This document shows, one piece after another, positions 1 through 64,000 of a stretch of DNA of 64,000 nucleotides. Within the stretch, counting starts at the first letter, position 1. Every line of letters starts with the position of its first letter. The notes beneath the pieces are model-generated. The model saw only the letters and a program-made list of their open reading frames with translations, was not told the origin of the DNA and did not search any database. This stretch comes from Syntrophomonadaceae bacterium. Lineage in GTDB: Bacteria; Bacillota; Dethiobacteria; DTU022. The translations under genes and the position numbers were made by a program. The stretch spans positions 1 through 64,000 of the forward strand of contig PWYU01000057.1 in NCBI GenBank assembly GCA_003567725.1, given 5' to 3'.

Positions 1-2
1 GC

Positions 3-362
3 CGGGACTTAGATGCGGAAATATATGCCGCCCGGCTGAATGCCGCCGGTTTAGAGGGAGTGGAATTTATACCGGAAGAAAGAAGTGAAGCCGGCGGGGC
101 CAGGCTTGAAATAACCGACTATCACAGTTTCAACCCGGCCCGGACGGGAATTTATATCCTCTCCTATGCTTTTGAACTGGGTGATTTTACGGTACCTAAA
201 AGCAATGATGTAATTGTCATGTTTGATAAAATTATGGGCACCGATAAGATGGGCCTTTACCTGGAACAGGGGCTTGCCCCTGAGGAAATCGAGGAGCGCT
301 TTGCTCCCGCTATCGAAGAGTTTAAAGTAGAGAGGGAGAAGTATCTTTTACCCCGGTATTAA
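3..362 (+). CDS. C-terminal part of a DUF1343/NamZ-like protein, truncated by window start
   Basis: Frame is open from base 3 (RDLDAEIYAARLNAAGLEGVEF...ITDYHSFNPARTGIYILSYAFEL); pattern resembles the C-terminus of DUF1343 proteins. Confidence 0.55.
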   Translation, partial: RDLDAEIYAARLNAAGLEGVEFIPEERSEAGGARLEITDYHSFNPARTGIYILSYAFELGDFTVPKSNDVIVMFDKIMGTDKMGLYLEQGLAPEEIEERFAPAIEEFKVEREKYLLPRY

Positions 363-394
363 TTAAAACAAGCATAAATACTTTAAGCCACTCG

Positions 395-574
395 GACAGT
401 TCCATCGTCTTACCTTCGGCCTGCGCTGCGCTTCGGGACGCTCGAACCGTCCCCATGGCACCGCTTAACTCTTAATCTATCGCTGTAGGACTGGATTTAT
501 GTCCTTGTTGAATGACAACCGTCCCCTGTAGCTTAGCCGGCTATGCCTGAATAATCAACTACTTGGAAGGGTCC
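395..574. repeat. MITE-like repeat family A, degenerate/composite copy
   Basis: GACAGTTCCATCGTCTTACCTTCGGCCT...CTCGAACCGTCCCCATGGCACCG matches 47138-47207; TGTCCTTGTTGAATGACAACCGTCCCCTGTAGCTTAGCCGGCTATGCCTGA matches 39895-39944 and the reverse complement of 47100-47230. Confidence 0.6.
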
Positions 575-623
575 GAACAAGTTTAGATCTTTCTTGTAAA
601 GGCAATTAACTTAAAGGAGCTGA

Positions 624-1562
624 ATGATGGTGTCTGAACAATGGTATGTTGCGAGAAGCGGGGAAAAGCACGGCCCTTTTAGCTGGGAGCAGGTTGCCTA
701 TAACTACCGCGAAGGTAAAATCAGAAATGATGATCTGTTATGGAGCGAGTCTACTGTTGACTGGATTCGTGCTGATCAATTGCAGGCCCTGTCAGGGAAA
801 AGAAGTGAGCCTCAGCAGGCTGGAAGATCCGGGCAGAGCAGTGGTTCTACAAGTCGCGTCGGTCAGAGGGTTTCCGGCTTAAATTATCAAATCCTGGGCT
901 CTGTTATGCCCATGGTTGAGATCAGGTTAAAAAGAGATGAACGGCTTTATGCCCAGAGCGGGGCCATGCAGTGGATGGATCAGAATATTAATATGGAGAC
1001 TGAAATGAAAGGTGGAGTTATCGGGGCTTTGAAGCGACAGGTATCCGGTGAATCCATGTTTGTCCAGTATTTTACGGGTATGGCAGATAGCGCTGTAGTG
1101 GCTTTTGGCCACACTTATCCGGGCAATATTATTCCTGTAGATGTAACAAATGGTCCGATTATCTGCCAGCGCAGGGCTTTTTTGTGTGCCTTTGAAACAG
1201 TGCAGTATGATGTATTTTTTCAGAAGCGGTTAGGAGCCGGTTTTTTTGGTGGAGAAGGTTTTATCATGCAAAAAGTGTCAGGACAGGGGACCGTTTTTTT
1301 AGAAATAGATGGGGAATGCATTGAGAAAGAGCTTGGGCCCGGTGAAAAGATTCGCGTAGAAACCGGTTCTGTGGGAGCCTTTGAAGAAAGCATAGATTTT
1401 AATATTGAGAGAGTAAAGGGTATTAAGAATATGTTCCTCGGTGGAGAAGGGTTGTTTTTAACCACTTTAACCGGACCGGGTAAAATCTGGCTTCAAACCA
1501 TGCCCATCCAAAGCATGTCTGCAGAGCTGTTTCAATACCTGCCCAGCAGCAGGAGCAGTTAA
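624..1562 (+). CDS. GYF_2-domain plus AIM24/TIGR00266-like protein
   Basis: N-term WYVARSGEKHGPFSWEQV...LLWSESTVDWIRADQL (GYF_2 pattern) followed by AIM24-like MVEIRLKRDERLYAQSGAMQWMD; AAGGAG RBS upstream. Confidence 0.7.
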   Translation: MMVSEQWYVARSGEKHGPFSWEQVAYNYREGKIRNDDLLWSESTVDWIRADQLQALSGKRSEPQQAGRSGQSSGSTSRVGQRVSGLNYQILGSVMPMVEIRLKRDERLYAQSGAMQWMDQNINMETEMKGGVIGALKRQVSGESMFVQYFTGMADSAVVAFGHTYPGNIIPVDVTNGPIICQRRAFLCAFETVQYDVFFQKRLGAGFFGGEGFIMQKVSGQGTVFLEIDGECIEKELGPGEKIRVETGSVGAFEESIDFNIERVKGIKNMFLGGEGLFLTTLTGPGKIWLQTMPIQSMSAELFQYLPSSRSS

Positions 1563-1597
1563 TCAAAACCAGTTATGATGGAGGAGAAAGGCAAAAT

Positions 1598-2641
1598 ATG
1601 AATTTAGATCAAATCCTGGCCAGGAACCTGCCGGATCCGCTGTTACGGCTGGCGGTGAGAATGATCCTGCGGGCCAGGATTAAAAACCAGGCTATTGAAA
1701 GCGTTGAGCAAAGACAGGTTTTTAAAGAAGAATTTGTTAAAAGCTTAAAAAAAGGCCCTATCGCCATTCATACCGCAGATGCCAATGTGCAGCATTATGA
1801 ATTGCCGCCTGAATTTTTTAAAGTTGTCCTGGGGAAAATGATGAAATACAGCTGTGGCTACTGGCCGGAAGAGGTTGAAGTATCACAAGCTGCTGAAAGG
1901 CTTGATCAGTCTGAAGAGGAAATGCTAAAGCTGACCTGCAGGCGGGCGAAGCTCTGTGAGGGGCAGAAAATTCTGGATTTGGGCTGTGGCTGGGGCTCAA
2001 TGGCTCTTTACCTGGCCCGCATCTACCCATCTTCTGAAATAATGGCGGTTTCGAATTCAGCTGATCAGATCAACTATATTCGAAGAAAAACTGAAGAAGA
2101 GAGCCTGGGCAATCTTTCAGCCATGAAAGCTGACATCAATGATCTGGCATTACCATCGAAGTTTGACCGGGTGGTGTCGGTGGAAATGTTTGAGCACATG
2201 CGCAACTATGAGGCCTTGTTAGAAAAAGTGGCCGGTTTCCTGAAGCCCAAGGGCAAGCTATTTATTCATATTTTCAGCCATCACACCTATCCTTTCCTTT
2301 ATGAAGACCGGAGCGGCAGGGATTGGATGGCCAGGCATTTTTTCAGCGGTGGAACTATGCCCAGCCAGGATTTATTTCACTATTTCCAGAATAGTTTTGC
2401 CTTAGAAAAGCAGTGGGCTCTTTCCGGGAATCATTACCGCCTGACCCTGGAGGCCTGGCTTAAGAAGATGGACCGGCAAAAAGCACAGATTATGCCGCTC
2501 TTTAAAGCTACTTACGGGCCTGAAGAAGCGGAAAAATGGTGGAATTACTGGCGCCTTTTTTTCCTTGCATGTGCGGAGTTTTTTGCTTTCAATAACGGAA
2601 ATGAATGGTTTATCAGCCATTACCGGTTTACTCGGAGATAA
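1598..2641 (+). CDS. SAM-dependent methyltransferase, cyclopropane-fatty-acyl-phospholipid synthase family
   Basis: KILDLGCGWGSMALYLA motif I, MKYSCGYWPE; GGAGGAG RBS. Confidence 0.8.
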   Translation: MNLDQILARNLPDPLLRLAVRMILRARIKNQAIESVEQRQVFKEEFVKSLKKGPIAIHTADANVQHYELPPEFFKVVLGKMMKYSCGYWPEEVEVSQAAERLDQSEEEMLKLTCRRAKLCEGQKILDLGCGWGSMALYLARIYPSSEIMAVSNSADQINYIRRKTEEESLGNLSAMKADINDLALPSKFDRVVSVEMFEHMRNYEALLEKVAGFLKPKGKLFIHIFSHHTYPFLYEDRSGRDWMARHFFSGGTMPSQDLFHYFQNSFALEKQWALSGNHYRLTLEAWLKKMDRQKAQIMPLFKATYGPEEAEKWWNYWRLFFLACAEFFAFNNGNEWFISHYRFTRR

Positions 2642-2770
2642 GATTACCAAAGGCAAGAAAAAAGCGCTTCTCTATTAAACTTCAGATGGCTGCTGCAGCC
2701 GGGAGTTTTTTGCGCTGATGGGTTATGCTTGATGCTTGCTGGTATTATTTAGAATGGGAGGATTGATGTA

Positions 2771-3634
2771 ATGAAAGTGCTGGCCTTAGCCGATGTGCAC
2801 CAATCAGAGCAGCACTGGGATATGTTAAATAGAGCAGTGCAGGAAGAGAGTCCTGCCCTGGTTTTGATCGCCGGTGATTTACTGCCCAAGTATGAAGGAA
2901 TCCTGGCTCAAGTATCTTTCGTGCCCCGCCTCAGGGAGTATGCCTCCTCCATCAGGGCGAAGGGTGCTGAGCTGATCCTGACTTTAGGCAATGATGACAA
3001 TCAGCTGGTTATCCCGGAGATGGAAAAAGGGGACCGGGAAGGGCTCTGGCATTATATCCCCGACCAGGTCAGGGAAGTTAAGAAGTATGATTTTTGCGGG
3101 TGCCCCTGGGTCAGGGATTACCCCTTTGCTTATAAATACTGGGTGGCTCCGGATAGCCCTGGAGAATTATTTATTGATCCTGTTCAGCTCGGGCCCCCGG
3201 CGATAATCAATGCAGACAATGAAATTGAACAGATTGCAGATCTTAAAGCATATCTGGAAGACAAGCTCTCCGTAACGGATTCGCTTGATAGTATGGCGGA
3301 GCAGGTTAGTGATTTAAAGCGCTCAATCTGGTTGATTCACGATCCGCCAGGCGGCTTTGAGCTGGACCTCTGCGCTACAGGGAACCGGGTCGGAAGCCCT
3401 GCGGTTTACCGTTTTTTAAAAGAAAAACAACCTCTGTTATCCATACACGGTCATATCCATGAAGCGCCCACTTACAATGGCGGGATCTGGACTGTCAAAA
3501 TAGGCAAAACCCGCTGTATCCAGGCCGGCCAGGTAGAAAATGACCTCAGTTATGTAACCTTTGACCTGTTGGAAGGAGAGATAGATAACCTTAAGCATTC
3601 TCTCTATGGTTATCCTGGTGGCGAAGCAAGCTGA
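2771..3634 (+). CDS. Metallophosphoesterase
   Basis: LADVHQSEQHWD, IAGDLLPK, LGNDDN, IHGHIHE calcineurin-like motifs. Confidence 0.8.
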   Translation: MKVLALADVHQSEQHWDMLNRAVQEESPALVLIAGDLLPKYEGILAQVSFVPRLREYASSIRAKGAELILTLGNDDNQLVIPEMEKGDREGLWHYIPDQVREVKKYDFCGCPWVRDYPFAYKYWVAPDSPGELFIDPVQLGPPAIINADNEIEQIADLKAYLEDKLSVTDSLDSMAEQVSDLKRSIWLIHDPPGGFELDLCATGNRVGSPAVYRFLKEKQPLLSIHGHIHEAPTYNGGIWTVKIGKTRCIQAGQVENDLSYVTFDLLEGEIDNLKHSLYGYPGGEAS

Positions 3635-3656
3635 GCGAAGGCTTTTAGTCAATTTC

Positions 3657-5135
3657 TTAAAGTATTTTATTTGTATTAAGTTCTTCTTGCAGATAGCCGA
3701 TAAATTCCTCAGCTTTTTCTAAGGGCGGTTTTGTGACCAGGCTGACTCCAATAAACAGGGTGGTTGAAATAAGAGCACTCCATACTCCGGGCCATAGGCC
3801 CAGGGGATAATACCCGGTATATTGAAAAATAGTTGCGGCGCTTCCCCCAAAGATGCAGCTAACCAGAACGGCTGCTGCGGTGCCCCTTTTCCAGAAAAAA
3901 GCACCAAACAGGGCAGGGACCATAACCAGCAGGCCGGCTGAGGAAGCTACTGAGAGGGCGGCGATTAGATCGAGGCGAAGAGTGGCAAAAACGAGGATCA
4001 CAGCCGTGAATAATGGCACAAAGATCCGGCCCACCATGAGTTCCTTTTTATCATCGACTTTTCTTCCCAGATTTTTAACAACATCACGCGTAATCATGGA
4101 AGATAAGGTTAAAATGATCGAGTTGATGGTAGAAATTGCGGCGGCGCTAATGCCGAGCATTACCAAAAGGGAAATGGCAGAAGGGATTAGATCCAGGCTG
4201 AGCAAAGCCGGGGTGGCTGAGTCTGCTGTTTCAAGGTTCGGTAAGAGCAGCCGGGCGGAAAACCCCCAAAATATGGAGACCAGGGTATAAATAAAGCCAA
4301 AAATGAGGAACCCCATGACCATGATTCGCATCTGTCCCAAGGAACGGGGCATAAAAAGGCGCTGGCTTACCTGGGGGTTGGATAGCGAAAAGAAAAACCA
4401 GGGCAGGGTCAGGCCGACAAAAGCATTGATGTTAAAAAAACCCGGCCCTGGAACAGTTAGCCAGGCTGGATATTCGGTTTCCAGCTGGGCAAACATTGTT
4501 CCAAAACCGCCAAATCCCCGGTAGACTACAAAGAAAACCGAAGCAGTGGCTACTATAAGCATCATAGCGCCCTGTAGTGAGTCAGTCCAGGCTACAGCTC
4601 GCAATCCTCCTGTCCAGGTCCAGTATACAGCAATTAATGCAGCAATAAAGACACCTGCCATAAAGGGTACCGTGCCGCCGGATATACCTTCCAACAGGGC
4701 GCCGATTCCGGTTAACTGGACTGCACTGTAAGGAATGAGAAACAGTATTGATGCGATAGATGTTACAGTAGAGACTGCCCTGCTCCGGTAGCGGTCACCA
4801 AGCAGTTCTGTTGGGGTGAGGTAATTGTATCGCTTCCCTGCCAGCCAGAACCGGGGTCCGAAAAAGGCAACCAGGACCAGTCCCGATAGGTAGATCAGTT
4901 CGAATCCAAGGGCCCCAACTCCGCCGATGTATGTAAAGCCGGCCAGCCCGATTAGCATAAAAGCGCTGTAAGTAGTTGCGCTGTAAGTAAGAGCGGCGAC
5001 GATGCCGCCCAGTGTTCTTCCGGCCAGGAAAAAATCATTAACTCCTGTGCCCATTTTTCGGCGGGCGTAGCGGGCAATGATTGTGCCTACAATAAAATAT
5101 AAGAATAAGGTCAAATAGATGGTGCTAGCGCTCAT
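3657..5135 (-). CDS. Sodium:solute symporter (SSS) family transporter
   Basis: 492 aa multi-TM protein; DFFLAGRTLGGIVAALTYSATTYSAFMLIGLAG typical of SSS family. Confidence 0.85.
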   Translation of the reverse strand: MSASTIYLTLFLYFIVGTIIARYARRKMGTGVNDFFLAGRTLGGIVAALTYSATTYSAFMLIGLAGFTYIGGVGALGFELIYLSGLVLVAFFGPRFWLAGKRYNYLTPTELLGDRYRSRAVSTVTSIASILFLIPYSAVQLTGIGALLEGISGGTVPFMAGVFIAALIAVYWTWTGGLRAVAWTDSLQGAMMLIVATASVFFVVYRGFGGFGTMFAQLETEYPAWLTVPGPGFFNINAFVGLTLPWFFFSLSNPQVSQRLFMPRSLGQMRIMVMGFLIFGFIYTLVSIFWGFSARLLLPNLETADSATPALLSLDLIPSAISLLVMLGISAAAISTINSIILTLSSMITRDVVKNLGRKVDDKKELMVGRIFVPLFTAVILVFATLRLDLIAALSVASSAGLLVMVPALFGAFFWKRGTAAAVLVSCIFGGSAATIFQYTGYYPLGLWPGVWSALISTTLFIGVSLVTKPPLEKAEEFIGYLQEELNTNKIL

Positions 5136-5328
5136 CGAAATTTCTCCACTTTGCAGTTATTAGGCCAAGGCAGATGATTATAATTATGGCAAAGACACTC
5201 CAAAACAAAAAAGCACCGTATAAGCTGGTTAAATCGCTTAGTAGAGGGGTAAAAGGAATAATAAATGATGCCAGGATCATTAAAAGGAAAAGGGCGGTCC
5301 AGAATAACCGCTGTTTTTTTAGTGACAT
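5125..5328 (-). CDS. Small membrane protein preceding the SSS transporter
   Basis: 67 aa, two predicted TM helices, overlaps the start of the downstream symporter gene. Confidence 0.55.
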   Translation of the reverse strand: MSLKKQRLFWTALFLLMILASFIIPFTPLLSDLTSLYGAFLFWSVFAIIIIICLGLITAKWRNFDER

Positions 5329-5702
5329 TTTAATCCCTCGCTTATGTTAAAGTAACTTAAACTATTCTTTTACTATAATATCATGTTACTGGATCCAGGT
5401 GAATGCGGATTAAGATTATACCCATATAGTTAAGTAATATTGATTGATCAGGCTCGGCCTTGCTTAATGTTTAAAACAAAAAGAGCTTAAAAAGTCCGGC
5501 ATTTGTTGGTTTTTAATATCAGCTTTAAGGCGGAAGTGGCAGCTCAGCCTGTTTTACTTTAATCCGGCAGGCCCTTTAATCAACAGCCCGGCAGTGGCTG
5601 AAACATAGATAGTTTAATTCCAGTTGAGGGTTTACAGATCTTTTAAAAGCTGGTTCTGATCGGATTTATCAATTAGCTTATAGAAATCATGAAGAGCGGT
5701 TT

Positions 5703-6295
5703 TCAGTTTATTTCTTCTGCCTGAGTGTTTAGATAAACTGTAGCCACACTGGCCATGATGAAATAAAGAGGGATGATAAAGATCATAGCAAAATAATCAC
5801 TCAACTTACGGGATAAAGGCCTGCCTTTGCTGACCTGCCAGATTTCATTAAAGGATTTTTCGATATTATTTAGAAGCATGGTGATAGTGTAAATCAGGGT
5901 AACCAGCCCGAAAACGGCCAGGGTGCCCCCGTGAATTTCTGCAAGCAGTCTTTCAGTCAGTTCCATTAACCAGTAAAAACTTCTTCCTGCCCGGCCAGGA
6001 TTGACTGGAGCTGCACTTCCAGGTACCTCTCGAGGCCAAAGCCCTGGGCGATGCCAAAGGCCAGGGCTGCCACCGGGACAATACTGAATAATGAATAAAA
6101 GGATAGAGCCGGAGCTCTCAGCATAACCTTATCTTCCTGAATTCCCCTTATAGCTAAAATAAAGACGCGCAGCTGGTTAAGAAGGATGCTTTTGCCGGGA
6201 GAAAGTTTTTCTGAAGGGATACGCCAGATATCGACCATTAAAAAATGAACAATATTTTTTAGCGCATAAATGAGTTCCAGAAAAAATTTCTTCAT
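5703..6295 (-). pseudogene. YihY/RNase BN-like membrane protein, frameshifted and C-terminally truncated
   Basis: Two adjacent ORFs in different frames (MKKFFLELIYALKN...APALSFYSLFSIVPVAALAFGIAQGFG...QEEVFTG* and MELTERLLAEIHGGTLAVFGLVTL...NNIEKSFNEIWQVSKGRPLSRKLSDY) read as consecutive segments of one family. Confidence 0.7.
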
Positions 6296-6641
6296 TTTTA
6301 TTTTTATTGCCCCGCTTTCTGGCTTTTGATGGATCTATTGTAATGGTAAATTTATCATGGCCTTACATATATATCAAGAAAAAGGAGCAGCCTAGCCAGC
6401 TGCCTACTTGCTTAATTAATCAGCCTGTGGCAGGAACAAATGAGGACCATCCGGCGCTGCGAGTTTCAGTGTTGCAGGGCTGCAGCCAACATGAAACCGC
6501 CCAGGAAGAGAAAGACTATCGAATCGACATAGCCGGTAGTTGTTTTTTAAAAATCCATTAACCCGGGTATAGTAATTAGCAGCAATTTGCGGTTTTTTGG
6601 TGAGATTGAGGGTGCTTTGAAGATGATCAGTAATGGGGAAG

Positions 6642-7916
6642 TTATGAATGGTAATCAGTAGAGGCAAGCTGCAGGTTCAAGAAGAATGAAACTACAGCTC
6701 CCAGCAAGGCGCCAAAAGCGGCCAGCAGGAAGGCCAGGGAAAAGGAAGCGGTTAAATCGGCCAGGTAGCCGGCAATGGCCGGCCCTAAAGCCTGGCCGAT
6801 ACCAAAAATCAGGGTGACAAAACCCAGTCCGGCCGGGGCCAACCGGCTCCCGAGGTGATCACCGGCAGTTGCGGCCATGACCCCGGGGATGCTCCAGGCG
6901 GTCAGGCCGAATAAGAAAGAAGAGATTAAATATCCGGTAAAACTAATAGTTTGGGAAAAGATCAAAAAAGAGATGAACTGCAGGGTAAAAATGGCCACAA
7001 AGCCGGTCCGCCGTCCGAAACGATCCGAGAAAATACCCCAAAGCAGACCGCTAAATATACTGAGAACGCCGATTAAAGCCCACAGATTACCGGCAGTGGT
7101 TTCAAGCATGCCTCTTTCGTCAACTAAAAATGAGGCAAAAAAGGTGGAATATATAATATAGGAAAAGCCAAAAAGAAAATATATTACGGCCATATGCCAG
7201 ATAGTCCTGGAGCCGTAAACAAGTGACCACTGCAAGGAAGAGGCTTTTTCGCCACTTTCAGGTTCTTTTTCTCCTCCGACGGGGGGCAGGCCAATTTGGC
7301 CAGGCCGGTTTACCAGGAATCTATAAGCTAAAATAGCAATTACGAAGACCAGTCCGCCGAGTAGATACCAGCCAATCCGCCAGCCAAAGTCACCGTAGTA
7401 GCCAAAAATCCTGGGAAGGATTATACCTACCAGCACCAGGCCGATTCCACTTCCGCCGGACATTAAGCCGGTAGCCATACCTCTTTTGCGCGGAGAAAAC
7501 CAGGATGAAGCCAGCCCCATCATGGGGACATTGCTGCCCCCGCTGCCCAGACCGGTGATCAAGCGCATGAAAAAAGCCAGGGCAAACCCCTGGACAAAAC
7601 CGGTTCCGATCATGGCGATAGCGACCATGAACAGGGAATAGGAGATAACTATTTTGGGGCCGTAACGACTGGCCAGGATTCCTCCGAGCAGGGAAAAGAT
7701 CAGGTAACCGGTCAGGTTGCCGGTGGCCAGTAACCCCATTTCGGTTGAGCTTAGTTCCAGGCTGCGCTGCATAACCGGCAGAATCATGGTATAACCGAAA
7801 CGGGCAAAGCCCAGTGAACCAACGACAATAATGGTTCCAATGCTAATAATCACATACCCGTAATGAATGCCCGGCCCATTTTCTTTGGAAAACAACTTGC
7901 CTATCACTATAATCAC
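6642..7916 (-). CDS. MFS transporter
   Basis: 424 aa, 12-TM pattern, GIFSDRFGRRTGF motif. Confidence 0.85.
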   Translation of the reverse strand: MIIVIGKLFSKENGPGIHYGYVIISIGTIIVVGSLGFARFGYTMILPVMQRSLELSSTEMGLLATGNLTGYLIFSLLGGILASRYGPKIVISYSLFMVAIAMIGTGFVQGFALAFFMRLITGLGSGGSNVPMMGLASSWFSPRKRGMATGLMSGGSGIGLVLVGIILPRIFGYYGDFGWRIGWYLLGGLVFVIAILAYRFLVNRPGQIGLPPVGGEKEPESGEKASSLQWSLVYGSRTIWHMAVIYFLFGFSYIIYSTFFASFLVDERGMLETTAGNLWALIGVLSIFSGLLWGIFSDRFGRRTGFVAIFTLQFISFLIFSQTISFTGYLISSFLFGLTAWSIPGVMAATAGDHLGSRLAPAGLGFVTLIFGIGQALGPAIAGYLADLTASFSLAFLLAAFGALLGAVVSFFLNLQLASTDYHS

Positions 7917-8025
7917 CTATTCCTTCTAGTTTTTTTAAGGCCGGGGACTTGGTTGGTGCTTGAGCAGTATGAACTTTATGCTATTTCGGGATTGTAAGTT
8001 TAATGTTTTGATCTATTCTAGTTAT

Positions 8026-8304
8026 TTATCCGCCGGCCATAAAAATCAGGAAAATCAGCTCATCTCCGTCTTTTACCCTGGCTTCCTTATCTTCAGGCCA
8101 TGAAAGGCGCTTGCCGTTAAGAAAAATTTGATAGGCATAGTCGATGCTTCCATCAGTATAAAACATTTCGTCTTTCAAGCCAGGATATAACCTGATTAGT
8201 TCTTGCATTGTTTTTTCAAAGGTGTTGAAAGATTTGTCCAGGGTAGTTTTTGAGGCGCCGGTAATATCTTTCAACCCTGATTTAAATTCTATTTTGATCG
8301 CCAC
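8026..8304 (-). CDS. MoaD/ThiS-family sulfur-carrier protein
   Basis: 92 aa ubiquitin-like, ends DELIFLIFMAGG with C-terminal GG; linked to AOR. Confidence 0.8.
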   Translation of the reverse strand: MAIKIEFKSGLKDITGASKTTLDKSFNTFEKTMQELIRLYPGLKDEMFYTDGSIDYAYQIFLNGKRLSWPEDKEARVKDGDELIFLIFMAGG

Positions 8305-8387
8305 AGCTAAAACTCCCTTACTTTATCCTGATTATAAAGGTTATTACAAGTTAGGATAATATAGCTATCAAAACTTTACCAGGCTTA

Positions 8388-8855
8388 TCAGGTTACAGAA
8401 GGCCCGGAGAAGAAAGGCTTTTCATGCGCATCTTCCCTGTCTTCATATACGAGAGCTCCGGTGGGGCAGGCTTCAACGCATACCGGCCTGTCCAGGTCCT
8501 GGCATTGATCGCACTTAACAGCCATTTGCTTAACCAGGTTTCTTTTCATGCTGCCGTAAGGGCAGACCATCACACACATCCAGCAGCCTACACAGCGGTC
8601 ATCATTGGTGACAATCCCAGTTTCTTCATCTTTTTCTATGCAGCCAACCATGCAGGCGTCGAGACAGGGAGGTTCGTCACAGTGACGGCAAAGTTCCTGA
8701 TATTCGTAGCGTTCATAAAGGTTCTGGCGGATGCCGATCCTTCCCTGGCGCGGGTTTGCCACTCCTTCATGGGCCATGGCACAGGCGTTGGCGCAAATCC
8801 GGCACCCGATGCATAGCGCGGGGCGGCAGTAGATTTGTTTTTGTTTTACGGCCAT
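8388..8855 (-). CDS. 4x[4Fe-4S] ferredoxin-type electron transfer subunit (AorA/HycB-like)
   Basis: CIGCRICANAC, CRHCDEPPCLDAC, CVGCWMCVMVCPYG, CDQCQDLDRPVCVEACP clusters; directly downstream of AOR gene. Confidence 0.85.
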   Translation of the reverse strand: MAVKQKQIYCRPALCIGCRICANACAMAHEGVANPRQGRIGIRQNLYERYEYQELCRHCDEPPCLDACMVGCIEKDEETGIVTNDDRCVGCWMCVMVCPYGSMKRNLVKQMAVKCDQCQDLDRPVCVEACPTGALVYEDREDAHEKPFFSGPSVT

Positions 8856-8868
8856 TTTCTCAATCCCC

Positions 8869-10737
8869 CTATTTGTCAGTCAGATCTCTGAGCCGGTTTA
8901 GTTCTTCAATTCTTTCCCTGGAAAGCATACCATCCCGATCCCATCCGGCCAGGTCATAGTATTCGTCGAGCATCTTGTTAAAACCTTCCCGGTCGATATG
9001 GCTGCCTTTAGCGCGAGCGCTGGGCATGGGTTCATCAAAATAACGGGCCGGAAGGGTGTCATCTTTCCGGGATATGTTTTTTTCCTGGTAATTGATCAGC
9101 CTTTCCTGATCGATAACCCTGCGTCCTACCTTTTTCAAATCGTCCTTGCTGAATGCCAGGCCGGTAGCCAGTTTGGTTAGTTCGCTGAAGTGATCATAGT
9201 TCAGATTGCGAGGGCTGTTGAATCCATGGCATACAAATTTACAGATACCCATACAGTCTACAACGGCGTAGATAGTTTCACTGAAATTGACCACTGTACT
9301 TTTTGATTGATACGAAGTTGGATTGGGGTCTACCGGTTCGCCGTACAGCTGAGTGGTGAATGATACCGGCAGATCGAGTATTTCCAGGGTAGGCCTGCTC
9401 CGGAGGTGGTCAGCGCCGCGGGATGAGGTGGCAATCCCGAGGGCAAAGCCTTTCAGGTAGCGCACATCATGCGGGTCGGACTGGGGCAGCCCTTTTATGG
9501 CAATCAGGAAGTCCGCCGTTTCCGGGCCGTACTTTTGAACCAGCCTGCTTCCTTCGGCCAGGGTATCGCCCAGGCCTTTCCGGTAAGCAATATCGTAGAT
9601 TAGCTTTTTGGCCATATCATAATCGCCGAACCTGAGGATGCGTCCTGCTGTTTCTTCGTTCAAATAACCTTTTTCAAACAGTTCGATGGCCCAGGCAATG
9701 TAAGTTCCGGTGGAAGAGACATCCAGGCCAAGATCGTTTACGATATTGTTTAAATCGATCATTTTTGCCGTATCAGCCACCCCAATATTTGCGCCCAGCA
9801 GTACTTCGGTTGTATATTCTGGCCCTTCACCGCCTAAAGTATTACGGTGCCTGCAGTGAACCACACAGCCGTAACAGCCGATCATTTTTTCGACGTGTTT
9901 ATGCACTTCTTCGGCATTAAGTGTATCAAAGAAAACGGTTTGCTGGCTGTTGTGGGTCCTGATGGCGCCCAGGTAGTTGCTAACATCGTAAAGCAGTGGT
10001 GTGCCTACCCGGCCCAGGACGTTGATCACCTTGGATTCCTTGAGGTAATCTCTGAGCTCAATGTATTTATCGATCATCCCTTGAGGATCGGCTACAGGAA
10101 GCCCGCGGTTTCCTCTGGCTACAACGGCTTTTAAGTTTTTGGAGCCCCATACCGCTCCGGTTCCGCAGCGCCCGGCGGCATTTTTTACACCGTAGCGGGT
10201 ACAGGCAAAACGAACCAGGTTTTCCCCGGCCGGCCCGATGGATTGGACTTCTACATCGGAACCCAGATCGTAATGGAATTTGGCCTCAGTTTCGCTGCAT
10301 AGCAGCCCCCAGTAATCTGTGGCGTCGCGAATTTCAATCTTGCCATCTTCTAAATAGAGATAAACCGGCTTGTCTGCTTTGCCAAGGATAATCAGTCGGT
10401 CTATACCGGCAAAACGCATCTCCGGGCCCAGGAAGCCCCCAATGTTGGAATCACCGATGATCCCTGATTCTGGTGATTTGCAGGTAACGCTGTGCCGCCC
10501 GGTATTGGGGGCCAGAGTGCCGGTTAAAATTCCGGTACCCAGGATCAAGACATTATCAGGAGATAAGGGGTCGGCCTGCGGTTTCAGGTATTTGTAAAGG
10601 TAGTACATATTTAGGCCTCGGCCGCCAACGAAGTTTTTAATTATTTCTTCAGGAGTTTCCAAAAAATCGACTGTGCGGTCGGTAAGGTTAACAACTGCAT
10701 TGACACAAAGCGGTCTTGTTTCTTCCACTGTAATCAC
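8869..10737 (-). CDS. Aldehyde ferredoxin oxidoreductase family protein (W-pterin; AorB-like)
   Basis: 622 aa; GGRGLNMYYLYKYL, GRHSVTCKSPESGIIGDSNIGGFLGPEMRFAGIDRLIILG, AGRCGTGAVWGSKNLKAV are AOR hallmarks. Confidence 0.9.
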   Translation of the reverse strand: MITVEETRPLCVNAVVNLTDRTVDFLETPEEIIKNFVGGRGLNMYYLYKYLKPQADPLSPDNVLILGTGILTGTLAPNTGRHSVTCKSPESGIIGDSNIGGFLGPEMRFAGIDRLIILGKADKPVYLYLEDGKIEIRDATDYWGLLCSETEAKFHYDLGSDVEVQSIGPAGENLVRFACTRYGVKNAAGRCGTGAVWGSKNLKAVVARGNRGLPVADPQGMIDKYIELRDYLKESKVINVLGRVGTPLLYDVSNYLGAIRTHNSQQTVFFDTLNAEEVHKHVEKMIGCYGCVVHCRHRNTLGGEGPEYTTEVLLGANIGVADTAKMIDLNNIVNDLGLDVSSTGTYIAWAIELFEKGYLNEETAGRILRFGDYDMAKKLIYDIAYRKGLGDTLAEGSRLVQKYGPETADFLIAIKGLPQSDPHDVRYLKGFALGIATSSRGADHLRSRPTLEILDLPVSFTTQLYGEPVDPNPTSYQSKSTVVNFSETIYAVVDCMGICKFVCHGFNSPRNLNYDHFSELTKLATGLAFSKDDLKKVGRRVIDQERLINYQEKNISRKDDTLPARYFDEPMPSARAKGSHIDREGFNKMLDEYYDLAGWDRDGMLSRERIEELNRLRDLTDK

Positions 10738-10757
10738 CTCTCTAAAAGGCCGGATAT

Positions 10758-12134
10758 TTACCGCCAGGCCCTTTTATCCAGCTCTCTTTCGGTCCAGCTT
10801 TTTTCATTGAAGCTTTTTTCGTAACGCCTGCCTGATGAGTGGCTCTCCGGCCACTCGATCGCGGTGCCTTCCAAGTCGGCTTCTCTTTTTTTGCGCAGAT
10901 AATCGTATAGTTGATATTTTTCTTCCAGGAAAGAATCCTTGATGATGCCGACCAGGTTTTGCTCCCTGATTAAATCGTTAATTGCGCCTGCATAGCTGAT
11001 GTCGCCGATCAGAATGGCCCCTTTGAGGCGGTTGTCTTTAAAGACCAGCTTTTGATAAAGATTGTTCTTTTCACTGATTCTCTCTTTTGTTTCTGTACCT
11101 TTTAGACCCTCAGATTCAGGGTCGAAAAGGCCCATAGATATGACTGGCATGTTAAAGAAAGATACTGAATTCATACCAACTGAGCCCGGGTAGCGCTTCA
11201 TATCCCCGGCCATACACAATCCTGCATAGCGGCCCTGTTCGTAAGCGTTGGGCCAGTTGGCATTAACCATACTGCTTTGCCTGGGGATGTCGTGAGTTTC
11301 GGCTACGTCTCCGGCAGCAAAAATATTGGAGAATGAGGTTTGAAAGTAAGGGTTAACGACAATACCCATATTAATTTCTATCAGGGTGTTTTCGGCCAGG
11401 GTGGTATTGGGTGCTACTCCGGTGGCGATAATTACTATGTTACAGGCAATCTTTTCCCCGTTTTTAAGGGTTACCCCGGTTACTCCAGCGGTTTTGTTCC
11501 CGGTTATTTCCTGAACGGCACAGCTGGTTATAACATTGATTCCGCCTTCTTCCAGGCTCTTTTTAACCATTTCTGAACCTTTTTGATCGAGAACCCTGCT
11601 CGCTATCCGGGGCAGTAGTTCGATCAAGGTTACTTCGGCCCCGGCTTCCTGAAGCCCGTAAGCTGCTCGCAGTCCGATCAAACCTGCTCCGATTACAACG
11701 GCCCGGTTTCCTTTTTTGAGCCGTTCCAGAATTTGCCTGACATCTTCATAGGTCTGAAATATGCCTACTCCTTCATAATCATCACAGCCCGCTATGGGTG
11801 GAACATTGACCCTTGAGCCAGTGGTTAAAAGCAGGCGATCATATTTAAGTTTTGATCCGTCTTCCAGGCAGACTTGTTCGGCCAGGGAATCCACTTCTGT
11901 TACTGTTCTTTCAAGCATTAACTTAACCCGGTGCTTATTATAGAAGTCTTCCGGGCGGTAAGGCATGCGGTCTTCTTCTACATCTCCGGCCAGGTAATGA
12001 GCGATTAAGGGCCGGGAATAAACGTGTTCTGGTTCATTGCTAACCACGGTCAGGTTGCTGTTTTGATCAATCCGCCTGATTGATTCGATTGATCCTACCG
12101 CGGCGGCGCTGTTGCCAACAATTACATATTCCAC
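10758..12134 (-). CDS. FAD-dependent pyridine nucleotide-disulfide oxidoreductase (AorC/NADH reductase-like)
   Basis: VIVGNSAAAVGSIESIRR FAD motif, AVVIGAGLIGLRAAYGLQEAGAEVTLIE, FAAGDVAE. Confidence 0.85.
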   Translation of the reverse strand: MEYVIVGNSAAAVGSIESIRRIDQNSNLTVVSNEPEHVYSRPLIAHYLAGDVEEDRMPYRPEDFYNKHRVKLMLERTVTEVDSLAEQVCLEDGSKLKYDRLLLTTGSRVNVPPIAGCDDYEGVGIFQTYEDVRQILERLKKGNRAVVIGAGLIGLRAAYGLQEAGAEVTLIELLPRIASRVLDQKGSEMVKKSLEEGGINVITSCAVQEITGNKTAGVTGVTLKNGEKIACNIVIIATGVAPNTTLAENTLIEINMGIVVNPYFQTSFSNIFAAGDVAETHDIPRQSSMVNANWPNAYEQGRYAGLCMAGDMKRYPGSVGMNSVSFFNMPVISMGLFDPESEGLKGTETKERISEKNNLYQKLVFKDNRLKGAILIGDISYAGAINDLIREQNLVGIIKDSFLEEKYQLYDYLRKKREADLEGTAIEWPESHSSGRRYEKSFNEKSWTERELDKRAWR

Positions 12135-12199
12135 ATCTATCTGCCTCCCCGTAACTTTCTTCCCCCGGCTTAAACCGCTTTAATCGGTAAAAGTGGTAA

Positions 12200-12250
12200 G
12201 AAGTATCCCCTCCCAGCCTTTAAAATCAGGCAGGGAGAGGGATTCTTTTC
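12200..12250 (-). terminator. Hairpin terminator downstream of the dehydrogenase gene
   Basis: AATCCCTCTCCCTGCCT...AGGCTGGGAGGGGAT imperfect stem, about 75 bp past the stop codon at 12324. Confidence 0.5.
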
Positions 12251-12323
12251 AAAAGAAGTTTGTATGTTTTATCTTGAATGATCTGCCGGATTAGCTTATT
12301 TTGCATATGATTAGTTTTAGTGC

Positions 12324-13391
12324 TTAGAAATCAGGTTGTAAAATCACCCGTTTCATTAGTTTTCCGGCGTGAGATTCTTCAAAGGACTTTGCGATCTGGC
12401 TCATTGGCCGCACCTCTACAAATGGTTCAATTTTAATCTTGTTATCCATTACCATCTGTAAAACTTCTTTATAATAGCGGGGCAGGCAGCCCCAGGTTCC
12501 GATGATTTCGGCATCAAAAGCCATTAACTTGGAAAGCATATATTCTACTTTTTGCATTCCAAATCCTACAACAATTAACTTCCCGGTAAAAGATAGCAGT
12601 TCAAGTCCTATTTCCTGGCCTGCCTTGGAACCGGAGCACTCGAATATTTTCCACCCGTGGCCGGGTAACCCGTTTTCCTTGCAGTACCCCTTGTAGGTAT
12701 TTTTGATATCCTTTACGCCCTGGTCCAGGGTACTGATGGTATGGGTGGCCCCAAAATCCAGAGACCGTTTTAGCTTTTCCTTGCTTCTGGCTATGGCGAT
12801 TACCGATTCTGCTCCAAGCGCATGGGCAATTTGGGTCATATATACCCCAATGCCCCCGGTAGCACCGATAATGACTACCCGGTCTCCGGGTTGGATGTCG
12901 GCCCTTTTTGCGGCCTGATAGGGGGATGTAATAGCATCAGCCACAACAGAAAGATATTCAAGAGGCATTCCATTCCGATTTTCCACTACGCACAGGTCTT
13001 CTGATGGAACCGGGATATAGTTGGAAAAGCCGCCATAAATGCCCATACTGTTGCCGGGCATTTTTTGTTTAAGGCAGCGGTTGTTTCTGCCTGCTGCACA
13101 AATATCGCATTTATTGCAGGGCATAACTGCCGGGATGATAACTTCCTTTCCGATTAAATTTTCATCTCCTGCGACAACCTTCCCGCTGATTTCATGGCCC
13201 AGGGTCAGCGGGGGATCGTTGACTGTGGGAACCCCATCATAAAAATAACCGACATCAGTATGGCAAACTCCGCATCCGGCAACTTCCACCAGGGCTTCTC
13301 CTGGCTGCAGCTCAGGCGTATCAATAGTGGTTTTTTCCAGCTTTCCAGGTTCTTTCATTTGCCATGTTTCAATTTTTGCCGGCACGCTCAT
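12324..13391 (-). CDS. had: 6-hydroxycyclohex-1-ene-1-carbonyl-CoA dehydrogenase
   Basis: Zn-MDR ADH (CGVCHTDVGYFYDGVPTVNDPPLTLGHEISGKVV; CNKCDICAAGRNNRC), next to dienoyl-CoA hydratase and BamA. Confidence 0.85.
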   Translation of the reverse strand: MSVPAKIETWQMKEPGKLEKTTIDTPELQPGEALVEVAGCGVCHTDVGYFYDGVPTVNDPPLTLGHEISGKVVAGDENLIGKEVIIPAVMPCNKCDICAAGRNNRCLKQKMPGNSMGIYGGFSNYIPVPSEDLCVVENRNGMPLEYLSVVADAITSPYQAAKRADIQPGDRVVIIGATGGIGVYMTQIAHALGAESVIAIARSKEKLKRSLDFGATHTISTLDQGVKDIKNTYKGYCKENGLPGHGWKIFECSGSKAGQEIGLELLSFTGKLIVVGFGMQKVEYMLSKLMAFDAEIIGTWGCLPRYYKEVLQMVMDNKIKIEPFVEVRPMSQIAKSFEESHAGKLMKRVILQPDF

Positions 13392-13424
13392 GAGGTAAAA
13401 CCTCCTTTGCTTTGTTATACTCTA

Positions 13425-14189
13425 TTATTTTCCTTTCCAGACTGGTTTGCGTTTTTCCATGAAAGCCTTAAGGCCTTCTACGGCATCTTCTGTTTTCATG
13501 ACTTCATCAAGGTAGATCCGGTCTATAACTTTCAAGCCTTCTTTAAAATCTTTATCCAGGCCCGCCAGGGCGGCTTTCTTGGTCAGAGGGACCACCGCCG
13601 GGCTTAGCTTTGTAAAGCGCTTCAGGAAATCTTTAGCTTCGGCCTGAAAGTTTTCTGCTGGAACAACCTTGTTTACAAGGCCCATCTGTTTTCCTTTTGC
13701 TGCTTCAAAGGTATCACCGCTCAGCAGTATTTCTATGGCCAGGGGCCAGGAAACCAGCCGGGGCAGGATATAACAGGCAATTGGGGGAAACACCCCCACC
13801 TGTATTTCCGGCTGTCCCAACTTGGCCTTTTCTGAAGCCACCACCAGGTCGCAGAAAAGGACAATTTCATAGCCACCACCAAGCGCTGCCCCGTTAACCA
13901 GGGCGACAATTGGTTTATTGATTTCAGACATGGTAAAAAAAAGACGGTCAAACACATCGATCATGGATTCTACTTTTTCAGGAGTGTGGTCGGCTATATC
14001 TACACCGGCGGAAAAAGCTTTTCCTTCACCTGTGATGGCCACCACAGATTCGGATTGTTCATTGGCCCATTTCAGAGCCTGGATTAGTTCTTCCATCATT
14101 TCAATATTTAAGACATTAAGGGGAGGATGGTCCAGAGTGATGGTGGCTACCCCGTTTTCATTTTTGGTCTGTAAATAGTTATAACCCAA
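13425..14189 (-). CDS. dch: Enoyl-CoA hydratase family, probable cyclohexa-1,5-diene-1-carbonyl-CoA hydratase
   Basis: Crotonase fold (AFSAGVDIADH, NGAALGGGYEIVLFCDLVVAS); sits between had and bamA. Confidence 0.8.
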   Translation of the reverse strand: MGYNYLQTKNENGVATITLDHPPLNVLNIEMMEELIQALKWANEQSESVVAITGEGKAFSAGVDIADHTPEKVESMIDVFDRLFFTMSEINKPIVALVNGAALGGGYEIVLFCDLVVASEKAKLGQPEIQVGVFPPIACYILPRLVSWPLAIEILLSGDTFEAAKGKQMGLVNKVVPAENFQAEAKDFLKRFTKLSPAVVPLTKKAALAGLDKDFKEGLKVIDRIYLDEVMKTEDAVEGLKAFMEKRKPVWKGK

Positions 14190-14332
14190 AACAATTCACC
14201 TCTTTTTGCCTGCTGCTAAATTTCCAGGAGGAGCGGTGTTCCCGGATGCATTACTTCACTTTGGTAAATGATTCTGCACGACCGGGAACACCTTTATTTT
14301 TCAGCAGTAAAAAATAAACTCCGGGCAGGTTG

Positions 14333-15463
14333 TTATTCCTGTTTTTCTCCCATTACCGCATCGATCAGTTCTTGATCGAATGGATGGGCTTCTGCAAGCA
14401 ACTGGCGGTATTTGATGAAATCGATGGTGTCCTGGCCGGTCAGTTTCTTGGTATTAAAAGCATTGAAACCGAGGTAAGCTTCTGTCTGCATATTCGCAGC
14501 CAGCCAGTGACGGCTTGGTAATTTGGCTTGATCCCAGAAATATTTCTTTTTCTGACGGATACCGTCAATAGACATCATCAGGCAGTTGGGGAAAAGGTTG
14601 CTGAGGGTCAAGATTACTTTAGCAACTTCTTGATCTAACAAAGTGAAGTCTGTTTCACCGGATTTAAGCATTTCTTTACCCCTGTCTTTTTGTTCGCGCC
14701 CGCCTATTTCTCCATACACGATTTCTCCATCTTCTACATATTTATCGGTGATTACCAGGGGATTACGGACAAATTCGCCATTTACTTTGAGAACCGGGGC
14801 CACTTTGGAGATCAGGCCCAGGCGAAGCATCTTGTAAGAGCTCCACATTTCACATGAAATACAGCTCCACATGGCCTGTTCCATGGTTAAATAAACGGGA
14901 AGAAAGTCGGTGGAACCGCCTACCGGGGCGGAGCCGTGCTTGGGTCCGGCCTGCCCGAACATAGCCAGGTCGGAAGAAATTGTAATATCACAGGCCATTC
15001 CTATTTCCTGTCCACCTGCAACCCGCATTCCGTTAACGCGGCAGATAACCGGTTTTTTACACATTAAGATGGAATCGACCATTCCATTGAAAAGATCCAT
15101 GTATGCGCCGTATTCGCTGGGGTTGCCACTGTAATATTCGGCATATTCTTTGGTATTGCCGCCGGTGCAAAAAGCCCTGTCTTCAGCTCCGGTAAATACT
15201 ACGGCCACCACGGAACGGTCCATGGAAGCATTGTGCATCCCAGCAATAACTCCTTTGACCATTTCAGTGGTATAAGAGTTAAGTTGTTTGGGGTTGTTCA
15301 ACGTTACCCAGGCTGTATAAAGGCCATCTACTTCTGCACCTGCAGAATCAAGAACCGGTTTTTTTTCATAGATTACGCAGGGAGGTTCTGTGCCGAAATA
15401 ATCATCGCCGTAAAGTTGGTGATCGACTATTCCATCCTGGCGGGGCCATTTATTAAGATCCAT
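14333..15463 (-). CDS. bamA: 6-oxocyclohex-1-ene-1-carbonyl-CoA hydrolase
   Basis: 376 aa; LNNPKQLNSYTTEMVKGVIAGMHNASMDRSVVAVVFTGAEDRAFCTGGNTKEYAEYYSGNP...RVAGGQEIGMACDITISSDLAMFGQAGPKHGSAPVGGSTDFLP is the BamA/Oah signature region. Confidence 0.95.
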   Translation of the reverse strand: MDLNKWPRQDGIVDHQLYGDDYFGTEPPCVIYEKKPVLDSAGAEVDGLYTAWVTLNNPKQLNSYTTEMVKGVIAGMHNASMDRSVVAVVFTGAEDRAFCTGGNTKEYAEYYSGNPSEYGAYMDLFNGMVDSILMCKKPVICRVNGMRVAGGQEIGMACDITISSDLAMFGQAGPKHGSAPVGGSTDFLPVYLTMEQAMWSCISCEMWSSYKMLRLGLISKVAPVLKVNGEFVRNPLVITDKYVEDGEIVYGEIGGREQKDRGKEMLKSGETDFTLLDQEVAKVILTLSNLFPNCLMMSIDGIRQKKKYFWDQAKLPSRHWLAANMQTEAYLGFNAFNTKKLTGQDTIDFIKYRQLLAEAHPFDQELIDAVMGEKQE

Positions 15464-15596
15464 GCTAATCCTCCTTATAAGTTAATGATTTAGAATTTAA
15501 TTATCAGCCATTTTTTAAGGTCCGACTTAATGTCGAATTTTTGGTTTTCCACCCCCTTTATTTCGGCATACTGGTGTAAAATACTTTTTGACTAGC

Positions 15597-16010
15597 TTAA
15601 GATGCCGGTTTAAATTCGTAACTGATTCGCCCGTCGTTAAAAGTTATAGGTTCTACAGTGACCTCCATTCCTCGGGATAAATCCTTTTCGGTAAAACCTT
15701 CTTTGAAGCGGCCGAAAACTTTGGTTCCGTTAAATTCAGCTACGGCCAGGACGTAGGGGACGTCTTCTTCAAAGCCGGTTGGAGCAAAATAAGATCTGGT
15801 GAAGCTGATCAATTTGCCCCTGGGAGAGATTTTAATCCATTCCATCTCACTGCCCAGGCAGGAATAACAGTCAGTTCGTGGAGGGAAAAAGGTGAGCCCG
15901 CAGGGGCTGCACCGGGTGGCATAAAGATCTCCTTGTTCCAGGTAATCGACGAAAGCGCTTGTTTTGGTCTGGGAAGTAAAGCTTAACCTCCCAAATTGTT
16001 CAAAACCCAT
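15597..16010 (-). CDS. DUF35 / OB-fold zinc-ribbon acyl-CoA-associated protein
   Basis: ATRCSPCGLTFFPPRTDCYSCLGSEMEWIKISPRGKLISFT. Confidence 0.8.
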   Translation of the reverse strand: MGFEQFGRLSFTSQTKTSAFVDYLEQGDLYATRCSPCGLTFFPPRTDCYSCLGSEMEWIKISPRGKLISFTRSYFAPTGFEEDVPYVLAVAEFNGTKVFGRFKEGFTEKDLSRGMEVTVEPITFNDGRISYEFKPAS

Positions 16011-16194
16011 TTTCTTTACCTCCTCCGGCAGAAGATCGCCCGGTGTCTTTTGCCTTTGTTATAGACTTTGCTTTTGGACTGTTAAGTGCTGTGGTTCTAA
16101 ATATGCTTTTCACTATTTGCCGGGTGGAATAGCGATAACTGTTAAGGCTGTTTATTACCTTTCCTTTTAGCTTAATAAAAGACAGTTGTTTTAA

Positions 16195-16260
16195 AAATCC
16201 CTTAAAAGCATGGAAACAAGGTTAAATTGGGGTGAAATAAGGGCTAACCCCTACGATTAA
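16195..16260 (+). repeat. Dispersed intergenic repeat family B, copy 1
   Basis: AAGCATGGAAACAAGGTTAAA...TGAAATAAGGGCTAACCCCTACGAT, shared with 31210-31274 and (inverted) 49250-49312. Confidence 0.7.
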
Positions 16261-16270
16261 ACCTCCTGGA

Positions 16271-17566
16271 TCAAGTCCGGTGATCAATGACCCGGACCGC
16301 TTTTCCTTCAAAGCGCGGCAGGCTGCCGATGGGTTTGATTTCAACATTGCACTTTTTGGCCAGCTGTTGGTGTAGTTCTTTTTCTAAAAATCGGATAAAA
16401 TGTTCGTCTACGTCTGTCCAGGTGGCAGGCTCTATTTCAACTTTAATGGTATGAAGGCCTTTTTTCTCTCCCACTACGATCTGCCAGTTTTCACTGAGCT
16501 CGCTATGGTTTAACAGTATATATTCAATCTGGCAGGGAAAGATATTGGTTCCGCCCACCAGGATCATATCGTCCAAACGGCCCAAAAAGCTAGTGATGCG
16601 GGGATGGTTGCGCCCGCATGAGCATTCTTCATAATTGACTATAACATGGTCTCCGGTACGGTATCGTAACAGGGGCATAACTTCAAAGCTGAGGTTGCTG
16701 ATTACCAGTTCACCCGGTTGATCTTTTCCGGCCGGTTCCATGGTTTCGGGATCAAGGACTTCAACCAGGTAATGATCGGCCCAGAGATGGATTCCCCTTT
16801 CATATTCACAGTCCATAGCTATTGGGCCGCCCATTTCGGTAAGGCCGTAACAGCGCCGCATTCCTCCTCCGTGGGCATTATAACCGAGTCTTTCATTAAT
16901 CCTTTCTCTTAATTCATCTGAACAGGGTTCACCGCCGTGAAAACCCAGGCGCAGTTTAAGATCGTTAACCGGATCAATACCTTTTTCAGCAGCGAATTCG
17001 GCTATATAGACAGCATAAGAAGGGGTGCCTGTAAAAACGGTAGTTCCCCATTCCCTCATCAAGCGCAGCTGCCTTTCCGTGCCGCCCGCTCCAGTGGGAA
17101 TGATTTTTGCGCCCACAGCTTCCATCCCGTAATGAAAGCCAAAACCTCCTGTAAAAAGGCCGTAGCCGTGTGATTGTTGAATGATATCGTCTTTTTTTAA
17201 GCCGCCGGCGGTGAAATTGCGGGCCATGCAGGCGGTCCAAACGTCCAGATCATTTTTACTGTACATCATGGGGGTTGGTACTCCAGTAGTGCCGGAAGTC
17301 ATATGAACCCGGACCACGTCTTGCCAATTGCCTGATACCAGCCCATTAGGGTAATTGTCTCTTAAATCGGCCTTTGACATAAAGGGGACCTCTTTTATAT
17401 CTTCCCAGTTTTTAATATCCCCGGGTACCAGACCTTTATCAGCGAAACGGTGTTTGATAAAAGAGTTGTTGTAAACCAGATGAGTCTGCGCTTTAAATTT
17501 TTCGAACTGAATATTCTGCAGTTCATCACGGGACATAGTTTCCCACTTTTCTTCAAAAAAAGGCAT
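16271..17566 (-). CDS. Phenylacetate-CoA ligase-like (PaaK family) aryl-CoA ligase
   Basis: 431 aa; VRVHMTSGTTGVPTPMMYSKNDLDVW, GLTEMGGPIAMDCEY, LLRYRTGDHV, GRLDDMILVGGTNIFPCQIEY. Confidence 0.85.
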   Translation of the reverse strand: MPFFEEKWETMSRDELQNIQFEKFKAQTHLVYNNSFIKHRFADKGLVPGDIKNWEDIKEVPFMSKADLRDNYPNGLVSGNWQDVVRVHMTSGTTGVPTPMMYSKNDLDVWTACMARNFTAGGLKKDDIIQQSHGYGLFTGGFGFHYGMEAVGAKIIPTGAGGTERQLRLMREWGTTVFTGTPSYAVYIAEFAAEKGIDPVNDLKLRLGFHGGEPCSDELRERINERLGYNAHGGGMRRCYGLTEMGGPIAMDCEYERGIHLWADHYLVEVLDPETMEPAGKDQPGELVISNLSFEVMPLLRYRTGDHVIVNYEECSCGRNHPRITSFLGRLDDMILVGGTNIFPCQIEYILLNHSELSENWQIVVGEKKGLHTIKVEIEPATWTDVDEHFIRFLEKELHQQLAKKCNVEIKPIGSLPRFEGKAVRVIDHRT

Positions 17567-18080
17567 TATATTCTTTCCTCCTCGAAGTAATAACGCATCT
17601 TAGTTTTTCTGAAACATACCGGTTTATAGGGCCCAAAACCTTTTAGAGCCGGGTTTGTTGTTAAAACGGGATTATCAATTGCCAGAGGGTTGACCCTGCT
17701 TATTATGGCTCCATGTTATTAAGGTTGCCAAAAGGATATAAATAGTCCAAGCAAGAGCCGACAGTAAAATATAGATTTAACTTGCACTGCTTATCTGTTT
17801 ATGACCTCCTTAAATATTTTAGAAAATACATTATGAAGGGAAGATAAAAAAAACTTCTTATAAAGTTAATATTATAAAATCTGAGCCCATTTTTCTATCA
17901 CCTAAAAGAAGTATTTTTTTCTGCAGAGTGTGATATATGGGCTACCTCTGCTTTTAGGCCTTTCTCAGGAAGGGAAATATTTAATAATGAAGAATAATTG
18001 TTATTAATATATGATAAAGATTTTTCTCACATTTAATCCGGTGCATTAATCTAAAAATACTTAGTGGGAGTGGGGATACA

Positions 18081-19667
18081 ATGACAATGAGCAAGTGGAT
18101 GCATGTCGGTACCGTTCTTAAAAATAATGCCTATAATTACCCCGAACATCTTGGATGCCAGGACAAGGATAAAAGCTTTACATTCAAAGAGTGGAATAAC
18201 AGGGCCTGCCGTATCGCCAACGGACTTAAAGAGAAAGGGGTGGGTTACGGGGACCGGGTGGCCATCCTGGCTTACAACCGGGCTGAATGGATGGAGATGT
18301 ATGCCGCCTGTGCCAAAGGAGGGCAGATAGCTGTCCCGATCATGTTCCGGCTTACACCGCGTGAATATCAATATATTGTAAATCATGCCGAATGCAAGGC
18401 CTTTATCGTTGAATCTCCCTTCGTAGAAGGCGTTAGCAGCATCAGCAGTAGTCTGAAAACTATTCCCGATGACAATTATATCTGTATCGGTGATGAAAAA
18501 GCGCCGGCGGGTTTTGTCGATTATGAGGAATTTATCGAGCAAAGCCCTTCCGGTGAACCCGATGTTTTGGTTGATGCAGCTGATGTCTGGACAATTATGT
18601 ATACCTCTGGAACCACGGGTAAACCCAAAGGTGCGGTGAGGACCCATGAGAGTTATATGGCTCAGTACATGCTCAGCAATGTCAATATGGGGGTCCGTTC
18701 AGAAGATAAAATCCTCCTGGTTATGCCGATGTGCCATGTTAATTCTATCTACTATTCTTTTGCTTACACTCTTCTGGCTGCGCCGGTTATGGTTTATAAC
18801 GTAAGCTCTTTTGATCCCGAAGATTTTTTAAAAACAATTTCTGAGTACAAGGTTACTTATGCTTCTCTTGTACCAACGCATTATATTACTATCCTCAGCC
18901 TTCCAGATGATGTTAAACAGAAATATGATGTCAGCGGTATGAGACAATTATTGATATCTTCCGCTCCGGCCAGGAAAGATCTGAAACTGGCGATCATGGA
19001 GTATTTTAAGTCAGCGGAGCTCTGGGAAGCTTACGGCTCCACCGAAGCCGGCCTGGTTACCTACCTGCGCCCGGAAGAGCAATTTACCAAACTTGGCTCC
19101 ATCGGTAGAGAGATTTTTGGTTCAGACCGTATCAAGTTGCTTGATATAACCAGGGAAGAAGTTCCTGACGGGGAAGTAGGGGAGCTCTTCAGCCGTTCGC
19201 CAATTGTTTTCAAGGAGTACTGGAAAGATCAAGAGAAAACGGAAATTGCTTTTCACGGCGACTGGTGTTCAGCCGGTGATATGGCTCGCAGGGATGAGGA
19301 CGGTTATTACTACCTGGTTGATCGCAAACAAAATATGATTATCACCGGCGGTGAAAATGTTTATCCCTCGGAGGTTGAAAATGTGGTTGGCGGTCACCCG
19401 GCAGTTAAAAACATTGCGGTAATCGGCATTCCCGATGATAAATGGGGAGAGGCGATTAAAGCAGTGATTGTTCCTTATGACGGTTATGAACCCGGGGATG
19501 ATCTGGAAAGGGAAATTATTGATTATTGCCGCGATAAAATTGCCGGTTATAAGCGTCCCAAATCAATTGAATTTATCAAAGAAAATGAGATGCCGGTAAC
19601 AGCTACAGGGAAGATCCTGCATCGGGTTTTGCGGGAAAAATACGGTAGCTGGAATACCGGAAGCTAA
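18081..19667 (+). CDS. AMP-forming acyl-CoA synthetase
   Basis: 528 aa; TIMYTSGTTGKPKGAVRTHES, YGSTEAGLVTYL, GDMARRDEDGYYYLVDRKQNMIITGGENVYPSEVE. Confidence 0.9.
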   Translation: MTMSKWMHVGTVLKNNAYNYPEHLGCQDKDKSFTFKEWNNRACRIANGLKEKGVGYGDRVAILAYNRAEWMEMYAACAKGGQIAVPIMFRLTPREYQYIVNHAECKAFIVESPFVEGVSSISSSLKTIPDDNYICIGDEKAPAGFVDYEEFIEQSPSGEPDVLVDAADVWTIMYTSGTTGKPKGAVRTHESYMAQYMLSNVNMGVRSEDKILLVMPMCHVNSIYYSFAYTLLAAPVMVYNVSSFDPEDFLKTISEYKVTYASLVPTHYITILSLPDDVKQKYDVSGMRQLLISSAPARKDLKLAIMEYFKSAELWEAYGSTEAGLVTYLRPEEQFTKLGSIGREIFGSDRIKLLDITREEVPDGEVGELFSRSPIVFKEYWKDQEKTEIAFHGDWCSAGDMARRDEDGYYYLVDRKQNMIITGGENVYPSEVENVVGGHPAVKNIAVIGIPDDKWGEAIKAVIVPYDGYEPGDDLEREIIDYCRDKIAGYKRPKSIEFIKENEMPVTATGKILHRVLREKYGSWNTGS

Positions 19668-19803
19668 ATGTAAAGCGAAATGAAGCTGTAAGTGATCTGA
19701 CCAGGGCGAATGGGTCGAATGCATTTATACTTATTTGTTGAGTTAAAATTACAGTACTACTTCAGGATATTATTTACCGGTTCCTGTTAGTACGATAAAA
19801 GGA

Positions 19804-19826
19804 GGGGGTGCCTGTTCTGCACCCCC
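19804..19826. terminator. Hairpin between convergent acyl-CoA synthetase genes
   Basis: GGGGGTGC-ctgttct-GCACCCCC. Confidence 0.65.
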
Positions 19827-19865
19827 AATTTGCTGTCCCCTTGATTATGCCAAATCAACTTTTGC

Positions 19866-21434
19866 TTAATCTTCCTCGATATATTTTTCTCTTAAACGGG
19901 GTTTGTCAATTTTACCGGTAACATTACGCATAACCTGGTCGAAAACAATTTTTTCGGGCCATTTATAGCGGGCCAGGCCCTCTTCTTTACAGAAATCGAG
20001 GACTTCCTGCTTGGTCATTTCTTCTTCCGGGTAAAGTTGGACCACAGCCATGGCGATTTCCACATAGCGCTCATGAGGGTAACCGATTACGGCCACATCG
20101 GCAATCTTTGGATTGCGTCGTAAAACATCTTCGATTTCTACAGGGAAGATGTTTTCACCGCCTCTGATGATCAGGTCTTTCTTACGGTCGGCAATATATA
20201 CATATCCGTCTTCGTCCTGGCGGACCAGGTCTCCGGTATAGAGCCAGCCATCTTTGATGGCCCTTTCGGTCATTTCCGGGTTCTTAAAGTATTCTTTCAT
20301 GTTGCGGGGGCCTTTTAACAGCAATTCCCCCACCTCTCCGACCGGGACATCAACACCGTGGTCGTCAACCACGCGGGCCGAGACGTTGAAAGTAGGTTTG
20401 CATATAGAACCAGGCCGATCGAGGACGTCTTCATCGTAAAGATTGAAGGTTCCACCGCCGCCTCCTTCTGTAATGCCGTAGATATTGCCGGTTTTAAAGG
20501 GCAGCAGCTTTTTCATATCTTTAAACAAAGCTGACGGAACCGGCTGAGCCCCGATGACAATGTTTCCCGTAACAGGCGATAAATCATAATTGTTAATATC
20601 AATTTTGCCCTTCTTTATGGCATTAATAGAATCTGACATAGTGGGAACCGTTACCCAACCGTTGTTAATTTTTTCGTTGGCTATGGTTTTAATTAGATAA
20701 CTGGGATCGCTTAGATCCAGGAGTAAGACAATTTTCCCACCGGCCAGGTATGAGGGGAATGATAGGAAAAGGCTGCCGCTGTGGTAAAGTGGATGTGCGG
20801 CTAAGTATACAGTTTCATGTCCTTCAGAATATGTCAGGGCATTGCCGAGGCCGATCTCGTATAAGGTTTTATGGGCCTGGCAGACTGGCTTTGGTGGGCC
20901 GGTAGTGCCGGATGTAAACATTAATTCAGCCGGATCTTCTGCGTCGACTTCAACCAGGAGATCCTCGTTCTTTGAGCTTTCTAGGACACTGGCGTAGGGA
21001 ATCATGTCACCAGGGGCGTTGTCGCCAATGCAGATGTATGATTCGATTGTTTTCATTTCACCCCGGATGGGTTCTACTTTTTCCAGGAAGCCGTCACTCA
21101 GGATAAAGGCCTTGGGATTACTGGCTTCGGCGGCATATTTGATATCAGAGCTGGCAAAACGAAAGTTAAGGGGAACTGCTACTGCTCCCGCCCTCAGGAT
21201 GGCATGATAAGTGATCATCCACTCCAGGCTGTTCATCTGCAGGTGTAAAACAAAATCGCCTTTTTTTATGCCCAGCTGATCTTTTAGGTAGTTGGCTACA
21301 AGGTTGGTTTGATTATTGAATTCTTTCCAGGTGAGCACCCGGCGCTGGTCTTTTGATGGAGTGTATTCAATCAAAAATTCCTTTTCCGGATACTTGTGGG
21401 CATTAATAATACCATAAGATGCGAAATTCACCAT
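19866..21434 (-). CDS. AMP-forming acyl-CoA synthetase
   Basis: 522 aa; ELMFTSGTTGPPKPVCQAHKT, YGITEGGGGGTFNLY, DGWLYTGDLVRQDEDGYVYIADRKKDLIIRGGENIFPVEIE. Confidence 0.9.
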   Translation of the reverse strand: MVNFASYGIINAHKYPEKEFLIEYTPSKDQRRVLTWKEFNNQTNLVANYLKDQLGIKKGDFVLHLQMNSLEWMITYHAILRAGAVAVPLNFRFASSDIKYAAEASNPKAFILSDGFLEKVEPIRGEMKTIESYICIGDNAPGDMIPYASVLESSKNEDLLVEVDAEDPAELMFTSGTTGPPKPVCQAHKTLYEIGLGNALTYSEGHETVYLAAHPLYHSGSLFLSFPSYLAGGKIVLLLDLSDPSYLIKTIANEKINNGWVTVPTMSDSINAIKKGKIDINNYDLSPVTGNIVIGAQPVPSALFKDMKKLLPFKTGNIYGITEGGGGGTFNLYDEDVLDRPGSICKPTFNVSARVVDDHGVDVPVGEVGELLLKGPRNMKEYFKNPEMTERAIKDGWLYTGDLVRQDEDGYVYIADRKKDLIIRGGENIFPVEIEDVLRRNPKIADVAVIGYPHERYVEIAMAVVQLYPEEEMTKQEVLDFCKEEGLARYKWPEKIVFDQVMRNVTGKIDKPRLREKYIEED

Positions 21435-21583
21435 TTTCCCTCCTCATGATTAAATATTTTGTATCTGTTCAGCCGCTACCGGCCTGCTCAGGCTTGTTCG
21501 GTGGCAGAGACCTGTTGATTTAAGATCTTTGGTCAGTAACCATATTTTTTTAATAATCCAGCTAAACCGGATAGCCGGACAGT

Positions 21584-22168
21584 TTAATCGGTAACCTCAC
21601 GGCCAGCAATAAAGGCTTTTTTGTTTAATTCAATGAATTTTTGCGGCACCATACGTCCGACAACATCGAGCCAGGCTTCTTCTTCTCCGCCAACCAGGTT
21701 GGAGAGAGACCCAAGCAAAACTACGCCGACCATGGCCGGGTTTCCTAAATCTTTGGCAATTCCGGTTCCCTTTACCCAAAGAACTTTTCCGGCTCTTTCC
21801 AGGAGCAGGGCTTCTATTTCTTTTTTTGAAGGATAACTGGCTTTACCCAGGTTTACCAGGGGCGGGTTAATCCGGTAATCGTTAACCAGGGCCAGGGATT
21901 TTTCCTTCAAATAATGGGGGAATCGGGCTGCTTCAAGCATTTCAAAACCGATCAGGTAATCGGCGCTATTTTCTTCTACCAGGGGTGAATAAACCTTTTC
22001 TCCCCATCGAATGTGGCTGTCTACCTGTCCGCCCCGCTGAGCCATTCCGTGTACTTCTGCTTTTTTAACATCATACCCGAGCTGCAGCCCTACTTCGGCC
22101 AGGATGTTGCTGGCCAGGATTGTACCCTGACCGCCCACACCGGCCATTAAAAAGTCAATGTTTTTCAT
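21584..22168 (-). CDS. iorB: Indolepyruvate (2-oxoacid):ferredoxin oxidoreductase beta subunit
   Basis: MAGVGGQGTILASNILAEVGLQLGYDVKKAEVHGMAQRGGQVDSHIRWGEKVYSPLV. Confidence 0.9.
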   Translation of the reverse strand: MKNIDFLMAGVGGQGTILASNILAEVGLQLGYDVKKAEVHGMAQRGGQVDSHIRWGEKVYSPLVEENSADYLIGFEMLEAARFPHYLKEKSLALVNDYRINPPLVNLGKASYPSKKEIEALLLERAGKVLWVKGTGIAKDLGNPAMVGVVLLGSLSNLVGGEEEAWLDVVGRMVPQKFIELNKKAFIAGREVTD

Positions 22169-22211
22169 ATCTTCTTGCCTCCCTTAAAGATTATTTCAAG
22201 GCTGCTTAAAT

Positions 22212-23960
22212 TTACTTTTCGATAATAGCCTCCTGGGGACATACTTTTACGCAAAGGCCGCAGCCGTTACATAACATGGTATCGATGCGAACATGATCTT
22301 CTTCCTGGACCAGCGGGGAGCACCCGATCTCCAGGCAGATGCCGCAGTTGATACAGATATCGGGATCCACTTCCGGCGGAGTGTGTTTTTCCCTGGTGCT
22401 CAGCACGCAGGGGTGGCGGGAAATGATCACCGATGGTTCTTTACTCTCGACATGGTCCTTAAGGATCTTTTGCATTTTGTCGATGTCGTAAGGGTCGCAG
22501 ATATCTATTTTTTCATAACCGAGACCGCGAACCAGTTTTTCGGGGTCGACCACTTTAGTTTTCTGGCCTTGAATAGTTTTACCGGTTCCGGGGTGTTCCT
22601 GGAAACCGGTCATGGCTGTGGCATTATTGTCCGATATAATCGTAGTGGTGTTGCCCTGGTTATAAAGAACGTCGATAACGGGATGGATTCCTGAATGCAG
22701 GAATGTAGAGTCTCCGAGGACGGCTACTACATCATCTTTAACACCGGCCTTATCAATACCATGCGCTACACCGATGCTGGCTCCCATGCAGCCGGTGGTA
22801 TGCATGGCGCTTAGAGGCGGTGCAAAGGCCAGTGTGTAGCAGCCAATATCTCCGGTTACCAGCACTCCTTCTTCCCTGAGCACGTGAAATAGGGCGCGAT
22901 GTCCGCATCCCGGGCAGAGCATGGGCGGACGGATAGGGCGTTCCAGATCGCTTTTTAGCTCGGGTGGTGCCGGAGGCGCGTCAATTAAACCGGCTTTCAC
23001 AGCACAGCTGCGTATCAGGGAGGGGCTAAATTCGCCCAGAATGGGGAAGATATCCTTGCCCTGTACTTCAAAGCCCATCAGCTTCAACATTTCCTCCAGG
23101 AAGGGATCGAGCTCTTCAATAACAATAATCTTTTCCACTTGTTCTGCAAATTCGCGGATCAGTTTTTCGGGCAGGGGATAGACCATGCCCAGTTTTAGAA
23201 AGGTAGCATCAGGAAATACTTCCCGGGCATAGTGGTAACTAATCCCGGCGCTGACGATACCCAATTTGCTATTACCCGGTTCAATATAGTTAATTGGCGT
23301 GGTTTCGGCAAAATCGGCCAGCTCTTTCAAGCGTTCTTCCACCACCGGGTGGCGCCGCCTGGCATTGGCAGGAACCATGACAAATTTTTGCGGATCCCGT
23401 TTGTAAACGTTAAGCTCCTCCGGCGGTGAAGGGGGGCCTTCCTCTGTATATTCTACAGGCGTGGAAGAGTGTGACAGGCGGGTGACGCTGCGGACGATAA
23501 CCGGGGTATCGAACTGTTCGCTCATGTCAAGGGCGATGCCAACGAACTGTTTTGCTTCTTCACTGTCCGATGGTTCAATCATCGGGCACTTGGCGAACTT
23601 GGCGTAATTCCGGTTGTCCTGCTCATTCTGGGAGCTGTGCATGTTGGGGTCATCGGCACAGACAATAACCAGGCCGGCTTTCACGCCGGTATAGACGGCA
23701 TAAAAAAGGGAGTCTGCGGCCACATTCATACCGACATGCTTCATGGTGCTCATAGCTCGTGTACCGGCATAAGCCGCTCCAATGGCTACATCGAGAGCCA
23801 CTTTTTCATTGGGAGACCATTCGGCAAATACGTTCGGGTAATTGGCATAATTAGCCAGTATTTCCGAACTGGGAGTTCCGGGGTAGGCAGCTGCAACCCT
23901 GACCCCGTGTAAATAGGCTCCGTAAGCGAAGGCCTCATTTCCGGTCATTAATTTTTTCAA
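22212..23960 (-). CDS. iorA: Indolepyruvate (2-oxoacid):ferredoxin oxidoreductase alpha subunit
   Basis: 582 aa; GNEAFAYGAYLHGVRVAAAYPGTPSSEI, ThDP region GDIGCYTLAFAPPLSAMHTTGCMGAS, C-terminal 2x[4Fe-4S]. Confidence 0.92.
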   Translation of the reverse strand: MKKLMTGNEAFAYGAYLHGVRVAAAYPGTPSSEILANYANYPNVFAEWSPNEKVALDVAIGAAYAGTRAMSTMKHVGMNVAADSLFYAVYTGVKAGLVIVCADDPNMHSSQNEQDNRNYAKFAKCPMIEPSDSEEAKQFVGIALDMSEQFDTPVIVRSVTRLSHSSTPVEYTEEGPPSPPEELNVYKRDPQKFVMVPANARRRHPVVEERLKELADFAETTPINYIEPGNSKLGIVSAGISYHYAREVFPDATFLKLGMVYPLPEKLIREFAEQVEKIIVIEELDPFLEEMLKLMGFEVQGKDIFPILGEFSPSLIRSCAVKAGLIDAPPAPPELKSDLERPIRPPMLCPGCGHRALFHVLREEGVLVTGDIGCYTLAFAPPLSAMHTTGCMGASIGVAHGIDKAGVKDDVVAVLGDSTFLHSGIHPVIDVLYNQGNTTTIISDNNATAMTGFQEHPGTGKTIQGQKTKVVDPEKLVRGLGYEKIDICDPYDIDKMQKILKDHVESKEPSVIISRHPCVLSTREKHTPPEVDPDICINCGICLEIGCSPLVQEEDHVRIDTMLCNGCGLCVKVCPQEAIIEK

Positions 23961-23991
23961 TGCTAACCCTCCTTATTGTATTGGTCTTGCT

Positions 23992-25188
23992 TCAGTTTAA
24001 TTGTTCAAAAAATGGTTCCAGCTTAGCCAAAACCTGGTCTTCAGAAAACAAGCGTAAATCAGACATATCCGCTTCAAATACCGCGCCGGGCCGGCCGGTT
24101 TTTTCCCTGATCAATTTGCTTTTGGCGTAAAGGCCAAAAGCACTGGGTTTACAGCTGCGGTTGGAAAATAATACGAAGCCGTCCACATTGTATTTTTTCA
24201 TAAAGCTAATCTTCCGCCGGACCCGGTAATCAAAGCAGCGGTTTACAAATTCATGGGTATAGTTTTCAGCCAGGCTTTCCAGGGGGCGCTCAAGGTCAAA
24301 TGAATAAGCCCATGAATGAGTGTACTGGGAAGCCACAACCAGCGCCCCCTTTGAAGCAAAAAGTTCAGAAAACCAGCGCAGTTTTGGCCAGCAGGGGATG
24401 TGGTCAAAGTAGATCTTATGACGCTCCTTTGGTATGGCGGTTATTTTTTTCTCGATACGTTCGTCGATTTCCTTTTTTAGGGCCCGGTAATAGTCAACTG
24501 CCTCCCGGGTACCTCTGAGGGTGACAATTGGAGCCATGTGGAAACAGGCGTCGAAAAACCCGAAGGGAGCCGGTTTCAGGGCGGCTGAATCAAGAATTTC
24601 GTTCCAAAGGCGGCAGGCTTCGTTGGAAAGACTTAAAACTTCTGTGAGGCGGTCATAATCAAATGGTTGGCCGGTTTGCTTCTCAATAAATTTAATCATT
24701 TCTTTTAGCTGTTCGATAAAATACTCAATACAGAGACGGTCAGTTTCCAGACCCACCCGGGGTGAATCAAGCAGGAAATATGGGGCATCATAGAAGCGGC
24801 TTGCTACTTCGAACCACTTGGGCAAACTCCCGCACTGGGTGTTACAACAAAACAGCAGGTCAGGCTCTAAGATTCTACCCACCGGGTGTTCCTCCGAGAA
24901 AGCATCCCCGATACCGCAGCGGGCATATCCGCATAGGTCGCTGGCATAGCCTTTGCCTTCGGCGGCTGCCGATAGCTCATGAGCAATCTTTTTGGCTGCG
25001 GCAACAGCACCAAAATTTTCCGGATAATAGGGGAAAAGCCCGGCAGCGTAAATGAGTTCTACCGGAAAGACGGCGGTAACCCAGGCTACCGGCCGGCCTT
25101 CTTTTTTCGCTTTTTGCCCACTTTCGTGGTAATTTTTCATCATTTCTTTCATCAAGGCAGCAGTTTTAAAGATATTTTTTGTGCTCAA
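23992..25188 (-). CDS. 2-hydroxyacyl-CoA dehydratase / benzoyl-CoA reductase (HgdB/BcrB) family subunit
   Basis: AWVTAVFPVELIYAAGLFPYYPENFGAVAAAKK, SDLCGYARCGIGDAF, DLLFCCNTQCGSLPKWFE. Confidence 0.85.
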   Translation of the reverse strand: MSTKNIFKTAALMKEMMKNYHESGQKAKKEGRPVAWVTAVFPVELIYAAGLFPYYPENFGAVAAAKKIAHELSAAAEGKGYASDLCGYARCGIGDAFSEEHPVGRILEPDLLFCCNTQCGSLPKWFEVASRFYDAPYFLLDSPRVGLETDRLCIEYFIEQLKEMIKFIEKQTGQPFDYDRLTEVLSLSNEACRLWNEILDSAALKPAPFGFFDACFHMAPIVTLRGTREAVDYYRALKKEIDERIEKKITAIPKERHKIYFDHIPCWPKLRWFSELFASKGALVVASQYTHSWAYSFDLERPLESLAENYTHEFVNRCFDYRVRRKISFMKKYNVDGFVLFSNRSCKPSAFGLYAKSKLIREKTGRPGAVFEADMSDLRLFSEDQVLAKLEPFFEQLN

Positions 25189-26327
25189 CGGCTTTCACCT
25201 CCAACCATTTCCATAAAAGCATGGATTCTGGTACGGATTTGTCCCAGCCCTGCGCCGCCAAATTGTGTTTCAATGCGGATAGCCGGAAGGCCTTCATCCT
25301 GCATAGCCTTCAGGTTGTCGTAGCTATCAAAATTTTCGGGTTCGCAAAAAGTGAGGTGCAGGAATATTGCGCCCACTGCTTTTTTCTCTTTAGCCAGGCC
25401 GGTAAGGAAATATCTTCTCGGGTTTTGCTCAATATCAAATACTGCCGATGGGATACGCTTTAACTGCCGGTCGGCCAGTGCTTTTAACGGATCGGTTGCG
25501 GTACTTACATCAGCTTCAATATAGCGGTACCCGTTCTGAAAATCATCTGCGATCACTGTTCCTCCAAATTCTTCCAGGTAGTCTAATACCTCAAAGGGTT
25601 CAAGCAAGGTTCCGGACATTAAAAGAGGCAAGTACTGGGCGCTGCTTTCATTGATTGGTTTTTGCTCTAAGTCTTCCAAAGCTAATTTTAAAAGCCTGTT
25701 TACTTCTTCCCTGGGCATAATCATGGCTGCGTTTATAACAGTATATAACTGGCGGGAATTGATCAGGTTTGGGCTATGATTATGAAGTTCTGTCAGCCTG
25801 CGCAATAGCAGCCGGTTTTGGTTGTAAAGTTTAATACTTTCCTGGAGTTCACCCTTTTCGATGGGTGAACCGCGGTATATTTCAAGCCCCTTTTTTATCC
25901 TTTCCAGTTCACCCACTAGATACTGTCCGGCGCTGGCCCGGTTTACCTGCCGGGGGAGGCGGAAGTTTTCCATATAAGGCAGAGGGCGGAGATGTTCCCA
26001 GAGATCAAGCAGCATCCGCATAGTGTCACAGGTATGGGGTATGATCAACCCGTCCAGGAAATCCAGTTCTCCTTCCAGGGCGCGGGCTAAAGCGCTTCTG
26101 GAGTTAGAACAAGCCCAGGACTGAAGGTGAGCGTTGGCTTCTTCCAGGTTTGTGCTGCCACCGACAATGGCATAGGGGAAAAACCCTGCGGCATGGATCA
26201 TTTCTTCAGGGACATCACTTAAAAGAAAGCCGATTGCCTTCCCCCCGGACTCCTTTTTCCACTGCTTCACAGCTTCGGAGCGGTTTATGATAGCGTTTTC
26301 AAATGGCGCGAAATGGTTGCTTTTAAT
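25185..26327 (-). CDS. 2-hydroxyacyl-CoA dehydratase / benzoyl-CoA reductase (HgdB/BcrC) family subunit
   Basis: KAIGFLLSDVPEEMIHAAGFFPYAIVGG, WACSNSRSALARALEGELDFLDGLIIPHTCDTMRML. ORF track starts at GTG 26270 without an RBS; the frame is open to an ATT codon at 26327 preceded by GGAGAGG, so the real start is probably upstream. Confidence 0.8.
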   Translation of the reverse strand: MKSNHFAPFENAIINRSEAVKQWKKESGGKAIGFLLSDVPEEMIHAAGFFPYAIVGGSTNLEEANAHLQSWACSNSRSALARALEGELDFLDGLIIPHTCDTMRMLLDLWEHLRPLPYMENFRLPRQVNRASAGQYLVGELERIKKGLEIYRGSPIEKGELQESIKLYNQNRLLLRRLTELHNHSPNLINSRQLYTVINAAMIMPREEVNRLLKLALEDLEQKPINESSAQYLPLLMSGTLLEPFEVLDYLEEFGGTVIADDFQNGYRYIEADVSTATDPLKALADRQLKRIPSAVFDIEQNPRRYFLTGLAKEKKAVGAIFLHLTFCEPENFDSYDNLKAMQDEGLPAIRIETQFGGAGLGQIRTRIHAFMEMVGGESR

Positions 26328-26364
26328 AAATAGCCTCTCCTTTTTTATAGCTTAATAGAAACAT

Positions 26365-27456
26365 TTATTGTTTGAGCCACTGTGGATTCCCCTCAAAGCC
26401 TGGTACCACGTTTAGGAGCGGTTCTCCGTTTAAGAAACGTTCAATATTGTCTGTAAAAGCTCCTCCGAACCTGGCTGCATACATATCTGTCCAACTTGAA
26501 ATATGAGGTGTAATCAAGATATTATCGCAATCCCAGAGCTCATCTTCCGGAGGTAGATATGACGGCAGGGGGTTTTTAATCCATTGAGTGTCATTGGCCG
26601 CACCGGCTATCCAGCCTTCTTTCAAAGCTTTAATTAAATCCTCTTTGATGATCAGTGTGCCCCGGGCACAATTAATAAGGTAGGCTGTATTCTTCATAAG
26701 TTTAAAAGTCCTCTCATTCATCATGCCCTGGGTTTCTTTAGTTTCAGGACAGGAGAGGACCAGGAAATCGCTCTGACGGATTACTTCATCGACCTGTTCG
26801 TTTAAGTATAATTCATCGACATGAGGAATGTCCATCTTCATAATGTCTGTGCCGATCACATGCATATCAAAGGCTTTGGCCCGTTTTGCTATTTGCCTGC
26901 CGATACCTCCAAGACCAACAATGCCAATGGTTTTTCCATATAACTCTTCCCCCCGGACCCGGATAAAATTCCTTTCTTTTTGTTGATCCCAAAGCAGGTT
27001 ATATTTTTTGGCCAGGTTTAACATCAAGCCGATTACGAATTCGGAAACCGGTATGCCCGAACCGCCGGGCAGGCAGGTCAAGGGAACATGTGAGGGAAGT
27101 TTTCCCCACTTGGCCCAATGATCTATGCCGGCGCTAAAGGACATAATCCACTGCAGGTCTTTCATTTCCGGCACTCTTTCTACAATGACTCCCGCTCCAA
27201 CAATGTGGGTGTCTAAATAGTCATCTGGAATTGATTTGGCTGAGCCGTCCTGCAGTAACCGGATATTGATTTCTCCTCTTGCTATTTTTTCTGGAAACTT
27301 ATCTTCAATAATATCTTTATAATCTTCAGGGCTGCCCAAACCGGGCTGAAGGGCAACCAGTATATTCAGGGGATTGTATTTCGTCATCTGAGACACCTCC
27401 ATAATTTTATGCGCATGAATGAACCAGCTAATCCTCCGGTCCAATATCTCGCGCAT
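26365..27456 (-). CDS. D-2-hydroxyacid dehydrogenase (NAD-binding); true start probably nearer 27387
   Basis: YGKTIGIVGLGGIGRQIAKRAKAFDMHVIG, INCARGTLIIKEDLIKAL; internal ATG (MTKYNPLNILVALQPG) preceded by GGAGGTGTC. Confidence 0.85.
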   Translation of the reverse strand: MREILDRRISWFIHAHKIMEVSQMTKYNPLNILVALQPGLGSPEDYKDIIEDKFPEKIARGEINIRLLQDGSAKSIPDDYLDTHIVGAGVIVERVPEMKDLQWIMSFSAGIDHWAKWGKLPSHVPLTCLPGGSGIPVSEFVIGLMLNLAKKYNLLWDQQKERNFIRVRGEELYGKTIGIVGLGGIGRQIAKRAKAFDMHVIGTDIMKMDIPHVDELYLNEQVDEVIRQSDFLVLSCPETKETQGMMNERTFKLMKNTAYLINCARGTLIIKEDLIKALKEGWIAGAANDTQWIKNPLPSYLPPEDELWDCDNILITPHISSWTDMYAARFGGAFTDNIERFLNGEPLLNVVPGFEGNPQWLKQ

Positions 27457-27725
27457 GATCCGATCCTGGACGGGGTAGAGCCCGTACTACCTTATTACAT
27501 GTGTTCATTGACAGGCAGGCAAAGAGACATCCATTCTACCGTGCTGCAAAGTTATTTTTAACCAGAGCCTGTCTTAACCACTCAAGATAATTTAGAATGA
27601 AGCTCTTCAGGCCTTAAGGACACCTCCTCTGCATCGTTTCAATATTCTTGATTCACCATTGAAAAATTTTCCCCTTCTTTTGCCTAACTTTTTAATTTAC
27701 AATATTATCACTCTTCAACTTTTTT

Positions 27726-28556
27726 TCAGAGCCCCAGGAGCCTCGATGCATTACCACCGAGGATATTTTGAATTGTTTCACTGCCCAAAGGCAATTTTTT
27801 AATGGCTCTAATATTACCTGCCGGATCGGTTATGCCAGGCCAGTCTGTTCCAAAAAGGACTTTGCCTGATACCCGTTCAAGTTCCGGGAAATATGTTAAG
27901 AGTTTCTGAGGAGGCAGTCCGGCTACTTCCATGTAGACGTTCTCATGAATACGGGTTAAAACAAAAGCCTGATCATACCAGAAGCCCCTTCCACTGTGGA
28001 CCAGGATTATCGGGAGGCCGGGAAAATCAACAGCTACTTCATCCAGGTAGAGCGGATCTCCATATTTTAACTTGGCTCCTTTAAAAATCGAAGTGCCGGT
28101 GTGGACCATTACTGGAATTTTCAGTTCTTCAGCCTGGCTGTAGAGCGGGTAAAGCCTGCGGTCATTGGGATAGCAGTGTTGATAGGTGGGATAGAGCTTG
28201 ACACCTTGAAATCCCTGTTCAATGAGCAGGTTCAGTTCCAGGCCGGTGTTTACGGTCAAGCTGGGGTTAATGCTGGCGAAAGGAATCAGCATTTTTTTAT
28301 CCTGGCAAAACCGCAGGACATATTCATTACTGCAAACTCCGGTTACCATGGGTGATATTTCCGCCATTACAACACCATAGTCAATGCCATTGTTCTGCAG
28401 GAATTTGCATAGATAATCCGGATCGGAAAAATCTTTGTAAAATTGGTCCCAATCTTTATCGGCATGCATTTTTTTGATCCAGTTTAGGGCCGTTTCGACA
28501 TAAAACTGATCATAGACTATGGGATGAATATGAAAATCAATGACTGGAGTTTTCAA
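27726..28556 (-). CDS. Amidohydrolase_2 family metal-dependent hydrolase
   Basis: VIDFHIHPIVYDQF, GVKLYPTYQHCYPND, VMVHTGTS, VLFGTDWPG. Confidence 0.8.
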   Translation of the reverse strand: MKTPVIDFHIHPIVYDQFYVETALNWIKKMHADKDWDQFYKDFSDPDYLCKFLQNNGIDYGVVMAEISPMVTGVCSNEYVLRFCQDKKMLIPFASINPSLTVNTGLELNLLIEQGFQGVKLYPTYQHCYPNDRRLYPLYSQAEELKIPVMVHTGTSIFKGAKLKYGDPLYLDEVAVDFPGLPIILVHSGRGFWYDQAFVLTRIHENVYMEVAGLPPQKLLTYFPELERVSGKVLFGTDWPGITDPAGNIRAIKKLPLGSETIQNILGGNASRLLGL

Positions 28557-28589
28557 TAAAGCCCGTCCCCTTTAGAGCATAATTTCTCA

Positions 28590-29744
28590 TTATGCTTCCA
28601 TAATAATGACATTGGCATAAATGCCTACTCCGCCAATATTGTGAACCAGGCCGGTTTTTGCGCCGGGTACCTGGATCTCTCCCGCTTCGCCCCGGAGCTG
28701 CTGGACGATAGTCCTGACCTGGGAACCACCGGTAGCTCCAATTGGATGACCCTTGGAGAGGAGCCCGCCGTCGACGTTTACTGGAATTTTGCCTTCAAGG
28801 TAGGTTTCTTTTTTGCGGATTAACTCTACCCCACTACCGGGTTCAGCAAAACCCAGGTTTTCATAAGCCATTAATTCAGCGATGGTAAAACAGTCATGGA
28901 CTTCTGCGACATCGATATCTTGTGGTTTCACCGCTGCCATCTCATAGGCTTGAAGTGCAGCTAACCGGGCGCTTTCCAATCCGGCGTAAGCATCTCTGCC
29001 GGTTATGCTGTAAGAGGCAGTAGCGGAACCAATGCCCCGGATCCAGACTGGACGTGTTGAAAGATCTTTAGCCTTTTTCGCCGATGCCAGGATAATGCAG
29101 GAAGAGCCGTCGGCGTTGGCGCAGCAGTCGAACCTTTTTAAAGGGCTGGAAACGTAATCGCTCTCCATTATTTTGGTCATAGGGAGATCTTTTCTGTAAA
29201 CAGCCTTTTCATTTAGTTGTCCGTATTTGGCCGCTTTGATTCTGATCAAAGCAAGATCTTCTTCAGTGGTGCCGAATGTATCAAAGTGAGCCCTGGCATG
29301 CATGGCATAGTAGGCAGGCATGGTGGTGCCAAAAGGAGATTCCCACATTATATCTGCACCGCGGCCCATGCGTTCCTGGGAGTCGGCAGAAGATATCTCT
29401 GACATTTTCTGAAAGCCAATTATTACCACTGCTTCATGTAAGCCGCTTTTAATCAAGCTATAAGCAGTTTTAAGGCCGGTTGTACTTGATGAGCATACGC
29501 TTTCCACTGCAAAAGTCGGCTGGGGATTTAAGCCCAAATATTCAGCAATCAAACCGGAAGGGCTGCGCTGTTTATCATATTCCGGAGCGGAACAGATTAT
29601 TGATGCGTCGAGATCTTTGGCCGTAGCGCCTGCATCCTGCATCGCTTCTCTGTAAGCTTCAAAAGCAAGCTCCCTGATTGAACCTTCATAGTTCCTGACA
29701 AAATTGCTCTGCCCAACCCCGATTATGGCCACATCGTTAGGCAT
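28590..29744 (-). CDS. Thiolase / acetyl-CoA acetyltransferase (SCPx-type)
   Basis: VESVCSSSTTGLKTAYSLIKSG, VAEVHDCFTIAELMAYENLG, NVDGGLLSKGHPIGATGGSQV. Confidence 0.88.
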   Translation of the reverse strand: MPNDVAIIGVGQSNFVRNYEGSIRELAFEAYREAMQDAGATAKDLDASIICSAPEYDKQRSPSGLIAEYLGLNPQPTFAVESVCSSSTTGLKTAYSLIKSGLHEAVVIIGFQKMSEISSADSQERMGRGADIMWESPFGTTMPAYYAMHARAHFDTFGTTEEDLALIRIKAAKYGQLNEKAVYRKDLPMTKIMESDYVSSPLKRFDCCANADGSSCIILASAKKAKDLSTRPVWIRGIGSATASYSITGRDAYAGLESARLAALQAYEMAAVKPQDIDVAEVHDCFTIAELMAYENLGFAEPGSGVELIRKKETYLEGKIPVNVDGGLLSKGHPIGATGGSQVRTIVQQLRGEAGEIQVPGAKTGLVHNIGGVGIYANVIIMEA

Positions 29745-29839
29745 GATTATTCCTCCTCCAATTATTGATCTAGGTAAAATTTTTTATAGTAGCTGTACAC
29801 CTGATACCTGGATTTTTCAATTCCAAGAATTGGTGGGTT

Positions 29840-30586
29840 TTAGGGCATAATCATTCCTCCATCAATGCAAAGGGTTTGCCCTGTGATATAGCTTGATTCA
29901 TCTGAAACCAGAAATACTACCGCCGGCCCAATCTCTTCAGGTTTCCCAAACCGCTTAAGAGGGATGCGCTCCAGGTATTTTTCTTTAAATTTGGGATCGG
30001 AGGCAATAACCTGTGTCATATCGGTTTCGGCCAGGGGAGAAATTGTATTCACTCTAATGTTGTAGCGGGCCAGTTCTTTGGCAGCTGATTTAGTCATGGC
30101 GTATACTCCGCCTTTGGCTGCCGTATAGTTTATTTGGCCGATAGTTCCCATCAACCCTGCTGAAGAAGTGACATTGATAATCGAACCTTTTTTTTGATCG
30201 ATCATCGGTTTGGCTACAGCTTGAAGGCAGTAGAAAGATCCACTCAGATTTATCCTCAATACTTCTTCCCACTGGTCCGGTGTCATCTTCCAGAGCATAG
30301 CCGGTTTGAAAATGCCGGCGTTATTAAAGAGAGCATCGATATGACCGTATGTTTCAAGTGCCCTGTTAACCATCTCAGATACCTGGCTGCTGTTACCAAC
30401 ATCTACCTGCTGGATCAGGGCCTGACGGCCCATATTTTCAATTTCTTTAACTACCCGGTCTTCCTTTTTTATGCTGCGGCTGGCCAGGACCAGGTTGGCA
30501 CCTTCCGAAGCTAGAGCCAGGGATACTGCTTCACCGATACCCTTGCTGGCGCCTGTTACAATAACCACTTTATCCTTTAAACGCAC
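29840..30586 (-). CDS. Short-chain dehydrogenase/reductase (3-oxoacyl reductase-like)
   Basis: VTGASKGIGEAVSLALASEGA, LFNNAGIFKPA, YTAAKGGVYAMTKSAAKELA. Confidence 0.9.
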   Translation of the reverse strand: MRLKDKVVIVTGASKGIGEAVSLALASEGANLVLASRSIKKEDRVVKEIENMGRQALIQQVDVGNSSQVSEMVNRALETYGHIDALFNNAGIFKPAMLWKMTPDQWEEVLRINLSGSFYCLQAVAKPMIDQKKGSIINVTSSAGLMGTIGQINYTAAKGGVYAMTKSAAKELARYNIRVNTISPLAETDMTQVIASDPKFKEKYLERIPLKRFGKPEEIGPAVVFLVSDESSYITGQTLCIDGGMIMP

Positions 30587-30904
30587 TTAAACACCTCCCG
30601 GTTGATTTTAGCTTTAAAAAGCGATTCTATGCGGCCTGCAATGGTTAAGCTGCACTATATTTTGCCGGCATATCCTATTTACCGATATGGTCTTACTGCC
30701 GTTACTGGTAGCAAGCGGAAATTCCATCAAAGTGAACCTCCCTTGAAATTCAAAAGATCATATTTTTACTTGAAATTTCTTGATTAGATTTGCATATTGC
30801 ACAGTATATACTTTTACTTAACACGGGCAGATATATTATTAATCAAATGAGATGTGATTAATGCCGCAGGCACTGCTGGGCTGCCTGCTATTCACCGTAT
30901 TGCT

Positions 30905-31080
30905 TGCAGATCGAACAGACGGGACTTCTAGTGTTTCAGCATTTGCCTTTTGCCCGGACTTCTTTTGTGATAAGCTCTATTCTAAGCTCTCACACGGTGG
31001 CGGCATCCTCTCTGCCAGCCTTCTTCTGGTCTCTTTTTGCAGGCAATTTCAAGCTTTCAATTGATGCGGGCCTGAATATT
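30905..31080. repeat. Diverged dispersed repeat family D, copy 1
   Basis: TTTGCCCGGACTTCTTTTGTGATAAGCTCTATT...CACGGTGGCGG...GCAGGCAATTTCAAGCTTTCAATTGATGCGGGCCT resembles 62905-63045. Confidence 0.5.
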
Positions 31081-31209
31081 AATATCAGGTTTGCTGTCTT
31101 AATAAAAAGAAAGCTTAGCAGTCACGTTTGATTTTTTTATAAGCGACCGCGAGGTATTTGTTACACTATTGCCATTTTAATTAAGTTTAAATAAAAACAA
31201 ACATAGTGG

Positions 31210-31274
31210 AAATCCCTAAAAAGCATGGAAACAAGGTTAAAAAGTATGAAATCAGGGCTAACCCCTTAGGATGA
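31210..31274 (+). repeat. Dispersed intergenic repeat family B, copy 2
   Basis: AATCCCTAAAAAGCATGGAAACAAGGTTAAA...TGAAATCAGGGCTAACCCCTTAGGATGAA. Confidence 0.7.
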
Positions 31275-31418
31275 ACACCCGGGACAGCCAGGGCAAAAGC
31301 AGAATAAAAAAGGCCGTTCGTGATATTAAAAGCAGGTTTTTGATATCCGTATACTGAATATTCATATTGGTGTAAAGTTTTATCAAACCTCCTGCTCCAG
31401 GAAAAAGGCGGTGGTCAG

Positions 31419-33134
31419 TTGAAGGGCCAGAATGTTTATCAGGTGGAGTGGAAAGAGAAGCCGGAATTAATTCTCATATGCAAAGTTAGTCCTAACTTTG
31501 AATCAATTGAACAGGTAGATACTTCCCTGCAGCGCACTCTGCAGGCTTCAGTAGATTATTTTGATTTTTGCAAGGCTACCTTGATGCTGCTTCGTGAAGG
31601 CAAAATGCCAGTTTGCTGGCATGCTTCCAAAGACAAAAAGAATCCTGGCAGCGGGACTGTAGTTCATTCTGAGCGCTGTATCCAGTTAAATGATTATCTT
31701 TCCGATCCGGAAAACAGCAGTAAGAAGAAACTTCTTGATCCCCTTTCGCCAATTATATCGACAACCTTGCCGGTATTTTTAAAAGCCGGGGATCCGGTAG
31801 GAAAGATGGAAATCGGCATCTTCAATACAGATTATCAAACCGGGGAGTACATGCTTGCCAAAGCTGTTTCTTTGGGCAGACACATGGCTGATATTATTCA
31901 GGAATCGCTTTTCCACAGGCAAAAAGATCGCCACTTGAGAAAGTTTTCTATCTGGTTGGAAATGATTAACACGATCAGCTCCACTCTTGACATCAGGCAG
32001 GTTCTTCATGTTGTGGCTCAGTTAACGGCGGATCTTTTTTCAGCAAGAAGCTGTATTTATTTACTTGATAATGAAGAAGAAACCTTGATTCCAACTGTAG
32101 CGGTGGGTAGTTATGACCCGGTTTTGAAAAAAAAATTTAAAGCGCTTCAAGGTAGGAAATTATTCCCAGCTATGCAAAAAGCGATTAAGGTTGAGCAGCC
32201 GGTTGTGGTGACGCCTAAAAACAGTGAAAAAATGCTAACCAGAGAAATTGTGAATGATTTTGACTACGGCTGGGTTGTTTTGGCCCCTATAATGAGCAAA
32301 GAAAAAACTATTGGCATTATGCAGGTGGATCAACCTCCTGAGGCTGAAGGCTTTGATAGTGAGGAGGTCGAAATTATATTTGCAATTGCTCGCGCTACTG
32401 CTGTGGCCATAGAGAATGCCAGGCTAATCGATATGCTTGGTCAAAAGGAACAACTCCTGCATCAGTTAGTCAATAAACTGATTACAGCCCAGGAAGATGA
32501 GCGCAAATTTATAGCCGCCGATTTGCATGATGGAATTATACAATCCCTTTTAGCGATTTGGTACCGCTTGCAGCGTCTTTCAGCGGATGAAGAGATGAAA
32601 CCGCAAAAATGGCAGGGCGAAATAACAGAATTAACGGGAGTGCTCAATGATCAGATTCAGGAAATCAGGCGAATCTTATATGATTTACGGCCGATTATAC
32701 TGGACAATTATGGACTGATCCCGGCTGTTGAGGCTCATGTCAATCATATTAGTGAAAAGCAAGATTTACCCGTTGAGCTAAATATCAGTGGTGTAAAGCA
32801 AAGGCTGGCCTCCAAAACGGAGGTGGCCCTGTTTAGAATATTGCAGGAAGCGTTGACCAATGTGATCAAACACGCTGGTGCTTCACATGTTAAAGTTAGC
32901 CTTGAGCTGGGAGAAGAAAGCGTAGTTTTGGTTGTCGAAGATGATGGTTCCGGTATAAACAATAATCATAATGATCAAAAAAATCCATTGCACCGCCTGG
33001 GCCTGGCCGGGATCAATGAGCGGGCCCTGCTTCTGGGCGGCAACTGCAAAATCGACTCCAGACCCGGCAAAGGGACAAAAATAAAAGTCAGCATTCCCGT
33101 TAAAACCACATCCAGGGAGGAGCCAGGAAAGTGA
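31419..33134 (+). CDS. GAF-domain sensor histidine kinase (NarL/HisKA_3 type)
   Basis: EDERKFIAADLHDGIIQSLLAIWYRLQRL, HATPase (ALFRILQEALTNVIKHAGASHVKV, GLAGINERALLLGG); no TM segment evident. Confidence 0.88.
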   Translation: MKGQNVYQVEWKEKPELILICKVSPNFESIEQVDTSLQRTLQASVDYFDFCKATLMLLREGKMPVCWHASKDKKNPGSGTVVHSERCIQLNDYLSDPENSSKKKLLDPLSPIISTTLPVFLKAGDPVGKMEIGIFNTDYQTGEYMLAKAVSLGRHMADIIQESLFHRQKDRHLRKFSIWLEMINTISSTLDIRQVLHVVAQLTADLFSARSCIYLLDNEEETLIPTVAVGSYDPVLKKKFKALQGRKLFPAMQKAIKVEQPVVVTPKNSEKMLTREIVNDFDYGWVVLAPIMSKEKTIGIMQVDQPPEAEGFDSEEVEIIFAIARATAVAIENARLIDMLGQKEQLLHQLVNKLITAQEDERKFIAADLHDGIIQSLLAIWYRLQRLSADEEMKPQKWQGEITELTGVLNDQIQEIRRILYDLRPIILDNYGLIPAVEAHVNHISEKQDLPVELNISGVKQRLASKTEVALFRILQEALTNVIKHAGASHVKVSLELGEESVVLVVEDDGSGINNNHNDQKNPLHRLGLAGINERALLLGGNCKIDSRPGKGTKIKVSIPVKTTSREEPGK

Positions 33135-33862
33135 CCATTAGCATAATTATAGTTGACGACCACCCGATGGTCAGAGAAGGATTGACCAACATGCTCGATA
33201 ATTGCGAAGAGATAACCGTGACCGGAAGCTGCGGAGACAGTAGAGAAGCTCTAGAAAAAGCTGAAACACTTAATCCCGAGATCATCTTGATGGATATCAA
33301 AATGGAGGGAATAAACGGGATTGAATCAGCCCGGCAGATTTTAGCTCGAAAACCTGATATTAAAATTATTTTTTTGACTGTTTTCGAAGATGCCGAATCA
33401 ATTCGCCTGGCTCTGCAGGCCGGAGCTTCCGGTTACATCCTCAAGCATGTCAGCCGTCAGAACCTGATTGATACAATCAAAAGGGTGCATGCCGGTGAGA
33501 CCATTATCGATCAATCTGTGTTCAAACAAATAGTAAACGACTATACCCGCTTGAGCAAAAAGCATACCGAAGTTAAATCCTTTAATAAAGAAGAGGAGCC
33601 GGTTGAATTAACCCCCAGGGAGCAGGAAATATTAAGGCACCTGGTTCGGGGCCTAACCAATAAAGAAATATCGTCAGCTACAAACCTGGCCGTTGATACA
33701 GTAAAAACACATCTGCGCAACATTTATCGAAAACTTCAGGTTAAAAACAGGACCCAGGCTATTTCAATGGCTGTAAAATTGAGCAGAAATAGTGCAGATA
33801 GCCTGTTCATTATTGAAAGGCCTACATTCGAAGATTTTAGTGATGATAATACAGATACTTGA
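33131..33862 (+). CDS. NarL/FixJ-family response regulator
   Basis: IIVDDHPMVREGLTNML, EIILMDIKMEGINGIE, C-terminal LuxR HTH LTPREQEILRHLVRGLTNKEISSATNLAVDTVKTHLRNIYRKL; 4-bp overlap with kinase. Confidence 0.92.
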   Translation: MTISIIIVDDHPMVREGLTNMLDNCEEITVTGSCGDSREALEKAETLNPEIILMDIKMEGINGIESARQILARKPDIKIIFLTVFEDAESIRLALQAGASGYILKHVSRQNLIDTIKRVHAGETIIDQSVFKQIVNDYTRLSKKHTEVKSFNKEEEPVELTPREQEILRHLVRGLTNKEISSATNLAVDTVKTHLRNIYRKLQVKNRTQAISMAVKLSRNSADSLFIIERPTFEDFSDDNTDT

Positions 33863-34015
33863 TGCTATTTTACCAGCATAACAAAATGCTTATCTAAACT
33901 CTAATATTCAAATGATCTGAGATTTATTTTTACTGATAGATTGATGATGAGATTTTTCCCATGCGTTATAAGCTGCAATTTATTGCATTTCCCTGGCTCT
34001 GGTGTCCTGAGAAGA

Positions 34016-34058
34016 ACAAGAGACATACCGCAAAATTCTATTCCGGTATGTCTCTTGT
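34016..34058. terminator. Bidirectional terminator between response regulator and TRAP genes
   Basis: ACAAGAGACATACCG-N13-CGGTATGTCTCTTGT, 15-bp perfect stem between convergent genes. Confidence 0.75.
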
Positions 34059-34112
34059 ATATTGCTTCATCCTTCTATTATCAAAGCTTTTAAGCTAAGA
34101 TTTTCAAAGTTC

Positions 34113-35417
34113 CTAATCGGCAAAACTCGGCAGGTAAAGGGCAATTTGGGGAAAGGCCGTAATAAGGATGGCACAGATAATAATTGCCACTAAGTACCAT
34201 CCGACTCCGCGGAATATTTCCATCACCGGAGTTTCCCTGTCCACACCTGCCACAACATATACATTAGCTCCTACCGGAGGCGTTATAACCCCCATACCCA
34301 GGGCCAATACAATAATTACCCCAAACCAGATCGGGTCGAAACCCAGTTCAACGGCCACCGGGTAGAAAATTGGCACTGTTAGTAAAATCAAAGCCAGCGC
34401 GTCTATAAAAAAACCAAGGATCAGGTATATTAAAAGGATTACAGCGATGATCGCTACAGGAGGAAGGGGCAGTTCTACGGCCCAGGTGGCAAGGCCTCTG
34501 GGAAGCCCGGTGACACCCAGAAAGCGGCCGTATATAGCCGCTGCGGCAACGAGAAACATGATCATAGCCGAGATGCGGACAGAATCTGTCAGAGATTTCT
34601 TAAAGCCGTCCCAGCTCAGCTGGCGCCTGATCAGGGCCACTACCAGGGTAGAAAATACCCCTACCGCTCCTGCTTCGGTAGGAGTAAAGATGCCGCCAAA
34701 AAGGCCTCCCATCACCGCGATAAAGATAATAATTACTTCGACCCCGCCACTTATTACAGCTCTGATCTTTTCGGACCAGGCCACGCTTTCCCCTGCCGGT
34801 GCCAGTTCAGGTTTACGGACAGTTTGTAAGTAGGCAGCCAGCATAAAAAGGACCATTAAGAGTATTCCAGGGAAAATACCAGCCATAAAAAGGCGGCGGA
34901 TAGACTCACCGGCGGAAACTCCATAGAGGATAAAAATGACACTGGGCGGAATCATTACGCCCAGAATGGCGGCAGCGGCGATTGTGGCTGTGGAAATAGA
35001 ACGATTGTAGTTATATTTTTTCATTTCCGGAAGGGCTACGGCGCTCATAGTGGCAGCAGTAGCGGTTGTCGAGCCGCAAATTGCTCCAAATGCTGTACAG
35101 GCCGCAATGGTTGCCAAAAGCAAACCTGCTTTTAAACTGCCCATAACTTTATAAGTGGCATCGTAGATCCGCGAGCTTAAACCGGAGTAAAAGGCAATAT
35201 AGCCCATCCAAACAAACATAGGAACCACTAGAAGAGAGTAGGAAGCGAAGGTATTATAAATAGCCTGGCTTGAAACTGAAAACATGGCTTCTGGAGTTCT
35301 GACAATGGCAAATCCTGTCATTCCAACCACCAGCATAACATAGGCTACTGGCATTCGGGCGAAAAGGAAAATGAACACGAATAAGATTGATATGATCCCG
35401 ATCTGGATTGGGCTCAT
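34113..35417 (-). CDS. dctM: TRAP transporter large permease (DctM)
   Basis: 434 aa, GSTTATAATMSAVALPEMKKYNYNRSISTATIAAAAILGVMIPPSVIFILYG. Confidence 0.92.
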   Translation of the reverse strand: MSPIQIGIISILFVFIFLFARMPVAYVMLVVGMTGFAIVRTPEAMFSVSSQAIYNTFASYSLLVVPMFVWMGYIAFYSGLSSRIYDATYKVMGSLKAGLLLATIAACTAFGAICGSTTATAATMSAVALPEMKKYNYNRSISTATIAAAAILGVMIPPSVIFILYGVSAGESIRRLFMAGIFPGILLMVLFMLAAYLQTVRKPELAPAGESVAWSEKIRAVISGGVEVIIIFIAVMGGLFGGIFTPTEAGAVGVFSTLVVALIRRQLSWDGFKKSLTDSVRISAMIMFLVAAAAIYGRFLGVTGLPRGLATWAVELPLPPVAIIAVILLIYLILGFFIDALALILLTVPIFYPVAVELGFDPIWFGVIIVLALGMGVITPPVGANVYVVAGVDRETPVMEIFRGVGWYLVAIIICAILITAFPQIALYLPSFAD

Positions 35418-35977
35418 GGGGCTTCACTTCCTTTTACGACGGTAATTGCAGCTTTGATCATGTCCAGCAGCAGAACAAGGACTAACATGATAAAACCAAA
35501 AGCAACCAGGTAAATAGAAGGTGCAATAGGAATTCTCAAATGTCCGGTTTCATAACCGGCTATCATCCGTTCGTGGGCAAAAAAAACTAATTCTCTGGCC
35601 AGTATATAGGAGAAGAAAAGAGCGATAATACAGACAAATAGTTCAATCAATCCCTGGACACGTGGTGAAAAACGTTCCACCAGGATTCCGACCATTATGT
35701 GGCCTTTCATAATGGCTGTATAGGCCACTCCCAACCCGAGCAGGACAGCTCCTGACATCTCTACCATTTCCACAGCTCCACCTATAGGCCGCCATGGTAT
35801 GCGAATAATCACGTTGGTCACAGTAATGGCCATGACTACGACCATGGCCAGTTGGGCTACCTGGGCTGTTCGCCAGGTTAGATTTTGCACAAATCTGTCA
35901 AATAAGTTTAGCAAGTATAACCGCCCCCTGTTGTAAGCATTTTTAAATGTACTGATTTGATTAGAGAGGGCTTCCAC
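35414..35977 (-). CDS. dctQ: TRAP transporter small permease (DctQ)
   Basis: 4-TM protein overlapping dctM. Confidence 0.88.
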   Translation of the reverse strand: MEALSNQISTFKNAYNRGRLYLLNLFDRFVQNLTWRTAQVAQLAMVVVMAITVTNVIIRIPWRPIGGAVEMVEMSGAVLLGLGVAYTAIMKGHIMVGILVERFSPRVQGLIELFVCIIALFFSYILARELVFFAHERMIAGYETGHLRIPIAPSIYLVAFGFIMLVLVLLLDMIKAAITVVKGSEAP

Positions 35978-36071
35978 TTTTACAAGGGTTAAAGCCTCGA
36001 GGACGGTGTAAGCCCTCTCCTTAGGACTGGCAGATCATTGAAACAAGTTAGCAGCTCATAGCCGTTAAAGC

Positions 36072-37211
36072 CTAATTGCCATAGCCTCCATATTCATCTG
36101 AATGCTTGGCATCGAGTTCCCGGGCAAGATCCATGATTTCATCTCCCGGTAATCCGGCAGCATTTGCATTTTCAACCCACTCTTCCATGATCGGATCGAT
36201 TAAATCAACCCAGCGATCCCATTCATCTTCGTCGAGTTCGATTACTTCCATACCGTGTTCTTCGACACCAAACCGCTGGCCTTCCACGGTGTGATCTGTT
36301 CTCAACTGACCATACTCAATAACATATTTTTCATTTACTTCGTCGAAAATTTGCTGAACTGATTCAGGAAAGGCGTTCCAGGTATCCCAGTTCATCACTT
36401 TCATAAAAATGATGTTATAAGTAGGCGGGCACTTGGTAATATAATCAGTTACCTCCGCCAGGCGGAAGCCCTTAAGTGTATCGGTCGGGGCAAGCAGCCC
36501 GTCGACAACCCCGGTTTCAATATTCTCGTACGAGGCTCCCATTCCGAATGAAACCGGGTTAGCCCCAAGGGCGGTAACCCAGGGAATGGTTCCCCCGACG
36601 GCCCTGATGTCAAGGCCAGCCAGGTCATCCATTGTTTCAACCCTGGTATTGGTCATGAAATCGCCGGGACCGGTAGCCCAGAAGTGCATAATTTTAACAT
36701 CAGCATATTCTTCCTGAAGCGGTCCATATTGTTTCCAGGCTTCATGCATGGTCACAGCAGCTACCAGGGCGTTGTCGTTCTTGAAGCCGGGCTGTTCAAA
36801 AGCATCTGTTATAGGGAATACGCCCGGCGTATAGGCAGGGCAGGGGGTCCCAATGTCAGCAACCCCATCGGCAACCCCGCCGTAAATCTCGGGCATTTCA
36901 AGCAAAGCCTGGGCGTAATGCCAGTTAAAATCAATACTGTGCGGAGTTTCTGCTTCCACACGGTCCGAGATTTCCTGGGCCCAGCCTTTATGGCCGTCCG
37001 CTACCTGAAAATCGCCTTCGGGCCAGAAAGTGGCGAATTCCAGAATGAAACTCTGACCTTCTTCTTCTGGTTCATCAGGTTCATCAACCGGGTCGTCATC
37101 CGGTTCATCAATCGGATCCTCTTCCGGCTCTTCATCTGCTTCACAACCGCTGATTGCGGGTACTATCACCAGTATTAGAATAAGCATTAACAAGAGAAGC
37201 TTGGTCTTCAT
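36072..37211 (-). CDS. dctP: TRAP transporter solute-binding lipoprotein (DctP)
   Basis: Lipobox region VIVPAISGCEADEEPEED..., FATFWPEGDF, DLAGLDIRAVGGTIPWVTALGANPV. Confidence 0.9.
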   Translation of the reverse strand: MKTKLLLLMLILILVIVPAISGCEADEEPEEDPIDEPDDDPVDEPDEPEEEGQSFILEFATFWPEGDFQVADGHKGWAQEISDRVEAETPHSIDFNWHYAQALLEMPEIYGGVADGVADIGTPCPAYTPGVFPITDAFEQPGFKNDNALVAAVTMHEAWKQYGPLQEEYADVKIMHFWATGPGDFMTNTRVETMDDLAGLDIRAVGGTIPWVTALGANPVSFGMGASYENIETGVVDGLLAPTDTLKGFRLAEVTDYITKCPPTYNIIFMKVMNWDTWNAFPESVQQIFDEVNEKYVIEYGQLRTDHTVEGQRFGVEEHGMEVIELDEDEWDRWVDLIDPIMEEWVENANAAGLPGDEIMDLARELDAKHSDEYGGYGN

Positions 37212-37703
37212 TACTTGACCCTCCTTCTGAAATTAAAAATCTCTACACAATACACTTTAAAGCCCTCGACGCTTTTCATTGATATTTTACTATAGAACCA
37301 CCTTCTTTATTATTTTTATCTAAAAAGCCTTGCCAGAAGCGATTCAGTTAAAAATATGAAGTAACTGTAAAGAAAATTAAGCTCATTAGTTAAAGATCAA
37401 AAAGTTAAAGCCAACAGAGGTTCTCAGTCCGGGTAGGTAAGACAGGCTTAAATGCACAAATATTTCTGATAATAATATGCTTTAGGCTAACACAAATTTT
37501 TTTAATAGTCAATACTGATTTTTTATTAAAATAACTATATACTGCTAAGTATCATATTGTTAAATAATGCTCAACTTTTTAGCTTAAATGTTCTCCAGTA
37601 AAGAAAAGCCGTGTAACCTTTACAAAAAGGCTTAAATTTTATTTCTTAATATGGCAGGAATGAGAAAAAAAATGGCGAAAAAAATATGTGAATAAACAAA
37701 ATC

Positions 37704-37736
37704 TTGACAATAGGATAAATTAGTTTAATTAACTAA
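37704..37736 (+). promoter_or_regulatory. Candidate promoter with overlapping inverted repeat
   Basis: TTGACA at 37704-37709 and TTAGTT-TAATT-AACTAA at 37720-37736, just upstream of the RBS (AAGGGAGG) of the thiolase. Confidence 0.45.
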
Positions 37737-37749
37737 AGGGAGGCAAAAA

Positions 37750-38946
37750 ATGTATTCAAAAGCATATATTCCGTACCGGGGTTACTACAGCACCCCGTTT
37801 TCCCGCTGGCAGGGAAGCCTGGCCAATGAAAATGCAATTGAACTGGGCGCAACTACAGCAAAAAGATGGTTTGGAGAAAAAAAGATCACGCCTGAAATTT
37901 TTGATTACCTGGTTTTTGGTAAAACAATCGGCCAACCTTACACCTTCTATTCATCACCCCTGGCGGCAGGAATGATGGGGGCGGAAAGAATTTCTGCAGT
38001 TCATATTTCTCAGGCCTGTTCAACCTCTACAACATGTATAAACATGGCTGCGATGGGAATCGAAACAGGGCTTCACGAAACCGTATTTTGTTTGATGGTC
38101 GATCGCACATCAAATGGGCCGCATACGGTCTGGCCCAATCTTTTTGGGCCCGGAGGGCAGGTCATTTCGGAAGATTGGGTGATGGATCATTTTGGCAAAG
38201 ATCCCTGGGGTGGGACCTCCATGATTGAGACCGCCGAGAACGTAGTTCGCATGGCCGGTAATATCACCAGGGAGCAGTGTGATAATGTAACCCTGAAAAG
38301 ATATGAACAGTACCAAGATGCAATAAAAAATGATCGGGAATTTCAAAAGCGCTATCTGTTTCCGGCAGAGTATACAATTAGCAGAAAAGAGAAGGGGTTG
38401 CTTGAGACTGATGAAGGGATAACCCGTACTTCGCAAGAAGGGCTGCAGAAGCTTAAACCGCTGCTTCCAGACGGGGTCCATACATTTGGATCACAAACCC
38501 ATCCGGCAGACGGTAATTGTGGATTAATAGTAACAAATAAGGAACAAGCTTCAGAATTAAGTGAAGATCCAAATCTAGAAATAAAGATTGTTGCTTATGG
38601 TTTTAGCCGGGCTCCAAAGGCACACATGGCGATTTCACCAGTTCCTTCTGCCAGGATGGCCCTGGAAAAGGCTGGCCTGAACATCAGTGATATCAAGGTA
38701 ATTAAAACCCACAACCCTTTTGCTGCCAATGATATTTACATGGCCAATGAATTTGGAATTGATGTAATGGGTTTTAACAATTACGGAAGCCCGATTATAT
38801 TTGGCCATCCTCAGGGCCCAACAGCGGGCCGTTGTATTATTGAGATGATTGAAGAACTGGTTATCTCAGGTGGGGGTTATGGTTTATTTACAGGCTGTGC
38901 TGCCGGCGATACCGGGGCAGCTATGGTTGTAAAAGTAAACGGTTAG
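37750..38946 (+). CDS. Thiolase family protein
   Basis: SQACSTSTTCINMAAMGIETG, GSPIIFGHPQGPTAGRCIIEMIEEL, GLFTGCAAGDTGAAMVV. Confidence 0.82.
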   Translation: MYSKAYIPYRGYYSTPFSRWQGSLANENAIELGATTAKRWFGEKKITPEIFDYLVFGKTIGQPYTFYSSPLAAGMMGAERISAVHISQACSTSTTCINMAAMGIETGLHETVFCLMVDRTSNGPHTVWPNLFGPGGQVISEDWVMDHFGKDPWGGTSMIETAENVVRMAGNITREQCDNVTLKRYEQYQDAIKNDREFQKRYLFPAEYTISRKEKGLLETDEGITRTSQEGLQKLKPLLPDGVHTFGSQTHPADGNCGLIVTNKEQASELSEDPNLEIKIVAYGFSRAPKAHMAISPVPSARMALEKAGLNISDIKVIKTHNPFAANDIYMANEFGIDVMGFNNYGSPIIFGHPQGPTAGRCIIEMIEELVISGGGYGLFTGCAAGDTGAAMVVKVNG

Positions 38947-39003
38947 AGAGTACTACCTTAAACTGATTAAGTGATTAAACAGATTGTAGTGCTAAATCTA
39001 AAG

Positions 39004-39046
39004 ACACGGGTGGCATGCTATTTTGTTGTACACCCGTGTTTAGTTT
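39004..39046 (+). terminator. Intrinsic terminator after thiolase
   Basis: ACACGGGTG...CACCCGTGT followed by TTAGTTTT. Confidence 0.65.
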
Positions 39047-39344
39047 TATCCGAATTTACAGGGTGTGAATGTAATCCTGTTAATCTGTCCGGGGCTATAC
39101 AATGGTCTACGTTTTTATCAACAATAGCTATGGTTTCAGATTATTATTGCAGCGAAAAGCAAAAAGCCCGGCAGTTTCTTTAGGGAAAGGTCCGCTTGTC
39201 ACCGTAGCGAAGCAATAATCGGTCAGGGAAGACATTTTGATCATCCTCCTGGTATGGTAAATTATTGCATATAGCTCTAAACTGCTGCAGTGCTATTTAC
39301 TAAAACAGTTATTCGAGCGACACAGCGCTGATCAGGAATTATTA

Positions 39345-39773
39345 TTATTTAATAATCATAAGATTATTGTTGAGGCAGTTGGCTACAGCATTGCTAACGC
39401 TGCCCAAAAGGACACCGCTGATTTTGCCCAGCCCTCTGCCTCCCAAAATTACAAGATCAAAATTTTCTTTTTGGGCAATTTCACAAATGATATCAGACGG
39501 GTTTCCTTTTTCCAGCCTGGTTTTTACTTTGACACCCTGTTCTTCGAAAGACTCCGCTGCTTTTTTTAAGACATTTTCCCCGGCATGGAGCAGTTCTTCT
39601 TCCTTTGTCCGGTAAGAGGCGAAGAAATCATATCCTTGTTGAGGATTGACTTCTATAACGTAAAGAACTGTAACTTCAGTATCAAACTTTTTGGCCAGCT
39701 TGATAGCCTGGTCGATTGTTTTAGCTGAATGCCTGGATCCATCCGTTGCCAGTAGTATTTTATCCATACCCAT
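39345..39773 (-). CDS. Universal stress protein (UspA family)
   Basis: ILLATDGSRHSAKTIDQAIKLAKKF, VILGGRGLGKISGVLLGSVSNAV. Confidence 0.92.
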   Translation of the reverse strand: MGMDKILLATDGSRHSAKTIDQAIKLAKKFDTEVTVLYVIEVNPQQGYDFFASYRTKEEELLHAGENVLKKAAESFEEQGVKVKTRLEKGNPSDIICEIAQKENFDLVILGGRGLGKISGVLLGSVSNAVANCLNNNLMIIK

Positions 39774-39877
39774 TCAACACCCTTTCATTTTAAATTTGCT
39801 ATCCATATGCCTGTTTTTTTGAAATACATAAAAAGCTGATAGCCTATTCCTATAAGCTAAGCAGAATAAGATTATTT

Positions 39878-39953
39878 GTAACCATTCAGCCTATTGTCCT
39901 TGTTGAATGATAACCATACCTTTTGGCTTAGCGGGCTAGGCCTGAGCAGTTAC
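39878..39953. repeat. MITE-like repeat family A, short copy
   Basis: GTAACCATTCAGCCTATTGTCCTTGTTGAATGATAACC...GGCTTAGCGGGCTAGGCCTGAGCAGTTAC; imperfect terminal inverted repeats. Confidence 0.6.
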
Positions 39954-40399
39954 AATTATTTTTAATGGGGCAGGGTTTAGGAAAAGACGGTTGAATGATA
40001 AATTACATTAATCACCCGCTTACCGCTTATATCTACCTTGACTGGTCCAAAAGTAGGATTATGCTCTAATTGCTTGATTTAATTTAGTTTTAAGGACTAG
40101 AGCATGCTTGCAACATTAGTATACAGTAAATTTAGAATATAAACAAGGATATCAAACATAAATATAATGCCTGAAAGTATTATGAACCGGTTTGATGTCA
40201 AAACTGGCTTGTCCAGGTTGAGCTTGACAATAATTTACATTGTTTTGATTTGTAAAAAAGTAACCCTACAGCCTGTGCTGTCATGATACAGTAAAGCTCA
40301 GTAAAGAAAGCTGAAGCGGGCACAGTTTTTTCAGCTGGCAACCGCAGCTAAATATGGTTGAGTTGATATAAAAAAATAAGTTCAACGGTCCATTTATGG

Positions 40400-40927
40400 T
40401 CAATTATCTGCTTTGCCAATGTTCTGCTCAAGGTAAGTATTGGCCATTTCCCGGTAATATTCAGCGCTTGATTCCACCCACATCAGCGAGGCTCCGGCAA
40501 TTTCTTTTTTCACCCTGGCTGGAGTGCCGGCGGCCAGGTGTCGGGGCGGAATTTCCATATGGTCTGATACAACGCTGCCAGCCGCCACCATGGCCTGCTC
40601 ACCGATTACACTAAAGTCCAGCAATACGGCATTAAGGCCAATTATTGCGCCGTTCTTAACGGTGCAATTGTGCAGGACCGATCCGTGGGCCACGGTAACC
40701 TTATCTCCGATGATAGTTTCACCTTCGGCCATAGTGTGGACGACCACATTATCCTGGATACTGGTATTTTTACCGACGATGATACGGCCAAAATCGCCGC
40801 GCAGGACGGCCCCAAACCAGATGCTGGCTCCTTCTTCGATTACTACATCGCCAATAATTGCTGCGGTAGGAGCTATAAAAACCCCGGTAGCGATTTGCGG
40901 TTTTTTTCCGCTAAATTCCATGATCAT
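40400..40927 (-). CDS. Gamma-carbonic anhydrase-like hexapeptide-repeat protein
   Basis: GVFIAPTAAIIGDVVIEEGASIWFGAVLRGDFGRIIVGKNTSIQDNVVVH. Confidence 0.88.
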   Translation of the reverse strand: MIMEFSGKKPQIATGVFIAPTAAIIGDVVIEEGASIWFGAVLRGDFGRIIVGKNTSIQDNVVVHTMAEGETIIGDKVTVAHGSVLHNCTVKNGAIIGLNAVLLDFSVIGEQAMVAAGSVVSDHMEIPPRHLAAGTPARVKKEIAGASLMWVESSAEYYREMANTYLEQNIGKADN

Positions 40928-41061
40928 AGTAAAGAATTTCTCCTTTCTTTCTGAAATGGCAGGTTAAAGCCTTTTCAGGTGCGGGATTAATAGCTGCTAT
41001 TGTTTCTTTTCAGGTTGCCGGCATTTATTTATTTATGAGGTGAAAACAATTAAAACAAGAT

Positions 41062-41490
41062 TTATTTCCTGAAGACAGTTCCCCTTAAAAAAGCTACCTT
41101 TTCTTCGCCCCGGTATACAGTCATCCGGTATATTCCAGTAGAGCGGGTCAGATGTTCTTCTTCTGCTATGGCGGTTAATTGGTCACCGCTGACGGTTCCT
41201 TTGACGTAGTTAATGCTAATGTGCATGGCCAGGGCCGTTCCCCGGGTGTTTGAGGCCAGCCCAAAAGCGGTGTCGGCCAGGGTAAAAATGGCTCCGCCGT
41301 GTGTCACACCGTTAAAATTATGCATATCCGGGGTCACGAACATGCTTACCCGGGCATAACCGGCCCGGACATCTTCAAGTTCAATTCCGAGCTTACAGGG
41401 GAAGCGATCTTCTTTGTATCGTTCCCTTAACATTTTTGAGCGGTCTGTTTCCCGGTAATGCAAATTAAATCCTCCCAGCCTTCGGTGCAA
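41062..41490 (-). CDS. PaaI-type hotdog thioesterase
   Basis: MHNFNGVTHGGAIFTLADTAFGLASNTRG. Confidence 0.85.
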   Translation of the reverse strand: MHRRLGGFNLHYRETDRSKMLRERYKEDRFPCKLGIELEDVRAGYARVSMFVTPDMHNFNGVTHGGAIFTLADTAFGLASNTRGTALAMHISINYVKGTVSGDQLTAIAEEEHLTRSTGIYRMTVYRGEEKVAFLRGTVFRK

Positions 41491-41551
41491 GCTAATTTAA
41501 GTATACTTGATGTTTGACTAGTTTGAAAGTCCCGTCATTTTTAGAATCACC

Positions 41552-41712
41552 GAACGATAATTATGCCCTGTGGCAGGGTCTGAGCAACACGCTCAGTATC
41601 GCCAGATGTAGTTTTAATCACGTGTCTGGCGCGAATCGAAGGACCGAATACCGGTCTGTTGTCCTGAACTACCAGGATGCATGATGTCTATTGAACACGT
41701 GAGGATGTCACG
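41552..41712 (+). mobile_element. Solo IS200/IS605-type right-end relic (repeat family C, copy 1)
   Basis: About 160 bp shared in inverted orientation with 62450-62612; GAACGATAATTATGCCCTGTGGCAGG...CTGAGCAACACGCTCAG...CCAGGATGCAT...GTGAGGATGTCAC. Confidence 0.55.
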
Positions 41713-41756
41713 TAATTCAATGCTTAAAACAGATGAAATTTTAACCGTAATAAGCA

Positions 41757-41781
41757 AACCCCGGCTTAAAAAACCGGGGTT
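41757..41781 (-). terminator. Terminator hairpin after copper ATPase
   Basis: AACCCCGG-cttaaaaaa-CCGGGGTT. Confidence 0.6.
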
Positions 41782-41817
41782 AATTTAAAAAGTTAGAGGA
41801 GTAAAGTAAAATCTAAG

Positions 41818-44331
41818 CTACTGATGTTTAAAACCGGGATCCAGATTGATTTTTCTCAGCCGCAGTGAATTAAGGACCACATTCAAAGAGCTGGCCGCCA
41901 TCGCTCCAGCCCCGATAATGGGGTGGAGTAAACCCAGGAAAGCTACCGGTATGGCAATACTGTTATAAAACCAGGCCCAGAAATAATTCTGGCGGATTTT
42001 CTTGAAAGTGGCCTGAGACAGCTTGATCGCTGAAACTACAGCTCCCAAATCTCCACGCACCAGGGTAATATCGGCCGCCTCAATGGCTACGTCAGTTCCG
42101 GTGCCGATAGCTATTCCCACATTAGCCTGTTTTAAAGCCGGGGCATCGTTGATGCCATCCCCTACCATGGCCACCATCTTATATTGATCCTGCAGTCTTT
42201 TTATTTCATCCACTTTGCCTTCGGGAAGGACTTCGGCCAGGACTTTGCTGATGCCAATCTGCCGGGCAATCGCATTTGCCGTGGTCCAATTATCACCGGT
42301 TATCATGGCTGTTTTGAAGCCCATTCGCTCAAGCTCCTTTGCAGCAGCGGCACTTTCGTCCTTGATCGTATCAGCTACCGCAACAATGCCCGCCAGTTTA
42401 CCGTCAATTGCAGTAAGAATAGCAGTCTTCCCTTCGGCTTCTAGTTTTTCCATCGTACTGCCGGCATTATTCATCTTAACCTCACGGCTTTCAATTAAAC
42501 GCTTGCTACCGACCAGTACATTCTTACCTTCGATCCTGCCTTCGACCCCCTGACCGGTCAGCGAGCTAAATTCACTAACTTCTCCCGGTTTAATACCGTC
42601 ATTTGATGCCTTTTCAACTACCGCAGAGCCAAGAGGATGTTCCGAAACCGCTTCCACTCCGGCGGCATAATAAAGAAGCTCTTTTTGATTATAGCTGTTA
42701 ATCGGAATAATATCTGTAACCTGGGGTTTGCCCCTGGTCAGGGTGCCCGTTTTATCAAAAGCAACTATCTTAATATCTTTCATGGTCTGGATGGCCTCGC
42801 CGCTTCTGATCAAAATTCCCTTTTCAGCGCCCATTCCACTGCCGACCATCAGGGCTGTTGGGGTAGCCAGTCCCAAAGCGCATGGACAGGAAATTACCAG
42901 GACCGCTGTTGCCGCCATAAAGGCCAGGGTGATGGTTGGGGCATCAAGATTAGCCCAGGGGGGATTAAAAAAAGCAACAATTGAACCGTGAAAATCAGGA
43001 AAGAGCAACCATGAAGTAAATGAAGCCATAGCAATAATAATCACCACAGGAACAAAATATCCGGTAATCCGATCAGCAAATTCCTGGATGGGAACCTTGG
43101 AACCCTGGCATTCCTCAACCATTTTTATTACCTGGGCCAGGAAAGTATCTTTTCCAATTTTAGTAGCCTTGACCTTAAGAGCTCCCTGGCGATTGATGGT
43201 TGCTCCGATTACCTCATCGCCTTCCTTTTTTTCAACAGGCATAGATTCACCGGTAGCCATGGATTCATCAATACTGCTCTGGCCACTAATCACGATCCCG
43301 TCGGTAGGGATTTTCTCCCCAGGCCGGATGACCATGATCTGGCCCGGGCTAAGCTCTTCAAGGGGTATTTCCTTTTCTTCATCCTTATCAATGATGCGAG
43401 CTGTTTTTGCTTCCATGGCCAGTAATTTTTTTATCGCCTGCGAAGCTCTCCCTTTGGATTTTGTTTCCAGGAAACGCCCCACCAGATGCAGGGCCATAAT
43501 ACTGGCCGCCATTTCAACAAAAGTCGTCAGAGGGAACCAGAAACTAAGCACACTGAGCAGGTAAGGCGGAGCCGACCCCATGGTAATCAAGGTGTCCATA
43601 TTGGCACTGCCTCTTTTTAAGGCTATCAGGGTGCCCCGGTGGGTATCGTAACCGGCAATAAAGATGGCCGGAAAAGCGAGAATCAGGGTAATTTCGAAAT
43701 ATGCTGGAATGGAAACTACAAACATATGAATCATCATCAGGATCATGATTACGCCGGCGAAACAAACGGCAAACCACATCTTACCCGCTGCCCGCTTGAT
43801 TGTAGCCTCATCGCGATCAATTTCACTCTTCTTCTCTCCGGTAGCAGTTCCCTTAGCTTTTTCAAACTCATCGGAGCCATCTTCAATTATCATTCTGTAT
43901 CCGGCACTTTCAACCAGGTTTGACAAGACTGCCGGACCGGTTTGATTTTTGTTATATTTTACTGCTGCTTTTTCAGCAGCAAAATTAATTGATGCTTCGA
44001 TAACTCCGGTTTCATTCTGTAAGGTGGCTTCCAAGCCCCGGGCACAGGAGGCACAGCTCATTCCCTCTATTCTAAAAACTGCATCAATTAGCGGATCGGT
44101 TTTAAGTTCATCCTCACTGCCTTCAAGAGTACCTTCAAAACCGGTATCTTTAACTGTTTGCAGAATTTGCGCACTGTTAACAGTATCAGAGTCATAGCTT
44201 ACATGAGCCTTGGCGGATGCAAAATTCACCGAAGCTTCTTCCACACCCGGCTTTTCCTGAAGCGCTTTTTCCAGGCTCCGGGAACAGCTAGCACAGCTCA
44301 TACCATCGATTAACAAAGTTATTTTTTTCAT
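41818..44331 (-). CDS. copA: Copper-translocating P1B-type ATPase with two N-terminal HMA domains
   Basis: Two GMSCASC HMA motifs, CPC ([19 protein letters not shown]), [25 protein letters not shown]. Confidence 0.95.
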
Positions 44332-44373
44332 TTAAAATAAACCTCGCCTTTCATAATACATCCAACCATAAAG

Positions 44374-44826
44374 CTATTCTTTCTCCGTTGATTGATCTTT
44401 TTTCATCGTCTGATGGATCAATCTCTGTCTTTCAGCCAGTTCAGCCAGCGAAATTTTGCTAAGCTCATTATAAATAGCTTCTTTCAAACCAACCCAAACC
44501 TTGCGGGTAACACAATTATCAATCCGTTGGCAAGTATCAGGATTATCAACACAGTCAACCGGAGAAAGAGAACCTTCCACTGTCTTAACAATATCATACA
44601 TATTGATTTCTTGCGGCGGTTTAGCCAGAACATACCCGCCCTTGCTGCCTTTGTGGGTCTTGACATAACCACTGATCCGCAAAGGAAACATCACCTGCTC
44701 CAGGTATTTTAAAGATATCTCCTGCCTGGCTGCAACATCTTTTAACTTAACTGGCTTTTGTCCATATTCCAAAGCCAGCTCCACCAGCGCCCGGGCCGCA
44801 TAACGGGATTTTGTTGAAAGCTGCAT
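44374..44826 (-). CDS. Rrf2 family transcriptional regulator (IscR-like)
   Basis: MQLSTKSRYAARALVELALEYGQKPVKLKDVAARQEISLKYLEQVMFPL; three Cys (CVDNPDTCQRIDNC). Confidence 0.92.
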   Translation of the reverse strand: MQLSTKSRYAARALVELALEYGQKPVKLKDVAARQEISLKYLEQVMFPLRISGYVKTHKGSKGGYVLAKPPQEINMYDIVKTVEGSLSPVDCVDNPDTCQRIDNCVTRKVWVGLKEAIYNELSKISLAELAERQRLIHQTMKKDQSTEKE

Positions 44827-44883
44827 TATCTAATCCTCCTTAATTACCCTCCTGTTAAAATGAAAACCGTCTTTACTAACTGC

Positions 44884-45816
44884 TCAACCTTCTAAATCAT
44901 TAAACAAAGCTGTCGACATATACCGTTCAGCGAGATCAGGAAAAATTGTTACTACCAGCTTTCCTTTATTCTCAAAACGCCCGGCAACCTGCAGCGCGGC
45001 AGCACATGCTGCCCCGGAAGAAATACCGACGAATAGCCCTTCTTCTTTAAACAGCCGAGTAGCCATTTCCAGGGCATCTTGATCAGAAATTTTTATGATT
45101 TCATCCAGCAAATCCAGGCGCATAATCTCGGGGATAAAACCGGCCCCTATACCCTGGATTTTATGAGGAGCAGGGTTTCCCCCTGAAAGAACAGGTGAAG
45201 CCTCAGGCTCAACAGCCACCGTTTCTAAGGAAGGTTTTCTTTCTTTTAAAACTTCAGTAACCCCGGTGATGGTGCCTCCTGTTCCTACTCCACTAACCAG
45301 AATGTCTATTTTCCCTTCGGTGTCAGTCCAAATTTCCTCTGCCGTAGTCTGGCGGTGCGCCTCAGGATTGGCAGGATTGGAAAACTGAAGAGGGATAAAA
45401 TAGCGATCATCATGATCGGCTAATTCCCGGGCTTTATTTACAGCACCGTTCATACCTTTTTCGCCAGGCGTAAGAATCAGCTCTGCACCCAGTTTTCTTA
45501 GCAACCTGATTCTTTCTAAGCTCATCGTTTCGGGCATGGTCAGGGTCAATTTATAACCTTTTACAGCGCACACTATGGCTAACCCGATACCAGTATTTCC
45601 GCTGGTAGGTTCCAGGATTACTGTTTCCGGGCCAATTAAACCCTTTTTTTCTGCAGCTTCAATCATACTCATAGCAATCCTGTCTTTAATACTGCCACCC
45701 GGGTTATAAGACTCGATCTTAGCCACAACATCTGCACTGCAACCCCCGGTCAGTTTCTTTAAATATACCATTGGAGTTTTGCCGATCAGTTCAGTTACAT
45801 CATTAGCAATGTTCAT
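44884..45816 (-). CDS. cysK: Cysteine synthase A
   Basis: [45 protein letters not shown]. Confidence 0.93.
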
Positions 45817-45883
45817 TTTAACCCTCCAAATTTTAACCCTGCTCCAGTTTTTCTACTAAATATATAGGTTATCTTTTATTATT

Positions 45884-46345
45884 CTAAGGAATTTTCCCTG
45901 AAATGTCAACTTTAGTCCTGATTGAAGTAGAAATAATATGAATATCCTTCACAAAACCGCGATGGCCGCCTATTTCAACCTGGTCACCAATCTTTACCGG
46001 CCGCTCGCCCATCAAAAAGAGGCCCGAAATCAAGTTGCCGATAATACTCTGGCTGGCAAAACCTAAGGCCAGGGCTACAATCCCTCCGCCCACCATCAGG
46101 CCGGAAGGTTCAATACCGATAGTAGATATAATTCAGAGCACAGCAATGACCATAATTCCATAACACACCAATTTAGTGATCATTTCCAGGTGTTCTTTCT
46201 TCATCTTGTCTTTAATAGTACGTCGTAACTGAACGGTGATTATTTTAGAGAAGATCAGGGAAACCTGGAATATAATAAATGCGATTATTAAGTTAAGCCA
46301 GGTTACGTCGGCATATAAAGTACGGTTTAGCCATTCAATCATCAA
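45884..46345 (-). pseudogene. MscS-like mechanosensitive channel remnant (in-frame TGA at 46133-46135 plus early stop)
   Basis: MIAV L * IISTIGIEPSGLMVGGGIVALALGFASQSIIGNLISGLFLMGERPVKIGDQVEIGGHRGFVKDIHI then stops; C-terminal domain missing. Confidence 0.7.
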
Positions 46346-46659
46346 AACCCCTCCTCCATAGCTGTCTTTGCCGGCAGGCCTATTAACCTCGGAGTAAACT
46401 GTTCCAAAGCTTTATACATACCTTTATTTAGAGGTTCGTCGATAAAGTTAGTATCTGCGTTCCAGAGGTAACCGGCAATTGCTCTATGTTTTTCTTATGA
46501 ACAGCCGGGAGCATCCAAAAACTGGAGCCGTCTAGAACTTAAAAACCGCGAATACGGGCTACACGATATATTTTGAAATATCAATTTGTTTATATTCATT
46601 ACAATATCGATTTATTATGGTATAATCATGTTTAAAGATTATAGAAAGGACTGATTATC

Positions 46660-46989
46660 ATTAAGATTGAACTTCAAAAAAGCCAGGTAGTATTATCGCC
46701 GGAGAATGATGAAGAGAAAGCCAAACTAACCGCTTTATGGAAAATATTGGTGGATTGTGTTGGAGACAGCAGGAAACTCGTGCCGGTAGGTGAGTTTATT
46801 CCCCAAAAAAATAATCAGGGCGCTTCTTTTCACATCGAAGGCCTTGATCCGCAGGACAATTCTTTTGTCGAAGTAAAGGCAGAAGAAGATGCTCAGGTTT
46901 ATTGCAGGACCTGTAACAAACTGCAAAGCTTAAAAGCTGGGGAGGTTATCCCCATTTGCTGCGGTAAGATGATGAGCATCATCGATTAA
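46660..46989 (+). CDS. Small Cys-rich (zinc-ribbon-like) hypothetical protein
   Basis: KIELQKSQVVLSPENDEEKAKLTALWKILVDCVGDSRKLVPVGEF...VYCRTCNKLQSLKAGEVIPICCGKMMSIID; frame open upstream of TTG 46747 to ATT 46660 with AAAGGA RBS. Confidence 0.55.
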   Translation: MKIELQKSQVVLSPENDEEKAKLTALWKILVDCVGDSRKLVPVGEFIPQKNNQGASFHIEGLDPQDNSFVEVKAEEDAQVYCRTCNKLQSLKAGEVIPICCGKMMSIID

Positions 46990-47035
46990 AAGTACGGTTA
47001 AAAAAGAGAACAAAGTGTGGATCCTTGCATTAACT

Positions 47036-47077
47036 TAAGAAAGGGTTTTATACAATCTGGCTATAAACCCTTTCTTA
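47036..47077 (+). terminator. Intrinsic terminator
   Basis: TAAGAAAGGGTTT...AAACCCTTTCTTA followed by TTATTTTTG. Confidence 0.75.
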
Positions 47078-47099
47078 TTATTTTTGTAACTGCCCAGCC

Positions 47100-47244
47100 G
47101 TAACTACTCAGGCATAGCCAGCTAAGCCACAGGGGACGGTTCCACCGTCTCCCCTTCGGCCTTAAAGCTATGCTTGAAGGGACGTTCGAACCGTCCCCAT
47201 GGCGCCGTTTATCATTAAGCAAAGACAATAGGCTGAGTAGTTAC
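47100..47244. repeat. MITE-like repeat family A, long copy with TIRs
   Basis: Starts GTAACTACTCAGGCATA and ends TAGGCTGAGTAGTTAC (12-bp perfect terminal inverted repeat GTAACTACTCAG); contains GGGGACGGTTCC...GGAACCGTCCCC-type palindromes. Confidence 0.7.
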
Positions 47245-47327
47245 TTATTTTTAATTATACCTCTGTTCAGAGCTTAGAGCCTGTTTAACAAACAACAGGC
47301 CATCTAACCAAAAGCTGACTCGTTCAT

Positions 47328-47367
47328 TTCTTACTTACCATAACCGATTCTTACTTACCATAACCGA
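47328..47367 (+). repeat. 20-bp perfect tandem duplication
   Basis: TTCTTACTTACCATAACCGA x2. Confidence 0.9.
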
Positions 47368-47589
47368 TTATGTGCCGGTATTGACCTAATCTCATTTAAA
47401 ATCCTGACTTTCATGTCATTCCAATAAACGCAATTTCAACTGCGGCAAAACCCAAACTGTTATTTTCATAATGCGTTCTGCACTTTCCGGTTCTGCAATT
47501 TCCTTCAAAGAAGACTTGACATCGCTTCATTCATAACCGGATAATAGAGGTAGTATGAAATGACTTAAGCCTATAATAAAAAGAAAAGG

Positions 47590-48552
47590 GTGTTATATAT
47601 GTCAAAAAAATATCCCCTTCATTTTATATTTATGGTCATTCTTTTCGTGGCGTTTTTAACTCTTATCGGCTGCACTACGGAAGAAGAAGCCTTTGAAATG
47701 GATACGGATGAAGAATTCCAACAGGCTTTAGAAATCGCAGTGGAAAGATTTTTAAGAAATGATGATCCAAACACCATTATAAATGATCTTAACAAATTAT
47801 TTGCTGAACGCTACTCCGAAGAGGAGATTGAAGCATATCTATCAGCCAGGGTCGAAGAAGAAATGGCAGAAATTGAGACCCAACGTGAAGAACTGGAACA
47901 AAGAATAGCCGAAGCAGAAAAAAATGCCAATGAGCTTAAGTCTAGATTGGAAGACAAACTGGACGAAGAAGCTTTTGAAAAAACAAATGAAAATTTAAAG
48001 CCATTATATGATTGGCTTGAAAAGCTGGATGATAAGATCGAAGAAGCATCAGATCCCGGCCGGATAGTTGAATTAATGGAAGAAAAAATCAACACCTACA
48101 ATCAACTATCATCAATAATTACAGATAAATTAGATTCCCAAAAGGAGAGTTCAAATAGCAGCAACCAGGAGAAAAATGATTATCTTGAATATTACCACTC
48201 CATTGAGTACATCCTTGAAAAAGAAGAAGCCGTTTTAGCAGACTATGAAAGAGTAACCGGAGATAATTACATTAGCGATCAGGTCATTCATGATCAATTA
48301 AGAAAATCCATTATATCTGAAGCCAGGGATCTATATGATCAACTAAGACGGGTACGGGTCGGCGATAGTAAAATTGAAAACCTCCATGAAACTTATACAA
48401 AAGCCTGGGATTTGAAAAGACAAGGCTTTATGAAACTGGCTGAAGCCATACAGATCAATGATAGTGTCAGAAAAGCAGATGCTGAAGATCTGATCGAAGA
48501 AGGATCACGCTTGAGAGAAGAGTTTCATAATGAACTTGAACGTTTGCTTTAG
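47590..48552 (+). CDS. Hypothetical coiled-coil lipoprotein
   Basis: Signal peptide with lipobox LTLIGC, then highly charged helical region. Confidence 0.6.
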   Translation: MLYMSKKYPLHFIFMVILFVAFLTLIGCTTEEEAFEMDTDEEFQQALEIAVERFLRNDDPNTIINDLNKLFAERYSEEEIEAYLSARVEEEMAEIETQREELEQRIAEAEKNANELKSRLEDKLDEEAFEKTNENLKPLYDWLEKLDDKIEEASDPGRIVELMEEKINTYNQLSSIITDKLDSQKESSNSSNQEKNDYLEYYHSIEYILEKEEAVLADYERVTGDNYISDQVIHDQLRKSIISEARDLYDQLRRVRVGDSKIENLHETYTKAWDLKRQGFMKLAEAIQINDSVRKADAEDLIEEGSRLREEFHNELERLL

Positions 48553-48616
48553 AATCACCAGGAAGAAATAAGGCCCAACAGAAAAGAAGGTTGGATTAAT
48601 TATAATAAATGAAAGG

Positions 48617-49099
48617 ATGATAAAAATGGGCTTTGCTCTCTCCAAACTGCAATTGAAAAGCTTGGCTTTTGAAGCACTCGGCAAAATTCCCAGAAAACAC
48701 ACCGGAGAAGGTGAAGATGTTTCTCCGGCCCTGGAATGGTCTAACGCTCCTGATGGCACGGCTTCTGTTGCTGTAATATGTCACGATCCCGATGCTCCCC
48801 TGGTCTTACCGGGAACCTATGGATTTGTCCATTGGGTCCTATATAACATTCCCGGTTCGGTGACCACCCTAGAAGAAGCAACGCAAGATTATACTGCCGG
48901 GATAAATGATGCTAAAAAACAAGGTTACATGGGTCCTATGCCACCTGAAGGGCACGGCATCCATCATTACTTTTTTTGGGTGCTGGCCTTAGACAAAGAG
49001 CTTAACCTGGAGCCGGATTTGAACATGTGGCAGCTGCTGGAAAAAATTGAGCCTCATGTAATCGGCATGAACCGGCTGGTGGGCACCTATGAAAGATAA
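48617..49099 (+). CDS. YbhB/YbcL (PEBP) family protein
   Basis: GEDVSPALEWSNAPDGTASVAVICHDPDAPL, FVHWVLYNIP, GIHHYFFWVLALD. Confidence 0.9.
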   Translation: MIKMGFALSKLQLKSLAFEALGKIPRKHTGEGEDVSPALEWSNAPDGTASVAVICHDPDAPLVLPGTYGFVHWVLYNIPGSVTTLEEATQDYTAGINDAKKQGYMGPMPPEGHGIHHYFFWVLALDKELNLEPDLNMWQLLEKIEPHVIGMNRLVGTYER

Positions 49100-49178
49100 C
49101 TTGAATTACTTTTCACTCTTGTTTCCTGCAACACTTTAAATCGTAATTTCTTACCGAGTAAAACACATCCTAAGCTGT

Positions 49179-49219
49179 CAAAAGAGCTGTCTCGCTACCG
49201 AACCGAGACAGCTCTTTTG
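49179..49219 (+). terminator. Intrinsic terminator
   Basis: CAAAAGAGCTGTCTCG-N9-CGAGACAGCTCTTTTG, 16-bp perfect stem. Confidence 0.8.
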
Positions 49220-49249
49220 CGTTAATTACGCTTTTGGTTTTTAAAGGTT

Positions 49250-49312
49250 ATCATTCTAAAGTGTTAACCCTTATTTTACTCTTTTTTCACCTTGCTTCCA
49301 TGCTTATTAGCG
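49250..49312 (-). repeat. Dispersed intergenic repeat family B, copy 3 (inverted)
   Basis: Reverse complement reads AAGCATGGAAGCAAGGTGAAAAAAGAGTAAAATAAGGGTTAAC. Confidence 0.6.
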
Positions 49313-49588
49313 ATTTTATTTTAGTACCTGTTCTTATAAAGTAGGATTAAAAGAAACCGTCTACTTAGAAGCAAAAGATAAATAAAACGTATTCCCCAGT
49401 TTGTCCTGTAGCAGTTTGTTGTATCACTTAAACTATTATTCCAAGCAAAACGGATATTTACAAAGGCCGGGGAGATCTTCAAAACAGGTTAAATAAAAGT
49501 ATGAGAGTAGAAAGCGGCAAATCAGTTAAAAGTATATTTAGTTTCAACATTGTAAATAGCTGTCTAAAGTAAAAAACCGACCTAAGAG

Positions 49589-51589
49589 GTGTTAAAAATG
49601 AGATATGCTGAAACCGGTTATAACCTGGAAATTGACCTGTCCAGCGGAAACATTGAAAAAATTGAAACCGACCCGGCGATAACGGAACTGCACCTGGGGG
49701 GGCTGGGGACCAATGCCCGGATTTTATGGGACCGGGTCCCACCCGAAACGGCCCCCCTTTCCCCGGAGAACCTGCTCATTTTCGGAACCGGCCTGCTGGC
49801 CGGTACACCGGCGCCCGGCGCCAACCGAACCATAGTAACAACCTATTCACCCCAGACCCTTTTATTGGCCTACTCGATGATGGGAGGCTTTTGGGCCCCT
49901 GAGCTGAAACATGCCGGATACGATAAAGTTATATTCAGCGGCCGTTCGCCCGAACTGGTTTACCTCTGGATCAATAACGACCAGGTGGAAATACGCGACG
50001 CCTCCCACCTGCAGGGTAAGGGCGTGGTGGAAACCGAAGAACTGATCAAACGCGAATTAGAGGACCAGGATATCCAGATTGCCTCCATAGGGCTGGCCGG
50101 AGAAAATACCGTTTATTATGCTTCCATAGAGCACGCCCGTTCCAGCGCCAGCCGGGCCGGAATCGGGGCTGTTATGGGCTCCAAAAATTTAAAGGCGGTA
50201 GCGGTCCGGGGAACAAAAGATATCAATATCGCCCAGCCGAAAAAATTTATCGGTCTGTGCAACGAAGTTCTGGATTATATCCAGTGGCGGGCTGAAAATC
50301 CGGTCAAAAATGTCCCGCCCATTTTAGCGGGGCTCGGTTCACCGCAGGAAATGGCCATCCACGATGAAGCATGGCACACCACGGCCTTCTCCTGGGGCAA
50401 TGCCCGCTACAGGAGGAAGGGTTTCTGGACCGAAGAAGTGGAAGAAGAATGGTCCAATATCCAGGACAGCGCTGTGCAGCGGCTGATCAGCTGCTACAAC
50501 TGCCCCATGAAATGCGGGGCCATCATAGCCTACCCGAGCCTGGAACTTTCAAAGTATATGATGAAATGCTATTCGAAGCTTACTTACGTGATGGGCGCCA
50601 TGGTCGACGACCTTGATTTTGGTTTCAGAATTGCCGGGTTGGCCCAGGGTTACGGGGTAGACTCCTACACCGCCCCGCAGGTAATGGCCTTTGCCATTGA
50701 GCTTTATGAAAACGGCATATTAACCGACGAGGATTTGCCGGATTTCCCCCCTGATAGTGAAGGCCGGTTTTTCTACCTCCTGGAAAAAATTGTCCACCGG
50801 GAAGGAATTGGCGATGTCCTGGCCAACGGTGTTTACTGGGCTGCCCGCCAGATCGGAAAAGGAGCGGAAGCTTACGACAGCAATACCATCAAGAAACACG
50901 AACAGATCCCCATCAAGCTGAGCATGTTAAACCCGATTTTCTTCCTGCTGCACTCGACGGGAGAGAAAATAAATATTACCCAGATTGAAGGCCAGCTGCC
51001 CCAGGCTCCCTTCCCGGAAAAAGAAGACCGGGAAGAGTTTGTCAAGGACTGGATCCAGGCTCCAAGCGAAAATATCAAGGACTTTTTCGTCAAGTGGGAG
51101 CCGCGGGGAGAATACGCCTTCCCCTACTTCCCCGATTTCCAGACCGCCTGCGAGCTGGTTGAATGGCAGGAAACGATGCACTATATCGATGACTCCACCG
51201 GCATCTGCGCCGGGCTGTCATCCTTTCCCATCAAACCGCCTTATCACATCCACAACCTGCCCACCCTGATCTCCGCCGGGTCCGGGCTGGAAGTTGATAA
51301 AGAAAAGCTGTGGAACAAAATTGTCAAAAGAAACCGCTCCCTGCTCAGGGCCATTAACTCCAGGAGGGGCCTGAGGCGAAAAGACGATCGGCCCCCGGAA
51401 GATCACTGGAAGAAGCGGTTCCCCGAACACGAAGCTAAATTACTTGATGAATATTACAAGTTTAAAGGCTGGAACGAGGAAGGAATCCCGACCAGGGAAA
51501 CCCTGAAATCTCTGGACCTGGACTTTGTCGGGGAAGATTTAGAAAAGCGAGGGATATATAACCATGGCCAAAGTGAAAAAGAAAGTTAA
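49589..51589 (+). CDS. bamB: Class II benzoyl-CoA reductase, W-pterin subunit BamB (AOR family)
   Basis: 666 aa AOR-family protein (LGGLGTNARILWDRVPPETAPLSPENLLIFGTGLLAGTPAPGANRT; ASRAGIGAVMGSKNLKAVAVRG), first gene of an operon with bamC-I order. Confidence 0.9.
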   Translation: MLKMRYAETGYNLEIDLSSGNIEKIETDPAITELHLGGLGTNARILWDRVPPETAPLSPENLLIFGTGLLAGTPAPGANRTIVTTYSPQTLLLAYSMMGGFWAPELKHAGYDKVIFSGRSPELVYLWINNDQVEIRDASHLQGKGVVETEELIKRELEDQDIQIASIGLAGENTVYYASIEHARSSASRAGIGAVMGSKNLKAVAVRGTKDINIAQPKKFIGLCNEVLDYIQWRAENPVKNVPPILAGLGSPQEMAIHDEAWHTTAFSWGNARYRRKGFWTEEVEEEWSNIQDSAVQRLISCYNCPMKCGAIIAYPSLELSKYMMKCYSKLTYVMGAMVDDLDFGFRIAGLAQGYGVDSYTAPQVMAFAIELYENGILTDEDLPDFPPDSEGRFFYLLEKIVHREGIGDVLANGVYWAARQIGKGAEAYDSNTIKKHEQIPIKLSMLNPIFFLLHSTGEKINITQIEGQLPQAPFPEKEDREEFVKDWIQAPSENIKDFFVKWEPRGEYAFPYFPDFQTACELVEWQETMHYIDDSTGICAGLSSFPIKPPYHIHNLPTLISAGSGLEVDKEKLWNKIVKRNRSLLRAINSRRGLRRKDDRPPEDHWKKRFPEHEAKLLDEYYKFKGWNEEGIPTRETLKSLDLDFVGEDLEKRGIYNHGQSEKES

Positions 51590-52121
51590 GGTTATCAATA
51601 TTGACCTTGAAAAATGCAACGGTTGCCGGGCCTGCGAAGTAATTTGCTCCGCTTTCCACGCGCCCGAAAAATACAGCTTGAACAACCCGGCCCGGTCCCG
51701 CATCCGTATGATCCGCAAACCGCTGGATGATATTTATCTTCCCGTTTATGCGGGCGAATATACCGCATCCGAATGCATGGGCAGGGACAAGTATGTTATC
51801 GACGGCAGGGAATACGACGAATGCGACTTTTGCCGGGCTTCCTGCCCCTCAAGAGACGCCTTCAAGGAGCCTGATTCCGGCCTGCCCCTTAAGTGCGACA
51901 TGTGTGAAGATGACCCAGCGCAGGAAGAACCCCTTTGTGTTAAATGGTGCTTATCGGACGCCCTCACTTACGAAGAACGGGAAGAGGAAGTGGAAGAGGA
52001 AGAAGAGCAAGCCCAGGATCTAACCCAGGAGGAAATGGAGAAAGGCTTAAAAGCTTTAGCCGATAAGTACGGCCTGGATGAAGTGGCTAACAGCATGGCC
52101 CGGATGTTAAAGAAGGAATAA
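51564..52121 (+). CDS. bamC: BamC-like Fe-S electron transfer subunit
   Basis: CNGCRACEVICSAFHAPEKYSLNNPARSRIRMI, CDFCRASCPSRDAF, CDMCEDDPAQEEPLCVKWC; overlaps bamB end. Confidence 0.88.
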   Translation: MAKVKKKVKVINIDLEKCNGCRACEVICSAFHAPEKYSLNNPARSRIRMIRKPLDDIYLPVYAGEYTASECMGRDKYVIDGREYDECDFCRASCPSRDAFKEPDSGLPLKCDMCEDDPAQEEPLCVKWCLSDALTYEEREEEVEEEEEQAQDLTQEEMEKGLKALADKYGLDEVANSMARMLKKE

Positions 52122-52154
52122 ATAGACCACGGCGAAAGAAGGGATTACTACATC

Positions 52155-53306
52155 GTGGATACTGAAACTCCAATCAAAGAGGTTATTGAGGAAATAAAAG
52201 AATTTGGCGGCGAGGCCGTAAAGTACTGCTACCAGTGCGGAAAATGCGATACCCTGTGCCCCTGGAATAAAGTGATCAATTTTAGTATCCGCAGGCTGAT
52301 CCGGGAAGCGGCTTTCGGGATCCCCGAAATCGAACTGGAAGAAGTGTGGCGCTGCACCACCTGCGGGAAATGCCCCCAGGAATGCCCCAGGGACGTCAAA
52401 CAGATCGACGACGTGGTGGCCATGCGCCGCATTGCCGCCGAATACGGTGTTTCTTCCACCCTGTTAAAACCGGTCCGTTCAGCCAGCGCCAGCCTGGCCG
52501 CGGAAGGCAATCCCTTTGTCCAGGACCGCTCCAAACGGGCCGACTGGGCGGAGGGCCATAATGTCAAACCATTTGACGAAACGATGGAAATTCTATATTT
52601 TCCCTGCTGCTATGTATGCTATGACCAGCGATTGATGGAAATTGCCCGGGCTACAGCCGGGATCCTCAATAAGGCCGGGGTAGAATTCGGCATCCTGGGC
52701 ACCGAGGAAAACTGCTGCGGAGAAAGTATCCGCAAAACAGGCAACGAAGATGTTTTCAAAACCCTGGCCCGGGAAAATATCAAAACTTTTATCGATCACG
52801 GGGTGAAAAAAATTCTTGTCTCTTCGCCGCACTGCTACCACACCTTTAAAAATGAGTACCCCGAGTTCAAGGCCAACTTTGAGGTGGTCCATATCTCGGA
52901 ATATTTAAATGAACTGATCAAAAAAGGCCGCCTTAAAATAAACGGCGAGTATAATAAAAGGGTTGCCTATCATGACCCCTGCTACCTGGGCCGGCACAAC
53001 GGCATTTATGATCCGCCCAGGGAAATATTGCAGGCAATCCCCGGCCTGGAATTTTGCGAGCTTTACGAGGCCCGGGAAGAAAGCCTCTGCTGCGGCATGG
53101 GCGGCGGCAGGATCTGGATCGACACCAAGATGTCGGAGCGCTTTTCCAACCTCCGGCTGGAGCAGGCTATCGAGATTGGGGTCGAGGTGCTGGCCACTGC
53201 CTGCCCTTACTGCGTTGATGCCCTGGAAGAAAGCAGGTCGGGCCTGAATTATGAAGAAACTATTTTGGTTAGAGATATCACTGAAATTATTAATGAATTA
53301 AGCTGA
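52155..53306 (+). CDS. bamD: BamD-like HdrD/HdrBC-type Fe-S subunit
   Basis: CYQCGKCDTLCPWN, CTTCGKCPQECP, CCG-domain motifs (ENCCGESIRK; ESLCCGMGGGRIW). Confidence 0.88.
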   Translation: MDTETPIKEVIEEIKEFGGEAVKYCYQCGKCDTLCPWNKVINFSIRRLIREAAFGIPEIELEEVWRCTTCGKCPQECPRDVKQIDDVVAMRRIAAEYGVSSTLLKPVRSASASLAAEGNPFVQDRSKRADWAEGHNVKPFDETMEILYFPCCYVCYDQRLMEIARATAGILNKAGVEFGILGTEENCCGESIRKTGNEDVFKTLARENIKTFIDHGVKKILVSSPHCYHTFKNEYPEFKANFEVVHISEYLNELIKKGRLKINGEYNKRVAYHDPCYLGRHNGIYDPPREILQAIPGLEFCELYEAREESLCCGMGGGRIWIDTKMSERFSNLRLEQAIEIGVEVLATACPYCVDALEESRSGLNYEETILVRDITEIINELS

Positions 53307-53339
53307 TCTTTAACCTGAAACCTGGCGAGGTGAAATATA

Positions 53340-56300
53340 TTGGATCAGATGATGGAACTAAAAGGCGAACAGCTGCTTAAAAGTCTTGCCGGCGGTAATT
53401 TCGGAGACGTCATGGTGGTCGGCGGAGGGGTCAGCGGGATCCAGGCTTCCCTGGACCTGGCCGCAGTGGGCTTCAAGGTTTACCTGGTTGACAGGGCTCC
53501 CGCCATCGGGGGCCACATGGCCCAGCTGGATAAAACCTTCCCCACCAATGACTGTTCGATGTGAATACTCTCGCCCAAGCTGGTCGAGGTCGACCGGCAC
53601 ACCAACATCGAAGTCATTTCCTATACTGAAGTTGACAGCGTAGAGGGGGAAGCGGGTAATTTCAGGGTCAGGCTGAGGAAAAAGCCCCGCTATATCCGGG
53701 AAGACAAGTGCACCGGCTGCACCGTGTGCACAGAATACTGCCCGGTCCAGTACCCAGATGAATTTAACCAGGATATTTCGAACAACAAGGCTATCCATAT
53801 CTATTACTCTCAGGCCATACCTTTGATAACTTACATTGATGAAAACTGCCTCTACTTAAAAGAGGGGAAATGCCTGATTTGCGAGGCGGTCTGTCAAAAT
53901 GAAGCGATAGATTTCAGCCAAACTGAAGAAATAATGGAAATTAATGTCGGGGCGGTAATTTTAGCCCCCGGTTATGAAGAATATGATCCCATGATCAGGG
54001 GAGACTATGGAGCCGGAAAGTACGAAAACGTGGTCTCCAGTATGGACTACGAGCGGCTAACCGATTCCACCGGCCCTTACGAGGGGCAGGTCCTGCGCCC
54101 TTCGGACCTGGAGCATCCCCGTAAAGTGGCCTGGATCCAGTGTGTTGGCTCCAGGCAGGTCAACCCGCCGGGAGCCAACAGCTACTGCTCTTCGGTATGC
54201 TGTACTTACACCCAGAAACAGGTCATTTTAACCAAGGAGCATGACCCGGAAACCGAATGCACCGTTTTCCACAACGATATCCGTTCCTACGGCAAAGATT
54301 TTGAAAGGTTTTACCAGAGGGCGGAAGAAATGCCGGGGGTCAGGTTTTTCAGGAGTTATGTGTCAGTGGTCAGAGAAGATCCGGAAACCAAAAACGTGAC
54401 TATAAAATATACCACCCCCGAGGAGGGGGTAAAAGAAGAAGAATTTGACCTGGTGGTTCTGTCAGTAGGCCTGAGCCCGCCGCCGGATGTAGAAGGGCTG
54501 GCTAAAAAGTTCGGGCTCGAATTAAATGACCACGGTTTTTGCAAAACCAACCCGGTCAACCCCATAGAAACATCGCGTCCGGGCTTCTACATCAGCGGGG
54601 CATTCCAGGGCCCGCTCGATATCCCCGAATCGGTAGTTACCGCCAGCGGCGCCGGATCACAGTGCGGCGAACTGCTAAATTACCGCAAAGGCGACCTGTC
54701 CGTGGAAAGGGTCTACCCGCCGGAAAAAGACGTTTCCCTGGAAGAACCGCGGATCGGAGTCTTTGTCTGTCACTGCGGGGCCAATATCGGCCGAGTGGTT
54801 GATGTCCCTTCAAATGTCGAGTACGCATTAACCCTGCCCAATGTTGTATATGCCCAGGAACAGCTTTTTTCCTGCGCCACCAACAGTGCCGAAGAAATAA
54901 CCGAAAAAATCAAGGAAGAAAATCTCAACCGGGTTATCGTCGCCGCCTGTTCCCCGAGAACCCTCGAGATGCTTTTCCGGGACACCCTGAGGGAAGCGGG
55001 CATCAACCAGTACTATTACGAGATGGCCAATATCAGGGAACATTGCTCCTGGGTCCATCCCAAGCAAAAAGATGAAGCCACTCAAAAAGCGAAAGATATC
55101 ATCAGGATGGCCGTGGCAAGGACCCGCTACCTGGAACCGCTGATGGAGATCGATCTGCCGGTGGACAAAAGGGCCCTGGTAGTTGGGGCCGGCGTAGCCG
55201 GGATGACCTCTGCCCTGTCCATTGCCGAACACGGCCACCATGTCTACCTGGTGGAAAAAGAACCCGTCCTCGGGGGAACGGCCAGGAAAGTTTATGACAC
55301 CCTGGAAGGCCTTGATGTCCAGGAATTCCTGCGCGATCTGATCGAAAGAGTCTACCGGCATCCCCTGATCCATGTTTATACCGGGGCCGAGATTACCGGG
55401 ACTGCCGGTTACATCGGCAACTTTGCGACCAAAGTCCAGTCCGGCCGGGGCAGCGTCGAGATAAAACACGGGGCCACGGTGATCGCAACCGGGGCTGACG
55501 TTTACACTCCCACCGAGTATCTCTACGGTGAAGACGAGCGGGTTATGACCCAGCTGGAACTGGAAGAAAAAATTACCACCGGAGACGAAATAGTGGCCCA
55601 TGCAGAAAACGTGGTCATGATCCAGTGCGTGGGCTGCAGAAACGAGGATCGCAATTACTGCAGCCGGATCTGCTGCAACGAATCAGTCAAAAATGCCCTG
55701 ACTTTAAAAGAAAAGAACCCCGATCAGGATGTCTACATCCTTTTCAGGGATATGAGAACTTACGGTTACAACGAAGACTATTACCGGGAAGCCGCCGACA
55801 AAGGGGTCGTATTTATCCGCTATGAACCCGGACAGGAACCGCAGCTTGAACCGGCCGAAGAAGAAGGGCGCCCGGTTTTAAAAGTGACCCTGCCCGATTA
55901 CGTGCTGCAAAAAAATATCGAAATAGATGCCGACCTCATCGCCCTGGCCGCTGCGGTTATTCCTTCCGCCGGGACCAGGAAAATAGAAAATCTATTCAAG
56001 GTGGGCCTGAACCCGGATGGCTTTTTCAAGGAAGCGCATGTCAAGTTAAGGCCGGTGGAGTTCGCCGCTGAAGGAGTCTATCTGTGCGGTATAGCCCACT
56101 ACCCCAAACTGATTACAGAAACTGTCAGCCAGGCTTTCGGCGCCGCCGGCAGGGTCCTGGCCCTGCTTTCAAACGACATTGTCACCGCTTCCGGGGCGAT
56201 ATGCGAAGTGGAAGAAAACAAATGTGTTACCTGCGGGGCCTGCATCGATGTCTGCGCCTACGGGGCCATAGCATTCCAGGAAACAGAAACCGGCCTTACG

Positions 56301-56465
56301 GCGGCCGTAAACCCGGTCCTGTGCAAAGGAGACGGTCTCTGCAATGCCGTCTGCCCAACAGGTGCAATCCAGTTAAAACACTTTACCGATGAGGAGCTGC
56401 TCAGTCAAATCGATGCGGCCGCTCCCGAAGAAGAAAGCGCAGATAAAAAAGAAGCGGCCGTTTAA
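53340..56465 (+). CDS. bamE: BamE-like HdrA-type flavoprotein, predicted selenoprotein (Sec at TGA 53562-53564)
   Basis: Track splits it into 53340-53564 and 53724-56465, same frame with no other stop; joined reads [52 protein letters not shown][U][23 protein letters not shown]; candidate SECIS hairpin CTGGTC-gaggtc-GACCGG at 53580-53597. Confidence 0.92.
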
Positions 56466-56518
56466 AAACAGATAAACGGCGGTAAAGGTGAATATACTAA
56501 ACCAGGAGGTGGCGGCGG

Positions 56519-57283
56519 ATGAGTGAAAAGCACACATTCAAACCGAAAGTAATTGGCTTCGTATGCCAGTGGTGAGGATATGGAGCTGCGGACTTGGCTG
56601 GAGTTTCCAGACTACAATATACAACTGAAATCAGGCTGATTCGGGTCATGTGCAGCGGGCGGATCGATCTGTCCCACCTGTTCAGGGCCTTTTCGAACGG
56701 GATGGACGGCGTGTTCATCGGCGGCTGTCACTTAAAAGAGTGCAACTATGTTACCCAGGGTAATTACCATGCCCTGAACCTGGTCTTATTGAGCAAGCGG
56801 ATTATGAAACATATCGGGCTGAACCCCGACCGCTTGAGGATAGAATTTATGTCTTCCGGCGAAGGGAACCTGTTTGCCCGGGCTGTGGATGATTTTGTAA
56901 AAACGGTCAGGGAAGCGGGGCCGCTCGGCATCAGTGAAGGGCTGGACCGGGAAACCCTAAAGCTTAATATAAAAGCTGTTTCCAAACTGATCCCTTATAT
57001 CAGGCTGGTAGAAAGCGAAAGGTTAAGGGGCCATTTTGAAACCCAGGATCAGTTTAAAGCCTTTTATAACAGCGAGGAATTTGAAAGACTTTTTAAAGAG
57101 TTGATCGCCGATAAACTGGCCATCAGCCAGATCATGTCCCTTTTAAAGGAAAAACCCTTATCCACCGGGGAAATTTCGGAAATCCTGGGCCTTAGTCCAT
57201 CCGATATATCAAAACACCTGAAGAATTCGGCCAAGCAGGGATTAGTCAGGTATGAAGAAAACCAGAAACGCTTCGCTTTATGA
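56519..57283 (+). CDS. bamF: BamF-like MvhD-type subunit with C-terminal winged-helix-like domain, predicted selenoprotein (Sec at TGA 56573-56575)
   Basis: GGAGGTGG RBS then MSEKHTFKPKVIGFVCQW[U]GYGAADLAGVSRLQYTTEIRLIRVMCSGRIDLSHLFRAFSNGMDGVFIGGCHLKECNY; hairpin CTGGA-GTT-TCCAG at 56598-56610; track only reports 56594-57283. Confidence 0.92.
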
Positions 57284-57348
57284 GGGATTAGTTGAAATTA
57301 TGTTGATCAGGGCATGATCAGGATCAAGGAGGAAATCATATAGAGGCC

Positions 57349-57801
57349 ATGGATATCAATAGAATTGATCAAATCATAGACCGGCATAACTGTGAAGCCA
57401 GTTCCTTAATCCAGGTTTTACTGGAAATTCAAAGCGAGAACCACTGGCTGCCCAAACAGGTCCTGGAGAGGATCAGCGAAAGGTTAGAGGTGCCCTTATC
57501 CCGGATCCAGCATATTGCCACTTTTTACAAAGCCTTTAGCCTTGTGCCCAAAGGCCGTAATGAAATTCACATCTGCATGGGTACTGCCTGCCATGTTCGC
57601 GGAGCCCAGAACATTCTCAGCGCCGTGGAAGACCTGACCGGCATAAAACCCGGCGAAACAGACCTGGATTTAAAATTCAGCCTGGAGACCGTAAACTGCC
57701 TGGGATGCTGCGCTCTGGGGCCGGTGATGGATGTTAATGGGCAGATTCACGGTAATCTCTCGCCGGCTGATACCGAAGAAGCGATAAAAAAATATGAGTG
57801 A
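57349..57801 (+). CDS. bamG: BamG-like NuoE-type [2Fe-2S] subunit
   Basis: HIATFYKAFSLVPKGRNEIHICMGTACHVRGAQNIL, ETVNCLGCCALGPVMDVNG. Confidence 0.9.
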   Translation: MDINRIDQIIDRHNCEASSLIQVLLEIQSENHWLPKQVLERISERLEVPLSRIQHIATFYKAFSLVPKGRNEIHICMGTACHVRGAQNILSAVEDLTGIKPGETDLDLKFSLETVNCLGCCALGPVMDVNGQIHGNLSPADTEEAIKKYE

Positions 57802-57810
57802 GGGAAATCT

Positions 57811-59739
57811 ATGCCACGGATAAATTCACCTGATGAGCTGGAAAAAGTCAGAAATGATATATTATCCCAAAAAGATTCAAATAAACCCTGTATTTCTATA
57901 TGCGCCGGCACCGGTTGTCTCGCCTGTGGGGCAGCCGAAGTAATTGCCGCCTTTAAAGAAGAACTAAATAAACAGGGTCTGGAGGTCGATATCGATACCA
58001 AAGGGACCGGTTGCCCCGGTTTTTGCGAAAGAGGCCCCATCCTGGTCATTTATCCTGAAGAGATCTGTTATCTCCAGGTTAAGCCTGAAGATGTACCTGA
58101 AATCATTGCTCAGACCATTAAAGAGAAAAAAGTTTTAGAGCGCCTTCTTTATCTTGATCCAACTACAAATGAAAGTGCAACCAGGGAATCAGAAATTCCT
58201 TTTTACAATAATCAGGAACGAATTATTATCAGTAATAATATTAAAATTGATTCTAAGCGCATTGAGGATTATCTGGCTATCGGTGGTTACTCTGCTTTGG
58301 CGAAAACTCTTTTCCAGATGACTCCTGAGCAGGTGCTGGAAGAAGTTAAAAAAACCAATCTGAGGGGTAGAGGAGGTGGCGGTTTTCCGGCAGCATTAAA
58401 GTGGGAAGGATCACGGAATGCCCCTGATCCTGAAAAATATGTAATTGTCAATGCCGACGAAGGTGATCCAGGAGCCTTCATGGACAGAGCATTGCTTGAA
58501 GGAAACCCGCATTTAATCCTTGAGGGCTTAATGATTGGTGCTTATACTATCGGCGCCCGTAAAGGTTATATTTATGTCCGGCAGGAATACCCCCTGGCAG
58601 TAGAAAATGTGACCATCGCCATCAGGCAGGCTGAAGAATACGGTTTTTTGGGAAATAATATTCTTGGTTCCGGTTTTGATTTTACCGTCGAGGTTCATCA
58701 GGGCGCAGGCGCATTTGTCTGCGGTGAATCAAGTGCCTTGATGACCGCACTGGAAGGCAAGACAGGGGAACCCAGGCCGAAATATATTCGCTCCAACATC
58801 AGGGGCCTGTGGGAAAAACCAACCGTTCTAAACAATGTTGAAACCTGGGCCAACGTGCCTTTGATCATCAATAATGGCGCCGACTGGTTTAACAGTCATG
58901 GAACAGATAGTAGCAAGGGAACAAAAATCTTTTCCCTGGTAGGTAAAATCAATAATACCGGCCTCGTAGAAATTCCGATGGGCATGACCCTGCGGGATAT
59001 TATTTATAAGGTCGGCGGTGGTATTCCGGAAAATAAAAAATTTAAAGCTGTCCAGACCGGTGGTCCCTCCGGTGGATGTCTGCCCGACAGTATGTTGGAC
59101 TTAGAGGTTAGTTTCGATGAGCTGATCAACGCCGGATCAATGATGGGCTCCGGCGGGATGATTGTTATGGATGAGGATACCTGCATGGTCGATGTGGCCA
59201 GGTACTTTTTAGATTTCCTAACCGATGAATCCTGCGGCAAATGCGTGCCCTGCCGCGAGGGCGTCAAGCAAATGTTGAAAATCCTGACCAATATTACAAA
59301 AGGCCAAGGCAAAGAAGGCGACCTTGAACTTTTAGAACAGCTGAGCGAGGTAGTCCAGGAAATATCCCTTTGCGCCCTGGGGCAGACTGCTCCCAATCCA
59401 TTCCTCAGCACTTTGAAATATTTCAGAGAGGAATACGAAGCGCATATCGAGGGGAAAAGATGCCCGGCTCTCTACTGTAAAGAATTAATTTCCTACTATA
59501 TTGACCCGGAAAAATGCCAGGCCTGCATGGCCTGCCTTAAAAAATGCCCTTCAGATGCCATTATAGGCGGTAAGAAAACCATCCATATCATTGATCAGGA
59601 TAAATGCACCAAATGCAATACCTGTATCGATGTTTGCCCACCCCGCTTTAAGGCGGTGAGAAAAATTTCCGGCGAGCCCGTCCCGCCTCCTATTCCTGAA
59701 GAAGAAAGAACCATTACCAGGGGGAGTAAAGAAAAATGA
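57811..59739 (+). CDS. bamH: BamH-like NuoF-type subunit with C-terminal 2x[4Fe-4S]
   Basis: NLRGRGGGGFPAALKWEGSRNAPDPEKYVIVNADEGDPGAFMDRALLEGNPH, SCGKCVPCREGVKQML, CQACMACLKKCPSDAI. Confidence 0.93.
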   Translation: MPRINSPDELEKVRNDILSQKDSNKPCISICAGTGCLACGAAEVIAAFKEELNKQGLEVDIDTKGTGCPGFCERGPILVIYPEEICYLQVKPEDVPEIIAQTIKEKKVLERLLYLDPTTNESATRESEIPFYNNQERIIISNNIKIDSKRIEDYLAIGGYSALAKTLFQMTPEQVLEEVKKTNLRGRGGGGFPAALKWEGSRNAPDPEKYVIVNADEGDPGAFMDRALLEGNPHLILEGLMIGAYTIGARKGYIYVRQEYPLAVENVTIAIRQAEEYGFLGNNILGSGFDFTVEVHQGAGAFVCGESSALMTALEGKTGEPRPKYIRSNIRGLWEKPTVLNNVETWANVPLIINNGADWFNSHGTDSSKGTKIFSLVGKINNTGLVEIPMGMTLRDIIYKVGGGIPENKKFKAVQTGGPSGGCLPDSMLDLEVSFDELINAGSMMGSGGMIVMDEDTCMVDVARYFLDFLTDESCGKCVPCREGVKQMLKILTNITKGQGKEGDLELLEQLSEVVQEISLCALGQTAPNPFLSTLKYFREEYEAHIEGKRCPALYCKELISYYIDPEKCQACMACLKKCPSDAIIGGKKTIHIIDQDKCTKCNTCIDVCPPRFKAVRKISGEPVPPPIPEEERTITRGSKEK

Positions 59740-60356
59740 GCAAAATCCTGTTAAAAATTGACGGAAAAGAAATCGAAGCAGAAGAAGGCATGACTCTCCT
59801 GGAGGCAGCCCGGGACGGGGGTATTGAAATCCCGGCCCTCTGTCACCACGAAAAACTCGAACCCTACGGAGCCTGCCGGATCTGCACGGTGGAAGCAGAA
59901 AAAAACGGCCGTTCGAAGCTTGTCGTTTCCTGCGTTTACCCGGTCGAAAAAGGGCTGAACGTAACAACCAGGTCCGAAAAAATTGACCGGGTCCGCAAAA
60001 CAATCCTGGAACTGCTTTTATCCCATGCCCCCGATTCTGAAAAACTCCTGGAGCTGGCCGCAGAATACGGTGCCAACAAAGATCGCTTCGAGAAGGAACC
60101 TTCATTTTGCATTCACTGCGGCCTTTGCGTGCGCTACTGCGCCGAAATAAAGGGGAAATTTGCGGTTGGCTTTATCAACCGGGGATCCAGGCGCGAGATA
60201 AACTTTATCCCGGAACTGGCCGCTACCGAGTGCTGGAATTGCAAGGAATGCTTTCCCCTGTGCCCGACTTCGGCCCTGCAGGCTGCCTATGTATTTACAG
60301 AAGCCCAGTTTTCCGAAAATCCTGCTTTCGAAGCCAATTCAGGCAAGAAAAATTAA
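59736..60356 (+). CDS. bamI: BamI-like NuoG N-terminal-type ferredoxin subunit
   Basis: EEGMTLLEAARDGGIEIPALCHHEKLEPYGACRICTVE, FCIHCGLCVRYC, CWNCKECFPLCP; overlaps bamH. Confidence 0.9.
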   Translation: MSKILLKIDGKEIEAEEGMTLLEAARDGGIEIPALCHHEKLEPYGACRICTVEAEKNGRSKLVVSCVYPVEKGLNVTTRSEKIDRVRKTILELLLSHAPDSEKLLELAAEYGANKDRFEKEPSFCIHCGLCVRYCAEIKGKFAVGFINRGSRREINFIPELAATECWNCKECFPLCPTSALQAAYVFTEAQFSENPAFEANSGKKN

Positions 60357-60362
60357 ACTTGG

Positions 60363-62321
60363 TTATTTTTCCTGGAAGGCAAGTTCAATCATATAAACGC
60401 CGGAAGAAAATTTCTTGTCCGTTATATGGCCGGTTTTTTCCAGCAGGTGCAGAACATGCTTGTTGTCAGGCAGGATCTCGGCCGTAAAGCCGGTCAGACC
60501 CTGCTTCTGGGCAATATTGGCCAGGTAAGACAGGAGCTCGGAACCAAGGCCCTGACCCTGGTAATCATCCCTGATCACCAGCGCTACCTGGGCGGTCAGG
60601 GTCCCCTCCAGGATTACATACTGGCCCACCCCGATCGCAATCTCGGCCCCTTCATGCTCAATGGTGGCCAGGATCACCATTTCACGGGTATAATCGATCA
60701 CCAGGAACAGATCCTGCAGCATATCGCGGGGCATATCTTCGCGCCGCGATAAAAAGCGATTATACCTGGTTTTCTCCGATAAGCTGTAAAAGAAATCTTT
60801 CAGGATAGGTTCATCACTGATTTTCACCGGGCGCATGAAAAATTTTAGGCCCGCTTTAGTCGTCCTCCGCGTTTCCAGTTCAGCGGGATACTTGCCTTTT
60901 TCCCCGGGCACATAAGCCTGATCTTTGTATATTAAAGCTGCTTCTTTTGCTTCCTCGATCAACCAGGGCTGGAAAGATGGATGAGCAATGGATATCAAGG
61001 CCATGGCCCTCTCCCTGACGTTCTTGCCGTGCAGGTAAGCGATGCCGTATTCTGTGACCACGTAGTGGATATCTCCCCGGGTCAAAGTTACACCAGCTCC
61101 CTCCCGGAGGAAAGGAACAATCCTTGACAGTTCACCATCCCGGCTGGTTGAAGGCAGAGCCAGGATACTCCGGCCCCTTTTGGCCAGCACCGCTCCTCGC
61201 ATAAAATCAGCCTGGCCGCCAATGCCGCTAAAAAAATACCGGCCCAGAGATTCAGCCGTGGCCTGACCGGTCAGATCTATTTCCAGGGCCGTATTTATAG
61301 CCACTATATTCTTGTTCATGGCAATGTTGACTGGATCATTGGTATAATCGATGGTCCTGAATTCTATAGCCGGATTGTCATCGAGATAGCGGTAAGTATC
61401 TTTGCTGCCAATACAAAAAGAAGCAACGGTTTTATCGCGGTCAACGGTTTTCCTGGAGTTGTTAACCACACCTCTCTTCATCAAGTCGATAATACCGTCA
61501 CCCAGCAGCTCTGAATGAATGCCAAGATCTTTTTTATGCCTGAGGTTAGAGAGGATTGCATTGGGCAACGCCCCGTAACCGACCTGGATTGTATCACCAT
61601 CGTCAATAATCCTGGATACATACTCGCCTATATTTTTGACTGCTTCCAGAGACGGTTTGGAGGCCTCATTCTCAAGGAGCGGCTCATCATGAGGCACCAA
61701 AAAATCTACCTCATCGATATGGATAAAAGTATCTCCGTGAATTCGGGGCATTTCCTTATTTACCTGGGCAATAATTATAGAAGCATTTTCAACCGCAGTT
61801 TTAGTAATATCAATACTGATACCCAGGCTCATGAAACCGTGTAAATCCGGTGGTGAAACCTGAACTAAGGCTATATCGACCGGAACCAGCTTTCGTTTGA
61901 AAAGATCTGGAATATCAGAAGCAAAAATGGGCGTATAATCGGCAAGGCCCCTGTTTACCGCTTCCCTTGCGTTTTCTGCAATGAAAAATGTGTTATGGCG
62001 AAAATTTTTCCTGAATTTTCGATCTGTATAAGGCGCCACTCCGAGAGTCCAGACATGAAGAATTTCAGCATCAAAAAAAGCCTTGGGGTTTGATTCCACG
62101 AATTTAATCATAGCCTGAACCAGGTACTGCGGTTCTCCGCAGGCCGTGCCGATAAAAATCCGGTCACCGGCATGGATATTGCTGAAAATTTCATCCTCAG
62201 GCACAAATTTTTCCGGATATTTTTCTTTTAATTTTTCAAGAGAAGCTTTTCTTACTCCACTTTCTGTCTTATCGCCCTTGTTTTCCTCTGCTTTGCGGTA
62301 CTTCCCATCCCCGGCTCTCAT
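60363..62321 (-). CDS. Acetyl-CoA hydrolase/CoA-transferase fused to C-terminal GNAT domain
   Basis: GYGALPNAILSNLRHKKDLGIHSELLGDG, FFSGIGGQADFMRGAVLAKRGRSILALPST, then GNAT-like VALVIRDDYQGQGLGSELLSYLANIAQKQGLTGFTAEIL. Confidence 0.9.
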   Translation of the reverse strand: MRAGDGKYRKAEENKGDKTESGVRKASLEKLKEKYPEKFVPEDEIFSNIHAGDRIFIGTACGEPQYLVQAMIKFVESNPKAFFDAEILHVWTLGVAPYTDRKFRKNFRHNTFFIAENAREAVNRGLADYTPIFASDIPDLFKRKLVPVDIALVQVSPPDLHGFMSLGISIDITKTAVENASIIIAQVNKEMPRIHGDTFIHIDEVDFLVPHDEPLLENEASKPSLEAVKNIGEYVSRIIDDGDTIQVGYGALPNAILSNLRHKKDLGIHSELLGDGIIDLMKRGVVNNSRKTVDRDKTVASFCIGSKDTYRYLDDNPAIEFRTIDYTNDPVNIAMNKNIVAINTALEIDLTGQATAESLGRYFFSGIGGQADFMRGAVLAKRGRSILALPSTSRDGELSRIVPFLREGAGVTLTRGDIHYVVTEYGIAYLHGKNVRERAMALISIAHPSFQPWLIEEAKEAALIYKDQAYVPGEKGKYPAELETRRTTKAGLKFFMRPVKISDEPILKDFFYSLSEKTRYNRFLSRREDMPRDMLQDLFLVIDYTREMVILATIEHEGAEIAIGVGQYVILEGTLTAQVALVIRDDYQGQGLGSELLSYLANIAQKQGLTGFTAEILPDNKHVLHLLEKTGHITDKKFSSGVYMIELAFQEK

Positions 62322-62449
62322 ATAGTTTACCTCCTCATATCGCTCCAGGGTTTAGCATAGCGCCTGATAATATGAAAATACGCTCAATTTCTTGACCTAT
62401 TACCATTCGCTGCTACTGTTATTTTAACATAACATTAGATCCTTGAAAC

Positions 62450-62790
62450 AAGTGACATCCTCACGGGGTCAGTAGAACCCATGCATCCTGGTAGTTCAGG
62501 ACAACAGAACGGTATTCGGTCCTTTAATTCGCGCCAGACACGGGATTAAAACTACATCTGGCGATACTGAGCATGTTGCTCAGATCCTGCCACAGGGTAT
62601 AATTATCGTTCTTTAAGAAATTTAAAAAAGAATTGATATTACAATCTGTCTTGAAACCACACTTTGGACAATCACATACTCTCATTTTTGGGGTATTTGA
62701 TTGACCAGACGATATGATACCAAATATTATCAAACCTTGAGCCATAACATACAGCCTTTATTCCGGCTTTTATCTCGAAGTCGATAGACC
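62450..62790 (-). mobile_element. Internally deleted IS200/IS605-family element (repeat family C, copy 2)
   Basis: On minus strand: TnpA-like N-terminal piece (FDNIWYHIVWSIKYPK), then TnpB-like zinc-ribbon tail (VCDCPKCGFKTDCNINSFLNFLKN), then ~160 bp right-end sequence shared with 41552-41712. Confidence 0.55.
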
Positions 62791-62904
62791 CCAAAAATTC
62801 CCGCCGGAGATTCTAAAATAAAGATATTTGCTCAAAACCGCAAGGCCCTGTTTTGTAGCAAAAAGAAAGCTGCCTTTCGGGTAGAAATTGCAGTTACTCG
62901 GCTT

Positions 62905-63045
62905 CAGATCTTCGCCCGGGCTTCCTTCATGATAAGTTCATTATTTGTTCTCGCCCGGTGGCTGGTTTCGGGCCGACTACTCCGCTTAGGCTTTGCCTCG
63001 CCGGCAAATTTAAACCTTCACTTAATGCTTGGCCTTTGTTTTAAT
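62905..63045. repeat. Diverged dispersed repeat family D, copy 2
   Basis: TTCGCCCGGGCTTCCTTCATGATAAGTTCATT...CCCGGTGGCTGG...CCGGCAAATTTAAACCTTCACTTAATGCTTGGCCT, compare 30905-31080. Confidence 0.5.
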
Positions 63046-63237
63046 CAAAATGATTACTGGTTTAGGCCTTTAAAGCTAAAATTCTGCGCAAATTTGGCAA
63101 GATATTTTTAGCGATCCCTGAAACGCTGGTGTACATTCTTATTATAAGGGATCTTTTTAAAAACAAATTTTTATGGAACTGGCCCGTCCAGGTTAGGTTT
63201 TGAGTTAAGTTCTGGTTTTGGGGTTGAAATAAATCTG

Positions 63238-63285
63238 TATAATATAGTAATAATAATTCTTAATAATAGCAGGAGTTATTATTAA
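63238..63285 (+). promoter_or_regulatory. Candidate -10 (TATAAT) and inverted-repeat operator upstream of peroxiredoxin
   Basis: TATAAT at 63238-63243; TTAATAATA-gcaggagt-TATTATTAA perfect 9-bp inverted repeat at 63260-63285. Confidence 0.45.
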
Positions 63286-63319
63286 TGTAGAGAATAATAT
63301 ATAAAAAGGAGGTTTTAAT

Positions 63320-63916
63320 ATGACGGTAAAAGTAGGTCAGGCAGCCCCTGATTTTGAAGCTAATGCCTATGTAGATGGCGGTTTTAAACAAATTAAGCTT
63401 TCCGATTATAAAGACAAATGGGTGGTGCTGTGTTTTTATCCTGGCGATTTTACCTTTGTCTGACCAACTGAGTTGGCGTCAGTTGCCGCCAGGTATAAAG
63501 AACTGCAGGATCTGGGCGTTGAAGTGCTTTCATGCAGCGTAGACAGCCAGTTTACTCACAAGGTTTGGCAGGAAGTAGAATTATCCAAGATGGTTGATGG
63601 TGGCGTGCCATTTCCCATGCTTTCTGATACAGGAGGTAAAATAGGCACTTTGTATGGTGTATACGATGAAGAAGCTGGCGTAAATGTAAGAGGCCGCTTC
63701 CTAATTGACCCGGATGGCAAAATCCAGGCTATGGAAATCCTTACACCCCCAGTCGGCCGGAATTTTTCCGAATTAATTCGGCAGGTACAGGCCTTCCAGC
63801 ATGTGCGTGCAACTGGAGAACCGACTCCAGCCGGCTGGCAGCCGGGCAAGAAGACCCTGAAACCCGGCCCGGAACTGGTAGGTAAAGTTTGGGAAACCTG
63901 GAAGATTGGTGATTAA
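63320..63916 (+). CDS. Peroxiredoxin (AhpC/Prx family), predicted selenoprotein with Sec at peroxidatic position (TGA 63461-63463)
   Basis: [59 protein letters not shown][U][35 protein letters not shown]; hairpin TGGCG-tcagttgc-CGCCA at 63474-63491; track only reports 63473-63916. Confidence 0.93.
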
Positions 63917-63936
63917 TAGCAGAGGAGAGAAGAGAA

Positions 63937-64000
63937 ATGTTTAAATTTTACTGTTTTCCGACTTGAAATACTTGCCGTAAAGCGAAAGCGTGGCTTTCAG
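63937..64000 (+). CDS. ArsC/Spx-family thioredoxin-fold protein, predicted selenoprotein (TGA 63964-63966), truncated by window end
   Basis: MFKFYCFPT[U]NTCRKAKAWLS matches the family pattern xxPxCxTCRKAxxWL with Sec at the first Cys of CxxC. Confidence 0.85.

Follow-up and report, generated by a model that had tools for sequence, protein, structure and literature searches.

The window, a 64,000-nucleotide stretch of a contig from a Syntrophomonadaceae bacterium, carries a complete bamBCDEFGHI operon together with bamA, the marker gene of the same pathway, on the opposite strand. Its relevant features are as follows:

14351..15430, minus strand: bamA, 6-oxocyclohex-1-ene-1-carbonyl-CoA hydrolase, pathway marker (TIGR03200, 562 bits, cut-off 464)
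49589..51589, plus strand: bamB, catalytic subunit of a tungsten benzoyl-CoA reductase (4z3w_A, 1037.8 bits, residues 4-659)
51564..52121, plus strand: bamC, Fe-S subunit (evidence includes operon position)
52155..53306, plus strand: bamD, HdrCB/GlpC-like subunit
53340..56465, plus strand: bamE, HdrA-type flavoprotein, with a candidate TTG start at 53340; the called start, 53724, is too late
53562..53564, plus strand: predicted bamE selenocysteine (Sec) codon TGA, motif CSMU (TGA or TGC/TGT in all BamE homologues examined)
53579..53598, plus strand: putative bamE SECIS, GCTGGTCGAGGTCGACCGGC, 8-bp stem with a GGTC-type loop (-14.6 kcal/mol)
56506..56513 (approximate, just 5' of the ATG), plus strand: bamF ribosome binding site (RBS) GGAGGTGG, seen in the sequence and also 5' of the ATG in homologous loci L020-L022
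56519..57283, plus strand: bamF, predicted MvhD/FlpD-domain selenoprotein of 254 aa with a C-terminal ArsR-type winged helix (PF02662, PF01022, 5odc_D)
56573..56575, plus strand: predicted bamF Sec codon TGA, residue 19, motif C-Q-W-U (TGA in about 40 homologues, otherwise TGC/TGT)
56598..56610, plus strand: core of the putative bamF SECIS hairpin, CTGG-A-GU-U-(U)-CCAG (covariation, invariant GU loop, reduced synonymous variation)
57349..57801, plus strand: bamG, NuoE/HoxE-like
57811..59739, plus strand: bamH, NuoF-like
59736..60356, plus strand: bamI, HoxU/NuoG-like

BamB is homologous to the structurally characterized 4z3w and is encoded alongside BamC-I, which identifies the enzyme as a class II benzoyl-CoA reductase. 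The full operon, the strength of the BamB match and the occurrence of BamA in the window all bear out the initial annotation's naming of the gene at 56519 as bamF, and BamA further supports the predicted benzoyl-CoA reductase pathway. BamF matches PF02662 (FlpD/MvhD) over residues 11-134 with 150 bits, well above the curated cut-off of 22.3, and its C terminus matches the ArsR-type winged helix PF01022 over residues 204-245 (41.7 bits). The closest PDB entry is 5odc_D, an MvhD, and the nearest solved relatives, MvhD subunits from the Hdr-Mvh complexes of methanogens, carry CNWC where BamF has CQWU. These matches to solved MvhD structures settle the predicted fold of BamF.

The bamF ATG at 56519 is preceded by AGGAGGTGGCGGCGG and opens a reading frame of MSEKHTFKPKVIGFVCQW-TGA-GYGAADLAGVSRLQY that ends at a TGA stop codon, 57281-57283. 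The ORF that had been called, 56594-57283, begins at a TTG lying 3' of the in-frame UGA and thereby loses the CxxC/U motif. When the sequence was re-read, the start, frame and TGA position given in the initial annotation all proved correct, as did its remark that the called ORF lacks the redox motif. One could instead take the UGA as a true stop, with translation restarting at TTG 56594 to give a short BamF without the motif. This matches the output of the ORF caller, and the TTG has a GGAG 8 nt in front of it. However, the TTG codon is not conserved among homologues, where CTG, TTG, TTA, ATG or CTA is found and mostly not TTG, and the GGAG is part of a Gly codon whose third base is free to vary. 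The protein sequence 5' of the UGA, by contrast, is conserved in homologues and has its own ATG and a strong RBS. We therefore rejected the internal start, and a restart of this kind is very improbable.

Homologues support the reading of UGA as Sec. Close homologues were surveyed in 71 genomes belonging to the order and 399 belonging to the phylum, and TGA occurred at exactly codon 19 in about 40 distinct bamF genes from many genera (39 distinct or 40, by slightly different filters). The remaining homologues in this survey, seven close Cys-type genes among them, carry TGC or TGT at the same codon and no other residue. A test set beforehand, that this column should hold only Cys or Sec, was thus passed without exception in the homologue alignment that the initial annotation had proposed, and its equation of the TGA with the second Cys of the CxxC (CNWC) agrees with these codons. 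In a tree of 46 rows, a single branch divides the Sec from the Cys forms (support 92, not starred). For the view that the UGA is a sequencing error, or a Cys codon mutated in a pseudogene, nothing speaks beyond the single-base difference of TGA from TGC or TGT. It is refuted by the homologues, in which some 40 distinct genes of many genera have this TGA in an otherwise open frame, and its probability is negligible.

Two further observations were made among the homologues. The Cys-type BamF proteins L054 (CNWCC...DLCGVSR) and L072 (DLCGVSR) carry additional cysteines, absent from the Sec forms, close to the motif. Separately, on the contigs of loci L055 (G064:C44) and L056 (G052:C8) a Sec-type bamF occurs twice, the copies being separated by about 4 kb, which suggests that part of the bam operon was duplicated in tandem; the two copies on G052:C8 have identical scores.

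The genome also encodes the machinery for Sec decoding, whose absence the initial annotation had named as evidence against its reading. The genes selA, selB and selD lie side by side on one contig (C36), and a tRNA-Sec with anticodon tca (UCA) is encoded on another (C53). The selD gene (G000:C36:33974-34903, L017) carries an in-frame TGA of its own, in the motif SAGUAAK. A genetic code such as 4 or 25, with UGA read as Trp or Gly, could likewise account for read-through in bamF, bamE and selD, but UGA also terminates bamF itself, for which we rejected it; homologues have Cys at the column rather than Trp or Gly, and the Sec machinery is complete, so that reassignment has next to no likelihood.

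We next consider the hairpin 3' of the bamF UGA, CTGGAGTTTCCAG at 56598-56610. The initial annotation had placed it correctly, 22 nt downstream of the TGA, but its five pairs closing a GTT loop are replaced here by a better-fitting fold: CTGG pairs with CCAG, one U bulges out, and the loop, reduced to the two bases GU, is closed by A-U (or C-G). With the T of the UGA as column 1, columns 26-29 pair with columns 35-38 in nearly all Sec-type sequences, one stem pair being broken in 2 of 40, and the loop GU (columns 31-32) is invariant among all 40. The columns flanking the loop, 30 and 33, are A-U in 29 sequences, C-G in 11 and mixed in none (Fisher p 4e-10, relatedness ignored), and the tree requires at least six coupled switches. 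Both columns are third codon positions, of Gly28 (GGA/GGC) and Val29 (GTT/GTG); their coupling is therefore not accounted for at the protein level, and the Cys-type genes do not show it. Four-fold degenerate sites 3' of the UGA are also less diverse than those elsewhere in bamF (mean 0.34 vs 0.58).

Taken as a single sequence, the bamF hairpin is unexceptional. Under simple bSECIS rules, a hairpin at least as good follows 16% of the window's plus-strand TGA triplets; the folding energy of the hairpin region, -6.9 kcal/mol, falls just short of the published limit of -7.5; and single-sequence minimum-energy folds vary, often preferring other pairings. A search of 53500-57300 with all Rfam families gave no SECIS match. 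Rfam SECIS_1 had no match in the whole genome and equally none in control genomes including E. coli, so this genome-wide result is not counted against a SECIS. The hairpin falls within 16-37 nt 3' of the UGA with a G early in its small loop, and the putative element agrees with the bacterial SECIS model described in PMC13188914, in which a closing pair bounds a small loop that has a G early on. It is the comparative evidence, rather than folding energy, that makes this predicted SECIS convincing.

The adjacent bamE is a second predicted selenoprotein gene shortened by ORF calling, here with a textbook SECIS. Its frame is open 5' of the called start and through the TGA at 53562-53564 (motif DCSMU), the start is probably the TTG at 53340, and only 0.3% of the window's TGA triplets score as well as its SECIS does. 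In all 14 loci with a Sec-type BamE, the window included, the adjacent BamF is also Sec-type. Five loci are Cys/Cys, and two, L096/L070 (G158:C70) and L097/L071 (G447:C14), combine a Cys-type BamE with a Sec-type BamF. A Sec-type BamE beside a Cys-type BamF was not found among the loci compared (14 U/U, 5 C/C, 2 C/U). The loci in this sample are few and related, so a dependence of Sec in BamE on Sec in BamF is only suggested.

Together, these observations make it almost certain that UGA 19 of bamF is decoded, under the direction of a SECIS, as Sec in the MvhD-type subunit of a class II (tungsten, ATP-independent) benzoyl-CoA reductase. The decoding itself is what we infer from the machinery and the comparative evidence. 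SelB and tRNA-Sec would decode the codon, directed by the hairpin about 22 nt 3', and Sec19 would take the place of the second Cys in the N-terminal CxxC of MvhD. Class II reductases have been described as bifurcating 1-MDa complexes, Bam[(BC)2DEFGHI]2 (PMC11971306). Within such a complex BamF is most likely the link through which electrons move between BamE, the HdrA-like flavoprotein, and the BamGHI module, which resembles NADH dehydrogenase. Selenium may tune or speed the BamF redox site, and with a UGA-encoded Sec in BamE as well, electron transfer from one subunit to the other may cross two selenium sites. More speculatively, and on balance doubtfully, the BamE-BamF junction in this lineage could be a paired-selenium electron relay adapted to the very low potential at which the ring is reduced, with Sec in BamF perhaps a precondition for Sec in BamE.

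If the bamF UGA is read as Sec, ordinary gene calling cuts off the start of the gene, and the redox motif of a core Bam subunit is lost in this way across many genomes. Two shortened gene models, bamF and bamE, are corrected here in an operon for anaerobic aromatic degradation. The naturally occurring U/U, C/U and C/C pairs of BamE and BamF offer material for testing the contribution of selenium to electron transfer in ring reduction.

Sec-containing relatives of both subunits are known. FrhD/MvhD/VhuD (PF02662), with a CxxU motif, is a verified selenoprotein family, and HdrA, also CxxU, is likewise listed as a Sec protein in a 2026 review (PMC13188914). Sec FrhD has been listed for Geobacter metallireducens, Syntrophus, Syntrophomonas, Desulfotomaculum and others (PMC1794560), Sec forms of MvhD and FrhD are also known from Syntrophobacter, and Sec MvhD and HdrA proteins have been reported in Desulfobacterium autotrophicum. 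Window BamF has the domain and CxxU motif of this family but differs from it in its extra C-terminal winged helix and in lying in a bam operon, not a hydrogenase/Hdr operon. Gmet_2083, the BamF of the G. metallireducens class II benzoyl-CoA reductase, has the same architecture of delta subunit plus HTH and the same operon order (PMC1924859), and the Sec FrhD listed for that organism (PMC1794560) is most likely this bamF. Compared with the G. metallireducens system, the window differs in that bamE is also a predicted Sec gene. G. metallireducens belongs to a phylum other than that of the window organism. Sec in the Bam enzyme is also said to have been reported by Peters in 2004, Wischgoll in 2005 and Huwiler in 2019. 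Desulfococcus multivorans has a Sec-containing HdrA-type BamE in its Bam complex, as the window is predicted to have; the Sec proteins listed for it include BamE and an MvhD encoded elsewhere in the genome, but not BamF (PMC5109826). Sec in MvhD/FrhD, HdrA and BamE is thus already published, and window bamF is one more case: its selenocysteine is known in type, and the use of the finding lies in annotation.
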